From assembly GCF_004135975.1 (NCBI RefSeq), contig NZ_CP026538.1, forward strand, positions 2,542,001 through 2,606,000: a stretch of DNA of 64,000 bases. The letters run 5' to 3'. Source of the stretch: Solidesulfovibrio carbinolicus (GTDB taxonomy: Bacteria; Desulfobacterota; Desulfovibrionia; Desulfovibrionales; Desulfovibrionaceae). Each line of letters opens with the position of its first letter. Position 1 is the first letter of the stretch. Below, piece by piece: positions 1 to 64,000 of this stretch. The position numbers and the translations under genes are program-made. A model generated the notes under the pieces. The model was not told where the DNA came from. It saw only the letters and a program-made list of their open reading frames with translations, and made no database searches.

Positions 1-65
1 CGGATCCTTGTTGACAGCTCTGCCAGACAGGCCCCGAGACAGTGGCCTGGAGCCAACCGGCGGCA

Positions 66-1820
66 TCATGCGGGTTCCTCGGCAAAATCTTCGCTAGCGG
101 CAGCTGCTTCTCCATCGAGCATGGCCAAAAACGCTTCGGCGCAGATCGGGCAAAACTGCCGGCCGGCCTCGTCCCGGATGACGCCCAAGGCATGGGTCAG
201 CGCCATGCCCTGGCGGTAGGGCCGGTCGGTGGTCATGGCGTCGAAGGCGTCGGCAATGGCGATGATGCGCGCACCCAGCGGTATGTCCTCGCCGCTGATG
301 GCCGTGGGATAGCCCCGGCCGTCCCAGCGTTCGTGGTGCAGCAGGATCAGCGGCAGCACCGGGGCCAGGGAGGCGATGGGACGCAGGATCTCGGCCCCGA
401 TGACGGCGTGTTCCTGGATAACGGCGTATTCCTCGGGAGTCAGCCGGCCGGGCTTGAGCAGCACGGCGTCGCGCACGCCGATCTTGCCGATGTCGTGGAG
501 ATTGGAGCCGATTTCGAGGTTGCGCAGTTCGCGTTCGCCCAGGCCCATGGCCCGGCCCAGGCGCATGGCCATGCGCGACACCCGGGCGGTGTGGCCCTTG
601 GTGTATTCGTCCCGGGCCTCCAGGGCGGTGATGAGCGCCGACATGCTGGACAGGACGTGTTCGTGCTCTTTTTTGAGGTGGCGGTAGCTTTCGCCAAGGA
701 GCTGCTCCACCACCAGATGCATCTTTTCCACGTCAAAGGGTTTGACGAAATAGCGTGACACGCCAAGCCGCTCGCCGCGCTTGATGTCGCTGGCATGGCC
801 CCGGGCGCTCATGATGACGACCAGGGTGTTGCGCAGCTCGGGCTGCTTGCGCAGGCGTTCGCACAGCTCGTAGCCGTCCATCTCGGGCATTTCGATGTCG
901 GTGACCACCACGTCGGGCTGCTCGGCCAGGGCAAGTTCCAGGGCCTTGGCCCCATTCTCGGCGGTCAGGACGCAGTGGCCGTTTTTCACGAAATTGTGGC
1001 GCAGCATTTCCCGGATGAGTTTGCTGTCGTCCACGACCAGAATTTTGTTGTGGCGCTTGCGTTCGGCGATGTCGAGGTGTTCCGAGACTTTCTTGGAAAG
1101 CATCTCGGCGGTGAACGACTTGAGCAGATAGTCGTCGGCCCCGTAGTTGAAGGCCGTGTCCATGTCCAGGGCATTGTCGCTGCTGGAAAGCATGATGACC
1201 GGGAGGTACGGTCCGGCGTTGTCTTCCTTGAGCTTGCGGCACAGCTCCAGGCCGGACATGCCGGGCAAGAGCACGCTGGTCAGCACCAGCTCGAAGGCAT
1301 GGCGGCGGCACAACGCCAAGGCGTCCTCGGCGTTTCGGGCCGAAACCACCCGAAAGCCGCTGCTGGCCAGGGCGGCGCGCACCACATGGAGCAAGGTGCG
1401 CCCGGCATCGACAAAGAGAATTTCCCGGGGCCCGGCAACGGGCTGGCGGGTCTGGGAGGCGGCCTTGAGTTCGGCCAGCACGCCGGCCAGGGTCAGACGG
1501 TTGACTGGTTTCACCCCCGGGCCAAGGCTCTGGCAGGCTTGGTGTTCCTGATGCAGACCTTCCTCGAAGGGACGCAGGCACAAGATGGGCAACTCCCGCC
1601 CCAGTGCCCGGCCGGCCTCGCGAACCGTTCCCAACATATCGCGGCAGTCGCAGCCGGCATAGGAGTCCTGCACCAAAACAGCATCGGGCGGAGGGTCAAG
1701 GGCCGCCAGTTCGTGGGCCGCGTCCGGGCTCAAAAACCGGTAATCGACGCCGGCCGTCAGATAAATTTTGCTCAGAAAGGCCCGGTAGAACAGGATGTCG
1801 ATGATATTGACGATCAGCAT
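66..1820 (-). CDS. Multi-receiver response regulator with HD-GYP domain
   Basis: Predicted cytoplasmic c-di-GMP phosphodiesterase output protein (584 aa). Residues 1-120 look like a degenerate receiver. A second receiver spans about 133-246, but its phospho-acceptor position is Ser (TSVLLPG, near residue 182) instead of Asp. A third receiver (258-375) is intact, with VVDDS and TDIEMPEMDG. The HD-GYP domain follows (395-570), with HDIGK and HHERWDGRGYP, the metal-binding and GYP motifs of active c-di-GMP hydrolases. Start chosen at MLIVN because GGAG lies 6 nt upstream; a longer frame upstream lacks such a site. Only the third receiver should accept phosphate, so the first two may be structural or dimerising. 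No cognate kinase is adjacent. Confidence 0.93.
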   Translation of the reverse strand: MLIVNIIDILFYRAFLSKIYLTAGVDYRFLSPDAAHELAALDPPPDAVLVQDSYAGCDCRDMLGTVREAGRALGRELPILCLRPFEEGLHQEHQACQSLGPGVKPVNRLTLAGVLAELKAASQTRQPVAGPREILFVDAGRTLLHVVRAALASSGFRVVSARNAEDALALCRRHAFELVLTSVLLPGMSGLELCRKLKEDNAGPYLPVIMLSSSDNALDMDTAFNYGADDYLLKSFTAEMLSKKVSEHLDIAERKRHNKILVVDDSKLIREMLRHNFVKNGHCVLTAENGAKALELALAEQPDVVVTDIEMPEMDGYELCERLRKQPELRNTLVVIMSARGHASDIKRGERLGVSRYFVKPFDVEKMHLVVEQLLGESYRHLKKEHEHVLSSMSALITALEARDEYTKGHTARVSRMAMRLGRAMGLGERELRNLEIGSNLHDIGKIGVRDAVLLKPGRLTPEEYAVIQEHAVIGAEILRPIASLAPVLPLILLHHERWDGRGYPTAISGEDIPLGARIIAIADAFDAMTTDRPYRQGMALTHALGVIRDEAGRQFCPICAEAFLAMLDGEAAAASEDFAEEPA

Positions 1821-1923
1821 CGAATCTCCGGGCGGTTCCAGATGGCGGCGCTTACCGGTCATCGCGTGGCCGGACAGGACCGGTTGTCGTAATGTCGGGG
1901 CAGGCCAGGGGCCATGCCAACGG

Positions 1924-2592
1924 TCAAACCTGACATAATCGAGCGGTTAGCCCCTGGGCGTTCCGTTCGATACGGGCGTATCCCCCGCCGGCCAAGGCTC
2001 CGGGGTTGACCACCACGGTGCGGCCGATGGCATCGATGGCCGTGGACTCGTGGATGTGGCCGGTAAGGCACACGGCCGGCTGCACGCGTTCGATAAACTC
2101 CCGCACGGTCCGGCTGCCGACATGGACCCCGCCGCCGACCTGATCCGTGGCCGTGCCGTAGGGCGGCGTGTGGCAGACCAGGACGAGGTTGGGACAATGG
2201 GCCACGGTCTGCCAGGCGGCTTCGAGCCAGGCGGCGATACGGTCCTCGCCGGCTTCGCTGGGAGTGCCGAACGGGGTCGGCGTGGACCAGCCGCAGCCGA
2301 AAAACCCCACGCCCTGGGGCGTGACCCGGCCGGTGGCGTGGAGGTTTATCCCCTCGCCCGAAAGGTAGGCGTCCACCTCGGCCAGATCCATGTTGCCGAT
2401 CTGGGCCATGAGCACCGGATTGACCTCGCGCAGAGCCGCGATGACCCGTCTGGCGGCGGCGGCCCCGCCCTTGATGGTCAGATCGCCGCTGACGACCACG
2501 CCGACGGCCGCGGCCAGATCGGGAATCCGCCCGAGCATGGACACGTCGTCATGGATATCGCCCATGCCGATCCAGAATGCGTCTGCGCTCAC
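1924..2592 (-). CDS. Metallophosphoesterase
   Basis: Calcineurin-like phosphoesterase of 222 aa. The dimetal motifs appear in order: GDIHDD near the N-terminus, SGDLT, GNMD, CHTPPYG and GHIHES near the C-terminus. This is the usual YfcE/Icc-like arrangement, and the substrate cannot be predicted. The GTG start (VSADAFW) is preferred because GGGAGG lies 5 nt upstream; the longer frame would run into the divergent gene. It is transcribed away from the formyl-THF cyclo-ligase gene, leaving about 62 nt for both promoters. Confidence 0.85.
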   Translation of the reverse strand: MSADAFWIGMGDIHDDVSMLGRIPDLAAAVGVVVSGDLTIKGGAAAARRVIAALREVNPVLMAQIGNMDLAEVDAYLSGEGINLHATGRVTPQGVGFFGCGWSTPTPFGTPSEAGEDRIAAWLEAAWQTVAHCPNLVLVCHTPPYGTATDQVGGGVHVGSRTVREFIERVQPAVCLTGHIHESTAIDAIGRTVVVNPGALAGGGYARIERNAQGLTARLCQV

Positions 2593-2654
2593 CCTGTCCT
2601 CCCTGGTTACGCGCCCTTCCCCTGACGGGGTTCGCCTGTTACTATGAAGCGGTT

Positions 2655-3278
2655 GTGAAAACATTGCAACCAGATCAGCCGACCGATACCGGTAAAGCCC
2701 TGGCCAAGGCGGAACTGCGCCGCGACATGTCGGCCCGGCGGGCCGCCCTGACGCCGCAAGCCGTTGCCGCGGCCGGTTTACTGGCCACCAAGCGCGTCCT
2801 TGCCCTGCCCGCCTATGTCCAGGCCCGGGAAATCCTGGCCTACATGGCCGTGCGCAACGAGCTTGACGCCGGGCTGATCGCCAGCCAGGCCCTGGCCGAC
2901 GGCAAACGGCTGCTTTTGCCGCGCTGCCGCGACGGCGCGCCAGGGCAGGTTGATCTGGGCTGCGTACGTTGCCTGTCCGAGGCCGCCCCCGGGAGCTACG
3001 GCATCCCGGAGCCGCCGCGCGAGGCCTGCCTGCCCCCCGAAGCCTTCTCGCCGGACCTGATCCTGGTCCCGGGCCTGGCTTTCGACCGGCGCGGCAACAG
3101 GCTTGGTTTCGGCGGCGGCTACTACGACCGCCTGCTCGCCCTACCCATGGCCCAAAACGCGTTCACCGTAGGCCTGGGCTACGATTTCCAGCTTGTCGCC
3201 CTGCTCCCGGCCGATCCCTGGGACAAACCCGTCAACGCCGTGGTCACCGACCGGCAAACCCTCCTGACAACACCATGA
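2655..3278 (+). CDS. 5-formyltetrahydrofolate cyclo-ligase
   Basis: Converts 5-formyl-THF to 5,10-methenyl-THF with ATP, a folate salvage step in the cytoplasm. The 207-aa protein carries the N-terminal basic KAELRRDMSARR segment and the family signature LGFGGGYYDR (ATP/substrate loop) near the C-terminus, preceded by LVPGLAFDRRGNR. Length is normal for the YgfA/FAU1 family. The GTG start is a choice among weak options, with GAAG 7 nt upstream. The stop overlaps the next ATG (ATGA), so the two genes are probably translationally coupled. Confidence 0.9.
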   Translation: MKTLQPDQPTDTGKALAKAELRRDMSARRAALTPQAVAAAGLLATKRVLALPAYVQAREILAYMAVRNELDAGLIASQALADGKRLLLPRCRDGAPGQVDLGCVRCLSEAAPGSYGIPEPPREACLPPEAFSPDLILVPGLAFDRRGNRLGFGGGYYDRLLALPMAQNAFTVGLGYDFQLVALLPADPWDKPVNAVVTDRQTLLTTP

Positions 3279-3985
3279 ATTACATACCCTTCGCCTTCCC
3301 GGACATCCCCAATGTGGCCTGCGCCTTCGGCACGGGGCCGCGCACCATGGCCTTTACCGGCGCGGCCGATCCCGGAGACGTGATCGCCGTTCGGCAAAGC
3401 CTCAAGGCCTCCTTGGGCTTCGCCGCCTGGCACAGCTTGCGGCAGGTGCATGGCGTGGACATGATTTTCGAGCCGGAATTCGAGACCCTGGACCGTCCGA
3501 GCATCGAGGCCGGCGACGGCATGACCGAAACCCGGCCCGGCCATGCCCTGGCCATCAAGACCGCCGATTGCCAGCCGGTGCTCATCGCCCATGCCTCGGG
3601 GCGTTACGTCATGGCCTTGCACGTGGGCTGGCGGGGCAATGTCCAGGATTTTTGCGCCCGGGCGGTGCGCTCGTTTTGCGTGCGCTACGGCCTGTCGCCG
3701 GCCGAGTTGTCGGCCGTGCGGGGGCCGAGCCTGGGGCCGGGCGTCTCGGAATTCACGGCTTTTGCGGGCGAATTCGGCGAGGCCTTCCGGCCCTGGTACG
3801 ACTACCGCACCCGCCGGGTCGATCTGTGGCGGCTCACCCGCGACCAGCTGGTCAAGGCCGGCCTGGACGGCGAGCGCATCTATGCCCTGGACCTGTGCAC
3901 CCTGTCCCTGCCGCTGTTTTTTTCCTACCGCCGCGACAAATCGACCGGCCGCCAAGCCAGCCTCATCTGGATCAAGGGAGAATAG
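3275..3985 (+). CDS. Laccase-domain (YfiH/LACC1-type) multicopper/purine nucleoside protein
   Basis: A 236-aa member of the polyphenol oxidase (YfiH, DUF152) family, whose characterised members act on purine nucleosides or on peptidoglycan precursors. Metal-site motifs are visible: RQVHGVD, KTADCQPVLI and LHVGWRGN, giving the His/Cys/His zinc set. Start ATG overlaps the stop of the cyclo-ligase gene (ATGA). The exact substrate cannot be told from sequence. A repeat-type hairpin follows at 4036-4073. Confidence 0.87.
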   Translation: MNYIPFAFPDIPNVACAFGTGPRTMAFTGAADPGDVIAVRQSLKASLGFAAWHSLRQVHGVDMIFEPEFETLDRPSIEAGDGMTETRPGHALAIKTADCQPVLIAHASGRYVMALHVGWRGNVQDFCARAVRSFCVRYGLSPAELSAVRGPSLGPGVSEFTAFAGEFGEAFRPWYDYRTRRVDLWRLTRDQLVKAGLDGERIYALDLCTLSLPLFFSYRRDKSTGRQASLIWIKGE

Positions 3986-4035
3986 AAGAAAACAACCGGC
4001 AAACGCCGCACTGGCCTCGCCCTTTTTCCCGTCGA

Positions 4036-4073
4036 GGGGTCCGGGGGGATCATCCCCCCGGCCGCCGGAGGCC
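4036..4073. repeat. Dispersed GCCTCCGG-tagged hairpin, copy 1
   Basis: Perfect 10-bp inverted repeat around a single centre base at 4041-4061 (CCGGGGGGAT arms), preceded by GGGGT and followed by CCGCCGGAGGC. It lies between two convergent gene ends (3985 and 4092), so it may terminate both transcripts. The 21-nt core is identical to copy 2 at 21218-21238. Confidence 0.8.
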
Positions 4074-4091
4074 TTTTCTCCCCTACCTCGA

Positions 4092-5444
4092 TTATAAGCG
4101 GTAGCCGTCTTGGAGAAAAAGCTCCAGGCAGGCATCGACCACGTCGGGGTCGTACCGGCTGCCGCGACCGGAACGCAGCTCGTCCAGGGCGACATCCAGG
4201 GCCAGGGCGGCCCGGTAGGGGCGGTGGGAGTTCATGGCTTCCACAACGTCGGCCACGGCCAAAAGCCGGGAACCGAGCAGGGTGTCCTGGCCGGAAAGTC
4301 CCTTGGGATAGCCCGAGCCGTCCAGGCGTTCGTGGTGCTCCAGCACCATGCGGGCCACGGGCCAGGGGAAGGGAATGTCCTTGAGGATTTCGTGGCCCAC
4401 GGCGCTGTGGTCGCGCACGATGCCCATCTCCATGGCGTTTAGAGCCTCGGGCTTGGCCAGGATCTCGGAGGGCACGTGTATTTTGCCGATGTCGTGGACC
4501 AGCCCGGCCACGCGAATCCCCTCGCGTTCGTCGTCGGATAGCCCCAGCCGGGCGGCCAGGGCCACGGCCAGGGCGGCCACGCGCTGCTGGTGGCCGGCGG
4601 TGAAGGGGTCGCGCTTTTCCGATGTGACGGTGAGCGCGTTGACGGTTTCGGCCAGGGTCAGGCGCAGATTGTCCACGGAATCGCGCAATGCCCGCTCCAC
4701 CTCACGGCGATGGGTCATGTCGCGGAAAACCAGCACCGAACCGATGGACACGCCCCGGCCGTCGAGAATGGGCGACACGGTCTGCTCCACGGGCACTTCG
4801 CGGCCGTCAGCACGGTGGAGGGTGGCGGTTTCCCGGCCGTTTGGGCCGTCGCTCTCGTCCGTGGTAGCCTGGTAGACCTCGGCCAGGAAGCGGCCGGCCA
4901 GCGCGGCCGCTTCCACGCCCAAAAGCGCCTCGGCGGCCGGATTGGCAAAAACCACCCGTCCTGTCTCGTCGGTGGTGAGCAAGCCCTCGCCCAGACAGCG
5001 CAGGGTCACGGCGGTCAGACGCTCGGACCGGGCCAGGCGCTGCTCCATGCGCGACTTGTACAGGGCGATCTCCAGGGCGCTTTGCAGCTCCCGTTCCTCG
5101 AAGGGCTTGATGAGATAGCCGTAGGGACCGGCCGCGCCGGCCCGGCGCAGGGTGGCCCGGTCGGAATGGGCGGTCAAAAAGACCACGGGAACGCCGTTAC
5201 GGTCGCGGATGGCGGCGGCGGCGTCGATGCCGTCCATTTGCCCGGCCAGCATGATGTCCATAAGCACCAGATCCGGGGCCAGTTCGCCGGCCAGGCGCAC
5301 GGCCTCCTCGCCGGTATCGGCCTGCCCGGCCACGACGTAGCCGAGACGGCGCAGCCGGTGGCAGACGTCGATGGCCACCACGGCCTCGTCCTCGATGACG
5401 AGCACCCGGGCCGGCACGGCGTTTTCGCTGGCCAGATCATGCAT
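4092..5444 (-). CDS. Response regulator with REC, PAS and HD-GYP domains
   Basis: 450-aa predicted c-di-GMP phosphodiesterase. The receiver covers about 12-130 with acidic pair E18/D19, phospho-acceptor D63 (LVLMDIML) and K113. A PAS domain follows (about 140-250, TTDETGRVVFANPAAEALLG). The C-terminal HD-GYP domain (265-445) keeps HDIGKI and EHHERLDGSGYP. Its start overlaps the stop of the upstream epimerase gene by 8 nt, suggesting translational coupling. It is the second HD-GYP protein within 6 kb. Confidence 0.93.
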   Translation of the reverse strand: MHDLASENAVPARVLVIEDEAVVAIDVCHRLRRLGYVVAGQADTGEEAVRLAGELAPDLVLMDIMLAGQMDGIDAAAAIRDRNGVPVVFLTAHSDRATLRRAGAAGPYGYLIKPFEERELQSALEIALYKSRMEQRLARSERLTAVTLRCLGEGLLTTDETGRVVFANPAAEALLGVEAAALAGRFLAEVYQATTDESDGPNGRETATLHRADGREVPVEQTVSPILDGRGVSIGSVLVFRDMTHRREVERALRDSVDNLRLTLAETVNALTVTSEKRDPFTAGHQQRVAALAVALAARLGLSDDEREGIRVAGLVHDIGKIHVPSEILAKPEALNAMEMGIVRDHSAVGHEILKDIPFPWPVARMVLEHHERLDGSGYPKGLSGQDTLLGSRLLAVADVVEAMNSHRPYRAALALDVALDELRSGRGSRYDPDVVDACLELFLQDGYRL

Positions 5445-6363
5445 GGACGGCGTCCGATCCGCCCAGGATGTCGTCCAGAGCGGCGGTCAGGGTTGGAAAA
5501 CGGAAGGCAAAACCCAGGCGCGTGAGCCGTTCCGGCACGGCCCGGACGCCGTTTAAAAACAGTTCCTGGGCCATTTCCCCAAGTATAAGCCGCAGCGCCG
5601 TCTCCGGCGTGCGCAGCCAGGCCGGCCGGGAAAGCGCCCGGCCGATGGCCTGGGACAATTGCCTTTGGGTCACGGCTCCGGGCGCGGCCAGATTATACGG
5701 GCCTTGGGCTTCGGGGCATTCCAGCAAAAAACGAATGGCCCGCACCTCGTCGGTGAGATGAATCCAGGGAAACCACTGATTGCCGGACCCCATCGGCCCG
5801 CCGACGAAAAAGCGATAAGGAGCGAGCATTCGCGGCAAAGCCCCGCCGCGGCCGTCGAGCACCACAGCCGTTCGGACCACGACCCGTCGCACCCCCAAAG
5901 CCTCGGCCCCGGCTGTGGAAGCTTCCCATTTCTCGGCCACCTCGGCCAGGAAACCCCGTCCAACCGGAGCGTCCTCGGCGGCGGGGGCGTCCCCCCGGTC
6001 GCCGTAGTAGCCCGTGGCCGAGCCTTGGACGAGCACGGCCGGCCGGGAAGCCACCGAGGCCAGGGCGTCCATGACGGCCCGGCCGGCAGCCAAACGACTG
6101 TCCAGGATGCGGCCTTTGCGCGCCGCCGTCCAATAGCCCGAGGCGATGTTCTCGCCGGCCAGATTGACCAGGGCGTCGGCCCCGTCAAGGCTCTCCCGCC
6201 AGCCCGCGCCGCTTCGGCCGTCAAAAGGAGCATAGGACACGCCGCCGGCGGTCGCCCGGGGCACGCCGCGCGAAACAATGACGACCTCCTGCCCGTCCCC
6301 GATCAGGGAACGGGTCAGGGTCCGACCGATAAACCCCGAACCGCCCAGGATGACCACGCGCAT
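5437..6363 (-). CDS. TIGR01777 family NAD-dependent epimerase/reductase
   Basis: 308-aa short-chain dehydrogenase-like protein with an N-terminal Rossmann motif GGSGFIGRTL and the family-typical LVNLAGENIASGYWTAARK segment and C-terminal DUF1731 region (AWLRTPETALRLILGEMA). The family includes YfcH, of unknown substrate. Start at MRVVILGG is supported by AAGGAGG upstream. It lies between a DUF4390 gene and the HD-GYP regulator, which it overlaps. Confidence 0.9.
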   Translation of the reverse strand: MRVVILGGSGFIGRTLTRSLIGDGQEVVIVSRGVPRATAGGVSYAPFDGRSGAGWRESLDGADALVNLAGENIASGYWTAARKGRILDSRLAAGRAVMDALASVASRPAVLVQGSATGYYGDRGDAPAAEDAPVGRGFLAEVAEKWEASTAGAEALGVRRVVVRTAVVLDGRGGALPRMLAPYRFFVGGPMGSGNQWFPWIHLTDEVRAIRFLLECPEAQGPYNLAAPGAVTQRQLSQAIGRALSRPAWLRTPETALRLILGEMAQELFLNGVRAVPERLTRLGFAFRFPTLTAALDDILGGSDAVHA

Positions 6364-6438
6364 GACGCCCTCCTTGCTCCGCCAAACGGCTGGCTTCAAT
6401 ATACGGGATCCCGGGAGGATGGCAACTCGCGCACGGAC

Positions 6439-7029
6439 TCAGTAGGTGAAATCGAGCTGATAGGAAACGGGCCGGGCGGCATCGAAGGACCAGAAAAAAA
6501 GGCCGTTTTTGAGCCAGGGCGACACGTCCGGCCGGGTCAGGGACAGTTCCAGGGACAGGACGTAGGTCACGCCGCGCTCCAGTCGGTCCCAAGGGCCGAG
6601 ATCAATAAGAATTTCGCCAAGATGTTTGCGAAAAAGCGAACCGAGGTCCTTGTCGGCGGCCGATCCCTGGTCCGGCAGGGAGGCGACGTATTCGCCGGTC
6701 TTGATGCGCCACAGCTCCCCTTCCCAGGCAGCGGCGCTGACGCTCTGGTTCCAGACGTAATCCCGTTTGAGGGAGAGCCTGGCCCGGCAGCGCAGGTTCA
6801 GGCGCTCGCCGGCGTCCAGGGCCTGGGCAATGCGATCAAGGCCGGTGGGTTCAATGCCGAAGCGTACCCTGATGCGGCCCTCGTAGTTGTTGAGCACCAG
6901 GTTGGTCAAGAGCAGTTCCTGGGCCAAGACCGGCGCGAACGCACCGCAACAAAAGACCCCGGCCAAAGCCCAGACCAGGCAGGCGGCAAACCGCCGACGT
7001 GTCATCGTCCCAAGGCGCATAAACGACAT
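6439..7029 (-). CDS. DUF4390 domain protein, exported
   Basis: 196-aa protein of unknown function. The N-terminus (RRR followed by a hydrophobic stretch, then APVLAQ) looks like a signal peptide with cleavage near residue 36, so the mature part is probably periplasmic. The body shows alternating beta-strand-like segments (VRFGIEP, LSLKRDYVWN, YVLSLELSLTR) and ends in YQLDFTY, as in DUF4390 proteins. Start at MSFMRLG has GGAG 5 nt upstream; MTRRRF nine residues in is an alternative. Confidence 0.75.
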   Translation of the reverse strand: MSFMRLGTMTRRRFAACLVWALAGVFCCGAFAPVLAQELLLTNLVLNNYEGRIRVRFGIEPTGLDRIAQALDAGERLNLRCRARLSLKRDYVWNQSVSAAAWEGELWRIKTGEYVASLPDQGSAADKDLGSLFRKHLGEILIDLGPWDRLERGVTYVLSLELSLTRPDVSPWLKNGLFFWSFDAARPVSYQLDFTY

Positions 7030-7155
7030 GCCGCTCCAGCGTGGGGAGAAAGACGCGACCCCACCGATCATGCCCTAAACCAAGGCGGCCGCTTTGACAA
7101 CAACGCCCCCCTCGGCTACCACCCCGGCAAGTCCGCTACGGCGGCCGCCAAACCT

Positions 7156-7620
7156 ATGAAACCCCTTAGACTCATCGCCGTCGGCCAGGTCCGTACCCCC
7201 TACTTCCGCGAAGCCTGTTCCCATTACCTGACGGCCATTCGACGCTACCTGCCGGCCGAAGAGATTCTCGCCCGGGACGGCAAATCGGCCGATCCGGCCC
7301 GGCGCAAGGCCGAGGAGGCCAGGGCCGTACTGGCGGTCCTGGCCCCGCGCGACTTCGTGGTGGTCCTGGATGAGCACGGCCCGTCCCTGCCCTCGACCGA
7401 ACTGGCCGCGCTGCTCAAAAAACGCATCGAAGATCCGGGCCGCGCTCCCGCCTTTGTCATCGGCGGCCCCTTTGGCCTGGACAAAGCCGTTCTCGACCGG
7501 GCCGACCGCCTCCTGGCCCTGGGGCCGGGCACCCTGCCCCACGAACTGGCCCGGGTGGTGCTCTACGAACAGCTCTACCGCGCCGCCTCCATCAATGCCG
7601 GCGCGCCCTACCACCACTAA
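7156..7620 (+). CDS. rlmH: 23S rRNA (pseudouridine1915-N3)-methyltransferase RlmH
   Basis: 154-aa SPOUT methyltransferase that methylates pseudouridine 1915 in helix 69 of 23S rRNA on assembled ribosomes. The knotted SAM-binding motif VIGGPFGLD and the C-terminal ARVVLYEQLYRAASI and PYHH are characteristic, and the length matches the family (about 155 aa). It is followed after 19 nt by a small unknown gene on the same strand. Confidence 0.95.
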   Translation: MKPLRLIAVGQVRTPYFREACSHYLTAIRRYLPAEEILARDGKSADPARRKAEEARAVLAVLAPRDFVVVLDEHGPSLPSTELAALLKKRIEDPGRAPAFVIGGPFGLDKAVLDRADRLLALGPGTLPHELARVVLYEQLYRAASINAGAPYHH

Positions 7621-7639
7621 CGCACAAGGATCACAGACC

Positions 7640-7870
7640 ATGGCCCTGCCGCTGATTAACGCCGCCTATCTGGAAAAGCTGCGCGAATATTTCGTCTCCG
7701 GCGACATCGTTTTCGACTTCGAAAACGCCTCCGAAGCCGACAAGGGCGAGATTCTCGATTTCCTGGAGACCCTCATGGACCTGGCCGAGGCCGCCGACGC
7801 CACGGCCACCCGGCTCATTTTCAAGGACGCCTACCTGGCCTCGGCCCAGGGCGAAAACAGCGAAAGGTAA
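7640..7870 (+). CDS. Small acidic protein of unknown function
   Basis: 76-aa acidic, probably helical protein (MALPLINAAYLEKLREYF...). No known motif is recognised. It follows rlmH on the same strand with AAGGA about 9 nt ahead of the ATG, so it is probably cotranscribed. Its last 40 nt overlap the end of rsmG on the opposite strand, so the 3' ends are convergent and interleaved. Confidence 0.75.
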   Translation: MALPLINAAYLEKLREYFVSGDIVFDFENASEADKGEILDFLETLMDLAEAADATATRLIFKDAYLASAQGENSER

Positions 7871-8526
7871 CGTGTCTTGCCGGCGACCCGGTAGTCGCCA
7901 GCCGCCTTAAGGGCAAAGCCCGGCGGGATATCCTCGCCCTGTGGCGGCGTGCCCGTCATGGTCAGCACAGCCATGGGCCGAGGCACGAGCTCCCGGCAGA
8001 TGGCCAAAAACTGCGGCCAGGGCGCGAAGGCACGGCTCAGGCACAGGATGAACGCGCCGGGATGAGCCGCCACAATGGGCGGCACAGTGGCCTCCACCCG
8101 ACCCTCGGCGGCAACAAGGCCGGCAAAGCCCAGGCGCGCGGCGCATTCGCCAAGAAATACCGCCCGTTTTTGCCGGGCTTCGAGCAGATGATAGTCGCCC
8201 CGGTTCCAAAAGGCCCGCAGCGGCACGCCGGGCAGCCCGGCCCCGGCCCCGAAATCCAGGGATACGACAGGCTCGCCGACCGGCGGTAAAAACGCCGCGC
8301 CAGGGTCGGCCAGAAAATCGGCCACATGCCAGGAATCGGCGACGAGCGTTTCCAGTATCTCGCGCCAATCCGACGGCCCGACCAGATTGACCCGGCCGCG
8401 CCAGCGGGTCAAAAGCGTCAGATAGCCGGCCAGTTTTTCGGCTTGTTCGGGCGTCAGCGCGCGCCCCAGGCCCGCCGCCGCCTGGGCCACGCCGGCGGCG
8501 TCCAGCCCCGATTGTCCTTGCTCCAC
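7831..8526 (-). CDS. rsmG: 16S rRNA (guanine527-N7)-methyltransferase RsmG
   Basis: 231-aa class I SAM methyltransferase for G527 of 16S rRNA. The SAM motif DFGAGAGLPGVPL lies at residues 91-103, close to the canonical DxGSGxGxPGIPL. It is preceded by the LLTRWRGRVNLVG segment typical of GidB proteins. GTG start with GGAGG 6 nt upstream. It is divergent from fabD and not next to gid/par genes, which is common in this lineage. Confidence 0.93.
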   Translation of the reverse strand: MEQGQSGLDAAGVAQAAAGLGRALTPEQAEKLAGYLTLLTRWRGRVNLVGPSDWREILETLVADSWHVADFLADPGAAFLPPVGEPVVSLDFGAGAGLPGVPLRAFWNRGDYHLLEARQKRAVFLGECAARLGFAGLVAAEGRVEATVPPIVAAHPGAFILCLSRAFAPWPQFLAICRELVPRPMAVLTMTGTPPQGEDIPPGFALKAAGDYRVAGKTRYLSLFSPWAEAR

Positions 8527-8624
8527 GGGTTCCTCCGCGTCAAAATTGACCGTTGCACATTTAGGCCCGTTGCTCTACCAATCGCGGCCGAAACGATGCG
8601 AAAAGCTCTTAAGGAGAGGCGAAC

Positions 8625-9575
8625 GTGAGCGCAACCGAAAACCGCCTGGCCGTGCTGTTCCCCGGTCAGGGTTCCCAGGAAAAAGGCATGGGCCGCGAAC
8701 TGGCCGAGGCTTCGGCCGAAGCGGCGCAGCTGTGGACGATGGCGGAAAAGGCCTCGGGCCTGCCCCTGCGTGAAATCTACTGGGAGGGCGACGAAACGGC
8801 CATGGCCGACACCCGCTCCCTTCAGCCCGCCATGACCGCCGTGACCCTGGGCCTGTGGTTTCATCTCAAGTCGAAACTATCCCCGCTGGTCGGGTTTGCC
8901 GGGCACAGCCTTGGCGAATACGCCGCCCTGGCCGCCTCGGGCATGGTCGAGGTCCCGGCCGTGTTCGAACTGACCAGCCTTCGCGGCCGGCTCATGGCCG
9001 AAGCCGCCGGCGGCGACGGCCGCATGGCCGCCGTGCTCAAGCTCTCTCTGACAGACATTGAGGACGTGGTGCGCCAGGCAGCCGAATCGACGGGCAAAAT
9101 TCTGCTGGTCGCCAACTACAATTCCCCGGGCCAGTACGTGCTCTCCGGCGAAGCCGAGGCCGTGGAGGCCGCCGCCGCCCTGGTTAAGGACAAAAAGGGC
9201 CGGGCCGTGCCCCTGGCCGTCAGCGGCGCGTTTCACAGCCCGCTTATGGCCGAGCCGGCCGCCGAGCTGGAAAAGGCCCTGCGCCGGGCCGGGCTTCGCG
9301 CCCCGTCCGTCGCTCCGGTCTACCACAACGTCACCGGCCGTCCCGAGCCCGACGCCGCCCAGGCGCTTGACCTCATGTGCCGCCAGATGACCTCGCAGGT
9401 GCGTTGGATCGACACCCTGGCCGCCTTGTGGCAGGCCGGCGCGCGCACCTTTGTGGAGCTTGGCCCCAAGGGTGTGCTGACCAAGCTGTTAGCCGCCAAT
9501 CTCAAGGAATGCGGCGAACCCTATACGGGCGTTTCCGTGGCCAAACCCGCCGACGCCGCTGCTTTGGAGGCCTGA
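8625..9575 (+). CDS. fabD: Malonyl-CoA:ACP transacylase FabD
   Basis: 316-aa cytoplasmic enzyme that loads malonyl from CoA onto acyl carrier protein for fatty acid synthesis. Nucleophile Ser95 sits in GHSLGE, with catalytic His204 in SGAFHSPLM; LFPGQGSQ marks the N-terminus. GTG start with AAGGAG upstream. It is followed 4 nt later by argS, whose ribosome binding site lies within the end of fabD. Confidence 0.97.
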   Translation: MSATENRLAVLFPGQGSQEKGMGRELAEASAEAAQLWTMAEKASGLPLREIYWEGDETAMADTRSLQPAMTAVTLGLWFHLKSKLSPLVGFAGHSLGEYAALAASGMVEVPAVFELTSLRGRLMAEAAGGDGRMAAVLKLSLTDIEDVVRQAAESTGKILLVANYNSPGQYVLSGEAEAVEAAAALVKDKKGRAVPLAVSGAFHSPLMAEPAAELEKALRRAGLRAPSVAPVYHNVTGRPEPDAAQALDLMCRQMTSQVRWIDTLAALWQAGARTFVELGPKGVLTKLLAANLKECGEPYTGVSVAKPADAAALEA

Positions 9576-9579
9576 TTCC

Positions 9580-11235
9580 ATGCGCGCCACAGCCATTTTG
9601 CGCGATCTTCTGGCCAGCGCCCTGGAAAGCCAGGGCATCGCCTGGCCGGTCAAGACCACCATCGAACCGCCCCGGGACAAGGCCCACGGCGATCTGGCCA
9701 CCAACGTGGCCATGATGGCCTCCAAGGCGGCCAAGAAGCCGCCCCGGGAGCTGGCCGAGTCCCTGCGCCAGACCCTGGCCGCCGATCCCCGGCTGGCCTC
9801 GGTGGAGGTCGCCGGTCCGGGCTTTCTCAATGTCGCCTTCACTCCGGCCTTCTGGCAGGAGACGGTTTGCGACGTGGCCAAGGCCGGCGACGGCTACGGC
9901 CTGCTCGACATCGGCCAGGGCGTCAAAATCCAGGTGGAGTTCGTCTCGGCCAACCCCACCGGGCCGTTGCACATCGGCCACGGGCGCGGCGCGGCCGTGG
10001 GCGACAGCCTGGCCCGGGTGCTGCGGGCGGCCGGCTTCACCGTCGAAACCGAATACTACATCAACGATGCCGGCCGCCAGATGCGCATCCTGGGCATGTC
10101 CATCCTCTACCGCTACAAGGAGCTCCTCGGCGAGCCCGTGACCGAGCCCGAGGACTACTACCGGGGCGAATACGTCATTCCCCTGGCCCAGGACATGGTG
10201 GACACCCACGGCCGCACGCTGCTCGAAATGCCCGAAGCCGAAGCCACCGACCTCTGCCGGCTGCACGGCGAACGCGAGATCCTGGCCGGCATCAAGAAAG
10301 ACCTGGAAGACTTCCGGGTCCACCACGATGTCTGGTTCCCGGAATCGACCCTGCTCGCGGCCGGGGCCGTGGACGCCGCCTTTACCGAACTTCGCGACAA
10401 GAAGCTGGCCTACGACCAGGACGGAGCCTTCTGGTTCGCCTCTACCGCCTTTGGCGACGACAAGGACCGTGTGCTGGTCAAGTCCGGCGGCGAGCTGACC
10501 TACTTCGCCTCGGACATCGCCTACCACGCCGACAAGTTCCGCCGGGGCTTCGATGTGGTGGTGGATATCTGGGGGGCCGACCACCACGGCTACGTGCCGC
10601 GCATGAAGGCCTGCGTCTCGGCCCTGGGGCGCGACCCCGAGGCCAGCCTCAAGGTCATTTTGGTCCAGCTCGTCAACCTGCTGAGGGGCGGCGAGCAGAT
10701 CGCCATGTCCACCCGGGCCGGCAAGTTCGAGACCCTGGCCGACGTGGTCAAGGAAGTCGGGGCCGACTCGGCCCGCTTCATGTTCCTGTCGCGCAAATCC
10801 GACAGTCACCTGGACTTCGACCTCGACGCGGTCAAGGAAAAGTCCATGGACAACCCGGTCTACTACGTCCAGTACGCCCATGCCCGTGTACGTTCGCTTT
10901 TTGCCAAGGCCGAGGAGCGCGGCCTGGCCGTGGCCGAGACCTCGCCGGAACTCCTGGCCCTGCTGACCACCGACGAGGATCTGGAGCTGCTCAAGCTCCT
11001 GGAGCAGTATCCCGACACCGTGGCCGCCGCCGCCCGGACCTTTTCACCGCATCTGGTGAGCTTTTATCTGCGCGACCTGGCCGGACGCCTGCACCGCTAC
11101 TACACCGTCAACCCGGTGCTGACCGCCGGGAGCGACGACCTGGCCTCGGCCCGGCTGCGGCTCCTCGACGCCGTGGCCCAGACGATCAAAAACGGTCTGG
11201 ACCTGCTTGGCGTCAGTGCGCCGGACAAGATGTAA
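9580..11235 (+). CDS. argS: Arginyl-tRNA synthetase
   Basis: 551-aa class Ia synthetase charging tRNA-Arg. The N-terminal Add-1 domain is followed by NPTGPLHIGHG (HIGH at 131-134). The KMSKS equivalent is the ArgRS form AMSTRAGKF, and the C-terminal anticodon-binding helical domain ends in the LLGVSAPDKM tail. Full length. It starts 4 nt after fabD, using GGAGG inside that gene's last codons. Confidence 0.98.
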   Translation: MRATAILRDLLASALESQGIAWPVKTTIEPPRDKAHGDLATNVAMMASKAAKKPPRELAESLRQTLAADPRLASVEVAGPGFLNVAFTPAFWQETVCDVAKAGDGYGLLDIGQGVKIQVEFVSANPTGPLHIGHGRGAAVGDSLARVLRAAGFTVETEYYINDAGRQMRILGMSILYRYKELLGEPVTEPEDYYRGEYVIPLAQDMVDTHGRTLLEMPEAEATDLCRLHGEREILAGIKKDLEDFRVHHDVWFPESTLLAAGAVDAAFTELRDKKLAYDQDGAFWFASTAFGDDKDRVLVKSGGELTYFASDIAYHADKFRRGFDVVVDIWGADHHGYVPRMKACVSALGRDPEASLKVILVQLVNLLRGGEQIAMSTRAGKFETLADVVKEVGADSARFMFLSRKSDSHLDFDLDAVKEKSMDNPVYYVQYAHARVRSLFAKAEERGLAVAETSPELLALLTTDEDLELLKLLEQYPDTVAAAARTFSPHLVSFYLRDLAGRLHRYYTVNPVLTAGSDDLASARLRLLDAVAQTIKNGLDLLGVSAPDKM

Positions 11236-11290
11236 CCGACTTGACATTGCCTCGTGATCGGCCATTGTCGGCAGACGAGGAACCTTGCCC

Positions 11291-12079
11291 ATGAAGCTTT
11301 TAAGCCGCCTAAACGCCACCCGCGAAAACGGGGGGCCGCGCAAATTCACTTTTGAGATCAGCATGTCCGGCGTGGTGTCCGTCGGCATTGTGGTCGTGCT
11401 CGGCATGTGCTGGGTGTTTATTCTCGGCATCCTGGTCGGCCGGGGCTACAAGCCCGAGACGGCCGTGCCCCAGATCGCCCAGATGATGCCGACCACCGAA
11501 GCCAAGCTGCCAGACGGCGAAGCCAAGGCCCCGCCGTCGGTGCTCAAGCCCGAGGATCTCCAGTTCATGGAGGATGTCCACAACCAGCCCGGAGCCGAGG
11601 CGGCCGACGCCGCGCCGGCCAAAACTCCGGCCGAGCCCAAAAAACAGGCCGCCCCGGCCAAACCCCACGACCAGACCGAAGTGCGTCCCGTGGGCGGCGC
11701 GGCGGCTGGGGCCACGCCCCGTCCGGCCACGTCGCCGGCTTCACCGGCCGCGCCCCGGGCGGCGGCCGTCGTTCCCCCGCCGGCCAAGCCAGCCGACACG
11801 CCCAAGGTCGATCCCAAATCGACCTTCGACAAAAAGACCGGACCGCGCTATACCGCCACCTATCAGGTGGCCTCGTTCCCGGGCAAAGCCCAGGCCGAAA
11901 CCCACGTCAAGGATCTGGCGAAAAAGGGCGTGACCGCTTCGGTGCGCGAGGCCAAGTCCGGCAATAACGTGGTATTTCGGGTCACTATCCAGGTGAAGGG
12001 GTCGGATGCGGAAATATCCGACTCCCTCAAGAAGAGCGGCGAAAAAGGCGCTATACTTCTCGGCAAAAAACCCTTATGA
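11291..12079 (+). CDS. SPOR-domain membrane protein
   Basis: 262-aa single-pass inner-membrane protein. A short cytoplasmic part is followed by a transmembrane helix at about 26-49 (VVSVGIVVVLGMCWVFILGI), an Ala/Pro/Lys-rich linker (80-185) and a C-terminal SPOR domain (190-262, YQVASFPGKAQAE). SPOR domains bind denuded peptidoglycan glycans at the division septum, so a cell-division or envelope role is likely. GAGGAA lies ahead of the ATG. It sits directly behind argS. Confidence 0.88.
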   Translation: MKLLSRLNATRENGGPRKFTFEISMSGVVSVGIVVVLGMCWVFILGILVGRGYKPETAVPQIAQMMPTTEAKLPDGEAKAPPSVLKPEDLQFMEDVHNQPGAEAADAAPAKTPAEPKKQAAPAKPHDQTEVRPVGGAAAGATPRPATSPASPAAPRAAAVVPPPAKPADTPKVDPKSTFDKKTGPRYTATYQVASFPGKAQAETHVKDLAKKGVTASVREAKSGNNVVFRVTIQVKGSDAEISDSLKKSGEKGAILLGKKPL

Positions 12080-12125
12080 GGATTCCCCGCTTTCGCGGCA
12101 AATCAGAGTGTAAAGAGGACTGCCC

Positions 12126-12680
12126 ATGCTTCCAGGCTCTTCCGTTCCCACCAAGGCGTTTTTCACCAAGGGCGTCGGCCGCCACAAGAACAAGCTGCAG
12201 TCGTTCGAGTTGGCCCTTCGCGAGGCCGGCATCGAAAAGCTGAACTTGGTTTACGTGTCGAGCATTTATCCGCCCCATTGCCAGTTGCTCACCCCTGAGG
12301 AAGGGGTCAAGCTGCTGAGCCCCGGGCAGATCACCTTCTGCGTCATGGCCAGAAACGCCACCGACGAAAAGAACCGTCTGGTCGGCTCCGCCGTGGGCAT
12401 GGCCTTCCCGGCCGACAAGTCGAACTATGGCTACATCTCCGAGCACACCGGCTTTGGCGCGGAAGAGCAGGAGATCGGCGACTTCGCCGAGGATCTGGCC
12501 TCCACCATGCTGGCCACCACGCTCGGCATCGACTTCGACCCCGAGACCGCCTACGACGAGCGCCGCCAGACCTACCTCATGAGCGGCAAGATCATCGACT
12601 CGGCTTCCATGCCCTGCGTCACCACCGGTGAAACGGGCATGTGGACCACGACCATCTCGGCGGTGGTTTTCATCCCCTAG
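12126..12680 (+). CDS. pdaD: Pyruvoyl-dependent arginine decarboxylase
   Basis: 184-aa proenzyme that makes agmatine from arginine, the first step towards putrescine. The self-cleavage site is VSSI, with Ser45-Ser46 (serinolysis gives beta chain 1-45 and a pyruvoyl-capped alpha chain). The downstream IYPPHC and the ISEHTGFG and TGETGMWTT segments fit the archaeal/bacterial PdaD family. GAGGA lies upstream of the ATG. A membrane-bound spermidine-synthase-like gene lies one gene away, hinting at a local polyamine theme. Confidence 0.93.
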
Positions 12681-12745
12681 GCCCGCATGGGACTGACCGG
12701 GGCAACCCTCGCCTGCCAGCCGGCCGCGTCCATCCGGGGCTCCCG

Positions 12746-13381
12746 ATGATGGACGCGGCTTTGCGTGCTGCGGTCATCCATGACCGCCTGCGCCCGCTTT
12801 TTCCCGACCCCAAGCCGGCCCTGGATCACCAAGACGCCTACGAGCTGCTGGTGGCCACGGTGCTGGCCGCCCAGTGCACCGACGCCCGGGTCAACACCGT
12901 CACGCCGGAATTCTTCCGCCGCTGGCCCGACCCCGCCGCCTTGGCCCAGGCCGCGGTCGGCGAGGTCGAAGGCGTGGTGCATTCCACCGGCTTTTTCCGG
13001 CAAAAGGCCAAAAACCTCGTGGCCGCCGCCAATATCCTGGTCGAACGCCATGGGGGCCGGATACCGGCCAGCATGGCCGAACTGACCGCCCTGCCGGGGG
13101 TAGCCCGCAAGACCGCCAACATCGTCCTGTCCAATGCCCTGGGCATAAACGTCGGCATCGCCGTGGACACCCACGTGCGCCGCCTGTCCTTTCGCCTGGG
13201 CTTGACGACGTCGGAAAACCCGGTCATCATTGAAAAAGATTTAATGCCCCTGTTCGCCCCCGAGGCCTACGGCGAGATCAACCACCTCCTCGTTCTTTTT
13301 GGACGCGAGGTGTGCAAGGCTCGCCGCCCCCGGTGCGGCGACTGCGTGCTCAACGACGTCTGCCCCAAACACGGGGTGTGA
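12746..13381 (+). CDS. nth: Endonuclease III
   Basis: 211-aa DNA glycosylase/AP lyase that removes oxidised pyrimidines. The helix-hairpin-helix LPGVARKTAN carries catalytic Lys122, and VDTHVRR provides Asp141. The [4Fe-4S] motif C-x6-C-x2-C-x5-C is perfect (Cys190, 197, 200, 206). It has two adjacent ATGs; the first is used here. It follows pdaD by 65 nt. Confidence 0.96.
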   Translation: MMDAALRAAVIHDRLRPLFPDPKPALDHQDAYELLVATVLAAQCTDARVNTVTPEFFRRWPDPAALAQAAVGEVEGVVHSTGFFRQKAKNLVAAANILVERHGGRIPASMAELTALPGVARKTANIVLSNALGINVGIAVDTHVRRLSFRLGLTTSENPVIIEKDLMPLFAPEAYGEINHLLVLFGREVCKARRPRCGDCVLNDVCPKHGV

Positions 13382-13453
13382 CGCTTTTACGCCATGCCCG
13401 CTTCGGGTCGGCCGGCCCGCCGGCTCCCCGGCGGCGCGATCCCGAGGTCTGCC

Positions 13454-16327
13454 ATGCCGGCCACCACCGCTTCTCCCCATGCCACCCGCGCCGATAGACT
13501 GGTCCTTGCCGCCGTCTTTCTCGTTTCCGGCGCGTCGGCGCTGCTGTTTGAAACGCTCTGGCTCCATCTGGCCGGACTGACCTTTGGCGTCAGCGTCTAT
13601 GCCAGCGCGCTCGTCCTTTCGAGCTTCATGGGTGGATTGGCCCTGGGCAACGGACTTATTTCCCGCTTTGGCCGCGACATCACCGACCCGGTGCGGTTCT
13701 ACGCCGCCATGGAAGTCCTGGTCGGCCTGTGGGGATTGATGCTGGTCCTGGGCTTTCCCTGGCTGACCGTCTGGCTCGGGGCGGTGCTCCATCCTGCCCT
13801 GGACAAGCCGATGCTTCTTAATACCCTGCGATTTTCCTTCTCCTTTCTGCTGTTCCTGCTGCCGGCCACGGCCATGGGCGCCACCCTGCCGCTGCTGGTC
13901 AAGGCCCTGGCCTGCCGGCCCGGCGAATTCGGCAAGGCGCTGGGACGTCTTTACGGCATCAACACCCTGGGGGCCTGCCTGGGGGCGCTGCTCGGTGAGA
14001 TGGTCCTCATAGCCCCCCTGGGCCTTTCCGGCACGGGGTTGGTGGCCTGCGGCTTGAACCTCCTGGCCGCCGTGGGGGCTCTGGCCATCGCCAAACGTTT
14101 CCGGGACGAACCCCTTCGTGAAGACGAGCCGGCCAAGGCCGCTCCCGCCCGCCTGAGCACTCGGGCCAAACGGCTCCTGGCGGCTGGCTTCTGCTGTGGT
14201 GCGGCCTTTTTGGCCCTGGAAGTCGTCTGGATGCGCTTTTTGCAGCTCTTTGTGCGCTCCACCAGCCTGGCCTTTGCCGTCATGCTGGCCGTGATCCTGG
14301 CCGGCATCGGCCTTGGCGGCATGTTCGCCGGCTGGTGGCTGCGGCGCGAGGCCGACGGCCGGCGCATCGCCGCGCCCCTGGCCCTGCTTACGGCCGCCGC
14401 CGCCTTGCTCTCCTTTCGGCTTTTCGAAGCCGCCTCGGGCGTCACCATCGATGGCTACCAGTCCCTGGACTGGCGTTACGTGTCCGTGCTGTCGGTCACC
14501 CTCATGTTCCCAGCGGCTTTCCTCTCGGGCATCCTTTTCACGGCCCTGGGCGAGGCCTTCCACCGCGAAGTCGGCGACCGGGCGCGCTCGGCCGGCCTTA
14601 TCGCCATGGCCAACACCCTGGGGGCCATGACCGGCCCGCTTTTGGGCGGCTTTGTCCTCATCCCGGCCCTGGGCATGGAAAAGACCCTGTTTGCCCTTTG
14701 CGCCTTGTATCTCGCGCCGGCCCTGCTGTGCGCCGGCGGCAGCGCGCCCTGGCCGTCCTTTCGCTCCGGCCGTTTCCTGCAAATCGCCGCCGCTGTCTTT
14801 GCCCTGTTCCTGGCCGTCTTTCCCTTCGGCGTCATGCGCCAGTACCTGAACAAGGCCTGCGTCGATTTCCTCAAGGACGGCGAAATCCTCGTGCGCACCG
14901 TGGAAGGCGTCACCGGCACGCTTCAATACCTGCGCAAGGACTACCTCGGCCAGCCGCTCTATTACCGCCTCGTCACCGACGGCTACTCCATGTCCTCCAC
15001 CGACCGGGGCGCACGGCGCTACATGAAGCTTTTCGCCTACTTCCCCCAAGCCGTGCTGCCAAATCCCAAGTCCGCCCTGCTCATCTGCTTCGGCACCGGC
15101 TCCACGGCCTCGGCCCTGGTCGAAAACAAGGCCCTGGAGCGCATCGACGTGGTGGACATCTCCCGCGACGTCCTGGCCGGCAGCCAGGTGGTCTACCCCC
15201 AGCCCGGGACCAATCCCCTGGACGATCCGCGGGTGCGCGCCCATGTCGAGGACGGCCGTTTCTACCTGCTGGCCAGCCAGCGCAAGTACGACATCATTAC
15301 GGCCGAGCCGCCGCCGCCCATGATGGCCGGCGTGGTCAACCTCTATTCCCGTGAATACTTCGCGCTCATGCGCGACCGCCTAAACGACGGCGGCATGGTC
15401 ACCTACTGGCTGCCCGTGTTCGAGATCTCGCCCGGCGACGCCAAGGCCATCCTCAAGGCCTTTAGCGACGTGTTCGAAAACGCCTCGCTGTGGACCGGCG
15501 ACAACTTCAACTGGATGATGGTGGGCGTCAAAAAACCCAAGGGCCCCAAACCGGCGGCCGATTTCCCCGCGCCCTGGAAGACCGCGCCCACAGCCGAAGG
15601 CCTGCGCCAGATCGCCGTGGAAGAGCCGGCCCAACTCGGCGCACTTTTCATGCTCGACGGCCAGGATATGGCCAACTACCTCGGCGACGCCAAGCCGCTG
15701 ACCGACAACTACCCCAAGCGCCTCACCGGCTACCCCGAGTCGCCCCAGGCACAGCAGCGCGACGTGGCCGCCCACAACGCGCTCATGGACGCCAACGCCT
15801 CCAAGGAACGCTTCGCGGCCTCCAAGCAGGCCGAACTGCTCCTGCCCCAGTCCGTCAAGGCCGAAGCCGAAGCCTGGTTCGAAACCCAGCAAATCATCAA
15901 CACCTACCTCAACAACATGATCCCGCCGCCGCCGCCACTGCCGGCCGTCAACTACGTGCTGGCGGGTACGGACCTCACCGTGCTGCCGCTGTGGCTCATG
16001 AAGTCCGACCCCAAAAAAGTGGACATCGTGGAAAAGGCCATGGCCGCCGGCATGCCGCCCTCGGCCGAGACCGAATTCCAACTCGGCGTCAAAGCCCTGG
16101 CCGACCGCAACTACCTGCTGGCCGAAGCCAAGCTCAAGCGCGCCCAGGATCTCGGCTACCCCAGCAACCTGGCCCCGGCCCGGGTCTACATCCTGTGCAT
16201 GGCCGGGCTGCTCTCCCAGGCCGAAGACCTGGCCCGGCAGGCCTTCAAGGGCGGCCAGGCCAGCGCCTCGGCCCGGGCCTACATGGAATGGCTGGCCCAG
16301 ACGTTCGGGTTCACCAGTCCGTTTTAA
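13454..16327 (+). CDS. Membrane-bound spermidine synthase-like protein
   Basis: 957-aa fused protein. Residues 1 to about 460 hold roughly ten to twelve hydrophobic helices (MFS-like, e.g. FLVSGASALLFETLWLHLAG). A class I methyltransferase-fold domain of the spermidine synthase type follows (LICFGTGSTASALVE, then VDISRDVL). The C-terminal 250 residues are helical and resemble TPRs. The catalytic Asp of true spermidine synthases (DSSDP-type loop) is replaced by AEPPPP, so aminopropyl transfer is doubtful. Start at MPATTAS has GAGG 7 nt upstream. It could be a polyamine or other membrane-associated transferase, or an exporter fused to a sensor. Confidence 0.82.
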   Translation: MPATTASPHATRADRLVLAAVFLVSGASALLFETLWLHLAGLTFGVSVYASALVLSSFMGGLALGNGLISRFGRDITDPVRFYAAMEVLVGLWGLMLVLGFPWLTVWLGAVLHPALDKPMLLNTLRFSFSFLLFLLPATAMGATLPLLVKALACRPGEFGKALGRLYGINTLGACLGALLGEMVLIAPLGLSGTGLVACGLNLLAAVGALAIAKRFRDEPLREDEPAKAAPARLSTRAKRLLAAGFCCGAAFLALEVVWMRFLQLFVRSTSLAFAVMLAVILAGIGLGGMFAGWWLRREADGRRIAAPLALLTAAAALLSFRLFEAASGVTIDGYQSLDWRYVSVLSVTLMFPAAFLSGILFTALGEAFHREVGDRARSAGLIAMANTLGAMTGPLLGGFVLIPALGMEKTLFALCALYLAPALLCAGGSAPWPSFRSGRFLQIAAAVFALFLAVFPFGVMRQYLNKACVDFLKDGEILVRTVEGVTGTLQYLRKDYLGQPLYYRLVTDGYSMSSTDRGARRYMKLFAYFPQAVLPNPKSALLICFGTGSTASALVENKALERIDVVDISRDVLAGSQVVYPQPGTNPLDDPRVRAHVEDGRFYLLASQRKYDIITAEPPPPMMAGVVNLYSREYFALMRDRLNDGGMVTYWLPVFEISPGDAKAILKAFSDVFENASLWTGDNFNWMMVGVKKPKGPKPAADFPAPWKTAPTAEGLRQIAVEEPAQLGALFMLDGQDMANYLGDAKPLTDNYPKRLTGYPESPQAQQRDVAAHNALMDANASKERFAASKQAELLLPQSVKAEAEAWFETQQIINTYLNNMIPPPPPLPAVNYVLAGTDLTVLPLWLMKSDPKKVDIVEKAMAAGMPPSAETEFQLGVKALADRNYLLAEAKLKRAQDLGYPSNLAPARVYILCMAGLLSQAEDLARQAFKGGQASASARAYMEWLAQTFGFTSPF

Positions 16328-16346
16328 GGGTGACAAAGGCGAAGAT

Positions 16347-16378
16347 GCCTCCGGGGTCCGGGGGCCTGAGGCCCCCGG
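16347..16378. repeat. Dispersed GCCTCCGG-tagged hairpin, copy 3
   Basis: GCCTCCGGGGT followed by a perfect inverted repeat at 16358-16378 (arms CCGGGGGCCT, one centre base). It begins 20 nt after the stop of the spermidine-synthase-like gene and probably acts as its terminator. Confidence 0.78.
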
Positions 16379-16495
16379 CCCCCCCGATTGGAAAGGGGGA
16401 ACGAGGGGATGTCGATCTTGCATCGGTTGGCGTGATCGACAGACGGCGAATGCATCATATCATTCGATTTGACCGAAGCATGGGGCTTTCGGCTA

Positions 16496-16515
16496 CCTTG
16501 CGGCAAATCGCAAGG
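16496..16515 (+). promoter_or_regulatory. Inverted repeat sequestering the yedF ribosome binding site
   Basis: CCTTGCG-GCAAAT-CGCAAGG is a perfect 7-bp hairpin. Its 3' arm contains the AAGG of the AAGGAG ribosome binding site of yedF (ATG at 16526). If transcribed, the stem would hide part of the site, as in translational control by a thermosensor, ligand or protein. No known riboswitch class is recognised. Confidence 0.45.
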
Positions 16516-16525
16516 AGCGTCCCCC

Positions 16526-17131
16526 ATGCCCACTACCCTTGATTGCCGTGGCCTAGCCTGTCCCGGCCCGGTCCTTCGCTGCAAGGAATGCATCGAATCT
16601 GACGCCCCCGATACCCTGGCCGTCACCGTGGACAATGAAGCCGCCCGGGAAAACGTCAGCCGGTTTCTGACCATGCGCGGCTACGCCGTCGCCGTGGCCG
16701 AGGCCGGAGGCGGCGTTTTCACCCTGACCGCCACGGCCGGAGCCGCTCCCGTCGCCACGCCCAATGAGTCGCTGTCCGCCAAGGCCGAAACCGGCAGCCG
16801 CACTGTCGTTTTCATCACCGCCGACGTCATCGGCCGGGGCGACGACACCCTTGGGGCCAAACTCATGGTTAATTTTGTCGGCACCCTGCCGGAGCTGGGC
16901 GAACGCCTGTGGCGCATTGTCCTGGTCAACGGCGGCGTGCGCCTGGCCGTGGCCGGCAGCCCGGTCATCGATAAACTCAAAGCCCTGGAACAGGCCGGCG
17001 TGTCCATTCTGGTGTGCGGCACCTGCCTGGACTTTTACGGCATTTTGGACAAGAAAGAGGTCGGCCAGACCACCAACATGCTCGATGTCGTCACAAGTCT
17101 CGATCTGGCCGATAAAATTGTGCAAATCTGA
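16526..17131 (+). CDS. yedF: YedF-type selenium metabolism/sulfurtransferase-like protein
   Basis: 201-aa two-domain protein. The N-terminal TusA/SirA-like domain has LACPGPVL with Cys12, the sulfur-carrying position in TusA. The C-terminal part (about 90-200) is DsrE/F-like, with ILVCGTCLDFYG holding a second Cys pair. The arrangement matches the YedF family often found near selenium genes, but no selenophosphate synthetase is in view here. AAGGAG precedes the ATG, inside a hairpin (16496-16515). Confidence 0.88.
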   Translation: MPTTLDCRGLACPGPVLRCKECIESDAPDTLAVTVDNEAARENVSRFLTMRGYAVAVAEAGGGVFTLTATAGAAPVATPNESLSAKAETGSRTVVFITADVIGRGDDTLGAKLMVNFVGTLPELGERLWRIVLVNGGVRLAVAGSPVIDKLKALEQAGVSILVCGTCLDFYGILDKKEVGQTTNMLDVVTSLDLADKIVQI

Positions 17132-17147
17132 CGCGCCGTAATCCCTT

Positions 17148-17170
17148 GGGCCGCCTGCCCGGGGCGGCCC
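17148..17170 (+). terminator. GC-rich hairpin after yedF
   Basis: GGGCCGCC-7 nt loop-GGCGGCCC, 16 nt after the yedF stop, followed at once by a second small hairpin (CTTGCG-CGC-CGCAAG). There is no T run, so the termination mechanism is uncertain. Confidence 0.4.
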
Positions 17171-17251
17171 GCTTGCGCGCCGCAAGGCCGCCCATCCTTG
17201 GCGAAGCCTCGCCAGCGGGACCGGCACGCGTCAGACTTTCAGGATGTACCC

Positions 17252-18388
17252 ATGTCGGACGCGCCCCTGCCCACGTTTTTTCTGCCGGCCGAACGCCTCG
17301 AACAGCCGGCCATTGATGCTATTGCCCGGGATATCGCCCATTCTCCTTCGGCCCTGACCCTGGCGGCCATCCCCTTGGCGGTGGTCATTGTCAACGACAC
17401 CCGACAGATCGTCTACGCCAACGCCAAATTCCTGGCCTTGGCCAACCAGGATGACGCCTGCCACGTCATCGGCCAACGCATTGGCGAAGCCCTGGGCTGC
17501 GAACATGTGGACGACAACATCGGCGGTTGCGGCACCACCCGGTTTTGCCAGTACTGCGGCGCGGCCCAGGCCATCGTCAAAAGCCTTGAAGGCGAATGCG
17601 GCACCCAGGAATGCGCCATCAACCGGGTTGCGGCCTCAACGCTGGACGCGCTCAACCTGCAAGTATGGGCCGTGCCCATGGAGATTGAAGGCCACCAGCT
17701 GGTGCTCAACTCCGCCCTGGACATTGCCCATGAAAAAGCCCTGCGCGGTTTTGAACGCATCTTTTTCCACGACATCATCAACGCCGTCACCGGCATCAAG
17801 GGCATAAGCGACCTGCTGTCCCTGGAACTGCCCAACAACTATCTGCGGGAATTGGAACTGCTGCGCCGCTCCATTGACGATTTGCAAGACATCGTCGATA
17901 CCCAACGCGACTTTCTGGCTGTCGAGGCCAAGGAATACCGGCAAAACTACACGCGCCTTTATACCATCGACATTCTCAACTACCTGGCCTCCTACTGCCA
18001 GTCCTTCAACCACGGCGGCAAACGCCGCATCGACGTCGCGCCCCAGGCCGCAGCGAGGATTTTCTCCTCGGATCTGCGCATCATCCAGCGCATCATGGTC
18101 AATATGGTCAAAAACGCCCTTGAAGCGGCCGGCCCCGGGCAATCCGTGACCCTTGGCGCTGAGGAAACCGACCAGTGCGCTGTGCGGCTGTGGGTCGCCA
18201 ACCCCGGCATGATGCCCGAAGAGGTGCAACTGCGCCTGTTCGAGAAGGGGTTCTCCACCAAGGGCGAAGGCCGTGGGCTTGGGACCTACAGCATGCGCCT
18301 TTTTGCCCGCCAGTGCCTGGGCGGCGAGATCAGCTTCACTTCCACGGCCGAGGACGGCACGCGCTTTACCCTCGAACTGCCGGCCTGA
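17252..18388 (+). CDS. PAS-domain sensor histidine kinase with cysteine cluster
   Basis: 378-aa cytoplasmic kinase without membrane helices. A PAS domain (about 35-160) contains seven cysteines in 52 residues: Cys70, 83, 93, 99, 102, 116 and 121, with GCGTT and FCQYCGAA. The phospho-acceptor His is probably His173 in FFHDIINAV, and an HATPase domain (about 265-378) has N box NMVKNALEA and GRGLGTYSM. The cysteine set could bind a metal, Fe-S cluster or haem, or act as a redox switch. No response regulator is adjacent. The start has AGGATG upstream. Confidence 0.88.
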   Translation: MSDAPLPTFFLPAERLEQPAIDAIARDIAHSPSALTLAAIPLAVVIVNDTRQIVYANAKFLALANQDDACHVIGQRIGEALGCEHVDDNIGGCGTTRFCQYCGAAQAIVKSLEGECGTQECAINRVAASTLDALNLQVWAVPMEIEGHQLVLNSALDIAHEKALRGFERIFFHDIINAVTGIKGISDLLSLELPNNYLRELELLRRSIDDLQDIVDTQRDFLAVEAKEYRQNYTRLYTIDILNYLASYCQSFNHGGKRRIDVAPQAAARIFSSDLRIIQRIMVNMVKNALEAAGPGQSVTLGAEETDQCAVRLWVANPGMMPEEVQLRLFEKGFSTKGEGRGLGTYSMRLFARQCLGGEISFTSTAEDGTRFTLELPA

Positions 18389-18392
18389 CGCC

Positions 18393-19361
18393 ATGGACAC
18401 AACGGATTCGCGCCTCACGCGCATCAACAAGGCCTTGGCCTCGGCCGGCGTGTGCTCCCGGCGTCACGCCGACGACCTCATCGCCGCCGGACGGGTCACG
18501 GTCAACGGGGCCGTGGTCACCGAGGCCGGGCTTCGCATCGACCCTGCCCGCGACGCCCTGGCCGTGGACGGCGCGCCGGTCAATCTGGCTGTGGAAATGC
18601 CGGTGACCCTGGCGCTGCATAAAAAGCCCGGCGTGGTGACCACGGCCAGCGATCCCGAAGGCCGGCCCACGGTCTTTGACGGCCTGCCCGAGCCCTGGCG
18701 CGGCAAGCGCCTGTTTCCGGTGGGGCGGCTGGACTATTTTTCCGAAGGCTTGCTTTTGCTCACCACCGACGGCGAGCTGGCCCTGCGCCTGACCCATCCG
18801 CGCTGGCACGTGCCCAAGCGCTATAGGGTCACCGTGCGCGGCCGGGTGACGCCGGACATGCTTGGCATCATGGCCCGGGGCATGCGCCTGGCCGAGGGCG
18901 AGCGCCTGGCTCCGGTGGCCGCCCGCCTCGTCGAGGGGCCGGCCCAGGACCGATCGATTCTTGAAATGGAGCTGCATCAAGGCGTCAATCGCCAGATCCG
19001 GCGCATGTGCCGTGATTTGGGCCTGACCGTGCTGCGCCTGGCCCGGGTCAGCCAAGGGCCGGTGGCGCTGGGCGACTTGTCGCCGGGGGCCTGCCGCGAA
19101 CTGGCTCCGACCGAACTGGCCGCCCTGCGCCAATCGGTGGCTTTAGATGCACCTGACGTCGCGTCACCCCCGCCACCGCCCTGGCAGGCAGCCGGGGGCG
19201 ATACGACGCGCCCGCCGCGTCCGGCCCGTCCTCCCCAGGCCAGCGGCAAACGGCCGGAAACCAAGGCCAGCGGCGGCAAGACCGGGACAGGACCGCGCCG
19301 TGACGGCCAGCCTGCGCCGCGCCGCGACCGCCCTGCCCGACGTCGCGGCCAATCTTCGTAA
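18393..19361 (+). CDS. RsuA/RluB-family pseudouridine synthase
   Basis: 322-aa rRNA pseudouridine synthase. An N-terminal S4 RNA-binding domain (INKALASAGVCSRRHADDLI) precedes the catalytic domain, with Asp114 in VGRLDYFSEGLLLL and the RQIRRMCRDLGL motif. A disordered Pro/Arg/Lys-rich tail of about 65 residues follows, probably for RNA binding. It starts 4 nt after the histidine kinase stop, so the two are likely cotranscribed. RluB (U2605 of 23S) versus RsuA cannot be separated here. Confidence 0.92.
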   Translation: MDTTDSRLTRINKALASAGVCSRRHADDLIAAGRVTVNGAVVTEAGLRIDPARDALAVDGAPVNLAVEMPVTLALHKKPGVVTTASDPEGRPTVFDGLPEPWRGKRLFPVGRLDYFSEGLLLLTTDGELALRLTHPRWHVPKRYRVTVRGRVTPDMLGIMARGMRLAEGERLAPVAARLVEGPAQDRSILEMELHQGVNRQIRRMCRDLGLTVLRLARVSQGPVALGDLSPGACRELAPTELAALRQSVALDAPDVASPPPPPWQAAGGDTTRPPRPARPPQASGKRPETKASGGKTGTGPRRDGQPAPRRDRPARRRGQSS

Positions 19362-19406
19362 TATCCACGCCACGGTTTCGTCGAAGAAGCCTGGCGCCCA
19401 TCCATC

Positions 19407-19443
19407 AAAAACCCGCCCGAGCTTCAAGCCCGGGCGGGTTTTT
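19407..19443. terminator. Rho-independent terminator, bidirectional
   Basis: AAAAACCCGCCCG and its complement CGGGCGGGTTTTT flank an 11-nt loop, giving A and T runs on both sides. It lies between the pseudouridine synthase gene (+) and the hydrolase gene (-), serving both convergent transcripts. Confidence 0.88.
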
Positions 19444-19485
19444 GCGTTATCGGCAACGGCTGAACGCGCCATGGATGGGCCGGCC

Positions 19486-20349
19486 TCAAGCGTCGGGGAA
19501 GCCGGACAGGAAGGCGGCCACGGCCTGCTGGGCCTGCCCTCTGTGGCTGAAGATGGCGGCGTGTTCACCGCCGGCCAGGGCGACCAGCCGCGCCCCGGGG
19601 ATGCGCTCGGCCAGTTGCTTGCCATGGGCGGCAAAGGGCACATGGGGATCGGCCGTGCCGTGAACGACCAGGGTCGGCACGGCGATGTCCTCCAGGGGAT
19701 AGTCGCGGCTGCGGGTCACGTCCACGTCGTTGACGGTCCCGGCCAGCCGCTCCCCCAGGCGAGACCGCGTCTGGGCCGAGAGTTCCGCGAAAAGGGCCAA
19801 GGCCTCGGGATCGTTCATGACGGCCCGATGCGAGGCCGGATCGCGAAAGCCGCGCTTGACCGCTTGTTCGGGAGAGGCGGCTTTCGGGCGCATGAGCGAC
19901 CCCAGCCGGGGGAACCGGGCCGCCAGACGCAGTATGTGCCAGGCCAGGGGCAAGCGTTCCGTGATGCGCCCGGAGCAGGTGGAAACCAGCATCAAACCGC
20001 GTGTCAGGCGCGGATGGCGAAGCGCCAGATGCAGGGCGCAGGGGCCGCCGCCCGAGACGGTCATGACCGCCGCAGGCCCAACAGCCAGCTGGGTAAGGAG
20101 GGCGGCGCACAGGTCGGCCTGGGCTTCGGGCGCCTCCCGGACGCCCAGGGGCGTGCCCAGGTAGCCCGGACGCGATACGGCCAGAACTCGCCAGCCCTCG
20201 GGCGCCAGCAACCGGCCCAGGATCGCGCTTTGGTCGAAGCCGCCCATGGCTCCGTGCAGACACAACAGCGGTGGGCCGTCGCCGTAAGCGGCGTACTCCA
20301 CCGGACCAAGAGACGTCTCAATGCGGCAGGGGGACAATCCGGCGTTCAT
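19486..20349 (-). CDS. Alpha/beta hydrolase
   Basis: 287-aa alpha/beta-hydrolase fold protein. An oxyanion motif LHGAMGGFDQ precedes nucleophile Ser99 in MTVSGGGP. Asp is in VVHGTADPHVP and His in AGGEHAAIFSHR, completing the triad. The nucleophile elbow is VSGGG, slightly unlike GxSxG but seen in the family. The ATG overlaps the stop of the DUF2087 gene by 4 nt (ATGA). The substrate is unknown. Confidence 0.86.
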   Translation of the reverse strand: MNAGLSPCRIETSLGPVEYAAYGDGPPLLCLHGAMGGFDQSAILGRLLAPEGWRVLAVSRPGYLGTPLGVREAPEAQADLCAALLTQLAVGPAAVMTVSGGGPCALHLALRHPRLTRGLMLVSTCSGRITERLPLAWHILRLAARFPRLGSLMRPKAASPEQAVKRGFRDPASHRAVMNDPEALALFAELSAQTRSRLGERLAGTVNDVDVTRSRDYPLEDIAVPTLVVHGTADPHVPFAAHGKQLAERIPGARLVALAGGEHAAIFSHRGQAQQAVAAFLSGFPDA

Positions 20350-20915
20350 CGTGGCGTCTCCCCGGCTTCACCCACCCGGCCCAGGCGGCGGATGAGCTCC
20401 CGGCCGGTGGCCTCGGGCCGGGCTTCCACCCGCCGGTACTCCCGGCAATCCGGGGTACGGGCCAGCAAGCCGCCGTCGCACAGCATCCGTCGCAACAGCG
20501 CGGCGTCGCCAAAGGTGTGGCAGGCCTCCAGGCAGGCGTTGACCGCCTTTTCCGTCATGATCTGCCGGGCTGGCAGGCGCGACCAGAGCAACCACAAGAT
20601 CACTTGCTGTTCGCTCCACTTGGAGGGCCAGCGCACCAGGCGGCCGGCAGCGTCGAAGTGGCGCAGGAGCCGGCGCAGCCGGGCGTAATCCACGGGCTGC
20701 GCCGGTACGGCCGGGGCGGCAGGCGCGTCGAGGCGGGTTTGCGCCTTGGCGTTGGCCCGGAAGTGCTGGAAATTGCGGCAGCCGGCTGCCCGGGCCAGGA
20801 TGTTGAGCATCTCGACATGGCCGGGCGTGCCCTCGGCGTCGGCGAGGCCGCCGCGCAGGGCCTTGGCCAAGGCGGAAATGTCGTCCACGGAAAAGGGAAA
20901 AGACTCTCGTGACAT
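20346..20915 (-). CDS. DUF2087 domain protein
   Basis: 189-aa protein. The C-terminal half (about 90-165) matches DUF2087: GRLVRWPSKWSEQQVILW, TEKAVNACLEACHTFGD and ALLRRMLCDGGLLARTPD. This has the look of a winged-helix-like regulator. The N-terminus (FSVDDISALAKALRGGL) is helical. In some organisms DUF2087 is fused to regulatory domains, so a transcription-factor role for itself and the overlapping hydrolase is possible but inferred. AAGGA precedes the ATG. Confidence 0.78.
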   Translation of the reverse strand: MSRESFPFSVDDISALAKALRGGLADAEGTPGHVEMLNILARAAGCRNFQHFRANAKAQTRLDAPAAPAVPAQPVDYARLRRLLRHFDAAGRLVRWPSKWSEQQVILWLLWSRLPARQIMTEKAVNACLEACHTFGDAALLRRMLCDGGLLARTPDCREYRRVEARPEATGRELIRRLGRVGEAGETPR

Positions 20916-21108
20916 CGCTTATCCTTGCAAGCGTGCCTGTCCGGGAAGGAGGATGTCGGTGGTCGCCGGCTTCCGACGCGGCACGGGATAAGGTGTCGGT
21001 GCGGAATGGAGAAACGCGGCAGGTTTAGCTCCCCTTGCGGGGCGGCGACGCCTGGGTGAACTGCCGACCGGTCCGGGGATTACGACAAGCGGCCCGGCCT
21101 TGGCAAGC

Positions 21109-21142
21109 AAAAAACCGCCGCGACCTGTCCGGTCGCGGCGGT
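21109..21142 (-). terminator. Rho-independent terminator of the suf operon
   Basis: On the minus strand, ACCGCCGCGACC pairs with GGTCGCGGCGGT around a 5-nt loop and is followed by a T run. It lies about 145 nt past the sufBD stop. Confidence 0.85.
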
Positions 21143-21184
21143 TGGCGTGCGTATGCGAGACATCAGCATTCGCCGTAGAAGGAC

Positions 21185-21247
21185 GCCTCCGGCGGCCAGG
21201 GCTTTGCCCTGGCCCCACCGGGGGGATCATCCCCCCGGACCCCGGCA
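21185..21247. repeat. Dispersed GCCTCCGG-tagged hairpin, copy 2 (double hairpin)
   Basis: Longest copy. GCCTCCGGC is followed by GGCCAGGGC-TTT-GCCCTGGCC (21194-21214), then a 21-nt perfect inverted repeat (21218-21238) identical to copy 1, ending in GGACCCCGG. It sits between the sufBD stop and its terminator. Confidence 0.82.
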
Positions 21248-21286
21248 AGGTGAATTGCGCACGTCCCTCGTATGGTCGAACTCCGT

Positions 21287-22444
21287 TTAGAACATGTCCT
21301 TTTCGGATTCGCTGATGGTGGCCTCGATGACGTCCTGCAATTCCTTGGGCAAGCCCATGATGTCCACGTTGAGGAAGCCCCGGACGATGGTGGAGGTGGC
21401 CTCCTCCTCGTCGAGTCCCCGGGCCATCAGGTATTCGATCTCTTCCTGGGCGATCTTGCCCACCGCCGCCTCATGGGACAACTCCACGCCGTCCACCGAG
21501 CCGAGCAGTTCCGGGATGGCGTGGATGACGCCGCCGCCGAGAATAAGCCCCTTGCACTCCAGATGGCCCTTGGCCGGCACGGAATTGCCGCCGATAAATC
21601 CGCGGGCGATGATGGTGCCGCCCGAAGCGATGGTGCGGGAGATGATCTCGCCCTTGGTGTCCGGGGCGTTGAGTTCGATGCGGCTGCCGGTGTCCACATG
21701 GGAGCCCTTGGGCGCGACGATGACGGAATTAAACCGCGCCACCGCCCCTTGGCCATTCAAACGGATGACCGGGTAGGACTGGAGATCCTTGACGGGCTTA
21801 AGCAGCACGTAGTTGTTGATGAAAACGCCCCCCTCTTCCACCGTGCCGCCGGTGCGTGGCCGCACCACCGTGGACTCGGCCCAGTTGTGGATCATGGTGA
21901 AGGTGAGCTTGGCGTTCTTGCCGACGAAAATCTCGGTAATGCCCAGGTGGGCCGCGCCCTTGGAGCCGTGGGCCACCGAGCAGCCGGTGATGATGTGCAG
22001 TTCGGAATCGTCCTCGACGATGATGACGTTGTGGACGTTCTGGCCGATCATGTCGCCTTTGAGGAACAGGCACGACTGCACCGGCTCGGCCACCTTGGCG
22101 CCCTTTTCGGTGCGCACGAAGTAGCCTCCGTGGAGATTCTCGGCCGCCGACCGGGTGAACTCGTCCTTGTCCTTGTCCACCTGGGTCCAGTAATATTGCG
22201 GCAGGCCGTCGTACTTGGCCAGAGCGTCCTTGATGTCCAGGACTTCCACGCCCTTTTGCAGGCTTTTGCAATGCACCCGGCCGTGGTCCACCTGAAGATA
22301 GGAGCCGGCGCGCTCGCGCTCTTCCACGTCGATGCCGGACATGAGCATCTCGGCCTTGTCGGCGGCGTCGAGAGTGCGCAGATCAGCGATTTCGCCAAGG
22401 GTCGAGCCGGAAAACCGGAAATCCTTGAGTTCGATCTTTTCCAT
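21287..22444 (-). CDS. SufB/SufD-family Fe-S cluster scaffold protein
   Basis: 385-aa member of the SufBD family, scaffold partner of the SufC ATPase for Fe-S cluster assembly. The parallel beta-helix core is recognisable (GCSVAHGSKGAAHLGITE, HVDTGSRIELN), with C-terminal HEAAVGKIAQEEIEYLMARG, the usual SufC-contact region. Only one SufB/D gene follows sufC, and no sufS, sufU or sufE is present, so this resembles the minimal SufBC-type system of anaerobes. Start chosen at MEKIELK; AAGGA lies upstream. Confidence 0.9.
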   Translation of the reverse strand: MEKIELKDFRFSGSTLGEIADLRTLDAADKAEMLMSGIDVEERERAGSYLQVDHGRVHCKSLQKGVEVLDIKDALAKYDGLPQYYWTQVDKDKDEFTRSAAENLHGGYFVRTEKGAKVAEPVQSCLFLKGDMIGQNVHNVIIVEDDSELHIITGCSVAHGSKGAAHLGITEIFVGKNAKLTFTMIHNWAESTVVRPRTGGTVEEGGVFINNYVLLKPVKDLQSYPVIRLNGQGAVARFNSVIVAPKGSHVDTGSRIELNAPDTKGEIISRTIASGGTIIARGFIGGNSVPAKGHLECKGLILGGGVIHAIPELLGSVDGVELSHEAAVGKIAQEEIEYLMARGLDEEEATSTIVRGFLNVDIMGLPKELQDVIEATISESEKDMF

Positions 22445-22528
22445 GGCATGGCTTCCTTGGGCTCGTGTCGCGGCCACGAAACGCGCCTCGGGCGCTTCGC
22501 GGCCAACAAACTAAAACCCTTAATTTTT

Positions 22529-22556
22529 CTTAAAAAATACTGGCGTATTTTTTAAG
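22529..22556. promoter_or_regulatory. AT-rich perfect inverted repeat between sufC and sufBD
   Basis: CTTAAAAAATAC-TGGC-GTATTTTTTAAG: 12-bp arms around a 4-nt loop, beginning just beyond the sufC stop (22567) and upstream of sufBD. It could be an attenuator, an mRNA processing/stability hairpin that sets the sufC:sufBD ratio, or an operator. It is very AT-rich for this genome. Confidence 0.6.
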
Positions 22557-22566
22557 GGACGCGACA

Positions 22567-23328
22567 CTAGTTGAGGCAGCGGACGCATTCCTGGTAGCCG
22601 TGCTGGCTGATGTGGTCCAGGATGTCGCGGGGGTTGGCCTCGCAGCACAGGTGGCCGTTATACAGCACCTGCCCTCTGTCGGCGTTCAAATATTCGAGGA
22701 TGTAGCCGGTATGGGTGATGATCAGCCCCGAGACCGGACGCCGCAGCGCCCGCTGCTGCTTCATGCTGGCCCCGGCCCGAGGTTCCAGACCGGCGGTCAG
22801 GACTTCGCGCACGGTATGGCCGATGAGCTTCATGTTCTCCAGGTCGACGCCGGATTCCGGCTCGTCGAACAGGAGCAGATAGGGCTTCTGGGCCATGAGC
22901 TGGAGCAGTTCCGAGCGTTTGATCTCGCCGCCGGAGAAACCGGCGTTGACGTCGCGCTCCAGGAACTCGTCCATGTTGACCTTGCGGGCCAAGGCGTCCA
23001 CGTCGATCTCGCCCTGGCGCGAGCACATGCGCACCAGATGGCGGGTCTTTAAACCGTGGATGGTGGGCGGACGCTGAAACGACATGCCCACGCCCAACCG
23101 CGCCCGCTCGTAGATGGGGGCGTGGGTGATGTCGTGGCCGCGAAAGAGGATGCGCCCTTTGGTGATTTCGTAGTTGCCAAAGCCCATGAGCGTCATGAGC
23201 AAGGTGGTCTTGCCCGAGCCGTTGGGGCCAAACAGGATGAAGGTTTCGTTGTCGGCAATGTGCAGGTTGATGCCGGAAAGCACCTCGCGCTCGCCGATTT
23301 TGACGTGCAAGTCTTCGATGCGAAGCAT
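22567..23328 (-). CDS. sufC: SufC-type Fe-S assembly ATPase
   Basis: 253-aa ABC-type ATPase of the SUF machinery. Walker A GPNGSGKT at 34-41, Q-loop SFQRPP, signature FSGGEIKRSELLQ, Walker B LLLFDEPESGVD and the ITHTGYIL H-loop are all intact. An extra stretch after the Walker B (about 185-205, EPRAGASMKQQRALRRP) is longer than in E. coli SufC. GAGGGA precedes the ATG. It is followed by the single SufB/D gene. Confidence 0.94.
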   Translation of the reverse strand: MLRIEDLHVKIGEREVLSGINLHIADNETFILFGPNGSGKTTLLMTLMGFGNYEITKGRILFRGHDITHAPIYERARLGVGMSFQRPPTIHGLKTRHLVRMCSRQGEIDVDALARKVNMDEFLERDVNAGFSGGEIKRSELLQLMAQKPYLLLFDEPESGVDLENMKLIGHTVREVLTAGLEPRAGASMKQQRALRRPVSGLIITHTGYILEYLNADRGQVLYNGHLCCEANPRDILDHISQHGYQECVRCLN

Positions 23329-23444
23329 GATTCCCTCGCTTTTTGCGCCTTATTTGGCGTTGCTCCGCCTGGGGTCTACGGAAAAACCCCGGCAAAGTCC
23401 ACTCATGGAGTCGGAAAGGGTCCAGCCGGTGGACCGAGCGGGGA

Positions 23445-23813
23445 TCAGTGGGCGTCGTAGGCGCGGATGATGGCCGCCAGCTCGTCGCAGTCGTAGGGCT
23501 TGGCCAGATAATGGCGCACGCCGTGGCGTTTGAAGAAATCGATGTGCTGGCGCACACCGTAGCCCGTCAACACCACGATGGGAATGGCATTGACAGATTC
23601 GTCGGCCATGCGCACCCGGCCGATGAACTCACGGCCGTCGATTTCGGGCAGGCGCATGTCGAGAAGCACCAGATCGAAGCGTTCCCGGATGACCGCTTCC
23701 AGGGCGCTTTTGCCGTTGTCGGCCAGGGTGATGCGGTGGCCTTCGTCTTCAAGGGTCTGGCAGGCCAGGGTGGCGTGATTGACGTCGTCTTCGGCAAGCA
23801 AAATACGCAACAT
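23445..23813 (-). CDS. Single-domain response regulator
   Basis: 122-aa stand-alone receiver with acidic pair E8-D9-D10, phospho-acceptor Asp52 (LVLLDMRLPEIDG), T/V switch region VVLTGYG and Lys in LAKPYD. No output domain is present, so it acts as a phosphorelay intermediate or CheY-like effector. It lies 116 nt upstream of sufC on the same strand; a 6-bp hairpin (GGTCCA-GCCGG-TGGACC) lies between them. Confidence 0.9.
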   Translation of the reverse strand: MLRILLAEDDVNHATLACQTLEDEGHRITLADNGKSALEAVIRERFDLVLLDMRLPEIDGREFIGRVRMADESVNAIPIVVLTGYGVRQHIDFFKRHGVRHYLAKPYDCDELAAIIRAYDAH

Positions 23814-23930
23814 AAATTGCCGTTCCTCCCTGCTTAGTCGAAGCAGGAAACATGCCGTTTTCGACCATACAACAATCAGCTGAATTCATGAATATTTATG
23901 CCAGGCACGATCGTTTTGAGGAGAAAATAA

Positions 23931-23953
23931 TCCTGTTTTACGACAAAACAGGA
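23931..23953. terminator. Possible terminator hairpin after the acyltransferase gene
   Basis: TCCTGTTTT-ACGAC-AAAACAGGA: perfect 9-bp arms in a 270-nt AT-rich gap. On the minus strand it is followed by TTATTTTC, so it may end the acyltransferase transcript. The rest of the gap should hold the promoter of the orphan receiver gene. Confidence 0.45.
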
Positions 23954-24087
23954 AAAGCATTTAATCCTTTTTATCAGATTTCCCGTGCCCCAGGCAAGCC
24001 CCGTCCCTAAACGCGCCACCATGCCGCTCTGCCGCGCACGCAGCCCGGCGTTTCCTCTACGCCGGCCAAAGCCGTCAAGGCAGCCGC

Positions 24088-25197
24088 TCAGGCTCGACGT
24101 GGAGTGACCGCCCGAGCGCCCACGGCGAAGCCGTAGAAACGGGGAACAAGCTTGGAGAGCGCCTCGGCCACAAGCCACAGTCCGAAAATGACGACAAACC
24201 CGCTGCCGAAATAGAAGACCACCTGCTGCGCGTCGCCGACCGGCCGCCAGACGGCCAGAAGCTTCGTTTGCAGCACGGACATGGTCGGCTCATGGGCCAG
24301 ATAGACGAAAAAGCTGTGCCGGCCCATGCGGGACAGCAGCTTGCTGTCGCGGATCAGGGAAAAGGCCGAGGCCCGCCAAAACGCGGCGATGCCCAGGACC
24401 AGGTTGGCCTTGAAGCAAAATTGGCGCACGCCCTCGTCGGTAAAGCCCAGGGGCGTCCAGCAAACCAGCACAACGGTCAGCAGGCCAAAAGCCCAACTCG
24501 CCGTCCGCTGCCACCAGGAGACGCCGGCAAGGGGCAACCGGATGCGGGCAGCCAACCCGCCGAGATAGAAGGCGAACATGTCGCCGGCATAGGAATACGG
24601 CCCTTCGGACAGGCCGGTCCAGAGGAGAAAAAAGGCGATGAGGCCCACGCCGGGAGCTTCCTTGAAAAAGACCAGAAAGACCGGCGAGACCAGGAAGACG
24701 ACAAGCAAGTCGCGCAAAAACCACAACGGATAGTTGATGGGCGTGGTGCCAAGGCCAAAAGTCTTGGTGAAAAGTCCTTCGCCGACCAGGAAATTCCACG
24801 AGCCCATCATCTCGATGCTGCCGACAAAATAGAACCAGGCGGCCAGGCCGGCGTTAAACAGGATATAGGGCACGAGCACCGAAACGAATTTCTTGCGCAA
24901 CATGTCGCCGTAGGCGGCCAGGGACAGGTCGAACTTGCGCAGAAACAAAAAGCCGGAGATGGCGAAAAACAGCGGCACGGCCACGAAATCCACATGGCCG
25001 TTAAGGACTTCGAGCATCAGCGTGGCCAAGGGGCCAGTCTCGCCGGCAATGCGCACGGTGATGCCGCGCGCGCCGTGGGCCAGGACAATAAGGCCGATGA
25101 GAATGATGCGCAGCACCTCGATGCGCTTGGAAACGTCGCGGTCAATGGGGTCATGGACCGGCCCGAGCCTCCAGGCCGGCTTGGCGGATTCGATCAC
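24088..25197 (-). CDS. Acyltransferase family 3 membrane protein
   Basis: 369-aa polytopic inner-membrane O-acyltransferase-like protein with about ten hydrophobic helices. The N-terminal helix carries IVLAHGARG with His41, the usual active-site His of OafA/WecH-type enzymes, followed by VPLFFAISGFLFLRKF. C-terminal FFVYLAHEP is also typical. It probably acylates a cell-surface sugar or lipid. GTG start with GGAG 8 nt upstream. A small gene lies 42 nt upstream on the same strand. Confidence 0.88.
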   Translation of the reverse strand: MIESAKPAWRLGPVHDPIDRDVSKRIEVLRIILIGLIVLAHGARGITVRIAGETGPLATLMLEVLNGHVDFVAVPLFFAISGFLFLRKFDLSLAAYGDMLRKKFVSVLVPYILFNAGLAAWFYFVGSIEMMGSWNFLVGEGLFTKTFGLGTTPINYPLWFLRDLLVVFLVSPVFLVFFKEAPGVGLIAFFLLWTGLSEGPYSYAGDMFAFYLGGLAARIRLPLAGVSWWQRTASWAFGLLTVVLVCWTPLGFTDEGVRQFCFKANLVLGIAAFWRASAFSLIRDSKLLSRMGRHSFFVYLAHEPTMSVLQTKLLAVWRPVGDAQQVVFYFGSGFVVIFGLWLVAEALSKLVPRFYGFAVGARAVTPRRA

Positions 25198-25239
25198 GGG
25201 GGTGAACTCCTGGTCGTGCGCCGCGGGACGCGGCGTGGA

Positions 25240-25443
25240 TCAATGGGCGTAGGCGAGCATCTTACGCAGTCGGGCCGGGGTCACGGAATAGCCCTCTTCA
25301 CGCAGGATGCGCACGAAGCTGTCGATGATGCACTGCGTGGCAAAGTCTTTCTTCGTGATGCTTTGGGAATGCATGATCTCCCGCAGCACGAGATCAATCA
25401 TGTAGACGCAGTGGGCGATTTCCTTGATATCCTTGTCCGGCAT
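25240..25443 (-). CDS. Small protein of unknown function (67 aa)
   Basis: 67-aa helical protein (MPDKDIKEIAHCVYMIDL...) with two Cys. No recognisable family. Codon choice is plausible and it precedes the acyltransferase gene by 42 nt on the same strand. The ribosome binding site is weak (GAGATGGT). Confidence 0.6.
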   Translation of the reverse strand: MPDKDIKEIAHCVYMIDLVLREIMHSQSITKKDFATQCIIDSFVRILREEGYSVTPARLRKMLAYAH

Positions 25444-25780
25444 ACCATCTCACAGGCGAGTGCGGCCTTGGGAATCAGGCCTCGGCACCGGCAAAAACTC
25501 CGCCGAAAGCCTAACCGCCAAGGCATCATTGCCTTTTTCCACCGTGATGGCAACCATGAGACCATCCAGCTCGGCAGGCCGACGATCAAGCGCAAATCCG
25601 TCTTTCGCCCTTTCCCAGCCTCAAGCAGAAGGAGCCTGGAAAGCCATGCGCAAGGCGGCGACTGAAGGATCGGCAACAAGCCGATGCACGGAAGGAAAAG
25701 GCCGCAAGAGATTACGGGGCTTTGCCGATGGGAGTCCCCGGCCGCCAGGGACCGGCCCCGGCAGCAGCAGGAAACTGGCG
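25444..25780. other. Noncoding stretch
   Basis: 337 nt without a credible gene on either strand; the open frames crossing it have low-complexity, Arg/Ser-rich translations. It contains a short hairpin AAGGCA-TCAT-TGCC followed by a T5 run (25520-25538, plus strand) that could terminate a small transcript. No known riboswitch was recognised. Confidence 0.55.
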
Positions 25781-26086
25781 TCAAATTTCGGGAACAACAC
25801 CCTGGCCGGCTACCATGCGGCGAAAACCCGCGCCGTCCACCAACCCCTGGCGGTAGGCCAGGGAAACATACTCCCGGCGGACGCGGTCAATGAGCCGCTC
25901 CATATCCTCGACCAGGCCGCGCGCCGCCTCGCTGGCGTCCTCGCGGGCCAGGGCCTCCAGGGCAGCCAAGCTGTCCTGGAGTTCCTTGAGATGAATAGCC
26001 AGTTCGCCTTCCAGTCCCTGGACGTTGACCAGATCGTCGATGCGCGACTGCACCAGTTCCGGCAAATACGCCTTGCAGGTGTCCAT
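25781..26086 (-). CDS. Helical protein of unknown function (101 aa)
   Basis: 101-aa, Leu/Glu/Ala-rich and probably coiled-coil (LEGELAIHLKELQDSLAALE). No family recognised. Start at MDTCKAYL is supported by GGGGAGGAC directly upstream; the longer open frame upstream lacks such a site. Confidence 0.7.
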   Translation of the reverse strand: MDTCKAYLPELVQSRIDDLVNVQGLEGELAIHLKELQDSLAALEALAREDASEAARGLVEDMERLIDRVRREYVSLAYRQGLVDGAGFRRMVAGQGVVPEI

Positions 26087-26328
26087 GTCCTCCCCCCTGA
26101 CGGCAGGGTAGCCGCCGGTTGCGCCCGTGGATGGCTGGGCGGGTTTGGCACGATGGCATGGCCTATAGCGCAAAGCCGAGGCGGTGTAAAATGCCGGCCG
26201 GCGTTCCAGGACGGTCCCTGACGGTCCGTGCCGGCCGTACAAAAAACCGGGCATGTCTGGCGGCTGGCGAAGCACAGGGCATATCCCGCGGATCGGGAGC
26301 CAAGCCGGCCACGCAAGCGGCCGCTGGA

Positions 26329-27243
26329 CTAGGTTCGGACGTCCAGTGCCTGAAGATCGGCTTCGATGCGCTCCCTGGCGGCCAAACCGGCCAGCCAGGG
26401 CTCGGGCAGCCCGTCCAGGCCCGTTGCCGCGCCGACGAGCATCCCGGCGAGCAGCCCCCGGGCCGCGCTGTCACCGCCGGCCATGACGTTTTGACGCAGG
26501 CAGCCGGAGAGATCATAAGGGTAGCGGGCCACGAGATGGATGACGGCGGGCATGGCCTCGTCGATATGGCAGGTCTGGCCCAGGGCGGCGATGGCGTCCA
26601 CGGTGTCGTCCTCGGCGGTATCAAGGCCGGCGGCCAGCCATTGGCCGATGGGAGCGCTGGCGTAGCCGGCCTCGGCAGCCAGGCGCAGGGCGTCCACCGG
26701 GGTCTTGCCGCCCAGCACGGCCCTGGCGGCCCGGGCAAAAAACTCGGCCGCCTCGATGACCCGGGCGTGGTTGTGGGTCATCTTGGCCTGGCTGCGGGCG
26801 GCGTCCACCAAGGCGGGCAGATCGTGGGCCAGGGCGAAGACCAGGGGGGCGATGCGGGCCGCCCCGGCCAGGTCGTTGGAATTGGACCCGGAATTGGCCG
26901 GACCTTCGCCAAAGTCGAAAATCTTGAGCGTCATACGGGTGGCGCCGTCGATATAGCCGGCGTAGCCGTCAAAGAGCTTTCGCCAGCGAACGGCAAAATC
27001 GTCCAGATCAAACCCGCCGCAAGCGGCCAGGGAGTCGAGCAGCGCCAGGGTCTGGTCACCGTAATGGGTCAGTTCGCCGGCCTTTTTGCCGTCGTGATAG
27101 CCATCGGCCGGGGGATCGAGATAGCCGGCAACTTGGCCGAACCGGTCGGCCAGGGCCATGGTGTCGTATTCCCAGTGCGGCCCCAGGGCCAACGCGTCGC
27201 CCATAAACGATGCCCAAACCATGGCGCGTGCATTGTCAGACAT
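26329..27243 (-). CDS. ADP-ribosylglycohydrolase family protein
   Basis: 304-aa all-alpha protein of the ADP-ribosylglycohydrolase (DraG/ARH) fold. Metal-site motifs: SFMGDALALGPHWE near residue 13, THYGDQTL near 60 (an altered TDDT) and NVMAGGDSAARGLLAGMLVGA near the C-terminus (an altered DSDT). The substitutions suggest a subgroup whose substrate may not be protein-arginine ADP-ribose. Start at MSDNARAM has GGGGGAGAGG upstream. Confidence 0.85.
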   Translation of the reverse strand: MSDNARAMVWASFMGDALALGPHWEYDTMALADRFGQVAGYLDPPADGYHDGKKAGELTHYGDQTLALLDSLAACGGFDLDDFAVRWRKLFDGYAGYIDGATRMTLKIFDFGEGPANSGSNSNDLAGAARIAPLVFALAHDLPALVDAARSQAKMTHNHARVIEAAEFFARAARAVLGGKTPVDALRLAAEAGYASAPIGQWLAAGLDTAEDDTVDAIAALGQTCHIDEAMPAVIHLVARYPYDLSGCLRQNVMAGGDSAARGLLAGMLVGAATGLDGLPEPWLAGLAARERIEADLQALDVRT

Positions 27244-27332
27244 GGCCTCTCCCCCGGGTTTCCCATACCCTACCGCATCGCTCTGAAAGAACCAAGGGCT
27301 TTTCCGGCCGGACTTCGGACCTTGCGACAAGG

Positions 27333-28013
27333 TCACGACAAATCGTCGTCAAGATCAATAATCCCCAAGCGGGCGGCGTAGCGCACGAGTTCGGCCAGAT
27401 TGGCCAGCCCCAGCTTGCCGCAGATGTTGGCCCGGTGGTTTTCCACGGTCTTTTTGGAAATAAACAGCTCGGCCGCGATGGCGGCCACGGCCCGGCCTTC
27501 GGCTAAAAGCCGCAGGATCTGCTGTTCCCGGCGGGTGAGGTTGTCATAGGCAGGATCGCGGGGACCAGTCTTGCGTGCGGCGTATTCGTCCAGGCGCAGA
27601 AGTACTTGCGGCGTGATGGCCGCGTCGAGGTAGCGCTCGCCGCGAAGCACGGCCTCAATGGCCGCGACCAGGCTCGTGGCGGCGGAATCCTTGACCACAT
27701 AGCCCACGGCCCCGGCCCGGAAACAGGCGGCCACCAGATCCAGGCGGGCGTGCATGGTGACCATCACCACCCGGCATTCCGGGGCCAGTCCGGCCACGCG
27801 CCCGGCCACGTCCACCCCGCTGCCGCCGGCCAGGCCCACGTCCAGGAGCAGCACGTCCGGGGCGAGATCGCGGGCCAGGGCAACCGCGCCGGCTGCGTCG
27901 GACGCCTCGCCGACCACCTCGAACCGGGGGTCGGCGGCCAAAATGGCGGCCAACCCCTGGCGCATCAGGCCGTGGTCGTCGGCAATGGCGATGCGCGTCC
28001 GCTTCGTGCTCAT
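27333..28013 (-). CDS. NarL/FixJ-type response regulator
   Basis: 226-aa DNA-binding regulator. Receiver with ADDH acidic patch, phospho-acceptor Asp58 (LLLDVGL) and K in VVKDSA, then a LuxR-type helix-turn-helix (about 158-210, LTRREQQILRLLAEG ... KKTVENHRANI). The ATG overlaps the stop of the kinase gene (ATGA) and has GAGGAA upstream, so the pair is translationally coupled. Target genes are unknown; the divergent 29376 operon is a candidate. Confidence 0.95.
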   Translation of the reverse strand: MSTKRTRIAIADDHGLMRQGLAAILAADPRFEVVGEASDAAGAVALARDLAPDVLLLDVGLAGGSGVDVAGRVAGLAPECRVVMVTMHARLDLVAACFRAGAVGYVVKDSAATSLVAAIEAVLRGERYLDAAITPQVLLRLDEYAARKTGPRDPAYDNLTRREQQILRLLAEGRAVAAIAAELFISKKTVENHRANICGKLGLANLAELVRYAARLGIIDLDDDLS

Positions 28014-29119
28014 GAGCTTTCCTCGGCCAAGGGAATCTCGGCCTTGATGCGGGTGCCGTGGCCCGGCCGGGAGCGGATGGTCAACCGACCGCCGAGCAGG
28101 CGCACCCGCTCGCCCATGCTCCAAAGGCCCATGCGCTTTTCGCCCAGCGCCTCGGGCAACCGGGCCTCGGGATCAAAGCCCTGGCCGTCGTCGGCGACCC
28201 GCAGCAGCAGCAGCGGGTGGGAGGCGACCAGACGGGCCACGATTCGCGTTCCCCGTCCATGACGGCAGGCGTTGGCCAGGGCTTCCTGGAGCACCCGGTA
28301 GATGGCCAGGGAGGTGTCGAAGCCCACGGTCAGGCGCTCCAGGCCGTCAGCGGAAAAATCCACGGCAAGTCCCGTGCGGGCGGCGGTGTCGCGGCACAGC
28401 GCGGCGGCGGCCTCGGCCAGCCCCAGCCGGTCCAGGACCGGCGGCAGCAGGTCGCCGGCCAGGTTGCGCAGGCTGGCGATGGCCGCGCCCAACCGGGCCG
28501 AGCTGTCGCGCAGGACATCCCCGGAGGCGGCGTCGGGCTGCGGCTCCTTGGCGGCAAGCAGCCGCTCCAGCCCCATGCGGGCCAGGGACAGATGCTGGCC
28601 CACGTCGTCGTGGAGTTCCCGGGCGATGCGCTGGCGCTCGGTTTCCTGAGCTTTGATGAGCTCCCGGGAGAGCCGGCGCAGCCGTTCCTCGGCCCGGCGC
28701 GAGGCGATGATGCGGCCGAGATGTTCGGCCAGGGCGTCAAGGAGATGGCGTTCCTCGCGCAAAAAGGGCCCCTCATCGGCCGGCGGGCGCTTGTCCAGAT
28801 AGCCGACCTCGATGCGCCCCACGGTCTCGCCGCCGATAACGATGGCGCTTTCCTGCCGGGCCGCCGGACGCCGCCAGTTGGGCGTGGCAAAAGTCTGGCC
28901 GCCAAGGCTTAGGCGCACGCAAGCCGTCTCGGGATACTGCCAAGCCCGGGCGGCCACGAAACACGCCCCGGCCAGGATGCCGGAAAGGGCCAGTTCCTGG
29001 CGCTGGGACAGGCGGGTGATCTCGTAGAGGCAGTCGAGTTCCTTGACCCGTTCCCGCAGGGCGGCCAAGGTCTTGGCGTGTTCGGCGGCGTCAGGGGGAG
29101 ACGTGGCGTTGGCGTGCAT
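28010..29119 (-). CDS. GAF-domain NarX/DegS-type sensor histidine kinase
   Basis: 369-aa soluble kinase. A GAF-like sensor (about 25-140) precedes a HisKA_3 dimerisation domain with phospho-acceptor His170 in ARELHDDVGQHLSLA, and an HATPase domain with N box LQEALANACRHG and GLWSMGERV. No membrane helices, so it senses a cytoplasmic signal. The cognate regulator overlaps its 3' end. The ribosome binding site is weak; MHANATS is the most likely start. Confidence 0.92.
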   Translation of the reverse strand: MHANATSPPDAAEHAKTLAALRERVKELDCLYEITRLSQRQELALSGILAGACFVAARAWQYPETACVRLSLGGQTFATPNWRRPAARQESAIVIGGETVGRIEVGYLDKRPPADEGPFLREERHLLDALAEHLGRIIASRRAEERLRRLSRELIKAQETERQRIARELHDDVGQHLSLARMGLERLLAAKEPQPDAASGDVLRDSSARLGAAIASLRNLAGDLLPPVLDRLGLAEAAAALCRDTAARTGLAVDFSADGLERLTVGFDTSLAIYRVLQEALANACRHGRGTRIVARLVASHPLLLLRVADDGQGFDPEARLPEALGEKRMGLWSMGERVRLLGGRLTIRSRPGHGTRIKAEIPLAEESS

Positions 29120-29247
29120 GGCTATTTCTGATGAGCGATGTGGCGAACTTGTCTGGCAGGACCTGTCGCGGGCAAGTGCACCCTGCCCGGCATAGCCCTT
29201 TCCCTCGGCCTTGTCAGCCCAGCCCCCGCCCTCTCGGGAGCCTCTCC

Positions 29248-29278
29248 CGGTTTTTCGGGATGTTTTCCCAAAAAACCG
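29248..29278. promoter_or_regulatory. Imperfect inverted repeat upstream of the 29376 gene
   Basis: CGGTTTTTCGGGA and TCCCAAAAAACCG pair with one mismatch in 13 around a 5-nt loop. It lies in the divergent gap between the sensor kinase and the 29376 gene, with a second inverted repeat at 29296-29317. It could be an operator pair or a leader hairpin. Confidence 0.5.
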
Positions 29279-29295
29279 AGTCAAAGTCCTGCCAA

Positions 29296-29317
29296 AAATC
29301 GGGACAACATCCGATTT
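29296..29317. promoter_or_regulatory. Second inverted repeat upstream of the 29376 gene
   Basis: AAATCGG-8 nt-CCGATTT, perfect 7-bp arms, about 60 nt ahead of the ATG at 29376. Both repeats carry an A/T run next to a G/C core. Confidence 0.45.
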
Positions 29318-29375
29318 CGCCGAGAGCCGGCCGACATAGGATGCCGCCAAGCCGGTTTGCCGGAAGGAGGTAGGC

Positions 29376-29960
29376 ATGGCGTATCCCGCCCTGACAAACG
29401 ACGCGGCGCTCTCGCCGCGTCCGTGCGCCCCATTGCCCGAAATGGAGTCCGACAAGCCCCTTGACCAACATCGGGAGCGCACCTGCGCTCCAAGGCGCGC
29501 CAACGCTGCGCCGGGGCTGTCCGTGACCCGGCTTGGCCCTGGCCGCTGGCGCATTTCGGCCCGTTTGCCCGAGGCCGGGCAGGAGGATCTCGACATCTAC
29601 CTGGCTCCGTCCGAGGGCAGCGCCGTACGTCTGCTGGCCCCAGACGACGACGTGTGCCGCGTGAGCGTGGAGGGAACGCTGGGTGAGGCCGGAGCGGCCA
29701 ATCTCGGCGACTGTCTGCTGGAAGCCCTGGAACGCGGCCCGGCGCGCCTGGACGTGGTCATCGGCCCCACGGTGGCCGAAGCCTCTCTTGGCGTCGCGGC
29801 CGTGCTGGAAAGCTTCGGCCGGGTCACGGCCCGACTCGAAGGCCGGCCGGAAATCGCCGTCAACGGGCCGGGACAGGGTTGCGCGGCCATGCGCCAGGCC
29901 TTTGACCGGGGCGCGGCCAAGGGTCGCGCCAGCCTCGGGGCGCAAGGAGGACAGCCATGA
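29376..29960 (+). CDS. Protein of unknown function (194 aa)
   Basis: 194-aa protein with an ideal ribosome binding site (AAGGAGG, 6 nt before ATG). The first 45 residues look disordered. The middle (about 95-155) alternates strand and helix (VCRVSVEGTLG, CLLEALERG, LDVVIGP) in a way that weakly recalls STAS domains, but no family is claimed. It is divergent from the NarL-type pair, and the next small gene overlaps its stop. Confidence 0.72.
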   Translation: MAYPALTNDAALSPRPCAPLPEMESDKPLDQHRERTCAPRRANAAPGLSVTRLGPGRWRISARLPEAGQEDLDIYLAPSEGSAVRLLAPDDDVCRVSVEGTLGEAGAANLGDCLLEALERGPARLDVVIGPTVAEASLGVAAVLESFGRVTARLEGRPEIAVNGPGQGCAAMRQAFDRGAAKGRASLGAQGGQP

Positions 29961-30130
29961 CCGTGCTGGCCTGGTGTCTGCTGGCCGTGGCGGCCTTGGT
30001 CATTCTAAGCGGCCTTGGCCGGGGATCGCGTCGCCATCCGGGCCATCTGCCCGGCGATTTCGACTTCGACGGCTACAAGACCCGCGAGATCGTGCAGCGC
30101 GGGGTGTTCGACAAGACCAAGTGGATGTAG
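29957..30130 (+). CDS. Small membrane protein (57 aa)
   Basis: 57-aa protein beginning MTVLAWCLLAVAALVILSGL, one transmembrane helix, then a short soluble tail ending GVFDKTKWM. Its ATG overlaps the stop of the preceding gene (ATGA) and AAGGAGG lies 7 nt upstream, strong evidence that it is real despite its size. Function unknown. It ends 1 nt before the convergent glycosyltransferase gene. Confidence 0.75.
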   Translation: MTVLAWCLLAVAALVILSGLGRGSRRHPGHLPGDFDFDGYKTREIVQRGVFDKTKWM

Positions 30131-30131
30131 T

Positions 30132-31712
30132 TCAGCCGCCTGGGTTGCGCAGCGCCCGTTTCAGGGCAGCCAAGGCCGTGCGGGCATAGGAAAAGTCGTA
30201 ATACTCCACGGCCAACGCAGCGGACAGGGCGATCTGCTCGTCCGTGGCGATCCCGGCGGCGATGGCCTGACGCAGGGCCGGCAGAGCCTCAGGGCCGACG
30301 CCGGCCTTATTTAAACAACGGATGACAGCTGCCAGGGATTGCGACGTCAGCTTCGTGCCAAAAGCCAACACGGCATACTCCATGGCATAATCCGGAAATT
30401 GTTCCGGGCGTTTTTTGGCAAAGCCCAGGGCGCAGTACTCCCTGGCGTCAAAGAGCAGTTCATAGCCGAGCAGGCAGCAGTCGTGCAACCGGTCCGTGGA
30501 CTGGCGCAATTCCTTGATTCGCTTGAGATAAGCCGTCTTGCCCAATCCCAGGCGCACGAGTTTGGCCGTCAGCGCGGCAAGATGGATGAAAAACCGCTCC
30601 TGCTCCACAAAGGCCAGCAAGAGATGCAAGGTGGCCCGCAGTCCTGCAAGGGAATCCGAGGCCGCCCCCTTTTCCAGATAATGGACGCCGGCCTCCCGTT
30701 GCCCCAGGCGCAGATGCATGACGCCAAGAAGGCGGCAGGCCTCCAAGGCCGCCTCGTCATTGCCCGAACTAACCTCTTCGAGAAGATGGCGGCTGGGAGC
30801 GAGGGAGCCGCCAAAGCGCCGGGTCAGGTTGTATCGGGCCAAGGCCTCGCCGGTTTGGGCAACGCGGTCCGGGAGGTTGACCATGACGTGGTCTCGGGCC
30901 AAATCATCCAGCACGGCGGCGGCCCGTTGGCGGCTGGTGTGCTTGCGGCGGCACACCTCCTGCCCGTGCGCGGCCACGTCGGCAAAGGCCTCAGGGGCCT
31001 GTTGAATTTTTTCCAGGGTCGGCAGCAAATCGTCTGGAGAGTAGCCAAGATAGTGCTCGCCTTCCCGGAAAAAGCGGCCCACGCCGCAGCCGCCCCGCTC
31101 GGTCAGAAGCAGGGAACCCGAGGCCAGGGCCTGCAGGAATCGCAGATTGAGACCGGAAAAAAAGTTTTCGTTTAGGACCGCCCGGGAAGCCGCGAAGAGG
31201 TCCAACATGGCCGGGCGCGGCACATCCTGGACCAGATGCAAGGGGTACTGTTCCCCAACGTGGCGGATCAAGTTGTTTCGCTTGACGCGCTCGGGCGTCA
31301 GCCGTCCGACAAAGGTCAGAAAATGCTCCTTGGCTACCGGCGGCTCCCGGAAATCACCGTCAAAGACGCACAAGGGCAGCCAGGCGGCCTCCACGCCATG
31401 GCGACGGAACTTGGCCACCGACGACAGTTGGTCGACGTAGACATGGTCAAACAGCTTGGACAGGGGCAAAAACCAGAACTCGTTGAGCGGACTGTCGATA
31501 CAGTAGGCCGCCAGCCTGTGGCGGCACTTATGCAAATCCCTGGGCAGCTCCGACCGGCCGAAAAACTCGATCAAAACGACGTCCGGATCAACGCCTAGCG
31601 ACTCCATCTGTTCGTCAAGCGTCCTGGCGGCATCCAGGGCAAACGGGATCACTTCGCAGCCCATACCGCGAAAGCCCTCAAGTAAAAACCAGCTGCAACA
31701 CGCGACTTTCAC
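30132..31712 (-). CDS. CgeB-like glycosyltransferase with helical repeat tail
   Basis: 526-aa cytoplasmic glycosyltransferase-like protein. Residues 1-260 follow the CgeB/GT-B pattern: an N-terminal Rossmann half, then LNENFFSGLNLRFLQALASG and LLLTERGGCGVG, the nucleotide-sugar-binding region. The C-terminal 250 residues are helical with TPR-like stretches (LGVMHLRLGQREAGVHYLEKG). Enzymes of this type modify surface polysaccharides or flagellin. GTG start with AGGTGAAG upstream. Confidence 0.82.
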   Translation of the reverse strand: MKVACCSWFLLEGFRGMGCEVIPFALDAARTLDEQMESLGVDPDVVLIEFFGRSELPRDLHKCRHRLAAYCIDSPLNEFWFLPLSKLFDHVYVDQLSSVAKFRRHGVEAAWLPLCVFDGDFREPPVAKEHFLTFVGRLTPERVKRNNLIRHVGEQYPLHLVQDVPRPAMLDLFAASRAVLNENFFSGLNLRFLQALASGSLLLTERGGCGVGRFFREGEHYLGYSPDDLLPTLEKIQQAPEAFADVAAHGQEVCRRKHTSRQRAAAVLDDLARDHVMVNLPDRVAQTGEALARYNLTRRFGGSLAPSRHLLEEVSSGNDEAALEACRLLGVMHLRLGQREAGVHYLEKGAASDSLAGLRATLHLLLAFVEQERFFIHLAALTAKLVRLGLGKTAYLKRIKELRQSTDRLHDCCLLGYELLFDAREYCALGFAKKRPEQFPDYAMEYAVLAFGTKLTSQSLAAVIRCLNKAGVGPEALPALRQAIAAGIATDEQIALSAALAVEYYDFSYARTALAALKRALRNPGG

Positions 31713-31788
31713 GACTTCACCTGTCCGTCAGGGCCGATTGCGTAGGCGGGGCCAAGGTCGAAGGCCTCCCTGGCCATTCCCCATCTGG

Positions 31789-33882
31789 CTACGCTCCAAG
31801 GAGCTTGAGCATGGTTTCCACCTCCGCCGTGGGCGGTTGGCAGGAACCGGCCCGGCAGACATGGGCGGCGGCCCGGCCGTCCAAGGGGAGCTGGTAACGG
31901 GTGAACGGGGCCAGGGCGGCAATGTCCGGCTCGTCGCCGTCGGGGCGCAGCACCACCGCCACCTCGGGCAGGTAGCGCTGAAAGATGGCCCGGGCCAGGG
32001 CCTGGGTGTCGGGGCCGGCCGGATCGCCGGCCAGGGTCACTTCCGAGGCCTGGCCGAGCACCTGGGACAGGCCGCACAGGAAAAAGGCGTACCCGGCGGC
32101 ATGATCGGCCAGACGCGGGGCCATGGCCCGGGCCAGGGCCGTGGCCTGTTCCTTGAAAGCCGGATCGCCGGTCAGGCGGAAAAGGGTCGTCAGCACGAAA
32201 TAGGCCACGCTGTTGCCGGAGGGCACGGCCGCGTCGAAAAAGATCTTCTGACGCACAAGCAACTGTTCGCCATCGTCCGGGGCGAGAAAATAGCCGCCCT
32301 CGTTCGGATCGGCGAAATGCTTAGCCACGGCTTTCATGAGTTCCACGGCCCGGCGCAGATAGGCCGTGTCAAAAACGGTTTGGTAGAGTTCCACCAGTCC
32401 CCAGGCCACAAAGACGTAGTCGTCGAGAAGGCCGTCGATGGCCGCCTCGCCGTCTCGCAGGCGGTGGAGCAGCCGGCCGTTTTGCAACGCCAGCCGGGCA
32501 AGCAAGGCCTCGGCGGCGGTCACGGCCCGCTCGGCCAGTTCCTCGTCGTCAAAGGCCCGGGCGGCCTTGGCCAGGGCGGCCAGCATGAGCCCGTTGTTGT
32601 CGGTGAGCACCTTGTCGTCGCAAAGGGGACGCACGCGTTTTTCCCGCTCGGCCAGAAGAACGTGCCGGCAGGCTTCCAGACGCTCGGCCAGGATTTCGGC
32701 CGTGATGCCAAGTTTGGCGGCCGTCTCGTCCAGGGGCCGGGGCAGATGGAGGATGTTGGCGCCGGTGGTTTCGCCGGTCGCTTCGTCGTGGGCGTTGCCC
32801 TCCTCGGTCGCGCCCATGGCCGCCATGGCCAGGGCGGCCTCGCCGCCAAGCAGTCGGCGCAGCTCGGCCGCCGACCAGACGTAGAATTTGCCCTCGACGC
32901 CTTCGCTGTCGGCGTCCTCGGCGCTGTAGAACAGGCCATCCGGGCTGGTCAGGTCGCGCCGGACGTATTCGAGAATCTCCAGGGCCATGGTTTTGTGCGC
33001 GGCGTCGCCCGACGCCTGATAGGCCTCCACACAAGCCATGACGGTCAGGGCTTGGTCGTAGAGCATCTTCTCGAAATGGGGCAAAAACCAGTGCGCGTCG
33101 GTGGCGTAGCGGTGCAGGCCAAAGCCCACCTGATCGTAGACGCCGCCCCGGCGCATGGCGGCCAGGGTGCGGCAAGCCATGTCCCGGCACGAAGCGTCGC
33201 CGGTGCGGCGGTATTCGCGCAGCAAAAAAAGCAGATTGTGGGGCGAAGGGAATTTGGGCGCGCCGCCGAAGCCGCCGTTTCGGGCATCGAAGATGCCGGC
33301 CAACTGCGTTCGGGCAGCATCGAGAACAGCCTCGCCGGGTTCGGCCGAGGCCGCGCCGGCTGCGGCCGCCAGCTGTTCGCGCACGGCGTCCATGATCTGG
33401 CCGGCGTTATTGACCACGGCCTGCCGGTTGCCCTTCCAGGACATGTGCACGCGCTGGAGCAGTTCGCGCAGGCCGGTTCGGCCGTAGGCGGATTCCTTGG
33501 GGAAATAGGTGCCGGCGAAAAAGGGTTCCTTGTCCGGGGTGAGAAACACGGTCAGCGGCCAGCCGCCCCGACCAGTCAGGGCATGGCACACGCTCATGTA
33601 GAGGGCGTCGAGGTCCGGCCGTTCCTCGCGGTCCACCTTGACCGACACCACCACGGCGTTCATGAGGGCCGCGATGTCCTCGTCCTCGAAGGATTCGCGC
33701 TCCATGACATGGCACCAATGGCAGGTGGAATAGCCGATGGACAACAGCACGGGCTTGTCCTCGGCCCGGGCCTTGGCAAAGGCTTCCTCGCCCCAGGGGA
33801 ACCAGTCCACGGGGTTGTGGGCATGTTGCAAGAGGTAAGGGCTTTTCTCTCGGCTCAGCCGGTTGGGGGCGCGATTTTCCAT
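31789..33882 (-). CDS. YyaL/DUF255 thioredoxin-like protein
   Basis: 697-aa protein. The N-terminal thioredoxin-like domain (DUF255) opens with [21 protein letters not shown] and has [12 protein letters not shown] with Cys54 and Cys57. The C-terminal 500 residues form an (alpha/alpha)6-barrel-like domain related to N-acylglucosamine epimerases and glycoside hydrolases. The family is widespread (SSP411/spermatogenesis-associated 20 in eukaryotes), with no defined reaction. Start at MENRAPN has GGAGGAG upstream. Confidence 0.93.
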
Positions 33883-34025
33883 GATACATCTCCTCCCGTG
33901 CCGGCAAAATAGCATCGGCCTGCGTTTTTGCAAGGCGCGCCGCGTCGGCTTGCCGCCTCCGGGTTGCCTCCGGCCGGCCGGCGCGGTAATGGCTGCCGTG
34001 TTCCCCGAGCCGGAGGCCGCAAACC

Positions 34026-34955
34026 ATGACCCAAAGCGTTTATCTCGACCGCGTCGCCGGGTACGGCGACCCTGAACTGCCGGCCAAGGCGGCCGCCCTG
34101 CTTGCGGCCGCCGGTTGTCCGGTCGGACCGGGGCATACGGCGCTGGTCAAGCCCAATCTGGTCGCGCCGCGAAACCCGGCCCTGTCCTGCTCGCATCCGG
34201 CCGTGGTCCGGGCCGTGTGCCTGGCCCTTGTCGAACGCGGCGCGCGCGTGGTCGTGGCCGACTCCCCGGCTTTCGGCACCGGGCGCATCGTGGCCAGGCT
34301 GGCCGGCTTCGAGGAAGCCCTGGCCGGGCTGCCCGTGACCATCCGCAGTCTGGATCGGCCTCGGCGGCTGGCTCTTTCCGGCGGCGGCCACATCGGCCTG
34401 TCGCGCGTGGCCGAGCAGGCCGACCACATCGTCAATCTGGCCCGGCTCAAGTGCCACGACCAGATGGGCATGACCCTTTGCGTCAAAAATTTCTTCGGCT
34501 GCGTCTGCGGATTTCGCAAATCCTTGGCCCATCAGACCCTGGGCAAGGACTATGACCGCTTCGCCGCCATGATTCTGGATGTTGTCGCCGCCCTGCCGCC
34601 GTCCACCTCGATCCTTGACGGCGTCACGGCCATGCACAAGGCCGGGCCGGTGGGCGGCGAACCCTTCGACCTGGGCCTTCTTGGCGCGAGCGCCAATCCC
34701 GTGGCCCTGGACACGGCCATCTATGCCGCCCTGGGGCTTTCACCCCAGCGCATCCCGCTGTGGCGCGCGGCCATGGCGCGAGGGCTTCCCGGAACCGATC
34801 CGGCCGAACTCCATTTCCCTGTGCTGTCACCCAACGATTTTCGCTTCGAGGGCTTTGTGGTGAAGCCCGAACTGGCCCCCCTGGCCTTCGAGGCCAAACG
34901 CTTCGTGCGCGGCCGGCTCAAAAGCCTGATGATCACCCTGCGGGGCGGTCGTTGA
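34026..34955 (+). CDS. DUF362 domain protein
   Basis: 309-aa protein with the DUF362 pattern: [57 protein letters not shown] and [12 protein letters not shown]. Related proteins are often fused to ferredoxin domains, absent here; three Cys (KCHD, CVKN, CVCG) could still bind a cofactor. Function unknown. GGAGG lies 9 nt upstream. hypF starts 4 nt after its stop, so the two are cotranscribed. Confidence 0.85.
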
Positions 34956-34958
34956 CCT

Positions 34959-37307
34959 ATGGCGGCCATGGCGGAGGTCAGGCGTTGCCGCCATGTGGCG
35001 GCCGGGCAGGTCCAGGGGGTGGGCTTTCGCCCCTTTGTCTACCGTCTGGCCCAGGAACTGGGGCTCTCGGGCTGGGTGCAAAACACTCCAGAAGGCGTGG
35101 TCATCGAGACAGAAGGCCCGGCGGCGGCGGTGGCGGCTTTCGGACGCCGCCTGCCGGCCGAGCTGCCGCCCCTGGCCCGGCTGCTGGCCTTTTCGGCGAC
35201 CCCTGCCACGCCCACCGGCGAGGCCGGCTTCCGTATCCTTGCCAGCGCCCCGGGCAGCGGCCACGACGTGCTCATAAGCCCCGACGTCGCCACCTGCCCC
35301 GATTGCCTGGCCGACATGGCCGACCCCGGCAACCGTCGCCACCGCTATCCCTTCACCAACTGCACCAACTGCGGCCCCCGTTACACCATCACCCGGCGCG
35401 TGCCCTACGACCGGGAAACCACCTCCATGGCCTGCTTTCCCCTGTGCCCGGACTGCACCGTCGAGTACGCCCACCCGGGCGACCGGCGCTTCCACGCCCA
35501 GCCCAACGCCTGCCCGATCTGCGGCCCGTCCCTGTGGCTGGCCGACGGGACAGGCGTGGTCCTTGAACGCGCAACGGCCGCCGTCGCCGAGCTGGCCGCC
35601 CGGCTGGCCGCCGGCCAGATTGCGGCGGTCAAGGGCCTGGGCGGCTTCCATCTGGTTTGCGACGCCGCCAACGTTGACGCCGTGGCCGAGTTGCGCCGAC
35701 GCAAAGGCCGGCCGAGCAAGGCCCTGGCCGTCATGGTCCCGGACCTGGAAACCGCCGCCCTTCTCGGCGAGGTCGGCCCGACCGCCGCCGAACTCCTTGG
35801 CGGCACGGCCCGGCCCATCTGCCTGCTGCCGGCCCGAGCCGGCAGCGCGCTGGCCCCGAACGTCGCCCCGGACGTGGCCGAAATCGGCGTCATGCTCCCC
35901 TACACGCCGCTCCATCATATTCTGCTGGCCGATTTCGCCGCCGTTGTCGGCTCCGACCGACCGGCCGCCCTGGTCATGACCTCGGGCAACGCCGGGGGCG
36001 ATCCCATTTGCCTGGGCAACCGCGAGGCCCTTGCCCGCCTTGCCCCCCTGGCCGACATCTGGCTGCTCCACAACCGCGATATCCTCATTCGCACCGACGA
36101 TTCCGTGGTCCGCCCCCTGGAAGCGGCCGAGGCCGAGGCGGCCGGCGCGCCGACCCTGTTTTTGCGCCGGGCCAGGGGCTATGTCCCTTCGCCCATCCGG
36201 CTTTCCCGCGGCGGCCCGGAGGTGGTAGGCCTTGGCCCCATGCTCAAGGCCACGGTCTGCCTGACCAAGGGCGACCAGGCCTTTGTCAGCCAGCACATCG
36301 GCGATCTGGAAAATCTGGCCGCCCTGCGGTTTTACGAGGAAACCCTGGAGCATCTTCTCGGTGTGCTCGGTGTGACGCCCAGGCTGTGCGTGGCCGATCT
36401 CCACCCTGACTATCCGAGCACGGCCCTGGCCCTGGAACAGGGCCGCTGGCCGATCCTTCGGCTGCAGCACCACGTGGCCCACATCCACGCCGTGCTGGCC
36501 GAGCATCAATGGGACGAACCAGTCCTTGGTCTGGCCCTGGACGGCGTGGGCCTGGGCGAGGACGGCACGCTGTGGGGCGGCGAATGCCTGCTCGTCGATC
36601 CAACGAGCCTGACCCACCAGCGCCTGGGCCACTTCGCGCCCATGGCCCTGCCCGGTGGCGACGCGGCCGTGCGCCAGCCCTGGCGCATTGCCCAGGCATG
36701 CCTGCACGCTCTGGGGGAAACCGCCGAAGACGGCCTGATCCGGCCCTGGATGGCGGACCATGGCCCGGCTTCGCGCCTGGTCGGGCAGATGCTGGCCAAA
36801 AACCTCAACTGTCCAATGACCACCAGCTGCGGCCGGCTCTTTGACGCCGTGGCCGCTGTATCCGGCCTGTGCCTGGAAACGACCTATGAGGGTCAGGCGG
36901 CGATCCTGCTGGAGCGCGCCCAGGACATGGCCGAGAACAGGCCCTACCATTGCCCGCTCCTGGCCGACCGGACGCCGGCCGTCCTCGACACGCTCACCCT
37001 TTTTGCCCAGGCCGCGACCGACGCGGCCCAAGGCGTGGCGGCCGGAGGCATCGCCCGGCGTTTTCACCTGGGACTTGTGGCCGGGCTGACGCGGCTGGCG
37101 ACGGCCATGGCCCGGGAGACGGGCATTCGCGCCGTGGCCCTGGGCGGCGGCGTCATGCAGAACCGAACCCTGGCCTTGCGTCTTCCCGAGGCGCTTCGGG
37201 ACGTCGGTCTGCAACCTCTGGTGCATCGACGTATGCCGGCCAATGACGGTTGCGTCAGTCTGGGCCAAGCGGCCTTTGGCTTAAGGCAGTTGCGGGCTAA
37301 CAATTAG
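34959..37307 (+). CDS. hypF: Hydrogenase maturation carbamoyltransferase HypF
   Basis: 782-aa enzyme that makes the thiocarbamate on HypE from carbamoyl phosphate, source of the CN ligands of [NiFe]-hydrogenases. Domains in order: acylphosphatase (GVGFRPFVYRLA, 20-31), two zinc fingers (Cys113/116/135/138 and Cys163/166/185/188), YrdC-like domain (about 200-380) and Kae1-like carbamoyltransferase domain (LQHHVAHIHAV, GGGVMQNR). Full length. No other hyp or hydrogenase genes are in view. It follows the DUF362 gene by 3 nt. Confidence 0.97.
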   Translation: MAAMAEVRRCRHVAAGQVQGVGFRPFVYRLAQELGLSGWVQNTPEGVVIETEGPAAAVAAFGRRLPAELPPLARLLAFSATPATPTGEAGFRILASAPGSGHDVLISPDVATCPDCLADMADPGNRRHRYPFTNCTNCGPRYTITRRVPYDRETTSMACFPLCPDCTVEYAHPGDRRFHAQPNACPICGPSLWLADGTGVVLERATAAVAELAARLAAGQIAAVKGLGGFHLVCDAANVDAVAELRRRKGRPSKALAVMVPDLETAALLGEVGPTAAELLGGTARPICLLPARAGSALAPNVAPDVAEIGVMLPYTPLHHILLADFAAVVGSDRPAALVMTSGNAGGDPICLGNREALARLAPLADIWLLHNRDILIRTDDSVVRPLEAAEAEAAGAPTLFLRRARGYVPSPIRLSRGGPEVVGLGPMLKATVCLTKGDQAFVSQHIGDLENLAALRFYEETLEHLLGVLGVTPRLCVADLHPDYPSTALALEQGRWPILRLQHHVAHIHAVLAEHQWDEPVLGLALDGVGLGEDGTLWGGECLLVDPTSLTHQRLGHFAPMALPGGDAAVRQPWRIAQACLHALGETAEDGLIRPWMADHGPASRLVGQMLAKNLNCPMTTSCGRLFDAVAAVSGLCLETTYEGQAAILLERAQDMAENRPYHCPLLADRTPAVLDTLTLFAQAATDAAQGVAAGGIARRFHLGLVAGLTRLATAMARETGIRAVALGGGVMQNRTLALRLPEALRDVGLQPLVHRRMPANDGCVSLGQAAFGLRQLRANN

Positions 37308-37380
37308 CAAAATAAATAATTTTACATCCTTTCATCAGATTAAATTATAGATCATTTTGGTATAAATAATTGACAACAAG

Positions 37381-37506
37381 AGTCTTGCCGGGTAGGCACA
37401 GCCGCGTGCCTGAATGGCCGAGATTCCTCTTACCTCCATTCAGGGGGTTGTCCCGTCAAGACTGCAGCCGGGGTATTGCCGCGAGCCCGCAAGACGCGCT
37501 GACTGC
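37381..37506. ncRNA. Candidate structured RNA
   Basis: AGTCTTG (37381-37387) pairs perfectly with CAAGACT (37457-37463), enclosing two adjacent stems: AGGCAC-AGCCGC-GTGCCT (37394-37411) and TGAATGG/CCATTCA (37411-37442, 18-nt loop). A third small stem GGG/CCC (37443-37454) lies within. A further domain is closed by GCAG (37464) and CTGC (37503-37506). A TTGACA box at 37370 could be part of a promoter for plus-strand transcription. No known RNA family (6S, SRP, RNase P, tmRNA or riboswitch) is recognised. Confidence 0.4.
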
Positions 37507-37821
37507 CCAAAAAGGTTAAAAAAAATATAAAGATAGAAGGTGCAGTATACTCTTGTCATGACTGACGGGCAACAGCCAGGGAAACAGCGTCACCACAGGC
37601 CACACTCTCAAAAATATACAACAGCGAATAACGTCAGTCAGTATTCAGTACGATTCTGCTACGTTGCCGCCAAGTCCTTGACAGCCTCTTGCAATAAGCC
37701 TATTTTTTTAAAAAACACCTGCGCATTATGAAAAGCAAATAGCATATTACATTAACCTCTGTCAAAATAGTTCGCATTGCATACAAACTTTGAAACAACA
37801 TAAGAGTATTACCGTTTCTAT

Positions 37822-37834
37822 CGAACTGTTTTCG
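37822..37834. promoter_or_regulatory. CGAA-N5-TTCG palindrome upstream of first CI-like gene
   Basis: Short dyad CGAA-CTGTT-TTCG, about 120 nt before the start codon at 37952, in an AT-rich promoter-like stretch. A candidate operator for one of the three repressors; its pattern recurs as TTCGAA at 37874. Confidence 0.3.
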
Positions 37835-37862
37835 GTTTTAAACTTTACAAAAACACTTTAAG

Positions 37863-37886
37863 GCAAGATCAGCGTTCGAATCTTGC
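37863..37886. promoter_or_regulatory. Perfect 7-bp inverted repeat upstream of first CI-like gene
   Basis: GCAAGAT-CAGCGTTCGA-ATCTTGC, 65 nt upstream of the ATG. Either an operator or a leader hairpin. Its loop resembles a tRNA T-loop (GTTCGAA), but no tRNA can be folded around it. Confidence 0.45.
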
Positions 37887-37951
37887 AATTTGGGTATCCC
37901 CGTGCAGTTCATAAAGGGTGCCTCTTTTTACTCTATCGCAATGGAGGCGAG

Positions 37952-38656
37952 ATGGATAACGAGAAAACGCTTCAGGACATGATAAATCGCTTTGACGAGG
38001 CCTTTGATCGCATTAAGAAAGCGACAGGCATGCGCACTCAGGTGGAAATCGCCAAGATGCTGGACATCCGCCAATCCAGCATTTCCGATGCGAAAAGACG
38101 TCAATCCATTCCAGACAGCTGGTTGATAAAGCTGTACCAGATATACAATCTCAATCCAAACTGGATATTGGACGGCGAAATGCCGCAGTTCCTGGGTGAA
38201 CAGCGTGGCGGGGCTTTCCCCGTCAAGGAACCTGCCGAAGCCTATGGCCGCAAAGCCAAGCATCATCAGATGCCGGTCTATTCCATGGCCCCGGACAACA
38301 CGGATCAACCCGGCGTCTGGCAAGAACGACCCGTGGAATTCTTAAGTGTCCCTGAACAGCTGCATCGCCAGGGCTTGCTGGTTGTCCGCATGGATGAAAA
38401 CGACATGGAACCTGTCATTCAGCGCGGCGCGTATGTCGGTATCGATAAGGACAAAAAAACCGTGCGCTCCGGCGCGCTTTACGCCCTGGACATGCCCGTT
38501 GAAGGCTTGATCATCAAGAAAGTGCTTCATGACGCAGAAAATGCCCGCCTTGTGTTGCGTTCCGAAAACCCCAAATTCACCGACCAGATGTTGCCGGCTG
38601 ATAACGCCGCCGAACGTATCGTTGGTCGGGTCATCTGGGTAATGCAGGCCGTCTGA
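37952..38656 (+). CDS. Phage CI-type repressor with S24 domain, catalytic Ser replaced by Asp
   Basis: 234-aa regulator. The N-terminal phage CI-repressor helix-turn-helix (about 12-80) reads TQVEIAKMLDIRQSSISDAK and SIPDSWLIKLYQ. The C-terminal LexA/CI-like S24 fold spans 108-234. At the usual G-D-S-M-x-P serine there is Asp151 (ENDMEP); Lys189/190 is kept (LIIKK). Self-cleavage by the Ser-Lys mechanism is therefore not expected, and no Ala-Gly cleavage site is visible. Base composition is clearly lower in GC than its neighbours, which suggests transfer. GGAGG precedes the ATG. First of three tandem paralogues. Confidence 0.88.
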   Translation: MDNEKTLQDMINRFDEAFDRIKKATGMRTQVEIAKMLDIRQSSISDAKRRQSIPDSWLIKLYQIYNLNPNWILDGEMPQFLGEQRGGAFPVKEPAEAYGRKAKHHQMPVYSMAPDNTDQPGVWQERPVEFLSVPEQLHRQGLLVVRMDENDMEPVIQRGAYVGIDKDKKTVRSGALYALDMPVEGLIIKKVLHDAENARLVLRSENPKFTDQMLPADNAAERIVGRVIWVMQAV

Positions 38657-39070
38657 CCCTCCCTTGTAAAAGGCTGCGAGAACGGGTGACAACAGCTTTG
38701 TCGCCAAGTCGTTTGCTGAGGACATGCAGATGTCTCTGAATGGAACAAGACGCCAGTCCGATCTCCATACGAAGCCAAGCCAAGCAGTTCATCGTGGCTT
38801 GCCGAGAGGCCGCATGCCAGGGTAGCGTTGGTGCCGCAGCAGCGATGTAAAATCGCTCAAACGCGGCCCGGCACGCTTGCCGACTGTTACAAGAAAAGGC
38901 GCACGCCGCTTCAGGCGTAGCGCCTTTTTTACATCCCCGCTTTTCCAGTGCGCCGCAAGCCCCTGCGACCAGCCATTGACGGCCGCCCCACGGACATGTA
39001 AATTTCCCGGCAACTTATGAACTACTTTTTATTATAGATTAATGTTTACGCCAACCCTTTAGGAGGTTGC
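38657..39070. other. Long noncoding spacer between CI-like genes 1 and 2
   Basis: 414 nt. It holds a hairpin AGCGAT-GTAAA-ATCGCT (38841-38857) and a strong terminator at 38894-38930, then an AT-rich promoter-like stretch (TTATTATAGATTAAT, 39029-39043) just ahead of gene 2. A 34-codon frame at 38724 is possible but unsupported. The terminator lies about 240 nt beyond the gene 1 stop, so the spacer is a long 3' UTR or carries a small RNA. Confidence 0.6.
38894..38930 (+). terminator. Rho-independent terminator after CI-like gene 1
   Basis: AAAAGGCGC-ACGCC-loop-GGCGT-A-GCGCC followed by six T: a long stem with one bulge and a classic U tract. It separates gene 1 from gene 2, so the genes are independent transcription units. 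Confidence 0.9.
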
Positions 39071-39742
39071 GTGAAGCCGGACAATTTCGAGGACGCCTAC
39101 GCCAGAATTCAGGCCGCCACCAAGGCCAAAACACAAACGGAGATTGCCGCTATTTTGGGCATCAAGCAGTCCAGCATCTCCGACGCCAAAAAAAAGAACA
39201 CCATTCCGGACGGCTGGCTGGTCACCCTTTACAGGATGTTCTTTCTCGAACCGGACTGGATACTGTACGGGCAGCTCCCGGCCGTGCGCCGGGAAAGCGG
39301 CGGGGCCGCCGATTGCGTCAGGGAAACCGCCGTGGCCTATGTTGCGCCCCCAAGCCGCGTCACGGTCTACGCCATGAGTCCCACCGATACCCAGACCCAG
39401 GCCTGGATTCGCGAACCTCTGGAAACCCTTCCCTTGTTTGAAGCCTTGCGCCGGCCAAATCTTCTCGTGGTGCGCATGGACAACGCCAGCATGGAGCCGA
39501 CTGTGCGCCGCGGCGCCTACATCGGCATCGACTGCGACGATTTGCGTCTGCGCAGCGGGGAAATCTACGCCCTGGACATCCCGGGCGAAGGCCTGGTCAT
39601 CAAACGCGTCAACCGCGATCTGGAAAACCAGCGCCTGGAGCTTAGCGCGGACAACCCGCTCCACAAGTCCTTAAGCCTCCCCCTGGACAACCCCGGCCTG
39701 ACCTCCATCGGCAAGGCCGCCTGGGTCATTCAGGAACTCTAG
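39071..39742 (+). CDS. Phage CI-type repressor with intact S24 Ser-Lys dyad
   Basis: 223-aa paralogue of the 37952 protein. CI-type helix-turn-helix at about 8-70 (TQTEIAAILGIKQSSISDAK, TIPDGWLVTLYRM) and S24-like domain 97-223 with Ser140 (NASMEP) and Lys178 (LVIKRV). This is the only one of the three that keeps the catalytic pair, although no Ala-Gly cleavage site is seen in the linker. GTG start with an ideal AGGAGG 4 nt upstream. Higher GC than gene 1. Confidence 0.88.
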   Translation: MKPDNFEDAYARIQAATKAKTQTEIAAILGIKQSSISDAKKKNTIPDGWLVTLYRMFFLEPDWILYGQLPAVRRESGGAADCVRETAVAYVAPPSRVTVYAMSPTDTQTQAWIREPLETLPLFEALRRPNLLVVRMDNASMEPTVRRGAYIGIDCDDLRLRSGEIYALDIPGEGLVIKRVNRDLENQRLELSADNPLHKSLSLPLDNPGLTSIGKAAWVIQEL

Positions 39743-39759
39743 CCCCTCCAACACCCCTT

Positions 39760-39782
39760 GTGCGCGCCTATGCCGCGCGCAC
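39760..39782 (+). terminator. Hairpin after CI-like gene 2
   Basis: GTGCGCGC-CTATGCC-GCGCGCAC, perfect 8-bp arms, 17 nt past the stop, followed by TTTC. Likely a terminator, though the T run is short. Confidence 0.55.
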
Positions 39783-39861
39783 TTTCGGGCGACCAATTTC
39801 AATTATTTGCCAATATATTAATTTACAAACAGGTATAGACGTCGTATCCCTCAATGATCCG

Positions 39862-39880
39862 TGCCGGGTTCGTACCGGCA
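39862..39880. promoter_or_regulatory. Inverted repeat upstream of third CI-like gene
   Basis: TGCCGG-GTTCGTA-CCGGCA, 6-bp arms, 23 nt upstream of the ATG at 39904. Its GTTCG loop resembles that of the repeat at 37863-37886. Possible operator or leader hairpin. Confidence 0.4.
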
Positions 39881-39903
39881 AGAGTCATGCAGGAAAAAGC
39901 CCA

Positions 39904-40341
39904 ATGCCTAAGTCGTTGCCAGACCGCCTATCGCCCCGGACCAATCTCTCCCGCCACATTGCGGTCTACGCCATGAACAGCCTGGACCCCAAGACCGGGG
40001 CCTGGACGCCAACCGCCATCGCTTCCATAGAAATTGCTGAGACGCTCTTCCGGCCGCACCTGCTGGTCGTGCAAATGGAGGACGACGGCATGGAACCCGT
40101 GATCCGGCGACAGGCCTATGTCGGCCTGGACCGCGACGACGTCACGGCGCGAAGCGGCGAGATTTACGCCTTGGATATTTCTGGGGAAGGTTTGGTCATC
40201 AAACGGCTGGAACCGGATATTGCCGGAAAGCGGCTGCGGCTTGTTTCCGCGTCGTCCCGCCATGCCGAGCGGTTTTTGGCCCAGGGCGGCCCCGACTACC
40301 TGGTCATCGGCCGGGTCGTCTGGGTCATCCAGGACCTTTAG
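39904..40341 (+). CDS. S24-domain-only paralogue lacking DNA-binding domain
   Basis: 145-aa protein that aligns with the C-terminal halves of the two upstream repressors (IAVYAMNSLDPKTGAW, FRPHLLVVQMEDDGMEP, SGEIYALDISGEGLVIKR) but has no helix-turn-helix. The serine position is Gly62 (DDGMEP); Lys100 is retained. AGGA lies 9 nt before the ATG. Since S24 folds dimerise, it could bind and poison the two full repressors, acting as an antirepressor, or it may simply be decaying. It ends 20 nt before the convergent rhomboid gene. Confidence 0.8.
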   Translation: MPKSLPDRLSPRTNLSRHIAVYAMNSLDPKTGAWTPTAIASIEIAETLFRPHLLVVQMEDDGMEPVIRRQAYVGLDRDDVTARSGEIYALDISGEGLVIKRLEPDIAGKRLRLVSASSRHAERFLAQGGPDYLVIGRVVWVIQDL

Positions 40342-40361
40342 CGGCCCGACTACCCGCCCGG

Positions 40362-41084
40362 CTACTCCCGATCATAGCGCTTGGCCGAGGGATCGAAGCA
40401 GAACTGGCAGCCCGGCGGCAAAAGCCACCGCACCAGAGCCAGTCCGGCGGCAAAGCCGCCCACATGGGCCCAGAAGGCCACCGCCGCCGCCTGCCCTTCA
40501 ACCGCCGTGCCGGCCAACCCCGACAAGAGCTGCACGAGAAACCATACGCCCAGAAACACCACCGCCGGCAGGTCCACGATCCAGGGTATGACGATGATGG
40601 GAATAAGCGTCGTCACACGCGCCTTGGGAAACAGCCGGAAATACCCGCCCATGACCCCGGCGATGGCCCCGGACGCGCCAATGACCGGCACGGGCGCGCT
40701 CCAGTTGAAGGCCACGTGCACCGCCGCCGCCGCCACGCCGCACAGGATATAGAAGAGCAGAAAACGCAGCGATCCCAGCGCTTCCTCCACGTTGTCGGCA
40801 AATATCCACAGCACCCACATGTTGAGCAGGTAATGCAGCCACCCTCCGTGCAGAAACATGTAGGTGAGAAACGACAGCCAGCCGCCCTCGGGATAGCCCA
40901 CGTGGGCGGCGTAGCTCGGATGGGTGAAGCGGGCCGGGACCACACCGTGGATGTGCACGAATTCAAACAGCACGCGATCAGCCAGGAGCTGCTGGTAGAG
41001 AAACACCACCGTACACAGGCCAATGAGCGTCCAGGTGACCAGGGGCGGCTTGGTGCTCGGCACGTTGTCTCGAAGGGGAATCAC
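40362..41084 (-). CDS. Rhomboid family intramembrane serine protease
   Basis: 240-aa polytopic membrane protein with six or seven helices. The catalytic Ser138 lies in IGASGAIAG and His207 in WAHVGG; HGGWLHYLLNMW supplies the conserved His/Asn. The C-terminal tail ends with CQFCFDPSAKRYDRE, a possible CxxC metal site. GTG start overlaps the stop of the upstream fused gene (GTGA), with GAGGA ahead. Substrates unknown. Confidence 0.93.
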   Translation of the reverse strand: MIPLRDNVPSTKPPLVTWTLIGLCTVVFLYQQLLADRVLFEFVHIHGVVPARFTHPSYAAHVGYPEGGWLSFLTYMFLHGGWLHYLLNMWVLWIFADNVEEALGSLRFLLFYILCGVAAAAVHVAFNWSAPVPVIGASGAIAGVMGGYFRLFPKARVTTLIPIIVIPWIVDLPAVVFLGVWFLVQLLSGLAGTAVEGQAAAVAFWAHVGGFAAGLALVRWLLPPGCQFCFDPSAKRYDRE

Positions 41085-42736
41085 GGCGCGTCCTCGTCCT
41101 CCGCCCGGGACGGAGCGTAGCCGGCGGCCACGAGCGTAGCCAGCCGGTTCCGGGCGTCCTGGCGGCGCAGGCCCGCCAATCCGACCAAAAGCCTCCGGGC
41201 GGCCCCGGCTAAGTCCTCGGGCGTGCCGGCGTTGTCCACCACGAACCGGCACTTGGCCAGCTTGCGATCCTGCGGCCACTGCCAGCCATCCATGCGGGCC
41301 ACAAGCTCCTCGGACCAGCCCCGCTTCTCGGCCAGCCGGGCCAGACGCACGGCCGGGTCGCAGCGCACCCCAACGACCAAGTCCACGACCTCGCCCGGCA
41401 GCCAGCCGGCTTCAAACAACAGCGGCACTTCGGCGAAGACCGCCCGGGCGGCGGCATGGGCGGCCAAAAAGCCCACCAGCTCGCCCTTGACCAGGGGATG
41501 CACCAGATCGCACACCTCGCGCCGGAAACGATCGCTGGCTTCCATGCGCGACAGCAGCCAGGCCTTGTCCACGGCCCCGTCGGCCGCCTGGGCCTCGGGG
41601 CCGAAGCGCCGGGCCAGCATGTCCGCGCCGTGGCCGCCGGGAGCGTACAGGGCGGTCACGGCTGCGTCGGCGGAAAAGGTCGGATGGCCGGCCTCGGCGA
41701 AATGGGCCAAAAGCGACGACTTGCCGCAGCCCGGCATCCCGACCAGCCCCACCCGCTGGCAGCGCCGGCCGAGCATGAGCAGGAGTCGCCAGAAATCGGC
41801 CGGCGGCGGCTGGCAAAAAGACAATTCCTCGTCCGTGCCCGGATGGCTGAAGGACAGCTTCCAGGCGTGGAGCATCTGGCGTTTGGCCAGCCGGGCCATG
41901 GCCCCGCCGCGCCGGGTCCAGTCCGAGTGCTGGCGCGCGCCGTACACCGCGTCGCCGACAATGGGATGGCCCATGGCGGCCAGATGGACGCGGATCTGAT
42001 GGGTGCGGCCGGTGGCGATGGCCACTTCAAGCAGGCTGGCCGTACCGTCGGGCGCGGTCCAGGTCAGTTTCCAGATACTCTTGGCCTCGCGCCCGCCCTT
42101 GGCCACCACGGCCATTTTGGTGGGATGCTTGGGATCGCGGCCGATGGGCAATTCGATGACCCCGTCGGACCGCTCCGGACGGCCATGGACCAGGGCCAGA
42201 TAGGTCTTGGCCACGCGCCGCTCGGCGAAATCAGCGGCCAGGGCCAACCGGGCCGATTCGGTCAAGGCGACCAGGAGCAAACCGGAGGTGTCCTTGTCCA
42301 GGCGGTGGACGATGCCCGGCCGGTCGCCGGCCATGGCCCGCATGTCCGGGAAATGGTGCAGCAGCCGGTTGACCAGGGTGCCTTCCGGCTGGCTCGGGGC
42401 CGGATGGATGGTCAGCCCGGCCGGTTTGTTGAGCACCAGCACGTCCCCGTCCAGATAGAGCAACTTGAGGTCGCCGTCCTCGGCCTTGGCTTCGCTTGGC
42501 GTCTCGGGCAGGCGCAGGGTCAACGCCTCGCCGCCCCGCAGCTTGAGGCCCGGTTTGCGGCAGATTTCCCCATCGACCAGGGCCAGCCCGGCCTCGATGG
42601 CGGCCCGGACCTTGGCCCGGGAAATGTCTTCGACCGCCAGCCTGGCGCTCCAGAAAGCGTCCAAACGGGTTCCGGCGGCATCCACAACGGCCGTATAGGC
42701 CCCTTCCTCGATCAGTATGGCTTCGTTTTCGGTCAT
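41081..42736 (-). CDS. Fused RluD-type pseudouridine synthase and dephospho-CoA kinase
   Basis: 551-aa two-enzyme fusion. Residues 1-310 are an RluA/RluD-type pseudouridine synthase: S4-like start, then HRLDKDTSG with catalytic Asp147, and ATGRTHQIRVHL. Residues 325-551 are CoaE, the last step of CoA synthesis: P-loop GMPGCGKS (333-340), SADAAV, VPLLFEAGW and VGVRCDPAVRL. Both active sites look intact. AGGGA lies upstream of the ATG and the rhomboid gene overlaps its stop. Confidence 0.9.
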   Translation of the reverse strand: MTENEAILIEEGAYTAVVDAAGTRLDAFWSARLAVEDISRAKVRAAIEAGLALVDGEICRKPGLKLRGGEALTLRLPETPSEAKAEDGDLKLLYLDGDVLVLNKPAGLTIHPAPSQPEGTLVNRLLHHFPDMRAMAGDRPGIVHRLDKDTSGLLLVALTESARLALAADFAERRVAKTYLALVHGRPERSDGVIELPIGRDPKHPTKMAVVAKGGREAKSIWKLTWTAPDGTASLLEVAIATGRTHQIRVHLAAMGHPIVGDAVYGARQHSDWTRRGGAMARLAKRQMLHAWKLSFSHPGTDEELSFCQPPPADFWRLLLMLGRRCQRVGLVGMPGCGKSSLLAHFAEAGHPTFSADAAVTALYAPGGHGADMLARRFGPEAQAADGAVDKAWLLSRMEASDRFRREVCDLVHPLVKGELVGFLAAHAAARAVFAEVPLLFEAGWLPGEVVDLVVGVRCDPAVRLARLAEKRGWSEELVARMDGWQWPQDRKLAKCRFVVDNAGTPEDLAGAARRLLVGLAGLRRQDARNRLATLVAAGYAPSRAEDEDAP

Positions 42737-42860
42737 GGTTCCCTGATACAGGCGGTCCGGCGAAAAGTCGAACAGGACCGGGGGCGGCGACGCGCCGGGA
42801 TTTGCAGCCGGGACCGGCCTGGGGTAGCCTGCCGGCAAACAACCTCGGCAAGGAGCGTTC

Positions 42861-43877
42861 ATGCAAGCGGTTATTTTCGAAAACGGCGCGGCGCGGCTGA
42901 CGGAGCGTCCCCGACCCGAACCAGGTCCGGACGAGGCGCTTATCCGGGTGCGGCTGGCCGGAGTATGCAACACCGACCTTGAACTCTTGCGCGGCTACAT
43001 GGGCTTTGCCGGCGTGCCCGGACATGAGTTCGTGGGCGAGGTGGCGGCCGCGCCGGGCCGGCCGGAACTGGTCGGCCGGCGGGTCGTGGCCGACATCAAC
43101 CTCGGCTGCGGCGTCTGTCCCCGCTGCCGCAGGGGCGATCCCCGCCACTGCCCGGACCGTACGACCCTCGGCATCGCCGGCAAGGACGGCGCCTTCGCCG
43201 AATACCTGACCGTGCCGACCCGGGCCATCCATGTCGTGCCCGACACTGTCGGCGACCTGGAGGCCGTTTTCGCCGAACCCCTGGCCGCCGCCCTGGAACC
43301 CGGCCAGCAGCTGCATCTGACGGCCCGGACCAAGGCGCTGGTCCTTGGCGACGGCAAGCTCGGCATCCTCACCGCTTGCGCCCTACGCCATCTCGTGCCC
43401 GGCCTCGTCCTTGGCGGCAAACACGCCGCAAAACTTGCCATCGCCGCCACCCAGGGCGTGACCACGCGCCAGGGCGGCACGGCCGAGGCGCTAGTCCAAG
43501 ATTTACTCCAGGAATACGGCCGCTTCGACGTGGTCATCGAGGCCACCGGCCGGCCGCAAGGGCTGGAAACCGCCCTGGACCTCACGCGCCCCGAAGGAAC
43601 CGTCGTGCTCAAGACCACCACCTTCGCGCCCACAAGCCTTAACATGGCCCGGGTGGTGGTGGACGAAATCAGTCTGGTCGGCTCGCGCTGCGGCGACACG
43701 GCCCTGGCCCTGGCCTATCTCCGCGACGGGTTGGTGGATGTGACGCCCCTGGCCGAAGCCACCTACCCCCTGGCCGCGTTCCAGGCCGCCCTGGACCACG
43801 CGAGTCGGCCTGGGGCCATGAAGGTGATCGTGGACATGGACATGGAGAAGAGTGCCTCCGGCGGCCAAAGGGGCTGA
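42861..43877 (+). CDS. Zinc-dependent alcohol dehydrogenase-like (MDR) protein
   Basis: 338-aa medium-chain dehydrogenase. Catalytic-zinc residues in GVCNTDLE and PGHEFVGEV; structural zinc set C-x2-C-x2-C-x7-C in CGVCPRCRRGDPRHC. The nucleotide-binding loop is VLGDGKLGIL. Substrate unknown. AAGGAG lies 8 nt before ATG. Its last codons (SASGGQRG) and stop lie in a dispersed repeat, so the C-terminal tail was probably supplied or altered by repeat insertion. Confidence 0.88.
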   Translation: MQAVIFENGAARLTERPRPEPGPDEALIRVRLAGVCNTDLELLRGYMGFAGVPGHEFVGEVAAAPGRPELVGRRVVADINLGCGVCPRCRRGDPRHCPDRTTLGIAGKDGAFAEYLTVPTRAIHVVPDTVGDLEAVFAEPLAAALEPGQQLHLTARTKALVLGDGKLGILTACALRHLVPGLVLGGKHAAKLAIAATQGVTTRQGGTAEALVQDLLQEYGRFDVVIEATGRPQGLETALDLTRPEGTVVLKTTTFAPTSLNMARVVVDEISLVGSRCGDTALALAYLRDGLVDVTPLAEATYPLAAFQAALDHASRPGAMKVIVDMDMEKSASGGQRG

Positions 43878-43887
43878 GCCCCTTTGG
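43854..43887. repeat. Dispersed GCCTCCGG-tagged hairpin, copy 5
   Basis: GCCTCCGGCGGCCAAAGG, with CCAAAGGGGC-TGA-GCCCCTTTGG forming a perfect 10-bp stem (43865-43887). The TGA in the loop is the stop of the MDR gene. It lies between convergent ends of the MDR and ligA genes. Confidence 0.8.
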
Positions 43888-43921
43888 AAACCCCATCTGG
43901 GGAACGAAAGAGGGCCGGGGG

Positions 43922-46697
<2,776 letters not shown>

Positions 46698-46701
<4 letters not shown>

Positions 46702-47747
46702 AGGATGGCCCGCAGCCCGTCCAGGCCGTCGCTACGGCCAACCAGAATCATGGTGTCCCCGGACTCCAGCACGGCTTGAGGCTGGGGATTGAAGATCATC
46801 TCGCCGCCGGCCTTCTTGATGGCCACGATGATGAGGTTGAAGCGCTGGCGGATCAGGGAGTCGATGAGATTTTTGCCCACGACCTCGGAATGGTCGGTGA
46901 CTTGCAGCTCTTCCATTTGCAGGCCGGCGGGGCCTGTGCGGCCAGTGAGTTCCAGGAAGTTGACCACGGTCGGGCGCAGCACGGACTGGGCCATGCGCAC
47001 GCCGCCGTAGAGGTGGGGCACCAGCACCTGATCGGCCCCGGCCCGTTGCAGGCGCTGGGTATGGCCCTGGGCGTCGGCCCGGGCCACGATGCGGATATTC
47101 GGGTTGAGCTGGCGGGCGGTCAGTGTCACGTACACGTTGGCCGCCTCCTGGGTCAGGGCGGCCACCAGGGTCTTGGCCCGCTCCAGACCGGCAGCCAGCA
47201 GCACCTCGTCGGCGGTGGCGTCGCCGGCCACATAGGGCACGCCGTGTTCGTCGAGGAGCCGGATGACCTCGGGATTGCTCTCCACGATGACCACGGGCAC
47301 GTCCTCGGCCAGGATCTCCCGGGCCACGATGGAGCCGATGCGGCCGTAACCGCAGATGATGACGTGGTCCCTGTAGCCGTCGATGATTTTCTGCATACGC
47401 CGTCTCCCGAGATACTGTTGCAAGCGGCCTTCCACCAGCACCTGGGTGAAGGAGCCGACCAGATAGGCGAACGCGCCCACGCCGGAGACGATGAGCACCA
47501 TGGTCAGGATGCGCCCGTTTCGCGACAGGGGATAGACTTCCTGGAAACCCACCGTGGAAAGGGTGATGACCACTTGGTAGAGGCTGTCGAATAAGCTCCA
47601 GTCCTCCACCCGCATGTAGCCGACAACGCCAAAGACGAAGACCAGGGCCAGGGCCACGAAACCGCCGATAAGCGGTCCCCAATGCCCCAGGCGGTTATTT
47701 AGGCGGGCAACGCGGCTACGCAGCCGCAAGGTCTTGCGGACGGCCAC
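46698..47747 (-). CDS. Potassium channel protein with TrkA-type RCK domain
   Basis: 349-aa channel: two transmembrane helices (about 27-45 and 80-100) with pore loop STVGFQE at 64-70, then a TrkA_N Rossmann domain (GYGRIG at 133-138) and TrkA_C domain. The filter is TVGFQE, where the last two positions are not the usual GD; variants of this kind occur in bacterial channels. GTG start 3 nt after the uvrB stop. The RCK domain suggests nucleotide or ligand gating. Confidence 0.92.
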
Positions 47748-47750
47748 GAG

Positions 47751-49808
47751 CTAGCCCATTTCCAGCAGGCGCTGGCGCAGGGTCGCGGCCTGGTCGCGGA
47801 ACTGGGCCGCTTTTTCGAATTCCAGGGCCTTGGCCGCCTCGCGCATCTCGCGCTCCACCTGCTTGAGTTTTCGTTCCATGGCTTTTTTCGACATGCCGCC
47901 GTAGGCCTCGGCTTCCTCATGTACGGCCGCGCCGGCCCCAAGCCCCCCGCCGGCCGTGGCGTAGCCGCCGCCGGAAGCACTCCAGGACCCGGTTTTTGCG
48001 TCGCCCTTGGCGTACAGGGAGTCCAGCACGCTGTCCATGGCCTTGACCACGCTGCGGGGCGTCTGCCCCGTTTCGCGGTTGGAGGCCTCCTGCTTCTCGC
48101 GGCGGCGGGCGGTCTCGTCCATGGCCGTGCTCATGGAGCGGGTCATGTTGTCGGCATAGAGGATGACCCGGCCGCCGACGTTGCGGGCCGCCCGGCCAAA
48201 GGTCTGGATGAGCGACCGCGCGGAGCGCAAAAAGCCTTCCTTGTCGGCGTCGAGGATGGCGACCAGGGACACTTCCGGGATGTCCAGGCCCTCGCGCAGC
48301 AGGTTGATGCCGACAAGCACCGAGAATTCGCCCTGGCGCAGGGCCTTGATGATGGCCACCCGCTCCAGGGTGTCGATGTCGGAGTGGAGATAGCGCGAGG
48401 TGACGCCCATGGAGTTAAAGTATTCGTTGAGCTCTTCGGCCATGCGCTTGGTCAGGGTGGTGACCAGCACCCGCTCGCCAGCCGCCATGCGGGTCCGGCA
48501 TTCGGCCATGAGATCGTCCATCTGCCCCTTGGTGGGCCGCACCTCCACCACCGGATCGAGCAGGCCCGTGGGACGGATGATCTGCTCCACGACAACACCT
48601 TCGGAGCGGGTCAACTCCCAATCGCCGGGCGTGGCCGAGACATAGACGGCCTGGCCGATGCGGCCCAGGAACTCCTCGAAATTGAGCGGCCGGTTGTCCA
48701 GAGCCGAGGGCAGGCGGAAGCCGTAGTCCACCAGCGTCTGCTTGCGCGAACGGTCGCCGGCGTACATGCCGCCGATTTGCGGCACGGTGATGTGGGATTC
48801 GTCCACGAAGAGGATGAAATCCCTGGGGAAGTAGTCCAGCAGCGTATACGGTGGATCGCCGGCCTGCCGGCCGTCGAGGTGGCGCGAATAGTTTTCGATG
48901 CCGTTGCAGTAGCCCAGCTCCTCGATCATTTCGAGGTCCTGCATGGTGCGCATTTCCAGTCGCTGGGCGGCGAGCAGGTCGTTTCGCCCGCGCAGTTCGG
49001 TCAGGCGCAGGCGCAGTTCCTCGCGGATGTCGGACACGGCGCGGTTCAGGTTGTCGCGGTCGGACACGTAGTGGCTGGCCGGGAAGATGATGGCCTTGTC
49101 CATGGTCCCGAGCACTTCACCGGTGAGCGGATCGGTCTCCTGGATGGCTTCCAACTCGTCGTCGAAAAATTCCAGGCGCAACGCCCGTTCCCGGGCATAA
49201 GCCGGGATGATCTCGATGACGTCGCCGCGCACCCGGAACACGCCCCGGTGAAAATCGTAGTCGTTGCGCTCGTACTGGATCTCCACCAGCCGGGCCAGCA
49301 CCTTCTCCATGCCGATCTTTTCACCCACCGTCAGGGTCAACACCATGCGCTCGTAGTAGTCGCGCGAACCCAGGCCGTAGATGCAGGACACGGAGGCGAC
49401 GATGAGCACGTCGCGGCGGGTCAGCAGCGAATGGGTGGCGGCGTGGCGCAGCTTGTCGATGTCGTCGTTTATCGACGAGTCTTTCTCGATGTAGGTGTCC
49501 GTGCGCGGCAGATAGGCTTCGGGCTGGTAATAGTCGTAGTAGCTGACGAAGTATTCCACGGCGTTATGGGGAAAAAGCCCCTTGAATTCGCTGTAGAGCT
49601 GGGCGGCCAGGGTCTTGTTGGGGGCCATGACCAGGGCCGGGCGGTTGAGCCTGGCCACCACCTGGGCCATGGTGAAGGTCTTGCCCGTGCCGGTGGCCCC
49701 AAGCAACGTCTGGCTCGGCACGCCTTGGTCAAGGTTGCGGGCCAGTTCGTCGATGGCCTGGGGCTGGTCGCCGCGCGGGAGGTATTCGGATTCAAGCTGG
49801 AAATGCAT
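47751..49808 (-). CDS. uvrB: UvrB excinuclease subunit
   Basis: 685-aa damage-recognition helicase of nucleotide excision repair. Walker [14 protein letters not shown], beta-hairpin [24 protein letters not shown] motif ([12 protein letters not shown]) and a C-terminal UVR domain ([20 protein letters not shown]) are complete. Start MHFQLESEY has only a weak upstream site. A LexA box is not obvious in the 114-nt divergent gap. First gene of the uvrB-channel-DUF3431-ligA operon. Confidence 0.97.
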
Positions 49809-49922
49809 GGCGTTTTCTTTTATATCCCCTGTCGACCCAATCCAAGCGAAAACCCTCGCGGCGTCCGGGTCGGCGGCCGTCCGCCGGTCCGGGGACAGCC
49901 CATCCCTGCAAGGAGACGCCTC

Positions 49923-50408
49923 ATGGAAATCGATGTCGTTCCGGCGGACTTCCATCTGCCCGTGGACCGGGCCTGGACCGTGTCCATTGTCATCAAAACC
50001 TTCAAGGGCCGCAAGGACGTCACCGTCCATCTGTTCCGCCCCGAGTGGGACGCGGAAGAGGTTGAAATCTACGACTGGAACGTGCTCCTCGGCGATCCGG
50101 TCGATCCGGACCTGCCCGTCAGCTTCGAGAGCAGCCGCCGGGTGCTGCTTGAAGCCTTCACCGAGGAAGAGCGCGACGCGCTCATCGAGTATATCAAGAC
50201 CCGCTACCAGGACAAGGTGTCGGAAGTGCATGGCTGCGCGCTGAACATCCCCATCCCCCTGGGCCTGGTCGCCCTGTCCGAACTGGCCGAAGGCAAGGAC
50301 ATCGGGTTTATCCACTTCGACAAGATCCCCAACTATTCGCTGCCCTTCCCCGTGCGCGGCTTCTATGACCTGAGCCAGCACAAGCCCATCATCGAAGGCT
50401 TGGACTAG
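49923..50408 (+). CDS. Protein of unknown function (161 aa)
   Basis: 161-aa soluble protein beginning [18 protein letters not shown], with alternating strands and a helix ([23 protein letters not shown]). No family recognised; it shows normal coding character and AAGGAG 8 nt before the ATG. Divergent from uvrB, followed by a strong terminator. Confidence 0.8.
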
Positions 50409-50443
50409 TTCTTTCAACGGTTTCGACTTCCTGAAGTCGTTTC

Positions 50444-50467
50444 AAGGGGCCGCCCGGGCGGCCCCTT
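50444..50467. terminator. Palindromic terminator
   Basis: A 24-nt perfect palindrome with arms AAGGGGCCGCCC, ending CCCCTTTTC. A second hairpin (CGACTT-CCTG-AAGTCG, around 50424) precedes it. It ends the 49923 transcript. Confidence 0.85.
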
Positions 50468-50483
50468 TTCCTGGAGTTTTTCG

Positions 50484-51068
50484 ATGCAAAGCGTATGCGT
50501 TTTTTGCGGTTCGTCGTCCGGGGCCGACCCCATCTATGTCGATGTCGCCGACCGTCTGGGCAAGCTCCTGGCGGCCGAGGGCATCACCCTGGTCTACGGC
50601 GGGGCCTGCGTGGGGCTTATGGGCGCGGTGGCCGACGCGACGCTCGCCGCCGGCGGCAAGGCCATTGGCGTGTTGCCGGATTTCCTGCGCCGCAAGGAGC
50701 TGGCCTATCCGCGCCTGACCGAACTGTTCGTGGTGTCGTCCATGCACGAGCGCAAGGCGCGCATGGCCGAGCTGGCCGACGGCTTCATCGCCCTGCCCGG
50801 CGGCATGGGCACCCTGGAAGAGTTCTGCGAGATCATCACCTGGGCCCAGCTCGGGCTGCACCAAAAGCCGTGCTGCCTGCTCAACGTCCAGGAGTACTAC
50901 GAGCCGCTGCTGCGTTTCGTCGACCGCATGGCCGGCGAAGGCTTCCTCAAGGAGCAGCAAAAAGGGCTGGTGCTCTCGGCCCCCACGCCCGAAGAGGCGC
51001 TCACCGCCATGCGGGGGTTTGAGCCGGTGATCGTGCCCAAGTGGGTGGATCGGAAGGAACGGGCGTAG
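50484..51068 (+). CDS. LOG family (TIGR00730) phosphoribohydrolase-like protein
   Basis: 194-aa Rossmann-fold protein with the nucleotide-binding LVYGGACVGLMG and the signature PGGMGTLEEF. LOG proteins hydrolyse nucleoside-5'-monophosphates to base plus ribose phosphate. Full length, with GGAG 8 nt before ATG. It follows the terminator at 50444. Confidence 0.93.
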   Translation: MQSVCVFCGSSSGADPIYVDVADRLGKLLAAEGITLVYGGACVGLMGAVADATLAAGGKAIGVLPDFLRRKELAYPRLTELFVVSSMHERKARMAELADGFIALPGGMGTLEEFCEIITWAQLGLHQKPCCLLNVQEYYEPLLRFVDRMAGEGFLKEQQKGLVLSAPTPEEALTAMRGFEPVIVPKWVDRKERA

Positions 51069-51097
51069 GGGGTACGTTACCGCCAAGGAGTCAAGAT

Positions 51098-51433
51098 ATG
51101 AAGCCCATGACCTACAAGGGCTACGCCGCGCGCATTGAATACAGCGACGAGGACGACTGCTTTGTCGGACACATCGCCGGCATCAGCGCCATCGTCGGGT
51201 TTCACGGCGAAACCGTGCAGCAGATGCGCGACGGCTTCCGCGAAGCCGTGGATGACTATCTTGCGAACTGCGCCAAGGCCGGGCTTGAGCCGAAAAAGCC
51301 CTACTCAGGCAAGATCATGCTGCGAGTCTCGCCGGAGTTGCACGCCAAAGCGGCCATGATCGCTGCCGCCCAAGGCAAAAGCCTCAACGCCCTGGCCAGC
51401 GAAGCTCTTGAGCAGATCGCTTCCGGTTTATAA
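51098..51433 (+). CDS. HicB-family antitoxin-like protein, no HicA partner visible
   Basis: 111-aa protein with a HicB-like partial RNase H fold (YKGYAARIEYSDEDDCFVGH) and a C-terminal ribbon-helix-helix/Arc-like part (KIMLRVSPELHAKAAMIAAA). HicB normally neutralises the HicA mRNase. No HicA-like gene is found on either side, so this is an orphan or a chromosomal regulator. AAGGAG precedes the ATG by 7 nt. Confidence 0.85.
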   Translation: MKPMTYKGYAARIEYSDEDDCFVGHIAGISAIVGFHGETVQQMRDGFREAVDDYLANCAKAGLEPKKPYSGKIMLRVSPELHAKAAMIAAAQGKSLNALASEALEQIASGL

Positions 51434-51515
51434 TAACATAATATTGCCTCATGCTGCGAGAAGCGGATACTGTCATCCGTGCGGGCGCGCCATCAATGGC
51501 CGCAACGCGCACAGG

Positions 51516-51719
51516 ATGGGAACGCTCACGACAGACGCATCAAGTCAACAGCCGGTCAAACAAGTCCGCTCCACGCGCCAGGACTTCGACGGTCCGGGCG
51601 ATTTCGCCAGCACCGAAGAGGCCTTGGCCTACTACAAGGCCGAATATGCGCGGTTGAAGGCGATTATTGCTTTGCAGAAGGGGAAGATTCGGAAGTTGGT
51701 TGGGGAGACGCACACCTAG
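51516..51719 (+). CDS. Small helical protein of unknown function
   Basis: 67-aa protein with a C-terminal helical segment (STEEALAYYKAEYARLKAII) rich in Lys. The start is uncertain: ATG at 51516 has only AGG close by, and the frame is open further upstream. Its last 56 nt overlap the end of aat on the opposite strand. Possibly linked to the HicB-like gene 82 nt upstream. Confidence 0.5.
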   Translation: MGTLTTDASSQQPVKQVRSTRQDFDGPGDFASTEEALAYYKAEYARLKAIIALQKGKIRKLVGETHT

Positions 51720-52407
51720 TCGCCCCAGGCAACTCCCACTTCCCCACCATACCCTCCTCTTCCCGGGCGGCTTCCAGCCGCCGCAAAAACTCGTTCCTGC
51801 GTACTTGCACCGCGCCGAAGCGCAGCAGATGGCCGGTGGCTTGCTGGCAGTCGATGAAGCGGAATTCGTGGCGATCCAGGAAGCGGCACAGCGTCACGAA
51901 GGCCACTTTCGAGGCGTCGGTGACACGGTGAAACATGGATTCGCCGAAAAAGGCCTTGCCGATGGCCACGCCGTAAGCCCCGCCCACGAATTCGCCGTTT
52001 TGCCAGGCTTCCACGCTGTGGGCGTGGCCGGCGGCGTGGAGGCGTTCGTAGCCTTCGATCATGTCCGGCACGATCCAGGTGCCGTTGTCGGCGTCGCGGG
52101 GGACGGCGGCACAGCCGCGAATGACGCCGGCGAAATCCGTGTCCAGGGTGACGGTGAACTTGCCCGAACGGATGGTGCGCTCCAGGCGTTTGGACACCCG
52201 CACATGGCCGGGCACGAGGATGGGGCGCGGGTCCGGCGACCACCACAGGATGGGGCTTTCGTCGTCGTACCAGGGGAAGATGCCGCGCCGGTAGGCGGCC
52301 AGCAGCCGCGACACGCTCAGGTCGCCGCCGACGGCCAAAAGCCCGCCCGGTTCGGCCAAGTGGGGGCTGGGGAACACCGGTTCGTCGATGAGGGCAAAAA
52401 CAGGCAT
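51664..52407 (-). CDS. aat: Leucyl/phenylalanyl-tRNA-protein transferase
   Basis: 247-aa enzyme that adds Leu or Phe to N-terminal Arg/Lys of proteins, marking them for ClpS/ClpAP. Characteristic motifs are YRRGIFPWY, ILWWSPDPRP and SVEAWQNGEFVGGAYGVAIG. It lies beside clpS-clpA, the pathway that reads its product, on the same strand. GGAAA lies ahead of the ATG. The last residues overlap a small gene on the other strand. Confidence 0.95.
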   Translation of the reverse strand: MPVFALIDEPVFPSPHLAEPGGLLAVGGDLSVSRLLAAYRRGIFPWYDDESPILWWSPDPRPILVPGHVRVSKRLERTIRSGKFTVTLDTDFAGVIRGCAAVPRDADNGTWIVPDMIEGYERLHAAGHAHSVEAWQNGEFVGGAYGVAIGKAFFGESMFHRVTDASKVAFVTLCRFLDRHEFRFIDCQQATGHLLRFGAVQVRRNEFLRRLEAAREEEGMVGKWELPGATRCASPQPTSESSPSAKQ

Positions 52408-52619
52408 GGGTTTCCATATGCCGCAACCCGGACCGGGGCAAGGCCGGGCGGCGTCCTGAAGCCGCGTCGGGCCGATTGCCCAGGCATTTGGCGCTCGACA
52501 AGCCAGCAGGTTTAGCGCGCTCGACGCCCCGGCAGCGCTACCCATTTGACGCCGAGCGGGACAACGCCGCCTACCCAGCACTCCCCAACGCCGCGCGCCC
52601 GGCCCCCTCCCCCCTCCAT

Positions 52620-52652
52620 AAAAAAACCGGGACCGCCCATGGACGGTCCCGG
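52620..52652 (-). terminator. Rho-independent terminator downstream of clpA
   Basis: On the minus strand, CCGGGACCG-8 nt-CGGTCCCGG is followed by a run of seven T. It sits about 175 nt past the clpA stop, beyond a dispersed repeat. Confidence 0.88.
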
Positions 52653-52724
52653 CATCAGCTTTCTTACTCAAGCTTCGCCTTTCCAACGAAGCCGCTTCAC
52701 CTCTCGCCCCCCACTAACCCTTTC

Positions 52725-52763
52725 GGGGGGTCCGGGGGCCTCAGGCCCCCGGACGCCGGAGGC
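52725..52763. repeat. Dispersed GCCTCCGG-tagged hairpin, copy 4
   Basis: GGGGGGT, then a perfect 10-bp inverted repeat with one centre base (52732-52752, arms CCGGGGGCCT), then ACGCCGGAGGC. The core differs from copy 3 only at the centre base. Located 3' of clpA. Confidence 0.8.
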
Positions 52764-52826
52764 ATCTTCCTCTTCTCTTCTCCCTCTTCCCTCTTCAGCT
52801 CTTCACTTCTCTTCCTCACCTCGCCC

Positions 52827-55115
52827 CTATTCCGCATCCGCCGCTTCGGCGATGGGCTTTTTCGGGGCGCGGCTGGTGAAGGTGAAGCTGAACAGTTCCG
52901 GCGCGCCTTCGGGGGCGGCGTCGATGGTGGCCTCGCCGCCCTTTTGCAGTTTGCCGAAGAGCATTTCCTGGGCCAGGGTATCCTTGATCTCGACCTGGAT
53001 GACCCGGGCCAGGGGCCGCGCGCCGTAGTCGGCGTCGAAGCCCTTTTCGGCCAGCTTGGCCACGGCCAGGGGGGTCAGGCGCACGAACACGCGCTTTTCG
53101 GCCATCTGCGTGTTCAGTTCGCGGATGTACTTGCTCACGATGCGGTCCATGACGTCGGGGGTCAGGGACTTGAAGCCGATGATGCCGTCGAGGCGGTTGC
53201 GGAATTCGGGGCTGAACAGCCGTTCGATGGCCTTTTTGCCCTTGTCCGCCGCGTCGCTGGCCTTGGAACCGCCGAAGCCGATGTTTTTCGACGACATCTC
53301 GCGCGCTCCGGCGTTGGTGGTCATGAGCAGGATCACGTGGCCGAAGTCCGCCTTGCGGCCGTTGTTGTCGGTAAGCGTGGCGTAGTCCATGACCTGGAGC
53401 AGGATGTTGAACATGTCGGGGTGCGCTTTCTCGATTTCGTCGAGGAGCAGCACGGCGTAGGGGTGCTTGCGGATGGCGTCGGTGAGCATCCCACCCTGCT
53501 CGAAGCCGACGTAGCCCGGAGGCGCGCCGATGAGCCGGGCCACGGCGTGCTTTTCCATGTATTCGCTCATGTCGAAGCGCAGGAAATGGACGCCGAGCAC
53601 GGCGGCCAGCTGCTTGGCCAGCTCGGTCTTGCCCACGCCGGTGGGACCGGCCAGCAGGAACGAGCCGGTGGGCTTGCCGGCGTTGGCCAGGCCCGCCCGC
53701 GAGCGCAGAATGGCCTTGGCGATGGCGTCCACGGCGTCGTTTTGGCCGAAGACCAGGTTTTTGAGTTCGCCTTCGAGGTTTTCCAGGCGCACCTTGTCCG
53801 AGGACGTGACCCGGGCGGCCGGAATCTTGGCCATGGCGGCCACGACGCGCTCCACCTCGGCCACGCCGATGGCTCCCTTGGCGGTGGTGCCGGCCAGCTT
53901 GCGCACGGCTCCGGCTTCGTCGATGACGTCAATGGCCTTGTCCGGCAGAAAGCGGTCGTTGATGTGGCGCGAGGACAGTTCCACGGCCGAGCGGATGGCC
54001 GCCGGGGTATAGCGCACGCCGTGATGGGCTTCGTAGTAGGTGCGAAGTCCCTTCAGGATTTCGACGGCTTCTTCCACGGTGGGTTCGCCCACGTCGATCT
54101 TCTGGAACCGGCGGGACAGGGCCCGGTCCTTTTCGAAATGGTTCTTGTATTCCTCATAGGTGGTGGAGCCGATGCAACGCAGCTTCCCGGACCCCAGGAC
54201 GGGCTTCAGGATGTTGGACGCGTCCAAGGTGCCGCCGCTGGTGGCTCCCGCGCCGACGATGGTGTGGATCTCGTCCACGAACAGGATGGCCCCGGGCTTT
54301 TGCTCCAACTCGGCCAGGACGCTCTTGAGGCGCTGTTCGAAATCGCCCCGGTACTTGGTGCCGGCCAGGAGCGCGCCCATGTCCAGGGCGTAGATGAGCG
54401 TGTCCTGGAAGCCTTCGGGCACGTCGCCCCCCACGATGCGCAGGGCCAGGCCCTCGGCCAGGGCGGTCTTTCCCACGCCGGGATCGCCCACGAAGATGGG
54501 GTTGTTCTTGCGCCGGCGCAGCAGCACGTGGATGGTGCGGGTCAGCTCGTTGTCGCGGCCGATGAGCGGATCGATCTCGCCCTTGCGGGCCTTGGCCACG
54601 AGATCGACGGTGTACTGCTCCAGGGCCGAGCCGCCGGCCTTGCCGTCGCGCTCCTCGCCCGAGCCGGCGCCTTCGGGAGCCGCCTCCTTGCCGCCGCCGT
54701 GGGAGATGTACTCCAGCACGTCGAGCCGCGAGATGCCGTGGGACTTCAAGTAGTACACGGCATAGGAGTCTTCCTCGTCAAAGGTGGCGGCCAGGACGTC
54801 GCCGACTTCGACTTGCGTCTTGCCCGAGGACTGCATCTGCATGATGGCCCGCTGCAGGACACGCTGGACGCCAAGGGTCTGCACTACCTCGGCGTTGGTC
54901 TCCTGGGGCAGGGTTTCCATGTGATCGGTGAAAAAACGTTCAAGCTGGTGCTTGAGACGGACGACGTTGGCGCCGCAATGGACCAGGATGTTCCGGCCGG
55001 TCTCTTCCAGGAGCATGGCATAGAGCAAATGCTCCAGGGTGAGGTATTCATGGTGGCGACGCTTGACCTCTTTGACGGCGCTGGTCAACACCTGTTCGAG
55101 CTTTTTGCTGAGCAT
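52827..55115 (-). CDS. clpA: ATP-dependent Clp protease ATPase subunit ClpA
   Basis: 762-aa AAA+ unfoldase partner of ClpP. Two ATPase modules with Walker [15 protein letters not shown] and [14 protein letters not shown], plus an N-terminal Clp repeat region and the IGF-like loop region ([13 protein letters not shown]). Its ATG directly follows the clpS stop (TGAATG), so the two are translationally coupled. With Aat and ClpS it forms the N-end rule degradation branch. Confidence 0.97.
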
Positions 55116-55430
55116 TCAGACCTCTTCCATGCTGCAACGCAGGGGGTAGCCGTTCTCCTTGGCCAACCGGTGGACCAAAGAAACCTTGAGTTCGGCCACC
55201 TCGGCCGTATAGATGCCGCACACCCCTACGCCATTGTTGTGGACATTGAGCATGATCTGCGTGGCTTCGTTTTCGTTCTTGCGAAACACGCTGACGAGCA
55301 CCAGCACCACGAACTCCATGGTGGTGTAATCGTCGTTGTGCAGCATGACTTTGAACTGCCTGGGTTCGCGGACCTCGTCCTCGACGCTGAGGCCAACGCC
55401 GGACTGTTCGTCTTCCATGGGATGGCTCAT
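55116..55430 (-). CDS. clpS: ClpS adaptor
   Basis: 104-aa adaptor that delivers N-degron substrates to ClpAP. Motifs: FKVMLHNDDYTTMEFVV (binding pocket) and C-terminal LAKENGYPLRCSMEEV. Start at MSHPMEDEQ is chosen on length; MEDEQ is possible. Immediately followed by clpA. Confidence 0.93.
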   Translation of the reverse strand: MSHPMEDEQSGVGLSVEDEVREPRQFKVMLHNDDYTTMEFVVLVLVSVFRKNENEATQIMLNVHNNGVGVCGIYTAEVAELKVSLVHRLAKENGYPLRCSMEEV

Positions 55431-55633
55431 GAGCTTGCCGGTACCTCTTCCAAGTGGTTGGACCGTCGGGAACACTTCCCCGAATTTCCCACCTCGGCGA
55501 TAGATAAGTCGCCAACGGCGGCTGTCGAGGGGCACGGAGCCAGCGATTGCCGGCCCTTTCTCCATGATAGAATCTAGGGAAAAACGCGGCCACTGACAAC
55601 CGCGTTTGCATCAAATTGAAATCGTTGGGGCTT

Positions 55634-56236
55634 TTAGGTGGCGGCGGCGAGTTCGGCCAGCAGGCGGCGGCGGGCGTCGGGGGCGAAGACAAAACTCGTT
55701 TCCGGCGGCAGATTGCGGCGGCGGCGATATTGCTGGTGGAGTTCGTGGTAGGTTTCGGTGAGCGCCAGCTCCATGGACAGCCCCAGCCGGCCGGCCAGGG
55801 GGGCGATGGACTCGGCCGGGCCTTCGATCTCCAGGTAAAGGCCAAAGGGCAGTTCGTCGAGGCACACGAGGCAGGCCCCGGCCTGCCAAGTTTCGCGGAC
55901 CTTTTCGTAGCGCAAAAAGGGCAGATAGCCCAGGACGGCAAAGGCGGCTTCCAGGGCGGCCGGATCGGCCACCTCGGTCTCGATCTCCCGGCGCACCTTG
56001 AGTCCGGGCCGGCCCGGGGCCTCGACAGGCGTCTTGACGGTGACCTTGTTGGCGGCGTCGCGGCGGATACGCAGCAACACGTCGCGAGAGCGCAGGGAAC
56101 CGGCCGCGTCGTCCAGGACCACGTTCTCCTCGAAGCGGCGCGACAAGAGTACCCCCCCGGCTTCGGCCAGGACCGCGCGCACGGGTTCGAAGGATTTGAC
56201 GGCGAACTTGGTTTCGATCTCGTCGCCCATGGACAT
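55634..56236 (-). CDS. CYTH domain protein
   Basis: 200-aa triphosphate-tunnel-type protein with the N-terminal EIETKF signature (ExExK) and repeated charged strands (VLLRIRRD, VTVKTPVEA, YLEIEGPAE). The family includes class IV adenylate cyclases (CyaB), thiamine triphosphatase and inorganic triphosphatases, so the activity is open. GGAAGG precedes MSMGDEI. It lies behind cheB on the same strand with a 115-nt gap, so cotranscription is possible but not sure. Confidence 0.87.
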   Translation of the reverse strand: MSMGDEIETKFAVKSFEPVRAVLAEAGGVLLSRRFEENVVLDDAAGSLRSRDVLLRIRRDAANKVTVKTPVEAPGRPGLKVRREIETEVADPAALEAAFAVLGYLPFLRYEKVRETWQAGACLVCLDELPFGLYLEIEGPAESIAPLAGRLGLSMELALTETYHELHQQYRRRRNLPPETSFVFAPDARRRLLAELAAAT

Positions 56237-56351
56237 ACAGCGACCTTCCTTACAGCGCTCTACAGAGCGACTCTTCCCGGGCGCACGGCACAGTCCCAAC
56301 GACAAATTCGTGGCCGGGTCGGGCGTCGGCAAACAGCTTGCGGACCGGCTC

Positions 56352-57425
56352 CTAATGGGAGCAGTAGCGCACCACTTCAAAGGCGATGGCCCCAAGGGGC
56401 ATGATTTTGTCCGCGCCGCCGAGCTTGATGGCTTCCTGGGGCATGCCGAAGACCACGCAGGAGGCTTCGTCCTGGGCGATGGTGTAGGCCCCGGTTTCGT
56501 GCATCTCCAGCATTCCGGCCGCGCCGTCGTCGCCCATGCCGGTCATGATGACGCCCACAGCGTTCTTTCCGGCATAGCGGGCGGCGGAACGGAAAAGCAC
56601 GTCCACGCTTGGCCGGTGGCGGCGCACCAGCGGGCCGTCCTTGACCTCGACATAGTAGCGCGCGCCGCTGCGCTTAAGCAGCATATGGCGGTTGCCCGGA
56701 GCGATAAGCGCCTGGCCGCGCAAAATGGTGTCGCCATCGGCGGCTTCCTTGACGGTGATGCGGCAGATGCCGTCCAGGCGCTTGGCAAAGGCGGCGGTGA
56801 ACTGTTCGGGCATGTGCTGGACAATGACGATGCCCGGGCAGTCCTGGGGCATGGCTTCGAGAAATTCGCGCAGGGCCTCGGTGCCGCCGGTGGACGCGCC
56901 CACGGCCACCACCCGTTCGGTGGTCTGGAACATGGCCTTGCCGGTAGGCCCGGGCAGCACGGCGTCGGCGGACAGCTTGGGCGTGACCTTCATGGGCCCT
57001 GCGGCGGCCATTTTCTTGATCTTGGCCCGAGCAGCGGCCTTGACCGCGTCGATGACCCGGATGCGCGACTCCTCCAGGAACTGCCGGGTGCCGAGCTTGG
57101 GTTTGAGAATGATGTCCACGGCCCCGTATTCCATGGCCCGCAGCGTGGTTTCCGAGCCGGATTCGGTGAGCGTCGAACAGATGACCACCGGAATGGGGTG
57201 CTGGGTCATGATCTTTCGCAGGAAGGTCAGCCCGTCCATGCGCGGCATTTCGATGTCCAGGGTGATGACGTCCGGGGCTTGCGTCTCCATGCGTTTAACC
57301 GCGGCATAGGGATCGCTGGCCGAGCCGATGACCTCGATGTCGGGGTCCGAAGCCAGGATATCGGTCAGGGTCTGGCGCACCAGGGCGGAATCGTCCACCA
57401 CCAGGACCTTGATGGTCTTACTCAC
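56352..57425 (-). CDS. cheB: Chemotaxis methylesterase/deamidase CheB
   Basis: 357-aa response regulator that demethylates receptors. Receiver domain with VVDDS and phospho-acceptor Asp57 ([12 protein letters not shown]), then the CheB catalytic domain with [11 protein letters not shown] (Ser), QHMPEQF (His) and GMGDDGAAG (Asp). GTG start with GAGG upstream. Last of the che genes proper. Confidence 0.96.
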
Positions 57426-57453
57426 AAAAACCTCGTATTCCGATCAGGTAACC

Positions 57454-58314
57454 TTATATCTTTTTGTATACCGTAGGAGCGTGCTGGCGCAAGGGCAAGT
57501 CCATGCCGGTGAGGCTCTCGGAATGGCCAATGAACAAAAAGCCGCCGGGCAATAGTTGGGTGCAAAACTTCTGGAGCAGACGCTCCTGAGTGGCCCGGTC
57601 GAAATAGATCATGACGTTGCGGCAAAAGATCGTGTCCATGAGCTCGGGGAAGGCAAAGGAATCCATGAAGTTGAGCCGCCGGTAGTCCACGATGCGCCGC
57701 AGTTCCGGGGCCACGCGCACAAGCCGTTTGGCTTTGTCCTTGCTCCGCAGAAAATACCGGCGTTTGAGATCCATGGACATCTTGGCCAGACGCTCCTCGG
57801 GATAGATGCCGCTTTGGGCCATGGCCAGCACCCGGGTAGAAATGTCCGTGGCCATGACGCTGAAGCGGAACCCGGCAAAGCGGCTGGCGAATTCCGACAG
57901 CACGATGCACAGGGTATAGGGTTCCTCGCCGGTGGAACAACCGGCGCTCCAGAGCCGAAACGGTCGCCCCGTGCCGTGCTGGCTGCGCCACATGGGTAGG
58001 GTCTGCTCGGTCATGATCTCGAAATGGCGCGGTTCGCGGAAAAATTCCGTGGTGTTGGTGGTGATGACGTCGATGAGGTGGACGAGTTCCTCGTCGAGGC
58101 CCTCGGCGCTGAAAAGAAATTCGAAGTAGTCGCGGTAGCCGGCCTTGCCGAGCATACGCAGCCGCTTTTGTAGTCGGGCCTCCACCATCACTTTCTTGGA
58201 CAAGGGCAGTTTGATGCCGACTTCGGCATGGATGAAGTCGCTTAACCGCTTGAACTCCTTATCGGACATGGAGACCAGACCAGAGGCGCGTCCGGGTGCG
58301 ACATCCAAAACCAT
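57454..58314 (-). CDS. cheR: Chemotaxis receptor methyltransferase CheR
   Basis: 286-aa SAM-dependent methyltransferase for receptor glutamates. N-terminal helical domain (HAEVGIKLPLSKKVMVEARL), then SAM-binding WSAGCSTGEEPYTL and DIFCRNVMIYFD-like IFCRNVMIYFDRA. GAGGA lies ahead of the ATG, within 6 nt of the cheW stop. No C-terminal pentapeptide-docking tail is visible in it. Confidence 0.96.
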   Translation of the reverse strand: MVLDVAPGRASGLVSMSDKEFKRLSDFIHAEVGIKLPLSKKVMVEARLQKRLRMLGKAGYRDYFEFLFSAEGLDEELVHLIDVITTNTTEFFREPRHFEIMTEQTLPMWRSQHGTGRPFRLWSAGCSTGEEPYTLCIVLSEFASRFAGFRFSVMATDISTRVLAMAQSGIYPEERLAKMSMDLKRRYFLRSKDKAKRLVRVAPELRRIVDYRRLNFMDSFAFPELMDTIFCRNVMIYFDRATQERLLQKFCTQLLPGGFLFIGHSESLTGMDLPLRQHAPTVYKKI

Positions 58315-58319
58315 GAAAA

Positions 58320-58832
58320 TCAGTCCTCCCCTGCCTCGGCTCCGGCCTCGCCCAGGGCCTGGGCCAGTCCGGCCAGCTCCATGGAGCTGAAGACCTTGTT
58401 GATGTCGAGGATGATGATGAACTGTTCACCGGACTTGCCCATGCCACGGATGTAGTCGGCCCGGATGGGCGTGCCCATGCGGGGCGGCGGCTCGATCTGG
58501 GAGGACTCCATCTCGTAGACCTCCTGGACGGAATCGGCCAGGGCCCCGAGCACCGTGGGTTCGCCTTCGATGTCCACCTCGACGATGATGATGCAGGTGT
58601 TGACCGTGCGGGCCGTGCTGCCCATGCCGAACTTTTGCTTGAGGTCCACCACCGGCACGGCCCGGCCTCGCAGATTGATGACGCCGCGAATAGCATCCGG
58701 AGTGCGGGGCACCCGGGTGATGTTGACCAGTTCGAGCACTTCGCGCACCGAGGCGATGTCCAGGGCGAACAGTTCCCGTTCCAGGGTGAAGGTGAGATAC
58801 TGGTTGTCGTTGCTGCTGACGGCCTCGGCCAT
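58320..58832 (-). CDS. cheW: Chemotaxis coupling protein CheW
   Basis: 170-aa SH3-like scaffold linking receptors to CheA. Typical pattern: YLTFTLERELFALDI, EVLELVNITRVP, GVINLRGRAVPVVDLKQKFG, GEQFIIILDINKVF. GGGAGG precedes the ATG. It lies between cheA and cheR. Confidence 0.95.
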   Translation of the reverse strand: MAEAVSSNDNQYLTFTLERELFALDIASVREVLELVNITRVPRTPDAIRGVINLRGRAVPVVDLKQKFGMGSTARTVNTCIIIVEVDIEGEPTVLGALADSVQEVYEMESSQIEPPPRMGTPIRADYIRGMGKSGEQFIIILDINKVFSSMELAGLAQALGEAGAEAGED

Positions 58833-58931
58833 GTCGTCCTCCCGCTCTCGCGGCGTTGTCGCCTGTACGCCGACGCTGGCGGGCAAGCCCGCTTGCGGCG
58901 CGTTGCAATCGGTTTTCCGGAAAGGCCAGGA

Positions 58932-61034
58932 TCAGGTGCGGCCGGCCTCGAACAGGGCCTCCCGGCGTACCAGGGCGGCCACGTCGATAATAAGCGCCAT
59001 GGAGCCGTCGCCTCGGATGGTGGCCCCGGAAAACGCGTCCACGTCGCGGTAGAGACGGCCCAGGGTCTTGATGACGGTCTGGTGCTCGCCCACGACCCGA
59101 TCCACGGCGATGCCGATGCGCTCGCCGTCCACCCGGGCAACCACGATGGGTTCGATGGCCGGCGGCTGCCCGCCCAGGCCGAAGGCCTCGCGAAGGCTCA
59201 GGACCGGGGCGACCTCGCCGCGCAGATTGACGATGCGCCGACGCTGCCCGTCTTCGTCCCGGGCCAGCTCCACGCACTCTTCCACATGCCCCAGGGGCAC
59301 GACATAGTATTCGCCGCCGGCCTGGACCTGCAGCCCGTCGATAATGGCCAGGGTCAGCGGCAAACGCACGGTGATGGACGTGCCCTTGCCGCGCTCGGAG
59401 TCGATCTCCACGCTGCCGCGCAGGGCGTCGATGGCCCGTTTGACCACGTCCATGCCCACGCCCCGGCCGGAGACGCTGGTGACGGCCTTGGCCGTGGAAA
59501 AACCGGGCTGAAAAATGAGGTGGTAGAGTTCCTTGAGCGTCAACTCAGCGCCCGGACTGATGAGTCCCCGTTGTTCGGCCTTGGCCCGGATGGCGGCCGG
59601 GTCGAGGCCGCCGCCGTCGTCGCCGACGGTGATGCAGACCTCGCCGCCGACATGGGCGGCGGCCAGGCTGATGCGGCCGGCGGCCGGCTTGCCCACGGCC
59701 TGGCGCTGGGCCGGGGATTCGATGCCATGATCAATGCTGTTGCGCAGCAGATGCACCAGCGGATCGCTCAAGCGTTCAATGACGGTCTTGTCGAGTTCGG
59801 TTTCCTCGCCGCTGGTCACGAGTTCGATGTCCTTGCCGAGTTCTGTGGACAGATCGCGCACCAGCCGGCGAAACTTGGCGAAGGTAGCCCCGATGGGCAA
59901 CATGCGGATGGACAAGGTGGAATCGCGCAGGCTTTCGCTTAAGCGTTCCAGGTGCTCGGCCAGCCCCCGCAGATGCGGGTCGCCGCGCTCGTCCACGGCC
60001 TGGCGGATCTGGGCCTGGACAATGACCAGCTCGCCCACCAGATCGACCAGGAAATCGAGTTTGTCGGCGGCCACCCGGATGCTGGAGGTCTTTTCCTGGC
60101 GCTCGGCCTGTTTCTGGCCCAGGTCGCGCACAGCTGTCTGTTCGGCCAGGGCCGAGGCCACCTGGCTTGGCTGCACCAAGCCCTGGTCGGCCAGGATGTC
60201 TCCCAGACGCTTCTGGGCGGACAGGGCATTTTCCAGGTCGGCCGGGGTGATGTCGCCGCGTTCGACCAAAATCTGGCCCAGCAGTTTGTGGATGCCCTCC
60301 CCGTCCATGGCGCAGCCGTCGTCCAGGAGATCAATGGTCAGGTCACACTCGTCTTCGACGAAAAGAAACACGTCGGCCAGCTCCTGGCGAGAGGCCGGCG
60401 AACGCAGCACGCAGTCCCACCAGACCAGACAGGCTTCCGGGTCGAGGTCGTCCAGGGGACCCACGGCCTCGACATGGGCAAACATCCGGCATTCGCCCAG
60501 GGAACAGACGTCTTCCAGAAGGTGCAAGGGATTGTTGCCCGTCACCAGAATGTCGCCCTGGGGGCGGATACGCAGACGGTAGATACGGGCGACCCCCGGC
60601 GACGCCTCCTGGGAAACGGCCGAAGCCGCAGCGGCCGGGGCGGCTTCCTCGCCAGCGTAGCGGCGAAAGCCTTCCAGCAACGTACGACCGGCGGCGGTCA
60701 GCCCGGCATCGCCGGCATTGTCGGGTTCAAGCAGCGCCCGAATATGGTCGCAGGCGTGAAAGGACAAGTCGAGCAGTTCCCTGCTGACGCCGAGCAGGCC
60801 GTTTCGCACCTTGTCGAAAACGGTTTCCACATCATGGGTGAAGGTGGCGATGTCATCGAAACCGAACATCGCGCCGGAACCCTTGATGGTGTGCATGGCC
60901 CGGAAAATTTTGTGGAGCAGGTCGGTGTCGCCGGGCGTGCGCTCCAACTCCAAAAGCGACGCCTCCAGGTCGGCCAGGAGTTCCTTGGCCTCCTCAAGAT
61001 AGGCCAGACGGTGGACGTCGTCCTGGGACATCAT
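58932..61034 (-). CDS. cheA: Chemotaxis histidine kinase CheA
   Basis: 700-aa kinase. Hpt domain with phosphorylated His48 (MHTIKGSG), a P2-like region (about 148-240, YRLRIRPQGDILVTGNNPL), then a helical segment at 250-300 that resembles two GspE/MshE N-terminal repeats (LGQILVERGDITPADLENA, RLGDILADQGLVQPSQVASA). Dimerisation, HATPase (RLSDPLVHLLRNSIDHG, GRGVGMDVV) and CheW-like domains follow. The MshEN-like insert is unusual for CheA and in other proteins can bind c-di-GMP. Confidence 0.96.
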   Translation of the reverse strand: MMSQDDVHRLAYLEEAKELLADLEASLLELERTPGDTDLLHKIFRAMHTIKGSGAMFGFDDIATFTHDVETVFDKVRNGLLGVSRELLDLSFHACDHIRALLEPDNAGDAGLTAAGRTLLEGFRRYAGEEAAPAAAASAVSQEASPGVARIYRLRIRPQGDILVTGNNPLHLLEDVCSLGECRMFAHVEAVGPLDDLDPEACLVWWDCVLRSPASRQELADVFLFVEDECDLTIDLLDDGCAMDGEGIHKLLGQILVERGDITPADLENALSAQKRLGDILADQGLVQPSQVASALAEQTAVRDLGQKQAERQEKTSSIRVAADKLDFLVDLVGELVIVQAQIRQAVDERGDPHLRGLAEHLERLSESLRDSTLSIRMLPIGATFAKFRRLVRDLSTELGKDIELVTSGEETELDKTVIERLSDPLVHLLRNSIDHGIESPAQRQAVGKPAAGRISLAAAHVGGEVCITVGDDGGGLDPAAIRAKAEQRGLISPGAELTLKELYHLIFQPGFSTAKAVTSVSGRGVGMDVVKRAIDALRGSVEIDSERGKGTSITVRLPLTLAIIDGLQVQAGGEYYVVPLGHVEECVELARDEDGQRRRIVNLRGEVAPVLSLREAFGLGGQPPAIEPIVVARVDGERIGIAVDRVVGEHQTVIKTLGRLYRDVDAFSGATIRGDGSMALIIDVAALVRREALFEAGRT

Positions 61035-61136
61035 GGCGTGCTCGTCTCTCCTGTTCCCCGACAGGCCGGGGCATGCCTCGCCGCGCGCGGCAGGCCGTCG
61101 GCCTGGCGGCTCCTGACTCTTGCTCCAGCCGGCCCC

Positions 61137-62948
61137 TTAAAACAACTCCACATTGTCGCCGAAATCCGAGGCAGCCTCGTGCGCCGGCGCGGCAGCGACG
61201 GCTGCCCGGCCTGACAAGGCCTTGGCTTTTGACGATGCGCCGAAAGCGGCCTCATGCACGTCGCGTTCGGCTTCCATGGTATAGCGGTCATAGAGCTGGC
61301 GCAGCCGGGCGCTACGCCCCTTGCCGCCGCCCGGGGCAATCTTTCTGGCGACGGCGATCTGGCCATCCAGAGCGCGCCGGACCTCGGACAAGGAACGGCC
61401 GATCTCCCGGTCGAAGACGATGCGCCGCGAGAGTTCGTCGGCCCGGCCGCCCCAATCCCGGCTGGAATTGCGCAGCACCGTGAAAAGCTCCTGGCAACGC
61501 GCGGCGGACCTCGTGGTTTCAGCCAGCACGGCGTCGAGTTCTCCCACCACCCGCCACGCTTCGGACTGATCGTTATACCGGCTGGCGTTTTCCTGCAAGC
61601 CCTTCGAAGCACTGGCAATATTTCCCAGAATACGGGCCACGGCGTCGGTTTGTCGGCGGGCGTCGGCGGACAGGCGTTGGATGGCCAGGGCCAACACGCC
61701 CAGGGCCGCGCCGGCCGTGCCGGTATGGGCGGCCTTGATGCTGGCGTTTATGGCGATGAGTTCGATCTCCGCCCCCACTTCTTCGATGGCCTCGATGGCC
61801 CCGCTCATGCCCGAGACCGTCTCGGCCACGGCGTCCATGTTGTTGCCCAGAGCCTCGCCTTCAGCGGCGAAATCACCCAGTTCGGTCTTGACCGTGGCCA
61901 CTCCGGCCTCCAGACGGGAAAGCGGCGTGTCGTCGATCTCGCCGCCGGCCAGGCCGGTGATGGAATCGCCCATGGCCCGGATGCGTCCGGCGATGGACTC
62001 CAGCGAACCGCGCAGGGTGTCGGCGGCCCGGATAAAATGGTTGTCGGCGCTTTGGATCTGGGAGGACTGCAAGGTCAGGACATCGGCGGTGAAAGCGGCC
62101 AGTTCCTCCAGGGTCGACGAGTCGGCCGTCGTATCGACCTCGGCGGCGAGCATGGCCGCGGTTTCCCCGATGGCCTGCTCGGCATGCTCGACCTGCTGAC
62201 GCACGATGTCGTGAAATTGCATGGAACGCACGGCCTGACCGAGGTCGGCGGCAATGTCGCCGGCGCTGCGCGTGAGCTCCTGGGAAATGTCAACGGAACA
62301 GGAGGCCATCTCGGCCAGAGCCTTGATGTTAGCCCCAAGCTCCCGCACGATGACCTCGTGGCACTGTTCCTGGGTGCCGAGGATGGTCATGTTGCGCTGC
62401 CGGGCCGAGCCGACGTGTCCGCGCAGGGTTTCGATGCGCCCGGCGATGCCGGCGCAGTGGCTGACGATCTGGTTGGCAAGCTTTTCCACGTCGTCGGCCA
62501 GGGTGGTGAACCCCCGGCCATCGGCTCCAAGCCGGGCGCTCTCAATGCGCGTGGCGATGCCAAGCATACTCAAGTGTTTAACTATCTTGGAGAATTCCGA
62601 CAAAATGGCGGAGAGTTCATCGACGATGACCACCACGGCATCAATCTCGTCCAGGCTCTGGCGGCCGGCGGCCCGGGCGGCCTCGTTGGTCAAGCTCTCC
62701 AGTTCGGCGGACAGAGCGCGCAGCCGGTCGTGCATGTCCTGGGCCGAGCTGCACGACACCAGTTCCTGGGCGTTTTGGGCAATGCTCTCGCAACTGCCCT
62801 GCAGCCCGTACAAGGCCTCGCCGAGATCCAGAAAATCCTGTTCCCGGGCCTTGACGGCGCTGCTTAAGCCATGACCGGCTCTGTCCAAGCTGACACGGCA
62901 CTGCCGCAACATGCCCTTGGCGTCGGCGAGCTGGATCGTATCGGCCAT
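61137..62948 (-). CDS. Soluble methyl-accepting chemotaxis-like protein
   Basis: 603-aa cytoplasmic coiled-coil protein without membrane helices or recognisable ligand domain. Two receptor-like hairpin tips are seen: LSMLGIATRIESARLGADG with FTTLADDVEKLA (about 128-165), and IELIAINASIKAAHTGT (about 398-414) with LALAIQRLSADAR. Both are divergent from the classic NAAIEAARAGE tip. AAGGG lies upstream. Placed first in the che operon, it may nucleate a cytoplasmic array or signal to CheA. Confidence 0.85.
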   Translation of the reverse strand: MADTIQLADAKGMLRQCRVSLDRAGHGLSSAVKAREQDFLDLGEALYGLQGSCESIAQNAQELVSCSSAQDMHDRLRALSAELESLTNEAARAAGRQSLDEIDAVVVIVDELSAILSEFSKIVKHLSMLGIATRIESARLGADGRGFTTLADDVEKLANQIVSHCAGIAGRIETLRGHVGSARQRNMTILGTQEQCHEVIVRELGANIKALAEMASCSVDISQELTRSAGDIAADLGQAVRSMQFHDIVRQQVEHAEQAIGETAAMLAAEVDTTADSSTLEELAAFTADVLTLQSSQIQSADNHFIRAADTLRGSLESIAGRIRAMGDSITGLAGGEIDDTPLSRLEAGVATVKTELGDFAAEGEALGNNMDAVAETVSGMSGAIEAIEEVGAEIELIAINASIKAAHTGTAGAALGVLALAIQRLSADARRQTDAVARILGNIASASKGLQENASRYNDQSEAWRVVGELDAVLAETTRSAARCQELFTVLRNSSRDWGGRADELSRRIVFDREIGRSLSEVRRALDGQIAVARKIAPGGGKGRSARLRQLYDRYTMEAERDVHEAAFGASSKAKALSGRAAVAAAPAHEAASDFGDNVELF

Positions 62949-63093
62949 GTGCCTACCCTTGTCCCGGTTTTTTACGACGCCCTGACCCGCCAGCGCCTAT
63001 GCGGCGCCGCCGGACCGGCAGCCTCTCCCGTGCGGGGAGTCCTCATCTAGGAGAAAACTGCCACGTTTTTCGGGAAAGAGCAAAGCGTTCTTG

Positions 63094-63684
63094 TCACACG
63101 CCGCCGCGACGACGACGCAAGGCCTTGCGCAGCCAAATGCCGCAGGCGACCAAAGCGACAACGCCCAGTATGGCCAATTGAGCGTGATGCACGTTGTCAA
63201 GCACCCGGGTCAGGACATTTTCCAACAAACTGCCGAAGCCGTAGCCGATGAGCGCGAAGGCGACGGCCCAAATGGCCGCGCCGATGGTATTGAGCAAGAA
63301 GAACTTGAGTACGGAAATCTCGGCCGTGCCGAGGACGAAGGGCGTAAGGTTGCGCAGGCCATAAAAAAAGCGGAAGGTCAGGATAAGCACTTCATGGTAT
63401 TTATTGAGCATGGCATGGACCCGGTCGGCCCTGGCGCGCCATTTCTCACTGCGAGCAACGAGTTTTCGCCCGTAGTGACGGCCGATGAAAAAGGCGGTCT
63501 GGTCGCCGGCCAAGCTGCCGCAAAAGGCGCACAAGATCACCAGGCGCAAATCAAGATTGAATTCCGGGGATTGGGCAGCGAACCCGGCCAGAAGGAGGAT
63601 GGTTTCGCCCTCCAAAAAGGTGCCTATGAAAAGCGCCAAATACCCGTACTGGGCAATCAATTCCTTCATGAATTCTATGGACAT
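63094..63684 (-). CDS. DedA family membrane protein
   Basis: 196-aa inner-membrane protein of the DedA (SNARE-associated/VTT) family, now linked to lipid scrambling and membrane homeostasis. Hallmarks: GTFLEGETILLLAGFAA, GSLAGDQTAFFIGRHYG and RFFYGLRNLTPFVLG with the re-entrant loop charges. Four or five hydrophobic segments, C-terminus Arg-rich (RRRRGG). The ribosome binding site is weak. Confidence 0.92.
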   Translation of the reverse strand: MSIEFMKELIAQYGYLALFIGTFLEGETILLLAGFAAQSPEFNLDLRLVILCAFCGSLAGDQTAFFIGRHYGRKLVARSEKWRARADRVHAMLNKYHEVLILTFRFFYGLRNLTPFVLGTAEISVLKFFLLNTIGAAIWAVAFALIGYGFGSLLENVLTRVLDNVHHAQLAILGVVALVACGIWLRKALRRRRGGV

Positions 63685-63876
63685 GAAATAGCGCCCCCGT
63701 CATGGCTCCCCACTTGGCGGGAGCGTGGTTTTGACTCGTGAGAAGTATGCGCTTCCCGCGTCTGTGTCCACCGGTTGCCCCGGGGAAATCACGACGTTGC
63801 GCATCATCCGTGGAATCACTTGAAATGGGCAGCATCCTCTGCCATCATGGGCCACGATCAACCTTTACCAAAGATT

Positions 63877-64000
63877 ATGACGCACTTTAGCGACATCATT
63901 GCCCAAAACGTTGTCGAAAGCCTGCCGGTGGGCCTGCTCATCGTGGACCATGCCGGGGCTTTCACCACGGTCAATCCGGCTGCGGCAACCATTTTGGGAT
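63877..64000 (+). CDS. PAS-domain sensor protein, 5' part only
   Basis: Runs off the right edge. The visible 41 residues (MTHFSDIIAQNVVESLPVGL ... VNPAAATILG) are the start of a PAS domain, as in sensor kinases and sigma-54 activators. An in-frame ATG at 63847 would add ten residues; neither start has a strong ribosome binding site. Divergent from dedA. Confidence 0.75.
   Translation, partial: MTHFSDIIAQNVVESLPVGLLIVDHAGAFTTVNPAAATILG

Follow-up and report, generated by a model that had tools for sequence, protein, structure and literature searches.

The locus considered here, three tandem genes of the phage-repressor type in the bacterium Solidesulfovibrio carbinolicus, raises the question of whether such genes still form a switch thrown by self-cleavage or have become regulators of the cell. 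It lies in a stretch of 64,000 nucleotides (contig NZ_CP026538.1, positions 2,542,001 to 2,606,000), hereafter the window, within a genome of 4.69 Mb; the bacterial family containing it is presumably Desulfovibrionaceae.

Organization of the array

The three genes, named g1, g2 and g3, are co-directional and are located between hypF and a gene for a rhomboid-family protein (Table 1). In the protein alignment g2 is 47% and g3 39% identical to g1, and Pfam recognizes a Peptidase_S24 domain in each (46.2, 44.8 and 44.0 bits for g1, g2 and g3; cut-off 23.3). The Phage_CI_repr helix-turn-helix (HTH) domain (PF07022) scores above its cut-off of 22 in g1 (27.5) and g2 (23.4) and gives no Pfam match in g3. 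The 161 bp preceding g3 contain no HTH remnant detectable by tblastn (E up to 1), and neither does the DNA 5' of six other g3 copies searched in the same way. The initial annotation of this DNA, which described three S24 paralogues in a row with a third member devoid of HTH, is thus borne out by translation, alignment, Pfam and tblastn. No Rfam match was found within positions 37250-40400 up to E 1.

Table 1. Features of the array and its surroundings (window coordinates)
Feature	Position	Strand	Remarks
hypF	34959..37307	+	Conserved upstream neighbour of the array; name confirmed by Pfam
g1 leader, AT-rich	37308..37951	+	Promoter-like TTGACA-17-TATTTT at 37678-37706; one TATAGAT at 37346
g1, CI-type HTH + S24 regulator	37952..38653	+	Serine column Asp; Ala-Gly absent
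Hairpin followed by T tract, terminator-like	38913..38925	+	3' of g1
Promoter-like site of g2, TTGACG-17-TAAATT	38976..39004	+	TTGACG 5' of g2 in 14/14 genomes
TATAGAT motif, g2 leader	39033..39039	+	Motif match
g2, CI-type HTH + S24 regulator	39071..39739	+	Ser-Lys dyad present; no Ala-Gly site
TATAGAC motif, g3 leader	39834..39840	+	Surrounding block aligns to L116-L119, L121, L122
g3, S24-only paralogue, 145 aa	39904..40338	+	Serine column Gly; HTH absent; groups with g2 in the tree
Rhomboid-family protein	40362..41087	-	Conserved downstream neighbour; name confirmed by Pfam

Autoprotease residues and cleavage site

According to two published accounts, self-cleavage of S24 proteins requires an Ala-Gly (or Cys-Gly) bond in addition to the Ser-Lys dyad (PMC8565304, PMC13148647). 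The serine column of our alignment is occupied by Asp in g1 (D151), Ser in g2 and Gly in g3 (G62), and the lysine is present in all three, exactly as had been read initially; of the three, g2 alone has a dyad. In the aligned linker stretch, which reads MAPDN in g1, MSPTD in g2 and MNSLD in g3, none of the three has an Ala-Gly or Cys-Gly scissile bond. A canonical bond for cleavage is thus missing at this position from g2, the sole bearer of the dyad; the [AC]G rule used here inspects this one stretch, and g2 might have a different cleavage bond.

The same comparison across 14 genomes of the genus covered 44 array members: 14 g1, 14 g2, 7 g3 and 9 copies of g4, a fourth, HTH-degenerate paralogue of the relatives. 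Neither the Ala-Gly (Cys-Gly) bond nor the whole Ser-Lys-Ala-Gly set occurs in any of the 44. All 14 g1 orthologues carry Asp at the serine column, whatever g2 carries, and the g2 orthologues have Ser (eight), Gly (five) or Ala (one). Among the seven g3 copies the serine column holds Gly in four and Ser in three, and the lysine column Lys in four, Ile in two and Arg in one, the three copies with Ser being those that have lost Lys. In all nine g4 copies Ser is replaced by Ala or Cys and Lys by Arg, and the reading helix is lost. The loss of this cleavage signature suggests that g1 and g2 would not be cleaved in vivo.

Conservation in the genus

The surroundings of the array are constant. hypF lies 5' of g1 in all 14 genomes (one contig having only part of it), the rhomboid gene lies 3' of the array in all 14, and g1 and g2 are direct neighbours in 13, the exception being G258, where they are on different contigs. 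To judge from these conserved neighbours, the locus does not have the strain-specific placement among phage genes that marks a prophage immunity region, and the earlier view that it is not a prophage agrees with them. The array belongs to the chromosome and is passed on vertically.

Its content varies beyond the g1-g2 pair. At a cut-off of E up to 1e-5, g3 was found in seven genomes, always adjoining g2, and g4 in nine; three genomes have both and one, G260, has neither, so that an HTH-less partner would be dispensable there. Conservation of the trio in relatives, which the initial annotation had named as a check on its idea, extends in its exact form to four of the 14 genomes, those of the window's close relatives; the other ten have different gene sets, namely g3 with g4 in three, g4 without g3 in six and g1-g2 alone in one. 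An S24-only gene also stands beside a rhomboid gene in a second genus, g17, in both genomes examined of the three available (L098, L099).

Relatives across the family and in prophages

Relatives of P0002 (E up to 1e-10) are present in 43 of the 44 genera of the family and in 234 of its 288 genomes, weaker matches possibly including prophage repressors. From these, 57 loci in 28 other genera were picked by hand among the best-scoring places, with one best regulator each. Fifteen of the 43 other genera, including the large groups g18 and g33, lie outside this sample, and what is said below of the family accordingly rests on its sampled part. The initial annotation had overlooked these relatives, as it had the missing Ala-Gly site and the fourth paralogue.

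The reading helix RQSSISDAKRR is identical in all 57 sampled regulators. The autoprotease residues are scattered: Ser is present in 28, Lys in 23 and [AC]G in 29, all eight combinations of presence and absence occur, and a single regulator possesses the full set. By the same rule, the three full-length prophage relatives, all distinct, have the full set, and so do the two further CI/S24 genes found in this genome, making the full-length controls positive for Ala-Gly in five cases out of five; a fourth viral locus, L206, which is truncated, shows Ser and Lys only. The top-ranked phage record has 28.9% identity over 94%, and the relatives on viral contigs are 26-34% identical to g1 and 32-39% to g3.

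Most of the sampled regulators have two Band_7 genes (hflK/hflC-like) or panB nearby. Within the 4.6 to 17 kb inspected at each of the 57 loci, hflC was found at 32, panB at 31, either of them at 47, hypF at six and none at eight. The loci where hypF adjoins the regulator belong to genus groups g17, g23 and g3, the last a group label distinct from the gene g3 (L098, L099, L101, L130, L131, L103). At L101, L130, L131 and L103 the order hypF-regulator-regulator-panB forms a bridge between the hypF and panB settings.

Origin and constraint of the HTH-less genes

In the tree of S24 domains g1, g2 and g4 each form one clade; g3 groups with g2 (97/96), but not as a single clade. Approximately unbiased (AU) tests, for which both groups were defined after the tree had been viewed, reject neither a single origin of g3 (p 0.31) nor a clade that unites g4 and the S24-only g17 gene (p 0.35). 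A single origin of g3 is favoured by a conserved block of 41-53 bp that the window shares, 5' of the gene, with G258, G265 and G266.

Within clades, omega was 0.04-0.15 for g1 and 0.04-0.17 for g2 (18 pairs), some dS values of g1 being saturated (up to 2.6). It reached 0.29-0.67 for g3 (nine pairs, counting columns that precede the start codon) and 0.21-0.50 for g4 (10 pairs). For the coding part alone, 12 chosen pairs (six of the 21 possible for g3 and six of 36 for g4) gave values of 0.18-0.45, lying in every pair below all 300 neutral simulations run at GC 0.65; the pair closest to neutrality, 000-264, had 0.41 against a simulated minimum of 0.42. From 255 to 297 of the 300 simulated copies acquired a stop, whereas the matched stretch is free of stops in all 16 real g3 and g4 copies, these figures applying to a simulation of fixed composition without indels and to copies not decayed past the search cut-off. 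Since omega is below neutral and the frames are open, selection constrains the HTH-less genes, if less tightly than g1 and g2. Constraint on g1 and g2 is strong, and g3 and g4 evolve faster yet stay below the neutral expectation in the 12 pairs. Decay of the third gene, which the initial annotation had named as a refuting finding, was not seen: all seven g3 copies found are open and the six pairs tested are constrained.

Dimerisation is a property of S24 domains, and in LexA it is mainly the C-terminal strand that mediates it. AlphaFold models of g3 (pLDDT 82) and g1 (pLDDT 71, pTM 0.58) matched LexA, lambda CI, 186 CI and UmuD' in a fold search; by sequence, neither g2 nor g3 had an S24 match among solved structures up to E 1. 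In only 14 of the 145 columns of g3 does a single residue reach 85% in each of the four groups of paralogues; these columns include G136 and W140, both of the C-terminal strand, and Q143 just after it. An S24 interface common to the paralogues is no more than plausible on this basis.

Control regions

The initial annotation had assigned hairpins and start signals to each of the first two genes. A promoter-like site of g2 and a hairpin after g1 were found, though terminator-like sites in the region are no commoner than in shuffled sequence (five, against a shuffled mean of 4.2). It had also seen AT-richness, which holds for the g1 leader (GC 0.42), and a foreign composition of g1, for which the evidence is weak because g1 is fixed in the genus with a GC of 0.52-0.62 across the 14 genomes. 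Long alignments of the g1 leader are restricted to the three closest relatives.

A palindrome search of the leaders revealed no operator common to g1, g2 and the family, which tells against taking the invariant helix at face value. In group g38, the stretch from TTGACA to the regulator start contains GGGA-N5-TCCC palindromes; with one mismatch allowed, nine of the 12 g38 loci read have two sites 22 bp apart, two have one site and one (L109) has none. The exact tandem palindrome occurs once per genome, always at the regulator promoter, in four of the six g38 genomes searched. It gives no firm family-wide operator, as the exact site is missing from the g1 and g2 leaders of the window's genus (300 nt each). 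The g2 leader of G267 contains a single site of this type with one mismatch, and the exact tandem palindrome is found elsewhere in seven of the 14 genus genomes, in five of them beside a homologue of ORF 29376.

Another candidate, TATAGA, was first met in 13 of the 14 g2 leaders. TATAGAY occurs once 5' of each of g1, g2 and g3 and four times in the 64 kb (0.77 expected), a number reached in two of 100 shuffles; its frequency in shuffled leaders is 0.048 for g1 and 0.008 for g3. However, the six-mers common to the three leaders are at chance level (four against 3.3), the genome shows no enrichment (174 against 213 for the control) and no TATAGAY was found in g1 leaders beyond the four closest genomes. 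The motif gives no firm operator and is kept as a lead only.

Proposed evolution of the array and alternatives

We consider it very probable that the array is a domesticated one of CI-type regulators without autoproteolysis. The complete reading, which adds HTH-less S24 dimerisation partners, stands in our estimation at about an even chance, and the part specific to g3, that it is a dimer partner of g1 or g2, somewhat below that. The ancestor would have been a phage-type self-cleaving repressor, as the intact prophage relatives suggest. It would have become an inherited regulator in the bacterial family, with the reading helix strictly kept and Ser, Lys and Ala-Gly eroded, and would have been duplicated beside hypF in the window's genus. 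Most likely g1 and g2 bind DNA as non-self-cleaving dimers with a similar sequence preference; having no site to cut, they would be stable regulators whose activity is set by their amount or by their partners. Like g4, g3 has shed its HTH but not the S24 fold, and selection retains it. S24-S24 contacts of g3 would most likely produce heterodimers missing one HTH and weaken the binding of g1 or g2 to DNA. Judging from the paralogy of the genes, such heterodimerisation may give g3 an antirepressor effect, and pairing with g1 or g2 would be the simplest selected role for this gene. As a tentative and rather speculative extension, this bacterial family could have made a self-destructing phage repressor into a cell regulator by dropping autoproteolysis, after which at least one genus would have evolved HTH-less, genome-encoded dominant-negative partners, bacterial counterparts of microProteins, control moving from cleavage to the dosage of paralogues.

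Alternatively, g3 and g4 could have ceased to be partners of g1 and g2 and be S24-fold adaptors or sensors acting on something else, in the manner of UmuD' and polymerase V. We regard this as unlikely, while granting it an appreciable chance: g3 stands beside g2 in every genome that has it, the downstream gene encodes a rhomboid protein and not UmuC, and the strand residues G136 and W140 are kept. That g3 is a functionless duplicate in slow decay is improbable; its omega (0.21-0.45) far above that of g1 and g2 and its presence in only half of the 14 genomes would fit such a fate, but the seven copies found are open, the DNA 5' of it is conserved, omega falls below all neutral simulations in the six pairs tried, and both g17 genomes examined also have an S24-only gene beside the rhomboid gene. 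Still less credit can be given to a switch of cleavable and non-cleavable repressors, proposed in the initial annotation, which in its SOS-linked form would make g2 RecA-cleavable, g1 non-cleavable and g3 an antirepressor. Although the Ser and Lys of g2 agree with it and the separate promoter-like sites would permit differential dosage, g2 has no Ala-Gly, its serine has become Gly or Ala in six of 14 orthologues, and g1 keeps Asp regardless of g2. Finally, it is most improbable that a decayed prophage left the trio behind as its immunity region. The HTH and S24 domains, being of phage-repressor type, would agree with this, but the array keeps its position between hypF and rhomboid throughout the genus, hypF also adjoins the regulator in three other genus groups, and the phage and viral relatives found reach no more than 39% identity. 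The initial interpretation as a whole is partly supported.

The domesticated array would offer a natural series from phage switch to cell regulator, intact in prophages, eroded in the family and HTH-less here, and one that also illustrates what persists once self-cleavage goes. It points to an annotation pitfall, since most of the genes labelled 'Peptidase S24' here are unlikely to encode peptidases. A regulator whose reading helix is invariant in 57 of 57 sampled genomes from 28 genera is a ready experimental subject.

Comparison with known systems

In the open literature searched with our chosen terms, we recognized no description of this array or of such an HTH-less S24 paralogue. The self-cleaving S24 repressors (LexA, lambda CI, Francisella FddR and the Bacteroidetes LexA-like proteins) share the HTH + S24 architecture and the fold with g1 and g2; by contrast, the window genes have no Ala-Gly, and g1 and g3 also lack Ser. 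UmuD and UmuD' resemble g3 in being S24 domains without HTH, but g3 has a rhomboid neighbour in place of umuC, no cleavage site, and Gly for Ser.

For coliphage 186 (CI/Tum) and for Gifsy (GfoA, GftA), repressors are described that an antirepressor protein, and not cleavage, inactivates (PMC3121763). The C-terminal domain of 186 CI matches both window models. Here, unlike in these phages, the candidate antirepressor and the repressor are paralogues encoded on the chromosome. The Gifsy repressors, moreover, are small (about 150 aa) and do not have the CI structure. The XRE paralogues of Caulobacter, RtrA/B and CdxA/B, are presented in the accessible text of PMC10688885 as phage-related cell regulators that have radiated and form heteromers. 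That text ascribes no S24 domain to them and describes no HTH-less member, whereas the window paralogues lie in tandem.

Array variation among relatives

A fourth S24 paralogue, g4, lies downstream of the second or third array gene (g2 or g3) in nine of the 14 genomes of the genus (L119, L121–L125 and L127–L129). It has an S24 domain, the reading helix of its HTH has degenerated and both residues of the Ser-Lys dyad are substituted. At two loci of a second genus, g17 (L098 and L099), the rhomboid gene is adjoined by an S24-only gene, and a full-length regulator lies near this S24-only gene with His at the serine position.

In genome G258 the array genes are found on two contigs (L120 and L119, in this order), one carrying hypF and the first array gene (g1), the other g2, g3 and g4 followed by the rhomboid gene. 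As the 5.8 kb from g2 to the contig end contain neither hypF nor g1, the array seems to be split in this species. The hypF match of G266 (L121, 4656–6943) falls into two pieces that break at residue 722/723 and differ in frame; this gene may therefore be frameshifted or misassembled.

Motifs in leaders and between genes

The motif TATAGAY lies once ahead of each of g1, g2 and g3 on a common strand (window positions 37346, 39033 and 39834). It occurs four times in the whole window.

Tandem palindromes lie away from the array, beside an ORF for which a Pfam search at E 1e-4 returned no match.

Tandem palindromes and adjoining gene in the window
Feature	Position	Strand	Context
GGGA-N5-TCCC N8 GGGA-N5-TCCC	29236–29269		Between the histidine kinase gene and ORF 29376–29960
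Histidine kinase	28010–29119	-	One side of the tandem palindromes

This exact tandem is the sole copy in the S. carbinolicus genome, and it also adjoins a homologue of the same ORF in G264, G265, G260 and G268. In another genus group of the family, g38, most of the loci read upstream of the regulator (L147–L157) carry a similar GGGA-N5-TCCC tandem directly after the TTGACA of the regulator's own promoter; the exact g38 tandem was found once per genome in four of the six genomes searched. The promoter tandem of g38 is a candidate autoregulatory operator.
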